From assembly GCA_003164095.1 (NCBI GenBank), contig PLRX01000155.1, positions 64,547 through 97,584 on the forward strand: 33,038 nucleotides of DNA, read 5' to 3'. The notes under the pieces are model-generated. The model had not been told where the DNA came from, did no database searches, and saw nothing but the letters and a program-made list of their open reading frames with translations. This document shows positions 1 through 33,038 of the stretch, in pieces. A program made the translations under genes and the position numbers. The DNA comes from Acidimicrobiaceae bacterium. Lineage in GTDB: Bacteria > Actinomycetota > Acidimicrobiia > Acidimicrobiales > RAAP-2. Positions within the stretch are counted from its first letter, which is position 1, and the number at the start of each line of letters is the position of its first letter.

Positions 1-3000
1 AGCTGGGCGATGTCCTCGATCGAGTAGATGTCGTGATGGGGCGGGGGCGAGATGAGGCCCACGCCGGGGGTCGAGAACCTGGTCTTGGCGATCCACGGGT
101 AGACCTTGTGACCGGGCAGCTGGCCGCCCTCGCCGGGCTTCGCACCTTGGGCGATCTTGATCTGGATGTCGTCGGCGTTCACGAGGTACTCCGACGTCAC
201 GCCGAACCGGCCCGAGGCCACCTGCTTGATGGCACTCCGTCGCGACGAGCCGTCGGCGTCCGGGGTGAAGCGGTCGGGGTCCTCGCCACCCTCGCCCGTG
301 TTCGACTTGCCGCCGAGCCGGTTCATGGCGATGGCCAGGGTCTCGTGGGCCTCGGCCGAGATCGAGCCGTAGGACATGGCACCGGTCGAGAACCGGCTCA
401 CGATGGCCGAAACCGGCTCCACCTCGTCGATCGACACCGGCGCCAACACGCCCGTCCGGAGCGACATCATGCCCCGCAGAGTGGCGAGCGCCGCCGACTG
501 GTCGTCGACGGCCCGCGTGTACTCCTTGTAGACGTCGTAGCGTTTGGACCGGGTGGCGTGCTGGAGCTTGAAGACCGTCCTCGGGTTGAAGAGGTGGACC
601 TCCCCCTCGCGCCGCCACTGGTACTCGCCGCCGACCTCGCGCTCGCGGTGGGCCCGCTCACTCGGGCGGGTGGGGTGGGCGAGCGCATGGCGCCGTCCCA
701 CCTCCTCGGCCAGTACGTCGACGCCGACGCCGCCGATCCGCGACACCGTGCCGGAGAAGTACTCGTCGATGACCTCGGGGGCCAGACCCACGGCCTCGAA
801 GACCTGGGCCCCTGTGTAGGAGGCCACCGTGGAGATGCCCATCTTGGACATCACCTTCACGATCCCCTTGGACGCCGCCTTGATGTAGTTGCGCTGGGCC
901 TGGCGGGGCGTGACCCCGGTCAGCATGCCGGAGGCGATCATGTCGTCGATCGACTCGAAGGCGAGGTACGGGTTGATGGCCGCCGCCCCGAAGCCCTTGA
1001 GCAGGGCCATGTGGTGCACCTCGCGGGCGCTGCCGGACTCCACGACCAGCCCGACCCGGGTGCGGGCCTTGGTACGGACGAGGTGGTGGTGGACGGCCGC
1101 CACCAGCAGCAGCGACGGGATGGGTGCCAGCACGTCGGTCGAGTTGCGGTCGGACAGCACGATGACGTCCGCGCCCTCGTCGATGGCCGCGCTGACCCGT
1201 GCCCGCACGTCCTCGATGGCCGCCCGCAGCGCGTCGCCTCCGCCGGCCACCTCGAACAGGCCGTCGATGGCGAAGGCCCGGAACCCGGGAGTCGTGCCGT
1301 CCTCGTTGACGTAGAGCAGTTTGGCTAGGTCGTCGTTGTCGATGACCGGCATCGGCAGGATGATCTGGCGGCAGGACTCCGCCGTGGGCTCGAGGAGGTT
1401 GGACTCCGGTCCCAGCGTCGACAGCAGGGAGGTCACCAGCTCCTCGCGGATGGCGTCCAACGGCGGGTTCGTGACCTGGGCGAACAATTGGGTGAAGTAG
1501 TCGTAGAGCAGGCGCGGCCGGTCCGACAGGACGGCGATGGCCGTGTCCGAGCCCATCGAACCGAGGGGCTCGGCGCCCGTCCGGGCCATCGGGGCCACGA
1601 TGAGTCGCAGCTCCTCGTTGGTGTAGCCGAAGAGCTGCTGACGGCCGACGACCGACGCGTGCTGCGGGGTGAGCATGCTGCGGGGCGGGAGGTCGTCGAG
1701 GTCGATCTGCCCCTGTTCGAGCCAGGCGCCGTACGGGTGCTCGGCGGCCAGGGTGTCCTTGATCTCGTCGTCGTCCACGATGCGGCCGGCCTCGGTGTCG
1801 ACCAGGAACATGCGGCCCGGCTGGAGCCGGCCCTTGCGGACCACCTTCGAGGGCGGCACGTCGAGCACACCGACCTCGCTGGCCAGTACCACCATGCCGT
1901 CGTCGGTGACCCAGTACCGGGCGGGGCGCAGGCCGTTGCGGTCGAGGACGGCGCCGATGACCCTGCCATCGGTGAAGGCCACGGCGGCTGGGCCGTCCCA
2001 GGGCTCCATGAGCGAGGCGTGGTAGCGGTAGAAGGCCCGGCGGGCGGAGTCCATCGTGCGATGGTTCTCCCACGCCTCGGGGATCATCATGAGCACGGCG
2101 TGGTGGAGGGGCCTGCCCCCGAGGTGCAGCAGCTCGAGGACCTCGTCGAACGACGCGGAGTCGCTGGCCCCGGGGGTCACGATGGGGAACGCCCGCTCCA
2201 GGCCCGGGATCAGGTCGGTGGCACACAGGGCCTCACGTGCCCGCATCCAGTTGCGGTTGCCGGCCAGCGTGTTGATCTCGCCGTTGTGGGCCATGTACCG
2301 GTACGGGTGGGCCAACGGCCACGACGGGAAGGTGTTGGTGGAGAAGCGCGAGTGGACGAGCGCCAGCCCGCTGACGAGTCGCTCGTCGTCGAGGTCCGGG
2401 TAGAACTCGGCCAGCTGGTGGGACGTGAGCATTCCCTTGTAGGTCACGGTCCGCGCCGACAGCGAGGCGAAGTAGCAGTCGTCGACCTCGTGCTCGGCCC
2501 GCTTGCGCACCACGAAGGCCAGCCGGTCGACGGCCACGGCCGGGTCGCCCGGGCCGGGGGTCGAGGCGTCGGACGGTGCCACGAAGAGCTGGTGCATCGA
2601 CGGGCGGGCGGCGTCGGCGATCGAGCCGAGGGTCGACGGGTCGACGGGCAGCTCCCGCCACCCGAGCACCTCCATGCCTTCCTCCGCGGCGATGCGCCCG
2701 ACCTCGTCGCGGGCCGTGGTCGCCGCGGACGGGTCGGCCGACAGGAAGGCGATGCCGGTGGCGTAGCGGCCGCGGGCGGGCAGGGGGAATTCGACGACCT
2801 GGCGGTAGAAATCGTCGGGCACCTGGATGAGGATGCCGGCACCGTCGCCGGAGTCCTCCTCGCTGCCGGTGGCACCCCGGTGGGCCAGGTGCTCGAGCGC
2901 GTTGACGGCCTTGGTCACCAGATCATGGGACGGACGCCCTTCCAAGTCCGCCACCAGGGCCACTCCACAGGCGTCGTGCTCGAAGCGCGGGTCGTAGAGG

Positions 3001-3110
3001 CCGGAGGTGGGCGGCTGCGGAGCAGTCGCCCGGGTCGGGCGGAACTCGACGGGGACACGGGTGACGGGCATCGTGGCTCCGCCGTCGTGTGTGGGTGCAC
3101 CAGTCGTCAT
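1..3110 (-). CDS. gltB: Glutamate synthase large subunit, 5' part (cut by window edge)
   Basis: The product makes two glutamates from glutamine and 2-oxoglutarate in the cytoplasm. The frame is open from the ATG at 3110 to base 1, about 1036 codons; full-length proteins have about 1500, so the last third (end of the FMN/Fe-S synthase domain and the beta-helix) lies outside. The N-terminal glutaminase shows [13 protein letters not shown] with the catalytic Cys near residue 48, implying a propeptide of about 47 residues, then [17 protein letters not shown]. Near the cut end [15 protein letters not shown] is the signature of the FMN-binding synthase domain. The usual CGVGF reads CGVAL here. A GGAG Shine-Dalgarno lies about 7 nt before the ATG. 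The gene diverges from thiO. The small subunit gltD is not in the window. Confidence 0.97.
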
Positions 3111-3177
3111 GGTTCGCTCCAGAAGAGAAGTGGATCTCCCCCGCGCGGGACGACGTTGGCCCTTGCGTGGTCCGACA

Positions 3178-3183
3178 ACTGTA
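3178..3183 (-). promoter_or_regulatory. Candidate -10 of gltB (TACAGT)
   Basis: On the minus strand TACAGT matches the actinobacterial TANNNT -10 and would leave a 5' leader of about 60 nt carrying the GGAG ribosome site. No convincing -35 is visible, so this is tentative. Confidence 0.35.
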
Positions 3184-3286
3184 CACGGTCACCGGAGTAC
3201 CCCTCCACCTCTCGGGTCCCGCTCCGCCGACGTGCCACCCCGTGGCCACCCGCGTCGCCGGGCCCCGGGCCGACGACGGTCCGCCG

Positions 3287-3292
3287 TAGCAT
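3287..3292 (+). promoter_or_regulatory. -10 element of the thi operon (TAGCAT)
   Basis: TAGCAT lies 6 nt before an ATG at 3299, the spacing seen at many leaderless starts in this window. Transcription would begin at or next to that ATG, 32 nt before the thiO ATG. No TPP riboswitch can be recognised between 3111 and 3330. Confidence 0.6.
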
Positions 3293-3298
3293 GGCCCC

Positions 3299-3330
3299 AT
3301 GGCCGGCCCGGACGACACGCGGTGCCCAGG

Positions 3331-3334
<4 letters not shown>
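3299..3334 (+). CDS. Possible leaderless 11-residue upstream ORF overlapping thiO
   Basis: An ATG exactly 6 nt after the TAGCAT hexamer opens an 11-codon frame (MAGPDDTRCPG). Its stop overlaps the thiO ATG as ATGA. thiO itself lacks a good Shine-Dalgarno, so translation could pass from this small frame to thiO by termination-reinitiation. It may also be only a short untranslated leader. Inference from spacing; there is no homology evidence. Confidence 0.35.
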
Positions 3335-6390
<3,056 letters not shown>

Positions 6391-6402
6391 CCTGCCGACG
6401 CG

Positions 6403-6434
6403 ACAGAGGCCGGGTCTCGCGACCCGACCTCTGT
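6403..6434 (+). terminator. Hairpin terminator after thiD
   Basis: Fourteen-base arms (6403-6416 and 6421-6434) with one C-A mismatch enclose a TCGC loop 12 nt after the thiD stop. A C-run rather than a T-run follows, as is common for high-GC actinobacterial terminators. Confidence 0.8.
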
Positions 6435-6683
6435 CTCCCCCCCCGGAATCCCCCGTGCTGTAGGTACGACCTGATCCTGAGGATCCGAGCGCCCTCCCCC
6501 GGATGACCCAACCGCGTCATCGACGGTGGCATTGTGAGGTATCGGGACGGCAATGTAAACAGATGGTGAACAGTTATCCCCCGAAGTGACTCTTCCACCA
6601 CTTTTCGTGAGATTGTGCCCGTCCAGCACTCCTGGACGACGTCGTCCACGGCCGGGCCGATCGGAGGGGCAGGGCACGCCCGC
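6435..6683. other. Intergenic stretch with lower GC and an 11-nt direct repeat
   Basis: About 250 bases with no credible gene. The part from 6520 to 6615 is clearly more AT-rich than the surroundings. On the minus strand GTTCAC (6566-6571) and GTTTAC (6555-6560) repeat with an 11-nt period, like the direct-repeat sites of PhoP/OmpR-type regulators. A short GATCC-TGA-GGATC inverted repeat lies near 6473-6485. I cannot assign the region further. Confidence 0.4.
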
Positions 6684-6689
6684 TACCGT
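6684..6689 (+). promoter_or_regulatory. -10 of the 6696 gene (TACCGT)
   Basis: TACCGT ends 6 nt before the ATG at 6696 and there is no Shine-Dalgarno, which fits leaderless transcription. Confidence 0.6.
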
Positions 6690-6695
6690 CGGCCC

Positions 6696-7124
6696 ATGAC
6701 GTCACCCATCAGCCACCGCCTGGCCCAGCTGGTCGCACTCGGTCGGATCGGCATCGGCTGCACGGCGCTCGCCGCCCCGACCGTCATGACCCGTCCGTGG
6801 ATCGGCGAGGCCGCCGGATCCGCCGACGCCCGGCTGCTGGCCCGCACCATGGGTGGCCGTGACCTGGCCCTGGGCCTCGGCACCCTGCGTGCCCTGGGGG
6901 TCGACGATGCCGAGGCCCGGTCGTGGGTGGCGCTCGCCGGCATGGCGGACGCGGTCGACGCCACCGTGACCCTGCTCGCCTTCCGCCGACAGCCCCGAGT
7001 CACCCGCTGGTGCATCCTGGCCGCCACGGTGGGCGCCGCCGTGGTGTCGTTCCGGGTGGCGGTGGACCTCGAGGCACCCGACCCCGGCACGACCCCGCCG
7101 GGCACGGTGCCGGCATCTGAGTGA
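6696..7124 (+). CDS. Small predicted membrane protein, function unknown
   Basis: A 142-residue hydrophobic protein with about three to four short helices: around GRIGIGCTALAAP, ARTMGGRDLALGLGTL, the 80-105 region and ILAATVGAAVVSFRVAV. The GRDLALG motif recalls small DUF4267-like membrane proteins, but I cannot confirm the family. The C-terminal tail is Pro/Thr-rich. The start is chosen from the leaderless-type -10 6 nt upstream. Same strand as the next gene, 41 nt away, which has its own -10. Confidence 0.7.
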   Translation: MTSPISHRLAQLVALGRIGIGCTALAAPTVMTRPWIGEAAGSADARLLARTMGGRDLALGLGTLRALGVDDAEARSWVALAGMADAVDATVTLLAFRRQPRVTRWCILAATVGAAVVSFRVAVDLEAPDPGTTPPGTVPASE

Positions 7125-7153
7125 GCCGCCAGGAGTGTCCGTTCCGCCGCCGG

Positions 7154-7159
7154 TAGCAT
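7154..7159 (+). promoter_or_regulatory. -10 of the 7166 gene (TAGCAT)
   Basis: TAGCAT followed by GGCCGC and the ATG at 7166. It is almost the same arrangement as upstream of thiO. Confidence 0.6.
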
Positions 7160-7165
7160 GGCCGC

Positions 7166-7780
7166 ATGGTCACCACGTCGGAGCAGCCCGTCGCGGGTGA
7201 GGACGAGACCCCGCCGGCCCCGTCCTACGAACCGATGTCGGTGCGGACGCCGGCCCTCATCGTCCTGGGCCTGGCCGTCTTCATCCTCGTCGGCGGGGTC
7301 GTGGCCGGCATCGTCACCAGCGGGTCGACACCGACCTTCCACCTGAGCCATGTGACGCTGTCGGACGGAACCACCGTCGCCGTCTCCCCCGCCACCGAGC
7401 GGATGCGCGCCATCGAGGCCAACGGCGAGCCGCCGGCCGACATCCTCGGCAACCTTGGCGTCCTGACCGGGTCCACGGTGACGGGCGTGGTGAACTCCGA
7501 CCAGGACGCGGCCCAGTTCGACCGCACGGTCGACCTCACCAGCACGCTCGCCCAGGACCAGGTGGCCGAGGCCTACCGCCGCCTGCTGACGGCCAGCAAC
7601 TGGAACGTCATCTTCCAGGGCCCCGCCCCCCAGGGCGTGTCGGGCACGACCGAGGTGCTGGCCAAGAAGGGCAGCGGCGACGGTTTCTACTGGGAGACCG
7701 GTGTCGTCGTCTCCCCCACCACGCCGGCCGGGTCCACGCCGTACACCATCGAGGTGTTCGAGACGCCTGACGGTAACTGA
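7166..7780 (+). CDS. Single-pass membrane protein with extracellular domain, unknown
   Basis: 204 residues: a short acidic/Pro-rich cytoplasmic head (about 1-27), one membrane helix (ALIVLGLAVFILVGGVVAGI, about 31-50), and an outer domain of about 150 residues. The outer domain has alternating polar/hydrophobic strands (TVDLTSTLAQDQVAEAYRRL, FYWETGVVVSP). No family recognised. The last 94 bases overlap the 3' end of the convergent gene on the other strand. Confidence 0.75.
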   Translation: MVTTSEQPVAGEDETPPAPSYEPMSVRTPALIVLGLAVFILVGGVVAGIVTSGSTPTFHLSHVTLSDGTTVAVSPATERMRAIEANGEPPADILGNLGVLTGSTVTGVVNSDQDAAQFDRTVDLTSTLAQDQVAEAYRRLLTASNWNVIFQGPAPQGVSGTTEVLAKKGSGDGFYWETGVVVSPTTPAGSTPYTIEVFETPDGN

Positions 7781-9126
7781 CCGGCGTCCGACCCGTCACC
7801 GGGCGGCTCGGCAATGGCATCAGCGGGGTCCTCCGAGCACCGGAACATCCAGGACCACAGGAACAGGTTGATCGGGTACAGCAGGTACCCCACACGGGTG
7901 GCCGGGGCCAACAGGATGGCCACCAGCATCACCCAGCCGGTCACCTTGGCCACCGCAGCAGCGTCACGGGGTGGGTGGCGCACCAGGTAGCGGGCCAGGA
8001 CCGCGAGCCCGACGACGCCCGCCACGACCACGTACGCGCGGTGGATGGCCGGAACGAGGGACACCAGGATGTGCCCGGGGAGGGCGCTGGCCGCCGGTGA
8101 CGCCACCCCGGCCAGTCCGAGCGGGAACCGCACGACATTGTCGATGAACGCCGACGGGTTGTGGATGGCAACCGGGAACACCACCGGCACCACCACACAG
8201 GCGACGGCCAGCGCATACCGCCCCGCGGCGCGGCGTCGCTGCAGGTCGGATGCCGCGAACAGCGCCAGGAGCACCACGGGCCAGGAGGTGAACTTGAGGG
8301 TGCTGGCCGCCCCGAGGGCCAGTCCGGCGAGGACCGGGCGCCTGCGCTGCAGGGCGACGAGGCCGAGCAGCATCAGGGCCACCACCGGCATGTCGTCCCC
8401 GCCCGTCGCCAGCGGGAGCGCGGCGGTGGGCAGCAGGGTGAGGGACTGGAACGCGCGCGTCCGGGCATCGGTCGACGGTCGCATCCGGCCCAGGGCGATG
8501 AGTGCCACCACCACGGTGAACAACAGGAATTGGATGCGGGCGTCGGTGAGCCGGGCCTCCACCTTGCTCCCGCTCGAGAACCCGAACACCACCATGCCGG
8601 GCAGGTACGGGTAGTAGAGCTCGTAGACGGGGACGGCGCTCTGGCGGATCAGGATGTGGCCGTTGCGGTCCACCACCTGGTAGGGATCCTGGCCGTGGGC
8701 GGCCCGGACACCGGCCCGCTCGACGACCAGTACCTCGGGCTGCACGTGCAGTGCGGCATTGCCCTCGGAGGCCCACACCACCTCGAGGGCCAACGGCACC
8801 ACTGTGGCCCCTAGTAGGACGATCAGGAAGGCCGCCAGTCGCGCCGCACGCCAGGCCCGTCCGTTGGGCACGCCGCCGGGCGAGGACCGTCCGGCCGCCT
8901 CGCGGCGCCGGGCGACGACGAGCATCCACACCGTCCCGACCACATAGGGCCCGACCGCCAGTCGGCCCCACTCGCGGTAGAGGGGGATGCCCATGGCCAC
9001 CGCCGTCATGCCGGCGAAGACGGCGGACATCCCGTAGAGGAGGACGTCGCGCCGATCGGCCGACAGGGCGCGCAGCCAGGCGACAGACGACCGCCACGCA
9101 GCAGATCCGGTGATCGCGTCAGCCAC
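7687..9126 (-). CDS. Polytopic membrane protein, GT87/DUF2029-like mannosyltransferase
   Basis: 479 residues with about ten hydrophobic helices. After the second or third helix comes an outside loop with DPYQVVDRNGHILIRQ and YELYYPYLPGM, the layout of GT-C polyprenol-phosphate-mannose-dependent mannosyltransferases (DUF2029, GT87). In these the conserved acidic residue sits early in the first loop. LALGAASTLKFTSWPVVLLAL resembles the conserved 'GxxxKxxP' helix of that family. Likely role: cell-envelope glycan or lipoglycan assembly from a lipid-linked sugar; the acceptor cannot be read. The GTG start at 9126 overlaps the end of the S9 peptidase gene by 8 nt. The Ser/Thr-rich C-terminal tail runs antisense into the 7166 gene. 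Confidence 0.75.
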   Translation of the reverse strand: MADAITGSAAWRSSVAWLRALSADRRDVLLYGMSAVFAGMTAVAMGIPLYREWGRLAVGPYVVGTVWMLVVARRREAAGRSSPGGVPNGRAWRAARLAAFLIVLLGATVVPLALEVVWASEGNAALHVQPEVLVVERAGVRAAHGQDPYQVVDRNGHILIRQSAVPVYELYYPYLPGMVVFGFSSGSKVEARLTDARIQFLLFTVVVALIALGRMRPSTDARTRAFQSLTLLPTAALPLATGGDDMPVVALMLLGLVALQRRRPVLAGLALGAASTLKFTSWPVVLLALFAASDLQRRRAAGRYALAVACVVVPVVFPVAIHNPSAFIDNVVRFPLGLAGVASPAASALPGHILVSLVPAIHRAYVVVAGVVGLAVLARYLVRHPPRDAAAVAKVTGWVMLVAILLAPATRVGYLLYPINLFLWSWMFRCSEDPADAIAEPPGDGSDAGQLPSGVSNTSMVYGVDPAGVVGETTTPVSQ

Positions 9127-11110
9127 GGTCGTCCCCTTCGTGGGCGAACAGGGCCCGGTAGAAGCCGAGCTCGGCGTCGAGGGCGGCCTCGATGGTCGAC
9201 GCGCTGCGGAAGCCGTGGGACTCACCGGGGAACACGATGAGCTCGCACTCGGCCCCGCCGGCCCGCAGCTCGGCGGCGAACCGCTCGGCCTGGTCGAGGG
9301 GCACGATCGGGTCGTCGGACCCTTGGAGCAGGAGCACTCGGCCCACGAGCCCGGCCGTGTGGTGGAGCGGTGACCGGTCCCGGTAGACGTCCGCCGCCTC
9401 GGGCAGCGGTCCCACCAGACGGTCCATGTAGCGGGACTCGAAGTCGTGGGTGTCGGTTGCCAGGGCGACCAGGTCGGTCACCCCGTACCAGGCCACGGCA
9501 CCGGCGAACACCCGGGAGCGCACCAGGGCCGCTAGTGCTGTGAGCCCGCCGGCGCTGGTGCCACGGATGGCCATCCGCCCGCCGTCGACCAGACCGGCCT
9601 CGGCCAGCGACCGGGCGAAGGCCACGCAGTCGTCGACGTCGGCCTCGCCCCAGCCACCCCGCAGCAGGTCGCGGTAGTCCCGCCCGTAGCCGGTGCTGCC
9701 CCGGTAGTCGACTGCGGCGACGGCGATGCCCCGACTGGTGAGGAACTGGACGACCGGGTCGTAGCCCGGCTCGGCAGCTGCGGTCGGGCCACCGTGGCAG
9801 AACACCACCAGGGGTGGGAGTACCTCAGGCCCGGGTGTGACGTCGGGGTTCGTCGGCGGGAAGAACAGCCCGGGCACCCGGTGGGTCGGGGTGACGGCCG
9901 TCCGGAGTTCCGAGCGGGACGCCCTGTCGTCCGGCACCGCCACGCGGGGCGGGGCAGACAGGCGCCGGGGCGGCCGCGAGCCGTCGAGAGGCACGTCGAA
10001 CACGGCGGCGGCCTCCGTGACGGTGGTGCCCAGCACCACGGCGCGGACGCCGTCGGGACTCACGACCCCGGACAGGCTCACGCAGGGCTGGTCGATCTCC
10101 TCGATCGCCCAGCCGCCATGGTCAGGACCGGCTGCCGGCACACGGAGGACCACCAGGCGGTCACGCCCGCCGGTTCCCATGCGGGCCACCAGGGACCCGT
10201 CGGCCAGTTCGTCGAAGGTGTGCTGGCCGAACACCCAGTCCGGCCCGTGGAACTCGGCCGGGACATCGACCAACGGGACGGGGGCGATGGCCCCGATGCC
10301 CTCGAGCCCGTCGGGCGCCAGCCGGTACGGGACCCACCAGCCGGTGCGATCGGCGACGAACAGTAGGGCGCCGTCGGCCGCCCAGCGCGGCTGGCCCACC
10401 GACACCCCTCCCCCGCCGGCCACGTCACGGGCGGCACCGAGCACGGGCGCGCCGTCGACCATCGTCAGCGGTGCCAGCCGGAGTGTGGTCGAGTCCCACG
10501 GCATGTCCGGGTGGTCCCACGTGCACCAAGCCAGCCACCGTCCGTCGGGTGACGGCCGGGGGGCTGCCACGAAGTCGCCGTCGTCGACCAGCACAACGGC
10601 CGGGCCCGAGCCGTCGGTGGGCGTGGCCACCAGCCGGTGGGTGGCCGACGTGCCGTCGACCCGCTCCTCCACACCGGCCAGCCACCGACCGTCGGCGAAG
10701 GTGCGTCCGTCGGCGTGGCGGGCGCCGGGCCCGTCGGTGTCGGCCAGGCGAACCGGGGCCGCGTCGGACCCCGGCCCGACCCGGTACCAGGCCTGGGCGT
10801 CCTGGTCGACGTAGAACAGGACGCCCCCGGCCAGGGTGGCGGCTCCCCCGCCGTACTCGTGGACCCGGCTGCGGACGCTCACCCCCTGTGGCGAGAGGTC
10901 GACAGGTGTGCCGTCGGGACGGGCCGCCGGATCGACGGCCACGACGACCTGGCGGCCGCCCTCATCGGGGCGGGACTCGACCCAGGCGACCAGGCCGCCG
11001 TCGGCCTGGAGACCGCCACGCGCGACCTTGCCGGCCGCGACCTGGGACGACGACCACGGCGACGGCCACCATCCGGCCCCCGGAGCCGCGGTTGTGTCCT
11101 CGGTCGCCAT
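9119..11110 (-). CDS. S9 family prolyl-oligopeptidase-type serine peptidase
   Basis: 663 residues. The first ~400 form a beta-propeller (for example RPSPDGRWLAW and QPRWAADGALLFVADRTGW). The last ~250 are an alpha/beta hydrolase: GTSAGG with the nucleophile Ser at about 519, GSDDPIVP with the Asp at about 599-600, and GESHGF with the His at about 632. The family is acylaminoacyl-peptidase/dipeptidyl-peptidase-like and cytoplasmic; there is no signal peptide. The start at 11110 is favoured over upstream codons because it follows a leaderless -10 and a divergent gene begins 22 nt away. The stop overlaps the next gene's GTG, so the two are probably cotranslated. Confidence 0.92.
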   Translation of the reverse strand: MATEDTTAAPGAGWWPSPWSSSQVAAGKVARGGLQADGGLVAWVESRPDEGGRQVVVAVDPAARPDGTPVDLSPQGVSVRSRVHEYGGGAATLAGGVLFYVDQDAQAWYRVGPGSDAAPVRLADTDGPGARHADGRTFADGRWLAGVEERVDGTSATHRLVATPTDGSGPAVVLVDDGDFVAAPRPSPDGRWLAWCTWDHPDMPWDSTTLRLAPLTMVDGAPVLGAARDVAGGGGVSVGQPRWAADGALLFVADRTGWWVPYRLAPDGLEGIGAIAPVPLVDVPAEFHGPDWVFGQHTFDELADGSLVARMGTGGRDRLVVLRVPAAGPDHGGWAIEEIDQPCVSLSGVVSPDGVRAVVLGTTVTEAAAVFDVPLDGSRPPRRLSAPPRVAVPDDRASRSELRTAVTPTHRVPGLFFPPTNPDVTPGPEVLPPLVVFCHGGPTAAAEPGYDPVVQFLTSRGIAVAAVDYRGSTGYGRDYRDLLRGGWGEADVDDCVAFARSLAEAGLVDGGRMAIRGTSAGGLTALAALVRSRVFAGAVAWYGVTDLVALATDTHDFESRYMDRLVGPLPEAADVYRDRSPLHHTAGLVGRVLLLQGSDDPIVPLDQAERFAAELRAGGAECELIVFPGESHGFRSASTIEAALDAELGFYRALFAHEGDDRG

Positions 11111-11131
11111 GGAATCTGTACGGTACCTGCA
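11111..11131. promoter_or_regulatory. Compact bidirectional promoter with overlapping -10 hexamers
   Basis: Only 21 bp separate the divergent start codons at 11110 (-) and 11132 (+). The plus strand carries TACGGT at 11119-11124, 7 nt before its ATG. The minus strand carries TACCGT at 11125-11120, 9 nt before its ATG. The hexamers share five base pairs, so RNA polymerase can occupy only one orientation at a time. Both transcripts would be leaderless. Confidence 0.65.
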
Positions 11132-12187
11132 ATGACCCCGCATCCCTCGTCCACAGGCGCCGGCGGCGCAGAACCGCAGGCCGGGGCCCCCGACGGTCCG
11201 TTCGACGCCTTTGTGGTGACTGCAGTGGACGACCGGGTCGAGGCGGGTGTGTCTGCACTCACGCTGGACGACCTGCCCCCGGGCGAGGTCCTCGTCGCGG
11301 TGGACTGGTCGGCAGTCAACTACAAGGACGGCATGGTCACCCGCCCGGGCAATCGGGTGGCGCGGATCTCGCCCCTCGTGCCCGGCGTCGACCTCGTCGG
11401 CACCGTGGTGGCCTCCGAGGACCCAGCGGTAGCCGTGGGCTCCGAGGTCATCGCCCACGGCTACGACCTCGGCGTCGCACGCCACGGCGGGTTCGCCCGC
11501 TACGCACGCGTGCCGGCCGGATGGGTCGTGCCACTGCCGACAGGATTGACCGCCCGGCGGGCCGCCGCACTCGGCACGGCCGGGTTCACGGCCGCACTCT
11601 CACTCCATCGACTGGAGCACCACGGCCTCTGTCCCGGCACAGGTCCGCTGCTGGTGACCGGCGCATCGGGTGGTGTCGGGGGCATGGCCGTGGCACTGGC
11701 CGCCGCCCGCGGCTACGAGGTGGTGGCGAGCACGGGGCGCCCGGCCGAGCGCGACTACCTGGTCGGCCTCGGTGCCTCGGAGGTGATCGGCCGCGAGGAC
11801 CTGGTGATCGCCCCGGAGCGCACCCTCGGGCCCGAACTGTGGGCCGGGGCGGTCGACTGTGTCGGGGGAACGACCCTGGCCGCCGTGCTGCGCACCCTCC
11901 GCTACGGGGCCGCCGTGGCCGCCAGCGGGCTGACCGGGGGCAACACGTTCGAGATGTCGGTCTACCCGTTCATCGTCCGCAGTGTGGCGCTGCTCGGCAT
12001 CGACACCGTGCGCACACCGGTCGAGGAGCGCCGCACGGTGTGGAGCGAACTGGCCGACTGGGTCCCCGGCGACGTGGTGGACGCGCTGGTCGACGGCGAG
12101 GTCGGACTGGGGGGCCTCGCCCCGGTGCTCGAGGACATCCTGGCCGGACGGGTCCGGGGACGGATGCTGGTGCGGCCCGGCGCCTGA
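11132..12187 (+). CDS. YhdH/AcuI-type medium-chain oxidoreductase
   Basis: 351 residues of the zinc-free MDR superfamily, quinone-oxidoreductase/acrylyl-CoA reductase (YhdH, YhfP, AcuI) branch. Signatures: VDWSAVNYKDGMVTRPGN near residues 60-77, PGVDLVGTV, a GTAGFTAALS motif, and the NADP-binding TGASGGVGGMAVALA. The branch-typical ending is GIDTVRTPVEERRTVW. Members reduce the C=C bond of acrylyl-CoA or related enones with NADPH; which substrate applies here cannot be read. The first ~20 residues are a poorly conserved extension, kept because the leaderless -10 fixes this ATG. Confidence 0.88.
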   Translation: MTPHPSSTGAGGAEPQAGAPDGPFDAFVVTAVDDRVEAGVSALTLDDLPPGEVLVAVDWSAVNYKDGMVTRPGNRVARISPLVPGVDLVGTVVASEDPAVAVGSEVIAHGYDLGVARHGGFARYARVPAGWVVPLPTGLTARRAAALGTAGFTAALSLHRLEHHGLCPGTGPLLVTGASGGVGGMAVALAAARGYEVVASTGRPAERDYLVGLGASEVIGREDLVIAPERTLGPELWAGAVDCVGGTTLAAVLRTLRYGAAVAASGLTGGNTFEMSVYPFIVRSVALLGIDTVRTPVEERRTVWSELADWVPGDVVDALVDGEVGLGGLAPVLEDILAGRVRGRMLVRPGA

Positions 12188-12222
12188 GCCGGAACAGGAG
12201 CCGGAGCCGGAGCCGGTCGACC
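12188..12222 (+). repeat. Short GAGCCG-type tandem repeat after the oxidoreductase stop
   Basis: Immediately after the stop there are consecutive six-base units (GAACAG, then GAGCCG three times). A short low-complexity run with no evident function. Confidence 0.5.
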
Positions 12223-12400
12223 CGTACCGGATGCCCCGCTCGGCACGTCCGACGACTCGATGTCGAACGACGCGGCACCACCTGGCTGCAGCGTCACCAC
12301 CGACACGGGCAGCGCGGTGAAGGGGAACGACCCGCCGTCGACGGTGTGGGTGCGCAGCTCGCCCACGGTGCGGACATGGCGTTTCCGCCGGCGGGGGTCC
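12220..12400 (-). pseudogene. Remnant of a DUF4232-like secreted protein gene
   Basis: On the minus strand the frame reads ELRTHTVDGGSFPFTALP, then VTLQPGGAASFDIESSDVP. This resembles the 'VTLAPGGSASFxLxWSDVP' core of actinobacterial DUF4232 domains. No signal peptide or upstream half is present, and the frame runs on into Arg/Pro-rich antisense of the oxidoreductase. I read it as a leftover fragment. A chance match in this short stretch is possible. Confidence 0.4.
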
Positions 12401-12429
12401 GGCGGGTGCGCACCAAGGAGTGAGCGTGG

Positions 12430-12960
12430 CTAGGAGGAGAAATCCTCCGGGCGGATGGTGTCGAGGAAGCTCCGGAACTCGCCGACGATCTCCTCGGGGT
12501 TCCCGACCTCCTCGGTCTCCCCCTCCTCCTCGGTCTCCTCGTCATCCTCCTCGTCGACGGCCAGCATGACGCCCTCGGCGTCCATCAGGTCGTCGGCCAC
12601 GTAGAGGGGAGCGCCGGTGCGCACGGCCACGGCCACGGCATCGGACGGCCGGGACGACACGGGCACCTCGCGGCCGTCGTGGACCAGGACGATCTCGGCG
12701 TAGTAGGTACTCGTGCGCAACTCGGTCACCACCACTCGTGCCACCTGGGCGCCGAGCGACTCGAGGAGGTCGCGGATGAGGTCGTGGGTCATCGGCCTCG
12801 GCGTATCCATCCCCTGGAGGGCGAAGGCGATGGCGGTCGCCTCCGGCGCGCCGATGAAGATAGGGAGCGTCCGACCGAGTCCCTCGGATTCCTGGAGCAG
12901 CAGGACCGGCGTGTTCGACTGGAGATCCACCCGAACTGCACGGAGCCGTACTTCGACCAT
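12430..12960 (-). CDS. DUF151 bifunctional-nuclease-family protein
   Basis: 176 residues. Residues 1-130 match the BFN/DUF151 fold: LLLQESEGLGRTLPIFIGAPEATAIA, RPMTHDLIRDLL and SSRPSDAVAVAVRTGAPLYV are its hallmark blocks. The tail (about 135-157) is very acidic (EEDDEETEEEGETEE) and then ends in a short helix. Mycobacterial homologue is Rv1829, which likewise follows the MerR gene. Biochemical role in Actinobacteria is unclear. A TAGGTT hexamer at 12967-12972, 6 nt before the ATG, suggests its own leaderless promoter although it lies in line with ftsR. Confidence 0.9.
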   Translation of the reverse strand: MVEVRLRAVRVDLQSNTPVLLLQESEGLGRTLPIFIGAPEATAIAFALQGMDTPRPMTHDLIRDLLESLGAQVARVVVTELRTSTYYAEIVLVHDGREVPVSSRPSDAVAVAVRTGAPLYVADDLMDAEGVMLAVDEEDDEETEEEGETEEVGNPEEIVGEFRSFLDTIRPEDFSS

Positions 12961-12966
12961 TCCCCA

Positions 12967-12972
12967 AACCTA
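12967..12972 (-). promoter_or_regulatory. -10 of the DUF151 gene (TAGGTT)
   Basis: TAGGTT on the minus strand, 6 nt before the ATG at 12960, without a Shine-Dalgarno. It lies in the 55-nt gap after the ftsR stop. Confidence 0.6.
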
Positions 12973-13015
12973 CTCGGCACCGTCCGTCCGTGCGACGCGG
13001 CGTGGCCTCCCTCGA

Positions 13016-14227
13016 CTATGGGGCGAGCAGTTCCCGCAGGGTAGAGCGCAGCAGCGAGCCCCGGAGCTGCTGACCCAGACGGGCCAGGTCCTCGGCGGTG
13101 TGGGTCGCCCGGGCCCGGGCCTCGGGATTGCGCTGGCGGACCATGGGGATCACGATCTGTTCGATGAACCCCGCCTCGCGCTCTGCGGCGTTCTTGTACA
13201 GGCGGAGATGACGGGCCTCGATGCCGAAGGCCGCGAACTTGGCGGCCAGGTTCGCCACCGTCAGCGCCTCCTCGTCGAAGAACTCGACACCGGCGGCCAC
13301 CGTGGCCGACAGCAGCCCGTACTCCTGGAGCTGCACGACGTCCTCGACGGTCAGCCCGCTGGCGGCACACAGGTCCTCGACCGACAGCGAGGCGCCACCG
13401 TGGGACGCCAGGTGCACCGAGGTGCCGTCGTCCGGTCCCCCTGGGGTCGACGACCCGGCTGGTGCGGCCTTCGGTGCACGGGCGGACCTGGGTGCCTTCG
13501 GCGTCGGGGCGGGACCGGGCGCCGCCTCGGCCACCGGTGTGGCCGCTGGTGCCGGCGCCGGTTCGGGGGTGGGATCGTCGCGTCCGACGGACCCGTTGCC
13601 GCTGCCCTTGGCCACCTGCTGGTCGGCCGGCCGGGAGGACTGGGCCGGGCGGTGGGCCCGACCCGATCCTGTCGATGCGACTGCGACGACGGGCGTGGCT
13701 GCTGCACCGGCTCCGACGGTGGCCCGCTCCGGGGCACGGTGGCGGGCCGGCGGGGAGGAGTCGGCAGTGGCTGCCACCAGTAGCGGTGCGCCCTCGACCA
13801 CCGGTGCGGTTGTCGGGTCGGCCGCGGGCGCCCCTACGACGGGCGGCTCGACGGCGGGCGGCTCGGCGGCGGCGGGCTCGGCGGCGGGCGGATCGGCGGC
13901 GGCGGGCTCGGCGGCTGCCGGCTGGTCACCTGCGACCGGAGCCCCGTCGGGCGCGGACCCACGGGCGGACGATGCGGCGGTGCCGTCCTCGTCGAGTCGG
14001 TCCTTGATGACCTTGAGCGGCAGGAAGTGCTCGCGCTGCTGGCGCAGGACCCACCGCAGCCGCTCGACGTCGTGCTCATAGAACTTCCGGTAGCCCGACG
14101 GGGTGCGCTCGGGATTGACCAGTCCCTGGCTCTCCAGGAATCGGATCTTCGAGATCGTCACATCCGGGAACTCCTGACGCAGGAGTGTCAGGACATCGCC
14201 GATCGACAGATAGGAGCGCGCGCTCAC
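13016..14227 (-). CDS. ftsR: MerR-family regulator, FtsR/Rv1828-like, with long linker
   Basis: 403 residues. Residues 1-85 are a winged HTH (YLSIGDVLTLLRQEFPDVTI, SKIRFLESQGLVNPERTPSG, YRKFYEHDVERLR, HFLPLKVIKDRLDEDG), nearly the pattern of FtsR, the activator of ftsZ described in Corynebacterium and Rv1828 in mycobacteria. The last ~140 (from about residue 260) form the conserved C-terminal helical domain with its second DNA-binding-like segment. Between them is about 170 residues of Pro/Ala/Glu-rich low complexity, making it much longer than the ~250-residue relatives. GTG start overlaps the upstream FHA gene stop (GTGA). Confidence 0.88.
   Translation of the reverse strand: MSARSYLSIGDVLTLLRQEFPDVTISKIRFLESQGLVNPERTPSGYRKFYEHDVERLRWVLRQQREHFLPLKVIKDRLDEDGTAASSARGSAPDGAPVAGDQPAAAEPAAADPPAAEPAAAEPPAVEPPVVGAPAADPTTAPVVEGAPLLVAATADSSPPARHRAPERATVGAGAAATPVVAVASTGSGRAHRPAQSSRPADQQVAKGSGNGSVGRDDPTPEPAPAPAATPVAEAAPGPAPTPKAPRSARAPKAAPAGSSTPGGPDDGTSVHLASHGGASLSVEDLCAASGLTVEDVVQLQEYGLLSATVAAGVEFFDEEALTVANLAAKFAAFGIEARHLRLYKNAAEREAGFIEQIVIPMVRQRNPEARARATHTAEDLARLGQQLRGSLLRSTLRELLAP
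13840..13925 (-). repeat. Low-complexity repeat encoding the Ala/Pro/Glu linker of FtsR
   Basis: Tandem near-copies of GGCTCGGCGGCGGGCGG-type units (plus-strand view) encode (A)AEPPAAEPAAADPP-like sequence. Such arrays can change length by slippage. Confidence 0.7.
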
Positions 14228-14694
14228 TCGCCGGCCCCTCGCAGGTAGACCAGCTTGAACTTGCCCACCTGGACCTCGTCGCCACTCGACAGGGTGGCCT
14301 CGTCGATGCGGACGCGGTTCACGTAGGTTCCGTTGAGCGACCCCGCGTCGCGTACCGACGTGACCTGGTCCTCGGTCACGAACACCGCGTGCTTGCGTGA
14401 CACGGTGATGTCGTCGAGAAACACGTCCGAGTCCGGGTGGCGCCCCACCGTGGTCTCGCGCTGCTCGAGCGGGAAGCGGTCCCCCTCGTCCGAACCGCGC
14501 CGCACCACGAGGAGCCCGACCCCCCGGGGGAGCTCGAGCTGGCCGACCGACGAGGTGGGCTCACCCGGGTCGCCGAGGTCGACGGGAGCGACCGACACCG
14601 AGGTGTCGGGGGCCGACGTCACCATCGATGCGCCGCAGGTCGAGCAGAAGTTTACGCCCTCGGGATTGCGGTGGCCGCACTGGTGACAGAACAC
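14224..14694 (-). CDS. garA: GarA-like FHA protein with N-terminal zinc ribbon
   Basis: 156 residues. A zinc ribbon (Cys 3, 6, 17, 20; CHQC...CSTC) is followed by a ~35-residue linker. Then comes an FHA domain nearly matching mycobacterial GarA: LLVVRRGSDEGDRFPL, TTVGRHPDSDVFLDDITVSR, GSLNGTYVNR, GDEVQVGKFKLVYL, with the phosphothreonine-binding Arg, Ser and Asn present. GarA/OdhI proteins bind and regulate 2-oxoglutarate dehydrogenase, glutamate dehydrogenase and glutamate synthase under Ser/Thr kinase control. The phosphorylated ETTS motif is not clearly present; the linker has DTSVSV, only a loose resemblance. Start GTG at 14694 lies 7 nt after TACGTT. Coupled to ftsR by a 4-nt overlap. 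Confidence 0.88.
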   Translation of the reverse strand: MFCHQCGHRNPEGVNFCSTCGASMVTSAPDTSVSVAPVDLGDPGEPTSSVGQLELPRGVGLLVVRRGSDEGDRFPLEQRETTVGRHPDSDVFLDDITVSRKHAVFVTEDQVTSVRDAGSLNGTYVNRVRIDEATLSSGDEVQVGKFKLVYLRGAGE

Positions 14695-14701
14695 GCCATC
14701 A

Positions 14702-14707
14702 AACGTA
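14702..14707 (-). promoter_or_regulatory. -10 of the FHA-ftsR pair (TACGTT)
   Basis: TACGTT on the minus strand, 7 nt before the GTG at 14694. An ATG in the spacer is out of frame. Confidence 0.6.
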
Positions 14708-14753
14708 GCCGCTCCGACGGCGGCGCTCCGGGGCGATGTCGCGAGGGTGCGGG

Positions 14754-15134
14754 TCAACCTTCGGTCAGCTGCCGGTAGCCGGCCGCGTCGAGCAGTGCAT
14801 CCACCGCGGACGGGTCGCTCGGTGCGATCTCGCAGATCCAGCCCTCGCCGTACGGATCGGCGTTCATCTGCTCCGGGGTGTCCACCAGCGACGTGTTGAC
14901 GGCGACGACCTCGCCGGCCACGGGGGCGTAGATCTCCGAGACCGACTTCGTCGACTCGACCTCGCCGATCAATCCGCCCGGTTCGACCGCGGCGCCAGGG
15001 GTCGGGAGGTCCACGAAGACCACGTCGCCGAGGGCGTCCTGGGCATAGTCGGTGATCCCCACCCGGATGCGGTCGCCGGCCGTCCGGGCCCACTCGTGGT
15101 CACTCGAATAGCGCAGATCGTCAGGCACGTCCAT
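14754..15134 (-). CDS. gcvH: Glycine cleavage system H protein
   Basis: 126-residue lipoyl carrier that shuttles the aminomethyl group between the P, T and L proteins. The lipoylation motif ESTKSVSEIYAP places the modified Lys at about residue 63. The N-terminal YSSDHEWARTAGDRIRVGIT and the C-terminal NADPYGEGWICEI are typical. gcvP and gcvT are not in the window; the gene sits beside the FHA and MerR genes as in mycobacteria. Confidence 0.97.
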   Translation of the reverse strand: MDVPDDLRYSSDHEWARTAGDRIRVGITDYAQDALGDVVFVDLPTPGAAVEPGGLIGEVESTKSVSEIYAPVAGEVVAVNTSLVDTPEQMNADPYGEGWICEIAPSDPSAVDALLDAAGYRQLTEG

Positions 15135-15142
15135 GGCGCCCG

Positions 15143-15148
15143 ACCCTA
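15143..15148 (-). promoter_or_regulatory. -10 of gcvH (TAGGGT)
   Basis: TAGGGT on the minus strand, 8 nt before the ATG at 15134, in the 70-nt gap after the nucleotidyltransferase fusion gene. Confidence 0.55.
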
Positions 15149-15204
15149 CCCGACCCTCGCTGGTGCCGCCTGCCCGGGACGGCCTGCCGGCACGCCCCGT
15201 GCCG

Positions 15205-17691
15205 TCACTGGAGGAGGTGCTGGAGGCGGGTGGCGTACTCGGAAACCCGGGCCTCGGCACGGGCCGCACTGGGGGCCTCGGCCCACACGTGGGTCAGCGG
15301 CTCCTCCGGGTCGGGGAGCACCAGGGCCCACCCGTCGTCCTCGATGACCTTGACCCCGTCCACCAGGACGAGCCCACGGCCCTGGGACCGCTCCACGAGG
15401 GTCCGCATCAGCATCCCCTTCTGGTCCCACGGGGTGTGGACCGCCTGGTGGGCGATGCGCACCGGTGGCATGGATCCCACCAGTTCCGACAGCGAGCGGC
15501 CACTGGAGGTGAGCAGTGCCACGAGGTTCACCAGGGTGGCCGCGCCGTCGAAGGCGGGCAGGAAGGACGGGAAGATGAACCCGCCCGACTGGCTGGCGGC
15601 CAGGGTCACCTTCTCGGAGTGGGCCACTTCCATGAGGTGGGAGGCCGACAGCTTGGTCCACACGATCTCGGCGCCGGCGTCCTGGCAGATCCGCTCGGCC
15701 ACGCCGCTGGCCGCCACCGGCAGGGCGATGCGGGCCCCGGGGACGGCCTCGGTCACCAGGGTCACCAGCACCAGCAGCGCCTCGTCGTGGCTCAGCATGT
15801 GCCCGGTGTCGTCGACGATGTCGACGAACTCGCCACCCGGGTCGAGCACCGCGCCGAGGTGGGCGCCCGAGGCGCGCACCAGCTCCGACACGCGGGCGGC
15901 CGACGCGGCCCGGTCGAAGGCCAGCACGTTGGCCGTGTTGGCATACGGGTTGACCACCAGCACCTCGGCGTCGAGCTTGGCCAGCAGGTTCGGCATGACG
16001 AAGCTCGAGGTGCCGTAGGAGTAGTCGAGCACCAGCTTGAGCCCCGCCGCCCGGGCGGAGGACAGGTCGACCGAGTCGATCAGGGCCTGCGTGTAGTGCT
16101 CGAGGGTCCTCGGGGGGAAGCCGATGTCGCCGATCTCGCGGGCCAGGACCCGGCGGAAGTCCTCGCGGTGGTACAGGCGCTCGATCTTCCGCTGGGTCGA
16201 CTCGTCGACGTCGATCCCGTCCTTGTCGAAGAACCGGAGCACGACCGACTGGGAGTCGTGGGGGTCGAGCCGGACCGTCACACCCGCCGTACTGGCCGAC
16301 GACGTCACCTGGAACCGGGTGACCGGGACGGTGGCCGCCTCGAGGTCGTCGACGTTGACGCCCGCCGCGTTGCAGCCGACCATGATCGCCCGCTTCAGGA
16401 CGCGGGCGGCGCGGCTGGTGTCCCGGGAGCTGGTGACCGTGGCACCCTTCTCGAGCGTCGAGGCCCAGGCCATGGAGAGGCGCACGGCCAACTCGGGGCT
16501 GATGTCGACGTTCGCGAGGCCGCGGACGCCGTCCCGGCCGAAGAGCGAGCGGGCGCCCCGCGACTCCCACACGATCGAGGAGTTGACGATGGCGCCGGCC
16601 TCGACCGTCTTGAACGGGTAGATCTTGACGCCCGCACTGATCTCGGCGTGGGCGCCGACGAAGCACTCGTCCCCGAGCACGACGCCCTCCTCGCAGCGGA
16701 CCCCCTGGCGGAGATCGGATCCCCGGCCGAGCACGCTGCCCTCGACCCGGACGCCCGAGCCCAGATAGGTGTTGTCGTGGACGACCGAGCGCTCGACCAC
16801 GGCATTGTCACCGATGCGGACGTTGCGTCCGAGGGTGCAGTAGGCGCCGAGTCGGGCGCCGGGGCCGACCACGCAGTTGTCACCGATGACCGCGGGCCCG
16901 ACCAGCTCGACACTCGGGTCGATCTCGGCGCCCTTGCCGACCCACACGCCCGGCCGGAGGGGGAAGCCGTCGATGTCGACGTGGACCTTGCCGTCCAGGA
17001 TGTCGTGGTGCGAGCTGAGGTAGGCCTCGAGGGTGCCGACGTCCTCCCAGTAGCCCTCGGCCACGAAGCCGTACAGGCCCTTGCCGGCGGCCAGGGCGGC
17101 CGGGAACGACTCACCCGAGAAGTCGACCGACTGCCCCTCAGGGATGAACTCGAAGATCTCCGGCTCGAGTACGTAGATGCCGGTGTTGATGGTGTCGCTG
17201 AACACCTGTCCCCAGGTCGGCTTCTCCAGGAACCGCTCGATCGACCCGTCCTCGTTGGTGATCACGATGCCGAACTCGAGTGGGTTCTCGACCGCCTTGA
17301 GGGCCAGGGTGGCGATGCCGCCGTGGGCGTCGTGGAAGTCGACCACGGCGCCCAGGTCGATGTCCGTCAGGACGTCGCCGCTGATGACGATGAAGCGCTC
17401 GTCGAGCTCGTCCTTGGCGTTGCGCACGGAGCCGGCGGTGCCGAGCGGCGTCGCCTCGGTGGCGTAGACCATCCGCACACCGAACTCCGAGCCGTCACCG
17501 AAGTAGGTGCGGATGGCATTGGCCATGAAGGCCACCGTCACGACGATGTCCTCGAACCCGTGGTTGCGCAGAAGGTTCACCACGTGCTCCATCATCGGGA
17601 TGTTGGCCATCGGGAGCATCGGCTTCGGTTGGTTGGAGGTCAACGGCCGCAGTCGCGTCCCCTCGCCGCCGGCCATGATCACTGCCTTCAT
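15205..17691 (-). CDS. Nucleotidyltransferase (GDP-mannose pyrophosphorylase-like) fused to a degenerate phosphomannomutase domain
   Basis: 828 residues in three parts. Residues 1-235 form a sugar-1-phosphate nucleotidyltransferase: MAGGEGTRLRPLT, GTAGSV, VISGDVLTDID, FLEKP, GYWEDVGT. Residues 245-370 are left-handed beta-helix hexapeptide repeats. Residues 385-828 have the alpha-phosphohexomutase layout (SRDTSRAARVLKRA at 422-435). Key loops of the mutase are altered: the SHNP loop reads ASTAG (466-470), the metal loop DGDxDR reads DPGGEF (617-622), and GEESGH reads ASQSGGF (699-705). The N-terminal enzyme should make a nucleotide sugar, probably GDP-mannose, for envelope glycans; the mutase part is probably structural or regulatory. 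Its ATG overlaps the pgsA stop (ATGA). Similar fusions exist in other actinobacteria. Confidence 0.88.
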   Translation of the reverse strand: MKAVIMAGGEGTRLRPLTSNQPKPMLPMANIPMMEHVVNLLRNHGFEDIVVTVAFMANAIRTYFGDGSEFGVRMVYATEATPLGTAGSVRNAKDELDERFIVISGDVLTDIDLGAVVDFHDAHGGIATLALKAVENPLEFGIVITNEDGSIERFLEKPTWGQVFSDTINTGIYVLEPEIFEFIPEGQSVDFSGESFPAALAAGKGLYGFVAEGYWEDVGTLEAYLSSHHDILDGKVHVDIDGFPLRPGVWVGKGAEIDPSVELVGPAVIGDNCVVGPGARLGAYCTLGRNVRIGDNAVVERSVVHDNTYLGSGVRVEGSVLGRGSDLRQGVRCEEGVVLGDECFVGAHAEISAGVKIYPFKTVEAGAIVNSSIVWESRGARSLFGRDGVRGLANVDISPELAVRLSMAWASTLEKGATVTSSRDTSRAARVLKRAIMVGCNAAGVNVDDLEAATVPVTRFQVTSSASTAGVTVRLDPHDSQSVVLRFFDKDGIDVDESTQRKIERLYHREDFRRVLAREIGDIGFPPRTLEHYTQALIDSVDLSSARAAGLKLVLDYSYGTSSFVMPNLLAKLDAEVLVVNPYANTANVLAFDRAASAARVSELVRASGAHLGAVLDPGGEFVDIVDDTGHMLSHDEALLVLVTLVTEAVPGARIALPVAASGVAERICQDAGAEIVWTKLSASHLMEVAHSEKVTLAASQSGGFIFPSFLPAFDGAATLVNLVALLTSSGRSLSELVGSMPPVRIAHQAVHTPWDQKGMLMRTLVERSQGRGLVLVDGVKVIEDDGWALVLPDPEEPLTHVWAEAPSAARAEARVSEYATRLQHLLQ

Positions 17692-18371
17692 CTGGTCGTC
17701 CCCATCTCGTCGTCCTCGTCTCGTCGGTTGCCGGGCGTTGGTGCGGTCCCGTGGTGGCGGCCCGCCGCCAGTGCGCTGCGTGCCACCGGCACGTAGGAGG
17801 CGGCGGCGATCCAGGCCAGGGTGAGGCCGAGCACGCCGATGATCCAGGCCGCCACCCGGATGACCTGCTGCCACCCGGCCGTGCCGTCGCTCACCAGGAA
17901 CAACGGGTACGCGGTCATCAGTGCGAACGTGCCCGCCTTGCCCACCCACAACACGTCGATCCTGGCCGCGCCGAGCGAGGCCAACAGCAGGACGGCGCCC
18001 GACACCACCACTTCGCGCGCCAGGGTGGCGACGCCGAACCAGACGGGCACGGCGCCGTGGATCATGATCGTGAGGACGGCGGTCAGCACCAGCACCCGGT
18101 CGGCCACCGGGTCGATGACCTTGCCGAGCGTCGTGACCTGATGGAAGCGGCGGGCTACGTAGCCGTCCACCCAGTCCGTCACCCCGAGAACGGCCAGGAC
18201 CAGTGCGGCCCAGGTCTGCCTGTCGGCACCGAAGAGGAGCCAGACGTAGAGAGGGATGCAGGCCAGCCGCACGAACGTGACCACATTGGGCACGGTCCAG
18301 ATGCGGTCAAGGCCGGGTTCGTCAACTCCCTCGTCCGCCACCGCCACAGACCGTTCGTCGACGCCGTCCAC
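17688..18371 (-). CDS. pgsA: CDP-alcohol phosphatidyltransferase, PgsA-like
   Basis: 227-residue membrane enzyme with four to six helices that transfers a CDP-diacylglycerol phosphatidyl group to an alcohol, probably glycerol 3-phosphate. The complete CDP-OH-P motif is present: DWVDGYVARRFHQVTTLGKV followed by IDPVADR (D-x2-D-G-x2-A-R-x8-G-x3-D-x3-D). WTVPNVVTFVRLACIPLYV is the usual first helix. The exact alcohol cannot be fixed by sequence reading alone. The GTG at 18371 is chosen because TAGACT lies 7 nt upstream and the family begins about here. The stop overlaps the next gene. Confidence 0.88.
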   Translation of the reverse strand: MDGVDERSVAVADEGVDEPGLDRIWTVPNVVTFVRLACIPLYVWLLFGADRQTWAALVLAVLGVTDWVDGYVARRFHQVTTLGKVIDPVADRVLVLTAVLTIMIHGAVPVWFGVATLAREVVVSGAVLLLASLGAARIDVLWVGKAGTFALMTAYPLFLVSDGTAGWQQVIRVAAWIIGVLGLTLAWIAAASYVPVARSALAAGRHHGTAPTPGNRRDEDDEMGTTR

Positions 18372-18378
18372 GGGGCAG

Positions 18379-18384
18379 AGTCTA
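18379..18384 (-). promoter_or_regulatory. -10 of the pgsA operon (TAGACT)
   Basis: TAGACT on the minus strand, 7 nt before the GTG at 18371. Confidence 0.55.
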
Positions 18385-18445
18385 CGAGTGCGCCCGCCCG
18401 TGCCGGGACATCGCCTGTCGGCGCGTCGACCGCGGGCCCGGACAG

Positions 18446-19192
18446 GTGTCTGACCCCGTTCACGCCCGGTGGTGGGCGAGACTGTGCGGCGTGTCGGGCA
18501 TCCGCGGAGTCGACCGCGCCATCGGGGTGGTGCTGCTGCTCGTCCTGGCCGGACTGGTCGGCCTGGGCGTGGCGGACAACCGCGCCGCGCCGACCCGCGG
18601 CCCGCTGAGCGGGCCGGCCGCACTCGCCACATCGCCTACCGCCACACCGGTGACCACCACGTTCCCGGGTGCGGCGACCACGGTCCCCACCGTGCCGCCC
18701 ACGACAACCACGACGACACCGGTGCCCGTGCCCGGACCGGTCACGGCGGTCGGTGACTCGATCATGCTCGACATCCAGCCGGAGCTGACCGGCGACCTGC
18801 CCGATGTGACCGTGGACGGCCTGGTGAGCCGCCAGTTCGAGGCCGGGATCGGTGTGGTCCAGGCCGACAGGTCCGCCGGTACCCTCGGCAAGGTGCTGGT
18901 CGTCGAGCTGGGCACCAACGGCACCGTGACCCCGTCCGACGTCGACGCCATGATGCAGGCGGCCCAGGGAGTCACCCGCGTGGTGTTCGTGAACGTCTGC
19001 GTTCCCCGCGCCTGGGCCGCTGGCGACAACGCCGTCCTGGCCGCAGGGGTGGCCCGCTACCCCGGGGTCGCCGTCCTGGCCGACTGGAACGCTCTGGCCA
19101 CACCGCACCCCGAGTGGTTTACCGCCGACCAGGTCCACCTGAGCCCGACCGGGGCGGCCGCACTGGCCGCGCTCATCGCCCGCTCGGCCTGA
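18446..19192 (+). CDS. Membrane-anchored SGNH-fold hydrolase
   Basis: 248 residues: one N-terminal membrane helix (AIGVVLLLVLAGLVGLGVAD, about 26-45), a Thr/Pro-rich spacer (about 50-92), and an extracellular SGNH hydrolase. Motifs: VGDSIMLD (nucleophile Ser, block I), ELGTNGTV (block III) and DQVHLSPTG (Asp-His, block V). The organisation is that of the C-terminal esterase of OatA-like acyltransferases, but the acyltransferase helices are missing, so it may be a stand-alone envelope esterase. Start is uncertain: GTG at 18446 or GTG at 18491, both before the helix. Confidence 0.8.
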   Translation: MSDPVHARWWARLCGVSGIRGVDRAIGVVLLLVLAGLVGLGVADNRAAPTRGPLSGPAALATSPTATPVTTTFPGAATTVPTVPPTTTTTTPVPVPGPVTAVGDSIMLDIQPELTGDLPDVTVDGLVSRQFEAGIGVVQADRSAGTLGKVLVVELGTNGTVTPSDVDAMMQAAQGVTRVVFVNVCVPRAWAAGDNAVLAAGVARYPGVAVLADWNALATPHPEWFTADQVHLSPTGAAALAALIARSA

Positions 19193-19224
19193 TCCACCCG
19201 TCGACCCGGCGATACGAACGGGCG

Positions 19225-19433
19225 ATGGCCGTCGGCGACGAGATGTACATGTTGCTGACCACGTTCAGCGAGGGCGCCACCGCGGTCGCCACCCCGGTGT
19301 GGGTCGTCCCACTCGACGAGGGGCGGGTGGCTTCTGGACCAGTGCCGGGTCGCACAAGGCCAATCAGCTGGCGCAGACGGGTCACGTGACCATCCCCTAC
19401 GGCGACCGAGGCGTCGTCGTCACTCCCGCCTGA
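19225..19433 (+). pseudogene. Frameshifted, truncated PPOX-class oxidoreductase gene
   Basis: Frame one from the ATG at 19225 reads YMLLTTFSEGATAVATPVWV, the start of a pyridoxamine-phosphate-oxidase-like F420/FMN protein. At about 19332 it shifts; the next frame continues as FWTSAGSHKANQLAQTGHVT and stops at 19431. Together they cover the first ~70 residues of a family that is usually 120-150 long. A one-base-type frameshift plus loss of the 3' half mean it is not functional. The rest of 19193-19545 holds nothing else but the EthD promoter. Confidence 0.7.
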
Positions 19434-19461
19434 CGGCCGGCACCGGCCACGGGTGCAGCGG

Positions 19462-19467
19462 TAGGGT
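19462..19467 (+). promoter_or_regulatory. Candidate -10 of the EthD gene (TAGGGT)
   Basis: TAGGGT would give a leader of about 72 nt with a strong GAGAGGAG ribosome site 7-8 nt before the ATG at 19546. This differs from the leaderless genes around it. Confidence 0.4.
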
Positions 19468-19545
19468 CGGACCGGACCGGTCGGCGCCCCGGGCGGACGG
19501 CCCACCGGAGGGACGGTCGTCCCATCGACCCGAGAGGAGATCCCC

Positions 19546-19833
19546 ATGATCAGGCTGAGTGTGCTCTACCCGGTGACCGAGGGCGCGACCTTCGACCACG
19601 ACTACTACCGGACCAGTCATGTCCCGCTCTGCCTGGCCACGTGGGGACTCGACCGCGCCGATATCGACAAGGGGGTCGACGGCCCCTATGTCGCCGCCGT
19701 GCACTTCGTCTTCGACTCGCCCGAGGCGCTGGGCGAGGCCTTCGCCGCACCGGGAACCGGCGAGGTACTGGCGGACGTGGCCAACTACACGACGATCACC
19801 CCGGTGCTGCAGACGAGCGAGATCGTCGCCTGA
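19546..19833 (+). CDS. EthD-family small dimeric ferredoxin-like protein
   Basis: 95 residues beginning MIRLSVLYPVTEGATFDHDY YRTSHVPL, the EthD start with the conserved DYYxxxHxPL segment. It ends in NYTTITPVLQTSEIV. Members of this alpha+beta barrel family accompany oxidative degradation pathways, but most are uncharacterised. It has one of the best Shine-Dalgarno sequences in the window. A GC-rich palindrome follows its stop. Confidence 0.85.
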   Translation: MIRLSVLYPVTEGATFDHDYYRTSHVPLCLATWGLDRADIDKGVDGPYVAAVHFVFDSPEALGEAFAAPGTGEVLADVANYTTITPVLQTSEIVA

Positions 19834-19836
19834 ACC

Positions 19837-19853
19837 GGCCCCCCCGGGGGGCC
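19837..19853 (+). terminator. GC-rich palindrome after the EthD gene
   Basis: GGCCCCCC-C-GGGGGGCC, perfect eight-base arms three bases after the stop. Probably a terminator, although there is no T-run. Confidence 0.5.
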
Positions 19854-19952
19854 ACGTCGGCCTGATCCGGACCGAGGTCGCCCTCTGACCCTGTCCTGTC
19901 CGAGAGCCGGGGCGTAGCGACATCGGAACGGGAAGACGAGCGCCGACGCGCT

Positions 19953-20345
19953 TCAGATCAGGGGTCCACGCGACGAATCGCCCCCGGAAGCAGGTCCGAG
20001 CCCACTCCGCTCCCGCACGACGGCCTCGAATGCATCGGGGTCGTCCGGGGTCAGGAACGGCCGCACCCTGCGGCCGAGGTCGAGCACCAGCGCCCGCTCC
20101 TTGCGCGGTCGCCCGGGGTCGAGGCTGGCCCAGTAGCCCGGGTTCGCCGTGCCCCAGATGCGGGCCCGGCCGCGGGCCGCCGACAGGTCGACCCGCTCCA
20201 TCCCGTGGACCGCGCCATACGGGATGTGCTTGGTGCCCCACGGGAAGTAGTAGGCGCGGACTGCGATCCCGGTGTCGGTGCATCGGATCCACTTGTCCGC
20301 GTAGCCATCGGTCGGGTGTGGCCCTGTCGTTCGGTCGCCTGCCAT
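19953..20345 (-). CDS. Small PH-domain-like protein, unknown
   Basis: 130 residues without membrane segments. KWIRCTDTGIAVRAYYFPWG, TKHIPYGAVHGMERVDLS and ARIWGTANPGYWASLD give the strand pattern of bacterial PH-like domains. The C-terminal DDPDAFEAVVRER helix would cap the barrel. No function can be assigned. The ATG at 20345 follows TACCCT by 6 nt. It is divergent from the DUF1015 gene 49 bp away. Confidence 0.7.
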   Translation of the reverse strand: MAGDRTTGPHPTDGYADKWIRCTDTGIAVRAYYFPWGTKHIPYGAVHGMERVDLSAARGRARIWGTANPGYWASLDPGRPRKERALVLDLGRRVRPFLTPDDPDAFEAVVRERSGLGPASGGDSSRGPLI

Positions 20346-20351
20346 GTCGCG

Positions 20352-20357
20352 AGGGTA
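20352..20357 (-). promoter_or_regulatory. -10 of the PH-like gene (TACCCT)
   Basis: TACCCT on the minus strand, 6 nt before the ATG at 20345; no Shine-Dalgarno. Confidence 0.6.
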
Positions 20358-20382
20358 CGCCGCCGATCCGTGGGCGGTGTGG

Positions 20383-20388
20383 TAGTCA
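20383..20388 (+). promoter_or_regulatory. Imperfect -10 of the DUF1015 gene (TAGTCA)
   Basis: TAGTCA, lacking the last T, ends 6 nt before the ATG at 20395, the same spacing as the perfect examples. Confidence 0.35.
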
Positions 20389-20394
20389 CTCCCC

Positions 20395-21582
20395 ATGCCG
20401 CGCTTCGCACCGTTCGCCGGACTCCGGTACGACTCCGCCCGGGTGACGCTCGCCAAGGTGATCGCCCCGCCCTACGACGTGGTCGGACCCACCGAGCGGG
20501 CCACCCTGGCCGCACGGCACAGTGTCAATGCCATCCTGGTCGAGTTGCCCGAGCCCGACTCCCGCAGCGGGAGCGACCGCTACGCCGCGGCCGCCGCCCG
20601 GCTGCACGCGTGGCGTGCCGACGGGGTCCTCGTGCGGGACCGGGACCCTGCCTTCTACGCATACCGCATGACCGATCCCGACGGCTCGACGACCGTCGGC
20701 GTCCTGGGCGAACTCGGACTCGAGCCGGGCAGCGTCGAGGAGATCCTGCCCCACGAGGAGACCCTTCCGAAGGCGAAGAGCGATCGGCTCGAGCTCCTGA
20801 CCGCCACCAGGGTCAACCTCTCCCCCATCTGGGGTCTGTCGCTCGCCTCCGGCCTGACCGCGCTGGTGGACACCGCGGGTCCGCCGACGGCGTCGGCCAC
20901 CGACGACGACGGCGTCCTCCACGAGCTGTGGGTCGTCGACGACCCGTCGACGGTCGCCGCAGTCGCCGAGGTGGTCGGCTCGGCCCCGGTCGTGGTGGCC
21001 GACGGGCACCACCGCCTGGCCACCGCCACCACGTACCGACAGGGGGCGGGCGTCGGCACCCCCGGCGCCGACGGCGTCCTGGCCCTCGTCGTCGAACTGT
21101 CCGAGGACACGTTGTCGGTCGGGCCCATCCACCGACTGCTGTCCGGGCTGCCGGACGGACTCGACCTGGTGGACGCCTTCACCTCGTGGTTCGACGTGGC
21201 CCGTGCCGGCGACTGCACCGAACGCACCACCACAGCACTGGGCGAGTCGTCCGCACTGGCGCTGGTGACCCCGGCGGGCTGCTGGCTGCTCACACCCCGG
21301 GACGGCACCCCGGAGGCGGCCGGATCGGACCTCGTCTCGTCCATGGTGGCCATGGTGCTGGCAGAGCTGCCGGACCACGAACTCACCTTCGCCCACAGCT
21401 GGCAGGAGGCGGTGGCGGCCGTGTCCTCCGAGACGGTCCAGGCTGCCGTCCTGCTGCCACCGGTGACCGTGGCGCAGATCGACGCCTGGGCACGGGCCCG
21501 GCGCCGGATGCCCCCGAAGAGCACGTACTTCCACCCGAAGCCCCGCACGGGGATGGTCTTCCGGGCCCTCGACCCGGACTGA
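20395..21582 (+). CDS. DUF1015 family protein
   Basis: 395 residues, the whole length of the DUF1015 family. Recognised from FAPFAGLRYD...APPYDVV at the N-terminus, HEETLPKAKSDRLELL (about 120-135), VVVADGHHRLATA with the conserved DGHHR at 203-207, and the ending MPPKSTYFHPKPRTGMVFR. It is cytoplasmic. The biochemical role of the family is not established; the invariant DGHHR suggests a catalytic or nucleotide-handling site. Confidence 0.93.
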   Translation: MPRFAPFAGLRYDSARVTLAKVIAPPYDVVGPTERATLAARHSVNAILVELPEPDSRSGSDRYAAAAARLHAWRADGVLVRDRDPAFYAYRMTDPDGSTTVGVLGELGLEPGSVEEILPHEETLPKAKSDRLELLTATRVNLSPIWGLSLASGLTALVDTAGPPTASATDDDGVLHELWVVDDPSTVAAVAEVVGSAPVVVADGHHRLATATTYRQGAGVGTPGADGVLALVVELSEDTLSVGPIHRLLSGLPDGLDLVDAFTSWFDVARAGDCTERTTTALGESSALALVTPAGCWLLTPRDGTPEAAGSDLVSSMVAMVLAELPDHELTFAHSWQEAVAAVSSETVQAAVLLPPVTVAQIDAWARARRRMPPKSTYFHPKPRTGMVFRALDPD

Positions 21583-21633
21583 TCGCCGCCCAACCGACGG
21601 CGGCGGCGCGACCACGTGCCTCGGGACCGCAAG

Positions 21634-21639
21634 TAGCCT
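21634..21639 (+). promoter_or_regulatory. Candidate -10 of the repeat lipoprotein gene (TAGCCT)
   Basis: TAGCCT gives a leader of about 30 nt containing a GGAGG ribosome site just before the GTG at 21677. Confidence 0.45.
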
Positions 21640-21676
21640 GGGCGCTCGGCGAGGCGACGACCCACTCGGAGGGCAG

Positions 21677-22936
21677 GTGGCACCAGGACGACGAGTGGGG
21701 GTGGGCACCGCCGTGGCCCTGATGCTGACCGTGGCCCTGGTGGCGGCGGCCTGCGGGTCGTCATCGGCTGCCCGCTCCGTCCGTCGCACCCCGCCGACCA
21801 CGGCTGTGCCGACCACCACTGCGCCCACCACGACGCTGCCCTCCGCCGTGCCGACGACGGTGCCGACGCCCGTCGTGCCCGCCGTCGGGTGGGCCCGGCC
21901 GGCGACGACACTGCCCCCGGCGGGCGGCTACACCGGCGTCTCCTGCATCTCCGGGGTGTTCTGCGTGTCCGTGGGCGGCGGCGCCAACGAGGCCGACGTG
22001 TCGGACTCCACGGGCCCGGGTGTGGTCAACGCCTGGGACGGTGCCGTCTGGGGAACGCCGTCCGACTACTTCGCCACGCCGGTGGGCGGCTCGACCACCG
22101 CCCCCGAGCTGCCCGGTATCGCCTGCTCGTCGGGCCCGCTGTGCGCCGTCGTCGACGGATCCGGGCACACCTCGCTGGGCGACGGCACGAACTGGTCGAC
22201 CCCGGCCCCGCTGGCCGCCGCGCCGTCCGCGCCGGCCAACCCCGGGGATCCCGGCCCGGACCACGAGGGATCGAGGTCCGCCGCTGTGGACTGCCCGTCC
22301 GGCCAGTTCTGCGCCTACGTCGACAACACCGGGCACGTGGCCGTGCTCCAGGGGACGACCTGGTCCGCGCCGCAGACCATGACCACGGCCTCGGCCTCTG
22401 GCACCGTGGACCTCTACCAGTCGGGTCGGGTCGGGATGTCCTGCACCGGGGACTCGTCGTGCACCGCCCTCGTCGGCGACACGGTGCTCGACTGGAACGG
22501 ATCCTCGTGGACGGCGTCGCCCGCACCGTGGCCGTCCGGCACGACTGGCGACTCGGCCGTCTCCTGCGCGGCGGCAGGGGCATGTGTGGCCGTGCGCGGC
22601 CCCTTCGTGTCAGTGCGCCTCCAGGGGTCGGGCTGGTCGACACCCCGTTCGATCGACCCTGACGGGCACCTCGACGCCGTGTCGTGCCCCACGCTGGCGT
22701 TCTGCATGGCCGTCGACGCCTACGGGAACGTCGTCCAGCTGACCGGCGGCGCCTGGTCCTCACCGGCCAAGGTCGTCCCGACGCCGACCGAGTACGCAGG
22801 GGACGGCACCAGCCTGTCGTGCCCGACCGACCAGTTCTGCATGCTGCTCACCGGCGACGGCGACTACGCCACCTACCAGGGGACGGACCCGAACGCCTCG
22901 GTCACGACCACCACCCTGCCGATCGTCACGCCCTGA
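21677..22936 (+). CDS. Lipoprotein with seven CX5C beta-propeller-like repeats
   Basis: 419 residues. Signal peptide with a lipobox-like LVAAAC (Cys 26), Thr/Pro/Val linker (about 38-68), then seven repeats. Each opens with a hydrophobic-[SDA]-C-x5-C motif (first Cys at 90, 150, 206, 256, 297, 337, 382), followed by a VDxxG-type turn and usually a Trp strand (WSTP, WSAP, WSSP). The count of seven and the repeat length of 40-60 residues suggest a seven-bladed propeller with an in-blade disulfide in each blade. Similar Cys-paired repeat proteins occur in other actinobacteria, function unknown. The ending is another Thr-rich tail. Confidence 0.8.
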   Translation: MAPGRRVGVGTAVALMLTVALVAAACGSSSAARSVRRTPPTTAVPTTTAPTTTLPSAVPTTVPTPVVPAVGWARPATTLPPAGGYTGVSCISGVFCVSVGGGANEADVSDSTGPGVVNAWDGAVWGTPSDYFATPVGGSTTAPELPGIACSSGPLCAVVDGSGHTSLGDGTNWSTPAPLAAAPSAPANPGDPGPDHEGSRSAAVDCPSGQFCAYVDNTGHVAVLQGTTWSAPQTMTTASASGTVDLYQSGRVGMSCTGDSSCTALVGDTVLDWNGSSWTASPAPWPSGTTGDSAVSCAAAGACVAVRGPFVSVRLQGSGWSTPRSIDPDGHLDAVSCPTLAFCMAVDAYGNVVQLTGGAWSSPAKVVPTPTEYAGDGTSLSCPTDQFCMLLTGDGDYATYQGTDPNASVTTTTLPIVTP

Positions 22937-22984
22937 CCGTCGGGGCCGCCCTCGCCAGGCGGTCACGGTCCCCCGGCACGCGCC

Positions 22985-23533
22985 TCAGGGGGAGACGCCG
23001 GCCAGGTCGGCGAGCGCCAGGACGGTCCGCCAATTGCGGGCGGTGCCCACCCGTCCGAGGCGCCGCTCCAGGAACGCGTTGGTCAGCTTGGCCTGGTGGT
23101 ACCCGGCCGGGGTGTGGAGGTAGACGTCGGGCCCGGACACGGCCAGTCGCTCCGGCGCCAACCCCTCCGATTCGGTGACCAGGGCGTCGACCCGGTCCGG
23201 GTCGGGGACGGCGTCGAGGAACGCCACGTGCAGCCGCTTCGGGTCGTCGTCCAGGTCGAGCAGCGGGTTGCCGGCCACCGTCGCCGCCCACTGCGCGGAC
23301 GAGCGGGGCACCACCCGCACGGTCACGCCCAGTTCTGCCTCGATGGCCCCCTCCGTCGCGGATGCCAGCTGCTCGGCGAGGCTGCCGGACCGGCACACGG
23401 CGTTGCCGCTCTGGAGGTAGGTGACGACGTCCTCACAGCCGAGCCCGGCCAGCAGAGCCCGCAGGTCGGCCATGGGCACCCGGTTGTGCCCACCGACGTT
23501 GACGCCGCGCAGGAGCAGGAGGTGGGTGTCCAC
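22985..23533 (-). CDS. DUF1697 family protein
   Basis: 182 residues, full length for the family. LLLRGVNVGGHNRVPMADLR and VVTYLQSGNAV are the N-terminal hallmark; AKLTNAFLERRLGRVGTARN with WRTVLALADL closes it. Function unknown; soluble. The GTG at 23533 follows an imperfect -10 (TAGGGC, 23540-23545) by 6 nt, and korB ends 31 nt upstream. Confidence 0.9.
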   Translation of the reverse strand: MDTHLLLLRGVNVGGHNRVPMADLRALLAGLGCEDVVTYLQSGNAVCRSGSLAEQLASATEGAIEAELGVTVRVVPRSSAQWAATVAGNPLLDLDDDPKRLHVAFLDAVPDPDRVDALVTESEGLAPERLAVSGPDVYLHTPAGYHQAKLTNAFLERRLGRVGTARNWRTVLALADLAGVSP

Positions 23534-23564
23534 GCCGGCGCCCTACCCGAGGGGCCGCTCGCCC

Positions 23565-24599
23565 CTACTCGACCGTCCAAGACGAGCCGGACCGCAGCAG
23601 CGCCGCAAAGTCGCCCGGGCCCCGGCGTTCCGTGGCCATGGCGATCTGGTCGGCCATCTGCTCGCCGTACTCCTCGTGGTCGACGTCCCGGAAGACGCCG
23701 ACCGGCGTGGGCTCGTAGGGACCGCGCGACAGCCGGCTGAGCTGGAACGCCAGGCCGGGGTTCTCCTTGTGCTCGTCGTGGACCAGCAGGGCGTCCTCGC
23801 CGACATCGGCCACCAGGACGACCTCGACGGAGCCGTCGGGATCCATGATCACGCCGAACTGGCCCTCGGCCCCGAACCGGATGGGTTCGGCGTGGACCAG
23901 CGGGATCAGCATGTCGGCCCGGTGCTCCTTCCCGGTGATCTGCTCGAAGGCCCCGTCGTTGAAGACGTTGCAGTTCTGGTAGATCTCCACGAACGAGGCG
24001 CCCTTGTGGGCGTGGGCCCGCCGGAAGGTCTCCATCATGTGCTTGCGGTCCATGTCGTGGGTCCGGGCGACGAAGCTCGCCTCGGCGCCCAGCGCGAGGC
24101 TCAGCGGGTTGAAGGGGTGCTCCAACGAGCCGAACGGCGTCGACTTGGTGACCTTGGCCATCTCCGAGGTCGGCGAGTACTGGCCCTTGGTGAGTCCGTA
24201 GATCTGGTTGTTGAACAGCAGGATGGTGATGTTCACGTTGCGACGCAGGGCGTGGATGAGGTGGTTGCCACCGATGGACAGGGCGTCGCCGTCGCCGGTC
24301 ACGACCCAGACGTCGAGGTCCGGGCGGGTGGTCGCGAGCCCCGTGGCGATCGCCGGGGCCCGGCCGTGGATCGAGTGCATGCCGTAGGTGTCCATGTAGT
24401 ACGGGAACCGGGCGGCACAGCCGATGCCCGACAGGAACACCGTGGACTCGCGTCGCACGCCGAGGTCGGGCATGAGCATCTGCACGGCGGACAGGATCGA
24501 GTAGTCGCCACACCCGGGGCACCAGCGCACCTCCTGGTCCGACGACCAGTCCTTGCGGGTGGTGAGCGGCACGGGTACGGCTTCGGTCACGTCGGTCAT
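23565..24599 (-). CDS. korB: 2-oxoglutarate:ferredoxin oxidoreductase, beta subunit
   Basis: 344 residues carrying the thiamine diphosphate site. WCPGCGDYSIL near the N-terminus supplies part of the Fe-S cluster ligands, GIGCAARFPYY follows, and VVTGDGDALSIGGNHLIHAL with LLFNNQIYGLTKGQYSPTS is the TPP/Mg motif (GDGD...NN). With KorA it converts a 2-oxoacid, most likely 2-oxoglutarate, to the acyl-CoA and reduced ferredoxin. The ATG overlaps the korA stop by 4 nt. Closest layout: actinobacterial KorAB. Confidence 0.94.
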   Translation of the reverse strand: MTDVTEAVPVPLTTRKDWSSDQEVRWCPGCGDYSILSAVQMLMPDLGVRRESTVFLSGIGCAARFPYYMDTYGMHSIHGRAPAIATGLATTRPDLDVWVVTGDGDALSIGGNHLIHALRRNVNITILLFNNQIYGLTKGQYSPTSEMAKVTKSTPFGSLEHPFNPLSLALGAEASFVARTHDMDRKHMMETFRRAHAHKGASFVEIYQNCNVFNDGAFEQITGKEHRADMLIPLVHAEPIRFGAEGQFGVIMDPDGSVEVVLVADVGEDALLVHDEHKENPGLAFQLSRLSRGPYEPTPVGVFRDVDHEEYGEQMADQIAMATERRGPGDFAALLRSGSSWTVE

Positions 24600-26518
24600 C
24601 GGTCGGACCCCTCTTCGTCGTCCTCGGCCTTCTTTTCGGCCGTCAGTTCCTCGATCAGCTGCAGGATGGCGCTCTCCATGGCGGCGGCCCGGAACGGGAT
24701 GCCCGACACCTGGGTCAGTGAACGCGCGTCGACCAGGTACTCGGCCCGCAGCAGACGGCTGAGCTGACCGAGGTTGACCTCGGGCACCAGCACCCGCTCG
24801 TAGCGCTTCAGCACGTCACCCAGGTCGGCCGGGAACGGGTTCAGGTGCACCAGATGGGCCTGGTCGACCTTGAGGCCCCGGGCCCGCACCCGTTGCACGC
24901 CGGCGGCGATGGCCCCGTACGTGGAGCCCCAGCCGATGACCAGGATCTCGGCGCCTTCCTCGTGGTCGACATCGGTCGGGGGGATGTCGGCGGCGATGCC
25001 CGCCACCTTGGCCGCCCGCAACCGGGTCATGTGCTCGTGATTGGCGCCGTCGTAGGCGACGTTGCCCGGGCCGTCGGACTTCTCGAGGCCACCGATGCGG
25101 TGCTCCAGGCCGGCGAGTCCGGGTGGCGCCCACGGGCGGGCCAGGGTGTCCTCGTCGCGCAGGTACGGCCAGAAGTCCTCGGTCCCGTCCTCCTCGACAT
25201 GGTTGGGACCGGTGGCGAACCCGGGGTCGATCTCCGGGAGGCTCTCCAGATCGGGGAGCTTCCAGGGCTCGGTCCCGTTGGCCAGGTACCCGTCGGACAG
25301 CAGCATGACCGGCGTCCGGTACTTGACGGCGATGCGGACGGCCTCGAGCGTGGCGTCGAAGCAGTGCGACGGCGTCTTGGCGGCGATGATCGGCATCGGC
25401 GCCTCGCCGTGGCGGCCGTACATGGCGTGGAGCAGGTCGGCCTGCTCCGTCTTGGTCGGCAGCCCGGTCGACGGCCCGCCCCGCTGGATGTCGATGATCA
25501 GGAGCGGCAGCTCGAGGCTGATGGCCAGGCCCATCATCTCCGCCTTGAGGTCGATGCCCGGGCCCGAGGTGGTCGTCACCCCGAGGGCCCCACCGAAGGC
25601 GGCCCCCAGCGCAGCGCCGATGCCGGAGATCTCGTCCTCGGCCTGGAACGTGCGCACCCCGAACTGCTTGTGCTTCGACAGCTCGTGGAGGATGTCCGAG
25701 GCCGGCGTGATCGGGTACGTGCCGAGGAACAACGGCAGGCCGCTGCGGATCGACGCGGCCACCAGTCCCCACGCGGCGGCGGTGTTGCCGGTGATGTTGG
25801 CGTACTCACCCGGTGCGAGCACGGCGGGCCTCACCTCGTAGGAGGACTCGAACAGCTCCGCCGTCTCGCCGAAGTGGTAGCCGGCCTTGAAGGCCCGCTG
25901 GTTGGCCTCCAGGATGAGCTCCTTGCCGACGTACTTCTCGGCGATCCACTCGAGGGTCGGCTCGACCGGACGCGTGTAGAGCCAGCTGATGAGCCCGAGG
26001 GCGAAGAAGTTCTTCGAGCGCTCGGCGTCGCGCGGCTTGACCCCGATCTCCTTCGACGACTCCGTGGTGATGGAGGTCATGGGGACCTCGTACACGGTGA
26101 ACGCCGAGAGCGAGCCGTCGGCCAGGGGGTCGGACTCGTAGCCGGCCTTGGTGAGGTTGCGGTCGTCGAATGCGTCCGAGTTGACGATGATGGTTGCGCC
26201 CTGGGGCAGGGCCGCCACGTTGGCCCGAAGGGCGGCCGGGTTCATCGCCACCAGGACGTTGGGCGAGTCGCCCGGGGTCGAGATGTCGTGGTCCGAGATG
26301 TGGACCTGGAACGCGGACACGCCGGCCAGGGTCCCGGCCGGGGCCCGGATCTCGGCGGGGAAGTCGGGAAACGTGGCCAGGTCATTGCCGAAGAGGGCGG
26401 ACGAGGTGGTGAAACGGTCCCCCGCCAGCTGCATCCCGTCGCCGGAGTCGCCCGCGAAGCGGATGACCACCCGGTCGATCAACTGGTGGTGCGTCGGCTC
26501 GATCGTGGTGTCGGACAC
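24596..26518 (-). CDS. korA: 2-oxoglutarate:ferredoxin oxidoreductase, fused gamma-alpha subunit
   Basis: 640 residues. The gamma domain (about 18-200) opens with VIRFAGDSGDGMQLAGDRF. The alpha domain starts near 235 with NTAAAWGLVAASIRSGLPLF, LGTYPITPASDILHELS, FQAEDEISGIGAALGAAFGG and TTTSGPGIDLKAEMMGLA. The CoA/transketolase-C region (VIGWGSTYGAI, HLNPFP, VPEVNLGQL) ends it. The GTG at 26518 has AGGAG five bases upstream. A TAGTGT at 26643-26648 could be the -10, giving a leader of about 120 nt. Confidence 0.94.
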   Translation of the reverse strand: MSDTTIEPTHHQLIDRVVIRFAGDSGDGMQLAGDRFTTSSALFGNDLATFPDFPAEIRAPAGTLAGVSAFQVHISDHDISTPGDSPNVLVAMNPAALRANVAALPQGATIIVNSDAFDDRNLTKAGYESDPLADGSLSAFTVYEVPMTSITTESSKEIGVKPRDAERSKNFFALGLISWLYTRPVEPTLEWIAEKYVGKELILEANQRAFKAGYHFGETAELFESSYEVRPAVLAPGEYANITGNTAAAWGLVAASIRSGLPLFLGTYPITPASDILHELSKHKQFGVRTFQAEDEISGIGAALGAAFGGALGVTTTSGPGIDLKAEMMGLAISLELPLLIIDIQRGGPSTGLPTKTEQADLLHAMYGRHGEAPMPIIAAKTPSHCFDATLEAVRIAVKYRTPVMLLSDGYLANGTEPWKLPDLESLPEIDPGFATGPNHVEEDGTEDFWPYLRDEDTLARPWAPPGLAGLEHRIGGLEKSDGPGNVAYDGANHEHMTRLRAAKVAGIAADIPPTDVDHEEGAEILVIGWGSTYGAIAAGVQRVRARGLKVDQAHLVHLNPFPADLGDVLKRYERVLVPEVNLGQLSRLLRAEYLVDARSLTQVSGIPFRAAAMESAILQLIEELTAEKKAEDDEEGSDR

Positions 26519-26642
26519 CTTGCTCCTGTTCGTGCTGCTCTACCGCGTCTGCGCGCCGGTCGGACCGGTGCCGTTGCCGTGCCAACGGCCCGCCGCCGGG
26601 CCCCGGACACGAGGACGCGCCGCACTCGACGGGCCCCAGAAG

Positions 26643-26648
26643 ACACTA
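26643..26648 (-). promoter_or_regulatory. Candidate -10 of korAB (TAGTGT)
   Basis: TAGTGT on the minus strand between the aldolase stop and korA. The leader to the GTG at 26518 would be about 120 nt and includes the AGGAG ribosome site. Confidence 0.35.
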
Positions 26649-26660
26649 CCGCCGCGCGCC

Positions 26661-26683
26661 CCGAGGGCAGGACGACCCCTCGG
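26661..26683 (-). terminator. Inverted repeat after the aldolase gene
   Basis: CCGAGGG (26661-26667) and CCCTCGG (26677-26683) begin one base after the stop codon. A plausible short terminator or pause hairpin. Confidence 0.5.
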
Positions 26684-26684
26684 A

Positions 26685-27734
26685 TCAGGCCACGGTGACC
26701 TGGGCGTCGAGGTAGACGTCCTGGATGGCGTGGATGAGCGTGGCACCCTCGTCGGTGGGACGCTGGAAGGCCTTGCGGCCCACGATCAGGCCGGCACCAC
26801 CCGCACGCTTGTTGACGACGGCGGTGCGCACGGCCTGGGCGAGATCGTCGGCCCCCTTGGACTCGCCACCGGAGTTGATCAGCGGGATCCGACCGGCGTA
26901 GCAGTTCACGACCTGCCACCGGGTGAGGTCGATGGGGTGGTCCGTGGTGAGTTCGCTGTAGACGAGCGGGTCGGTCTTGCCGAACTTGAGGGCGGTGTAG
27001 CCGCCGTTGTTCTCCGGCTGCTTCTGCTTGATGATGTCGGCCTCGATCGTGACGCCGAGGTGGTTGGCCTGTCCGGTGAGGTCGGCCGACACGTGGTAGT
27101 CGGTGTCGCCCTGCTTGAACGCCGGATTGCGCAGGTAGCACCACAGGACGGTGAACATGCCCAGGCGGTGGGCCTCGGCGAATGCGTGCGAGACCTCGAC
27201 GATCTGGCGGTCGGCACCCTCGGAGCCGAAGTAGATGGTGGCTCCCACGCCCACCGCGCCCAGGTCGGCGGCCTGACGGACCTCGGAGAACATGATCTGG
27301 TCGTAGGTGTTCGGGTAGTTGAGGAAGTCGTTGTGGTTCAGCTTGACGATGAACGGGATCCGGTGGACGTAGCGGCGGGCCACGATACCGAGCCCGCCGA
27401 GGGTGGTGGCGATGGCGTTGCAGTCGGCGGCGATGGCCAGGTCGCACAGCCGCGCCGGGTCGAAGTAGGCCGGGAACTTGGCGAAGCTGGCGGCGGCCGA
27501 GTGCTCGATCCCCTGGTCGACCGGGAGGATCGACACGTAGCCGGTGCCGGCCAGGCGTCCCGTGTTGTAGAGGGTGCCGAGGTTCCGGAGCACGGTCGGC
27601 GAGCGATCGGAGTCCCGGAAGATCTCGTCGAAGACGTCGGGGCCCGGCAGGGTGAGGTGCTCGGACGGGAAGGCGGTGGCTCGGTGGTTGAGCAGGGCGT
27701 CAGCCTCGTCGCCGAGCAGTTGTTCGAGGTTCAT
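26685..27734 (-). CDS. fbaB: Class I (DhnA-type) fructose-bisphosphate aldolase
   Basis: 349 residues of the FbaB/DhnA aldolase family, which uses a Schiff-base Lys instead of zinc. Segments: [71 protein letters not shown] and [12 protein letters not shown], then a phosphate-binding [15 protein letters not shown]. Cleaves fructose 1,6-bisphosphate in glycolysis and the reverse in gluconeogenesis. The ATG at 27734 lies 8 nt after TAGGCT; longer readings into the TPR gene are not supported. Confidence 0.93.
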
Positions 27735-27742
27735 GGCGGCGT

Positions 27743-27748
27743 AGCCTA
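27743..27748 (-). promoter_or_regulatory. -10 of the aldolase gene (TAGGCT)
   Basis: TAGGCT on the minus strand, 8 nt before the ATG at 27734. It overlaps the stop codon of the upstream TPR gene, so the two genes can be transcribed independently. Confidence 0.6.
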
Positions 27749-29041
27749 CCGGGCGCCGCGGGGCCTGTTCGGCGTCCGGCGGGGGCGGGGCGGCGGGCCG
27801 AGGGACTCGAGGCGGGCGGCCACGTCGTAGGCCTCGGGGTCGGCCACCTGCACCCGCAGGAAGAGCTCGCGTGCCTTGGGAATGTCGCCCGAGCGCTCCA
27901 TGAGATCCCCGAGCACGTACCACTGGCGCAGGTGCCGCTCCGCGGGGTTCTTCACGAGACGCCCTGCGCCGGCGTCCACCAGGAGGCGGACCGCGCCGTC
28001 GAGATCGCCGAGGTCGGCACGGGTGCCGGCCAGGACCAGGCGGCCCTCGGACAGCACCTCAGTGTCGGGCGAGCCCTTGCGCAGTTCCTCGAACAGGGCC
28101 TCCACCCGCTTCGGTCGGCCGAGGGCGCGATGGCAGTCCATGCGCACGGGATGCTGGTCCACCGAGCCGGTCAGGGCGGCGAACCTCTCGAGGTTGGGCA
28201 GGGCGGCCTTCCAGTTCCCCTGGTGATACTGGCTCAGTCCGAGGAGCTCGAGCGCTGACGGTGCAGTGGGGACGGCCTCGACCACGGTACGGAGGATCCG
28301 GGCGGCATCGCGATAGCGCTCCCGCTGGTAGGCGCCGATGCCGGCGGCCATGCGCTCGCTGACGCGGTCCCGGAGGAAGTTCCAGTCGGGTCCGGCTGCC
28401 GTGGCCAGCTCCTGTGCGATGTCGGCCGGGAGCTCCTCGGGCTCGCGCACGATCCGATGGGCCGGGGGGCGGGACCGCTCGACCGGTGGTCCGGACCGGT
28501 CGTCGACCCGCACGAACTGCTCCGGCACGAACTCGTCCGTCCGGGTGCGCTTCCGGCGACGCCCTTCAGGCGTGTCGTCGTCGGGGCCGTGCTCGACCCC
28601 GTCGCGCACGGTGCTCGCCCCACGACGGGCAACGCTGCCCCAGCCCTTACGGACGACCTGGCCCCTGTTCGGCCGGCCGTCGGGCCGGTCACCGTAGGAA
28701 CCGCCGTCGTCTGCGCTGCGTCGTGCCGGGGGACGACCGGAGGGACGCCCCCCCGATGAGGTGCCGGCCCGGTCGGGACGGGCCGACGAGGATCCGCTCG
28801 CGGACCCGTCGCGCCGCGGCGGGCGCCCGGAGCCGCTCGACTTGAACGAGCCGGTGGGGCGACCAGCGCCGGAACCGGAGGGGCGACCAGCGCCCGAGCC
28901 CCTGGGCGCGCCACCCTTACCGGAGCCGCCCTTGGCCGGCGGGCGACCGGACGTTCCGCCGGAGGGGCGACCCGACGAGGAGCGCTGCCCACCGCCCGGG
29001 GTGCGCGGGCGCGGCTGACCAGAGGGAGTGCTCGGCGACAT
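27746..29041 (-). CDS. TPR protein with a long disordered Gly/Ser/Arg/Pro N-terminus
   Basis: 431 residues. Residues 1-150 are low complexity (GRPSG, GAGRP, RPPARR motifs) with high positive charge, and 150-205 remain polar. The last ~215 hold TPR-like helix pairs ([60 protein letters not shown]). The tail is again Arg/Pro-rich. It resembles actinobacterial 'tetratricopeptide' proteins with an unknown role; RGG-like heads often bind RNA, but that is inference. ATG at 29041 is 6 nt after TAGAGT. Confidence 0.82.
28851..28898 (-). repeat. Two tandem 24-bp units in the TPR gene head
   Basis: 28851-28874 and 28875-28898 differ at three positions and encode two copies of an eight-residue unit, SGAGRP(S/T)G. 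They lie in the disordered head. Confidence 0.7.
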
Positions 29042-29047
29042 GCCCCC

Positions 29048-29053
29048 ACTCTA
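29048..29053 (-). promoter_or_regulatory. -10 of the TPR gene (TAGAGT)
   Basis: TAGAGT on the minus strand, 6 nt before the ATG at 29041. Confidence 0.6.
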
Positions 29054-29114
29054 CCTGGGCAGGGGCGCGTCACCCGGGCCAGGGTGCCGCCGACCCCGGG
29101 GGGCAGCCGTCCTC

Positions 29115-29120
29115 TACCCT
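29115..29120 (+). promoter_or_regulatory. Candidate -10 of efeOB (TACCCT) with leader hairpin
   Basis: TACCCT would start a leader of about 30 nt before the efeO ATG. The leader contains GGCGTC-N7-GACGCC, a small hairpin, and no clear Shine-Dalgarno. Confidence 0.4.
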
Positions 29121-29156
29121 GGTCACGGCGTCGCACTCGGACGCCGTCGAACCTCC

Positions 29157-30095
29157 ATGACGCGACGAGCCCACACCCACCGCACCCGCCTCGCCGTTCC
29201 GGTGGCCGTGGTCCTGATTGCCTTGTCGGCGGCGGCCTGCAGCGGCGCCTCCGCCACCCGCCCGACCGGTACGTCGCATCCGACCGTCGGACCCGAGGCC
29301 GGCGTGACCTCCCACTACGGCAGGGTCGTCGGCCGACCGGGCCAGCCGACGACCCTGGCCGCCGAGGCGGCCACCCGTTCCTACGCGGTCCAGGTGCAGG
29401 CGGCCACGGCGGCATTCGTCGCCTCGATCGGCGCCCTCCGGGCCGACATCGCCGGGGGGAACATGGCAACCGCCCGCACCGATGAACTGGACGCCCAGGC
29501 CGACTACGACGCCTTCCGGGACCTGGAGCGCGGCAACTCGGTCAATGCCTCCACGCTCGATGAACTCGACACCGACGTCGTCCCCGGCGAGACGTTCGGG
29601 GGCCTGCACGCCGTCGAGCGGGACCTGTGGTCCGGAGGGCCCGCCGCGGCCGATGCAGCCGCACTGGCCGCCCAGGCACCCGTCGCCCAGTACCTCCTCT
29701 CCCACCTCCGACTCGGTCCCGAGGCCATCGCCTCGGTGGCCGTCGACCAGTTGGACTGGGTGGTCGACACCGCCCTCCCGTACAGCCAGGAACTCTCGTC
29801 CCACCTCGGCCTGGTCGACGTGGCCGGCACCGTCGACGCCGCCCGCCAGGCGTTCGGCGACGTGGCACCCCTCGCCCGGCTGGTGGCTCCCGGACTCACC
29901 GCAACCGTGACGTCCGACCTCGCCACCCTGGAGGTCGACGTGACGGCCCTCGGACCGCCCCGGACGACACCGGACATCTCGGTGACGCCCGCGCAACGGC
30001 TCGCCGTGTCGCAGCAGCTCGATGCCACCGCCTCCACGCTGGCCCGGCTCACCGCCGAACTCACCCCGTACGGCACGGCAGGAGCGCCCTCGTGA
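29157..30095 (+). CDS. efeO: EfeO/EfeM-family iron-uptake lipoprotein (imelysin fold)
   Basis: 312 residues. Signal peptide with a lipobox-like LSAAAC, then the M75/imelysin helical domain. GGLHAVERDLW gives the HxxE iron-binding motif (usually HRIE) of EfeO-type proteins. The N-terminal cupredoxin of long EfeO is absent, so it is of the short EfeM type. Binds periplasmic/extracytoplasmic ferrous or ferric iron for an EfeU permease, which is not in this window. Stop overlaps efeB by 4 nt (GTGA). Confidence 0.85.
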   Translation: MTRRAHTHRTRLAVPVAVVLIALSAAACSGASATRPTGTSHPTVGPEAGVTSHYGRVVGRPGQPTTLAAEAATRSYAVQVQAATAAFVASIGALRADIAGGNMATARTDELDAQADYDAFRDLERGNSVNASTLDELDTDVVPGETFGGLHAVERDLWSGGPAAADAAALAAQAPVAQYLLSHLRLGPEAIASVAVDQLDWVVDTALPYSQELSSHLGLVDVAGTVDAARQAFGDVAPLARLVAPGLTATVTSDLATLEVDVTALGPPRTTPDISVTPAQRLAVSQQLDATASTLARLTAELTPYGTAGAPS

Positions 30096-31330
30096 CCCGC
30101 CGGCCCGGCGCCATCTCGCGGCGCCAGATGCTGGCCGGGTCCGGCCTGGCCACGGCCGCCGTGGTGGCCGCCGCCGGCGCGGGGCCCACGGCCGCGGCGG
30201 CGGCCACGTCGGGCACGCCGGGCACGACCGAGCCGTTCCACGGCGAGCACCAGGGTGGCATCGTCACCCCGGAACAGGCCCGCATGGTCTTTGCCGCCTA
30301 CGACGTCAGCGACACCGGCCGGGCCGGGTTGGCCGCGCTCCTGGCCACGTGGTCCGCGGCAGTCGAACGGATGGCGGCCGGCCAGGCGGTCGCCGGCCCC
30401 GCCGACCCGTTCGCGCCGCCTGCCGACACCGGTGAGGCCCTCGACCTGCCTGCGGCACGGCTCACCCTGACCCTCGGCTACGGCCCGTCACTCTTCGACG
30501 ACCGGTTCGGCCTGGCCGCGCGCCGGCCGGCGGCACTCGCCGAGCTCCCGGCGTTCCCGGGAGACGCGCTCGACCCGGCCCGCACGGGTGGTGACCTCTG
30601 CGTCCAGGCGTGCGCAGACGACGCCCAGGTGGCGTTCCACGCCATCCACAACCTGACCAGGCTCGGCCTCGGGACCGTCACGCTGCGCTACCTGCAGGTG
30701 GGATTCGGGCGGACGGCCTCCGCCGGCGGGTCGACGGCCACGCCACGCAACCTGCTCGGGTTCAAGGACGGCACGGCCAACCTGGACCCGACCGATGCCC
30801 GTGCCATGGACTCCTTCGTCTGGGTGGACGGGTCGGGCGACCAGAACTGGATGCGGGGCGGCTCCTACCTCGTGGCCCGCCGCATCCGCGTCCACCTCGA
30901 GGCATGGGACCGCAGCACGCTGGGCGACCAGGAGCGGACCATCGGGCGGTCCAAGCCGAGCGGCGCGCCGCTCGGCTCGTCCAACGAGCGCGACCCGCTC
31001 GACCTCCGTGCCCTCGACGACTTCGGCACGCCACTGGTCCCCGAGGACGCACATGTCAGGGTGGCGGCACCGGTCACCAACCACGGGGCCGCCCTGTTGC
31101 GGCGCGGCTACAGCTTCGTCGACGGCATGGACCCGACGACCGGCGAGCTCGACGCCGGCCTGTTCTTCATGTGCTTCCAGAAGGACCCGAGGTCCCAGTT
31201 CGTGCCCATCCAGCAGCGGCTCGCCGGACAGGACGCCCTGACCACCTATCTCGAGCACACCGGAGGTGGCGTGTTCGCCTGTCCGCCGGGGCCCGGCCCG
31301 GACCGCCCCTGGGGCCACGGGCTGGTGTGA
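30092..31330 (+). CDS. efeB: EfeB-type dye-decolorizing (DyP) haem peroxidase, Tat-exported
   Basis: 412 residues. Twin-arginine signal (ISRRQMLAG near residues 8-16, followed by an Ala-rich hydrophobic stretch). The DyP core has LGFKDGTANLD with the catalytic Asp, DAHVRVAAP with the probable proximal haem His, and LLRRGYSFVDG with conserved Arg. DFGTPLVPED and FFMCFQKDPRSQFVPIQQRL are typical of the EfeB branch. It oxidises iron or haem-related substrates beside EfeO on the cell surface. GTG start, coupled to efeO by 4-nt overlap. Confidence 0.93.
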   Translation: MTRRPGAISRRQMLAGSGLATAAVVAAAGAGPTAAAAATSGTPGTTEPFHGEHQGGIVTPEQARMVFAAYDVSDTGRAGLAALLATWSAAVERMAAGQAVAGPADPFAPPADTGEALDLPAARLTLTLGYGPSLFDDRFGLAARRPAALAELPAFPGDALDPARTGGDLCVQACADDAQVAFHAIHNLTRLGLGTVTLRYLQVGFGRTASAGGSTATPRNLLGFKDGTANLDPTDARAMDSFVWVDGSGDQNWMRGGSYLVARRIRVHLEAWDRSTLGDQERTIGRSKPSGAPLGSSNERDPLDLRALDDFGTPLVPEDAHVRVAAPVTNHGAALLRRGYSFVDGMDPTTGELDAGLFFMCFQKDPRSQFVPIQQRLAGQDALTTYLEHTGGGVFACPPGPGPDRPWGHGLV

Positions 31331-31395
31331 CCGGCCGGCACGACGGGTGACCAACGGCTCTTGGCCGGGGCGACCGCGTGGGTCAGGCTGACGGC

Positions 31396-32217
31396 ATGCG
31401 TCGACTCCGTGCAGCTCTGCTCGTGGTGCCTGTCGTGACCCTGGCCGCCGGGTGCGGCTCCGCCGGTCACACCACCCCGACGACGACGCACACGACGACG
31501 CGGACCACCCGGGCACCCTCGACCTCGACGACCGGCGCGCACGGCACGACGACCACGGCACCTCCTGGGCTCACCGTCCAGGTGACCGCCAGCCCGTCCG
31601 TCATGACGGTCGGGACACCCGTCGTCTTCACGGTGACCATCCGTGGACCGGGGGTGCTGTCCGGCGAGGACGTCCACTTCGGCGACGGCGGGACCACCGG
31701 GGCCAATGCCGGCATGGTCCCCTGTGGCCAGACCGCACGGGCCGATGCCACCCGGACCTACACCCACGCCTACCTGGCATCCGGAACGTACCGGTTCACC
31801 GATGCGGTGTCCGTGATCGGGCCACAGCCGACCTGCACGTCCGAGGACGTCACCGGCAGTGCGACCGCCACCGTGGCCGCTCCGGTGAGTTCCGCCACGG
31901 CCGACGGAGCCTTCCTGTCACCCACCAGGAACCTGGCCTGTGAGATCGCCCAGAACCCCAGCAGTCAGGTGCGCTGCGTCTCGTTCGCGCCCCCACTGCT
32001 GGTGACGATGACGACCGACGGCACCCTGACCCGGTGTACGGGCAGTTCCTGCGAGCTCGGCAACCCGGCATCGGACACACCGGTGCTGGCCTACGGCGCA
32101 GCTGTCGGGAACCCTGAGTTCCTCTGCCTGTCGACGACCGTCGGCATCACCTGCACGGTCCCGGAGGGGCGGGGCTTCACCATCTCGAGGTCCGGGGTCA
32201 CCACCGTCGGAAGCTGA
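31396..32217 (+). CDS. Lipoprotein with PKD-like and DUF6636-like domains
   Basis: 273 residues. Signal peptide with lipobox LAAGC, a long Thr-rich linker (THTTTRTTRAPSTSTTG), a PKD-like beta-sandwich (about 60-160; TYTHAYLASGTYRFTDAVS), and a C-terminal domain FLSPTRNLACEI...VRCVSF...ITCTVPEGRGFTIS. The last part resembles DUF6636, whose members have paired Cys. The ATG at 31396 is preferred to the GTG at 31378 because it starts right at the signal peptide. No -10 or Shine-Dalgarno is clear. Confidence 0.72.
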   Translation: MRRLRAALLVVPVVTLAAGCGSAGHTTPTTTHTTTRTTRAPSTSTTGAHGTTTTAPPGLTVQVTASPSVMTVGTPVVFTVTIRGPGVLSGEDVHFGDGGTTGANAGMVPCGQTARADATRTYTHAYLASGTYRFTDAVSVIGPQPTCTSEDVTGSATATVAAPVSSATADGAFLSPTRNLACEIAQNPSSQVRCVSFAPPLLVTMTTDGTLTRCTGSSCELGNPASDTPVLAYGAAVGNPEFLCLSTTVGITCTVPEGRGFTISRSGVTTVGS

Positions 32218-32291
32218 CATGTGGCGTCCCCCTCCCCGATGATCCGGCTTCCAGCAGTCCCGAGCCGACTCGGCAGGTGGGGTCCCGTGCC

Positions 32292-32591
32292 ATGGCCGAC
32301 TGGTCGACGATCCCCTCGATCGCCACCGCCGGCGGCACGCTGGTCCACGCCGCGGCCACGTTCTCGGCGGTCCGGTCCTCCAACAGGACGGCCGAGATCA
32401 CCGAGTAGGGTCCGCTCGCCAACACCGCCAACATCGCCAACCGGCAACCCTTCACGGTCGACCTCCTCTACGGCGACCAGCAGGGTGGACAGAGCACGAT
32501 CAGCCGATTCACGCTCCTGCCCGCCGACGACGAGGGCTGGTACCTGCGGGCCGTCCGACACCGCACTGTCCACGGACCGGATCCACGCTGA
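32292..32591 (+). pseudogene. Decayed gene with in-frame stop and internal deletion
   Basis: ATG at 32292 reads MADWSTIPSIATAGGTLVHA...RTAEITE and stops at TAG (32406-32408). The same frame continues as RQPFTVDLLYGDQQGGQSTI and SRFTLLPADDEGWYLRAVRH, ending at 32591. I recall actinobacterial proteins of about 180 residues that start 'TA(E)RAAxxAERALxxGxRP' and end in 'VDLLYGDxEGGQRxISRF'. The central ~100 residues are missing here. Loss of the middle plus a stop means a pseudogene; the family name is not known to me. Confidence 0.5.
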
Positions 32592-32656
32592 GTTCGTCCC
32601 GCTGGGCGTTACCCCCGGAAGGGGGCTCAGGCCGATCCGGAACCGGGCCCGGACGC

Positions 32657-32689
32657 GAAGAAGCCCCCCGCAGAGCGGGGGGCTTCTTC
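32657..32689 (-). terminator. Intrinsic terminator of the rRNA operon
   Basis: A perfect 15-bp inverted repeat (32657-32671 with 32675-32689) with a three-base loop, just downstream of the 5S gene in its direction of transcription. It is symmetrical and could also stop transcription arriving from the plus strand. Confidence 0.88.
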
Positions 32690-32697
32690 AGAGAAAT

Positions 32698-32816
32698 CCC
32701 GGCGGCGTCCTACTCTCCCAGGGGGCTACCCCCCAAGTACCATCGGCGCTGACAGGCTTAACTGCCGTGTTCGGAATGGGAACGGGTGTATCTCTGTCGC
32801 CATGGCCACCGGAAAC
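32698..32816 (-). rRNA. rrf: 5S ribosomal RNA
   Basis: Reverse complement gives the conserved CCCGTTCCCATTCCGAACAC core, AGTTAAGCCTGTCAGCGCCG and GATGGTACTTGG, then GGGAGAGTAGGACGCCGCCG. Both ends pair (GTTTCCGGTGG with CCGCCGGGA region). About 119 nt; ends are placed by homology and may shift by a few bases. Confidence 0.96.
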
Positions 32817-32921
32817 TGTGCGCCCTCGAGCCGAGGTACAAGACCCCGAAGGGTCGACCTCAAGGCCCGGTGTGACCCCAATAGGGTCACCCTGAGCGTT
32901 CCATAGCGAGCACGAGCAAGT
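32817..32921 (-). other. 23S-5S internal spacer
   Basis: About 105 nt with two small hairpins: GACCC-TTCG-GGGTC in the transcript (32842-32855, a UUCG tetraloop) and GTGACCC-N5-GGGTCAC (32872-32890). They are likely processing or folding elements. No tRNA is present in this spacer. Confidence 0.7.
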
Positions 32922-33038
32922 TCCCAAGCCCTCGGCCGATTAGTACCGGTCAGCTGAATGCGTTACCGCACTTACACTTCCGGCCTATCAACGTGGTCGT
33001 CTGGCCACGGGCCTTACCAGGTTAACCCTGTGGGAGAT
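32922..33038 (-). rRNA. rrl: 23S ribosomal RNA, 3' end (cut by window edge)
   Basis: The reverse complement reads from the edge into AGGCCGGAAGTGTAAGTGCG, TAACGCATTCAGCTGACCGG and TACTAATCGGCCGAGGGCTTG, the standard 3' end of 23S rRNA. The rest lies outside the window. The operon runs 16S-23S-5S on the minus strand. Confidence 0.97.

Follow-up and report, generated by a model that had tools for sequence, protein, structure and literature searches.

Within the window, by which we mean the whole 33,038-nucleotide stretch of DNA that was analyzed, which comes from an uncultured actinobacterium, a single ORF with a GTG start (21677-22936, plus strand) encodes a 419-residue protein with one cysteine pair of CX5C spacing in each of its seven predicted propeller blades. 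Our reading is that the protein serves the cell envelope as a rigid docking platform without catalytic activity, and we give that statement, taken whole, a probability of roughly 60%. The computed basis of this reading is the repeats, the predicted fold, conservation and gene order; docking itself is our guess by analogy, drawn from general knowledge of propellers, and the partner would be somewhat more likely a protein than a glycan. The features of the locus are collected in Table 1.

Table 1. Features of the propeller gene and its neighbors, in window positions.
Feature	Position	Strand	Basis
DUF1015 protein, upstream neighbor	20395..21582	+	Pfam PF06245, E 1.6e-66
Putative signal peptide, aa 1-25	21677..21751	+	direct sequence reading
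Putative lipobox Cys26 (LVAAAC, aa 21-26)	21752..21754	+	direct sequence reading
Thr/Pro/Ser-rich linker, aa 27-70	21755..21886	+	sequence
Predicted seven-bladed propeller domain, ~aa 71-401	21887..22879	+	AlphaFold2 model, fold searches
N-terminal W-strand GWARP, aa 71-75, predicted outer strand of blade 7	21887..21901	+	sequence pattern
CX5C pair 1, CISGVFC, predicted blade 1	21944..21964	+	sequence, model
CX5C pair 2, CSSGPLC, predicted blade 2, then VDGSG	22124..22144	+	sequence, model
CX5C pair 3, CPSGQFC, predicted blade 3, then VDNTG	22292..22312	+	sequence, model
CX5C pair 4, CTGDSSC, predicted blade 4	22442..22462	+	sequence, model
CX5C pair 5, CAAAGAC, predicted blade 5	22565..22585	+	sequence, model
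CX5C pair 6, CPTLAFC, predicted blade 6, then VDAYG	22685..22705	+	sequence, model
CX5C pair 7, CPTDQFC, predicted blade 7, then conserved GDGDYAT	22820..22840	+	sequence, model
Low-confidence C-terminal tail and stop	22880..22936	+	pLDDT <50, model residues 342-355
DUF1697 protein, convergent downstream neighbor	22985..23533	-	Pfam PF08002, E 3.2e-38

The start codon is preceded at a few bases by GGAGG, and the N-terminus reads like that of a bacterial lipoprotein, with a short putative export signal that ends in a lipobox cysteine. Upstream of the propeller, a simple lipobox pattern occurs in 13 of 14 orthologues, counting L043, whose match is perhaps not the true site; in L036 a lipobox, TGGAAC, was read by eye. 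Those orthologues that were inspected have Thr/Ser/Pro-rich stretches as well. A preliminary description of this DNA had called the product a surface lipoprotein: the lipoprotein-type signal stands on direct reading, and a surface location is suggested by the lipobox together with the Thr/Pro-rich stretch.

The protein contains 15 cysteines, namely the lipobox Cys26 and 14 residues that make up exactly seven CX5C pairs. The first Cys of each pair falls at residues 90, 150, 206, 256, 297, 337 and 382, giving spacings of 60, 56, 50, 41, 40 and 45. Across 10,000 shuffles of residues 27-419 the motif appeared 0.46 times on average and at most 4 times, ruling out a chance origin of seven. All 14 propeller cysteines are invariant in the 14 named orthologues (45-68% identity), and every one of the 15 aligned rows (the window protein plus orthologues) has 14 Cys in the domain, all of them accounted for by its seven CX5C pairs. 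The seven exact pairs of the preliminary description are thereby borne out, with no propeller cysteine left over, and two further elements of its repeat pattern hold in part. A V-D-x-x-G turn, said to follow each pair, follows only those of units 2, 3 and 6; it is a family consensus that the window protein retains in just three blades. A W-strand follows units 1-6; unit 7 instead reads YATYQG, without W, and a further W-strand precedes unit 1, where W72 is invariant in the 15 rows. A W before unit 1 and none after unit 7 is what would be expected of a ring closed by a 'velcro' strand, a pattern seen here at the level of sequence. The domain is also slightly wider than the 21920-22870 first proposed.

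Database searches placed the protein in no established family. Pfam and NCBIfam gave only matches below cut-off (best Inhibitor_I36, E 0.02), and neither the window protein nor a family profile matched any PDB sequence. PHROGs, searched with a 12-member family alignment, matched at most two members per family and not the window protein, the best being a tail-fibre family at 3.3e-6 for one of the 12. Six family members gave scattered weak Pfam matches, those with a stated cut-off falling below it. No dedicated model for the CX5C repeat was found in the copies of Pfam, NCBIfam and PHROGs searched, and among the titles listed by a literature search of open-licence papers none described this bacterial repeat. 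The relative L029 had no protein match in plasmids or phages, and a first search of viral contigs yielded no relative. Two weak viral-contig relatives lie in DNA that holds no CX5C array; weakly similar NGTxW repeats without the CX5C pair are found on the viral contigs at L157:4612-5193 and L158:5001-5300.

The protein belongs to a little-described bacterial repeat family. A count of paralogues, suggested as a check in the preliminary description, turned up eight ORFs on eight contigs of the same genome at E <= 0.01, the window ORF and seven others. Four of these have seven units (C38, C36, C94 and C83), C104 has six, C109 six by eye, and C114 14 by eye, some of them CX4C. Matches occur in at least 8 of 296 genomes of a phylum-wide sample at 1e-15 and in at least 46 of 248 genomes of the order at 1e-25, the source genome included in both; the counts are lower bounds because at most seven or eight candidates were scored per genome. 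Up to 15 family matches occur in one genome of the order. Among 591 units, taken from 40 outside regions and four of the source genome, the two cysteines are exactly five residues apart in 554 and three to eight apart in the remainder. Perfect spacing, which had been singled out as unusual for this protein, is instead the rule of a repeat family of its order, with the unit consensus LTSVSCPSTTFCVAVDSSGNALTYNGSSWSAPTSID. A model blind to both Cys columns found 521 units, and all 521 carried both cysteines; this count used ORFs with at least three CX5C motifs and may miss decayed units.

Relatives are embedded in long proteins with TIG, Big_3, fn3 or RHS domains. An RHS-repeat protein of the source genome (L016:3066-8672, minus strand, on C36) has a seven-unit array between RHS-type stretches, and another (L111:4983-11924, plus strand) has two arrays, of seven and six units, in the same setting. 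The protein at L142:2623-8133 (plus strand), a possible protease-propeller fusion, combines a kumamolisin activation domain and a TIG domain with two seven-unit arrays. In L015, L031, L070, L150 and L151 the array is followed by another repeat type, GYWLVAADGGVFSFGDA.

The number of units per array favors sevens. Among 51 arrays that lie clear of contig ends, the unit count is an exact multiple of seven in 29, and in 37 after one-unit gaps are filled. The outside regions behind this sample were hand-picked from match listings, mostly in rank order, passing over lower matches as well as two regions close to contig ends, G537:C3 and G470:C101; five arrays at contig ends, two stretches of fewer than five units and one ORF without a counted unit were dropped. 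We claim no probability for the sevens, given a search built on a seven-unit alignment and the relatedness of many arrays. A lone W-strand piece stands in front of 28 of the 51 arrays, and in 35 the last unit ends before its W, together what closed, permuted rings should look like in sequence. The 14 arrays that stay off sevens after filling have 5 (one), 6 (five), 11, 12 (two), 13 (two), 16, 26 and 30 units; the count of 16, in L108, includes weak matches in a TIG region. L015 was counted as seven units and has 14 by eye.

Some of these departures may come from assembly. Six of the seven arrays at 11, 12, 13, 16 and 30 units contain exact DNA repeats of 74-112 bases, the seventh (L123) one of 35, and repeats of this length make assembly collapse possible. 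The median exact repeat is 20 bases in multiples of seven versus 54.5 in the other arrays; some multiple-of-seven arrays hold repeats equally long, up to 127 bases. L119, L120, L121 and L130, with 11-13 units and exact repeats of 82-104 bases, may have had units dropped by metagenome assembly. Six-unit arrays in L017 (C104) and in L070 (C109), the latter outside the 51, belong to a subfamily whose W is preceded by TLAESWNG-like strands; they may be real exceptions, and are possibly six-bladed rings or arrays that lost a unit.

We modeled the window domain with AlphaFold2 from its alignment with the 14 orthologues. The 355-residue model forms a seven-bladed propeller (pLDDT 83.3, pTM 0.85), with pLDDT below 50 only at residues 42-44 and in the last 14. 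The preliminary description had predicted this fold and proposed structure prediction as its check; fold searches agree with the outcome. Foldseek retrieved 982 PDB chains at E <= 0.001, led by Ycf48 (5oj5; E 9.3e-12, TM 0.59 and 0.66, 12% identity); chains titled Ycf48 make up nine of the ten best matches, and BamB also ranks high. VIA-align puts WD40 and other propellers first: its best match is 3ow8 (Z 26.7, 272 residues, 2.7 A), followed by 2ymu (Z 26.5) and, also at Z 26.5, the designed seven-bladed propeller WRAP-T (7big; 273 residues, 2.7 A). Unlike WD40 proteins, the window protein has no Pfam WD40 match. With seven similar antiparallel blades arranged in a ring in the model, the domain is almost certainly a seven-bladed beta-propeller. 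This is a common fold that tells little about function.

In all seven blades of the model, the CX5C pair spans the first two strands, which agrees with the earlier suggestion of one staple per blade. On topology and co-conservation, the pairs very probably form intra-blade disulfides. That the cysteines instead bind metal or do redox chemistry seems to us most improbable: fourteen invariant cysteines in one domain would suit such a role, but the modeled pairs sit on neighboring strands of one hairpin, there is no invariant His to go with them, export of the protein is predicted, and both cysteines are kept together in every family unit found by the Cys-blind model. We rejected a metal site on these grounds. 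In keeping with predicted disulfides, the genome encodes a VKOR, a type of enzyme that makes disulfides in exported proteins; a match to the DsbA-like Thioredoxin_4 falls below cut-off.

An enzymatic propeller, for example a glycosidase or a lyase of the virginiamycin B lyase kind, is very unlikely. Virginiamycin B lyase is among the best VIA-align matches (Z 25.8), but the 15 aligned rows contain no invariant His, Glu, Lys or Arg, and no Pfam enzyme family scores over cut-off. The missing His includes any counterpart of the conserved His of that lyase, whose catalytic role we take from a structure title (inactive H270A). Asp is the only type of charged residue that is invariant, which makes catalysis unlikely, and we rejected an enzyme. 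The best conserved loops are the B-C turns (mean 0.729). Mean loop conservation is 0.643 on the presumed binding face versus 0.628 on the other, with boundaries set by hand, and the two faces do not appear clearly different.

A close comparison is with Ycf48 / HCF136, the best Foldseek matches, and with the PSII_BNR and Asp-box (BNR) propellers. Ycf48 is itself seven-bladed, and Asp-boxes have the pattern D-x-G-x-x-W. At the same place the family consensus retains N/D-G-x-x-W, whereas the window protein has no intact Asp-box, its units yielding no S/T-x-D-x-G-x-x-W repeat, and has a CX5C pair in each blade instead. It does not match the Ycf48 family PF14870 (PSII_BNR), so we do not file it there, and no protein in the whole genome scores over that cut-off. 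The relative L118 (minus strand, 1202 residues, 14 units) combines CX5C with TTDGGLTW and matches PF14870 at 1.2e-16 (61.3 bits, cut-off 27, with no single stretch passing alone); it also exceeds the cut-offs of Sortilin-Vps10 and BNR_2. By hhalign the family profile aligns to L118 with 97.6% probability, a score helped by shared cysteines and repetition. Since L118 joins CX5C to true Asp-boxes and matches the Ycf48 family, the repeats look like a stapled branch of the Asp-box propellers. We infer the direction of change, in which the first hairpin of an Asp-box-type propeller would have gained the staple.

This kinship raises the possibility of an envelope assembly factor, a propeller that holds a nascent membrane or envelope complex as Ycf48 does for photosystem II or BamB for outer-membrane assembly. 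The Foldseek ranking and the Asp-box member with its PF14870 match speak for such a role. Fold similarity shows no function, however, VIA-align ranks other propellers first, and for the window protein itself there is no PF14870 match; we regard this role as possible but doubtful.

One Cys pair per blade has precedents among eukaryotic propellers. The plant receptor kinase CRINKLY4 is reported to have seven extracellular repeats, modeled as a propeller of seven blades, and each repeat has a Cys pair and a predicted internal disulfide (PMC4617170). Its motif, C(X10)CWG, differs from that of the window protein, in which no CWG follows the CX5C, and its RCC1-like blades are modeled with three strands. 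PfCyRPA of Plasmodium is a solved propeller with intra-blade disulfides and a non-enzymatic surface protein of a complex (PMC5349852). It has a sialidase-like fold with a single Asp-box and six blades, five of them with disulfides and the velcro blade unstapled, in contrast to the seven blades of our model. Compared with both, the window protein comes from a bacterial lineage, uses CX5C as its motif and carries a pair in every one of its seven predicted blades, the velcro blade included.

Conservation of the gene and its surroundings bears on its role. In a search of 60 relatives, near full-length matches (E <= 2.4e-98) occur in nine of 13 same-genus genomes and in both genomes of one other genus, and three further genomes match other family members (E <= 1e-20). 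The gene is not universal even in its own genus, since at E 1e-20 four of the 13 lack a match, and their genomes are 69, 92, 92 and 94% complete. By reading, 11 of the 14 named orthologous loci are the same sequences in a second collection. Their titles name Acidimicrobiaceae (eight), Acidimicrobiales (four), Actinomycetes (one) and only a bacterium (one), and the isolate names of four include palsa or bog.

Gene order is conserved for the most part. A DUF1015 gene occurs at 10 of the 14 loci, a DUF1697 gene also at 10 (not always adjacent), a gene that we take to encode OFOR beta lies downstream at 13, and an SGNH-like gene, a label resting on a sub-threshold GDSL match, is found at 11; these counts cover the fetched flanks, and some misses are due to contig ends. 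The orthologous loci L036, L037, L044 and L046 have no DUF1015 match, and at L036, L037 and L046 the first match upstream, of the genes tested, is the SGNH-like gene. The neighbors are housekeeping or uncharacterized genes and point to no partner.

A kept place, with OFOR beta downstream at nearly every locus, resembles that of a housekeeping gene and would suit an assembly factor, for which the four same-genus genomes without a match count as a difficulty. The preliminary description had suggested that the protein binds a polysaccharide or protein outside the cell, and a lectin or adhesin-like sensor of polysaccharide would accord with the lipid anchor and stalk, the relatives within long TIG, Big_3, fn3 or RHS proteins and the many family matches in some genomes. 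We nonetheless think it unlikely, as the orthologues of the window protein conserve both place and sequence, which is unusual for adhesins. Among 14 relatives scanned, the only lectin-type match was Tectonin, below cut-off, and a CBM77 match in L029 was below cut-off as well. The stable neighborhood argues for a fixed role in the envelope and against an exchangeable adhesin.

As a docking platform, the protein would be exported and lipid-anchored, and its Thr/Pro-rich stalk would hold a single seven-bladed propeller outside the membrane. The first two strands of each blade would form a hairpin whose CX5C pair is predicted to close as a disulfide, and the N-terminal W-strand would complete blade 7 and so close the ring. 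Such staples may help the domain resist unfolding outside the cell. In blades 1-3 and 7, long loops, both the B-C loops and those that connect blades, would make up the face that confers specificity.

We give an even chance to a broader reading. The family would be a bacterial propeller superfamily, not found in our literature search, that is stapled in every blade including the velcro blade. It would have arisen from Asp-box propellers via a CX5C disulfide in the A-B hairpin and grown by whole rings (7, 14, 21 and 28 units), so that each array consists of closed rings in a row. In a group of Acidimicrobiaceae, several of them from peat and permafrost, the window member would be a fixed part of the envelope. 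If the pairs are oxidized, the family offers a natural series of exported propellers, many in whole sevens, in which every blade carries a staple, and with it a stable scaffold family for protein designers and a direct test of how propellers acquire disulfides. It would also allow annotation of a repeat that occurs often in some of the order's genomes, and mark a conserved, unstudied envelope protein of uncultured bacteria.
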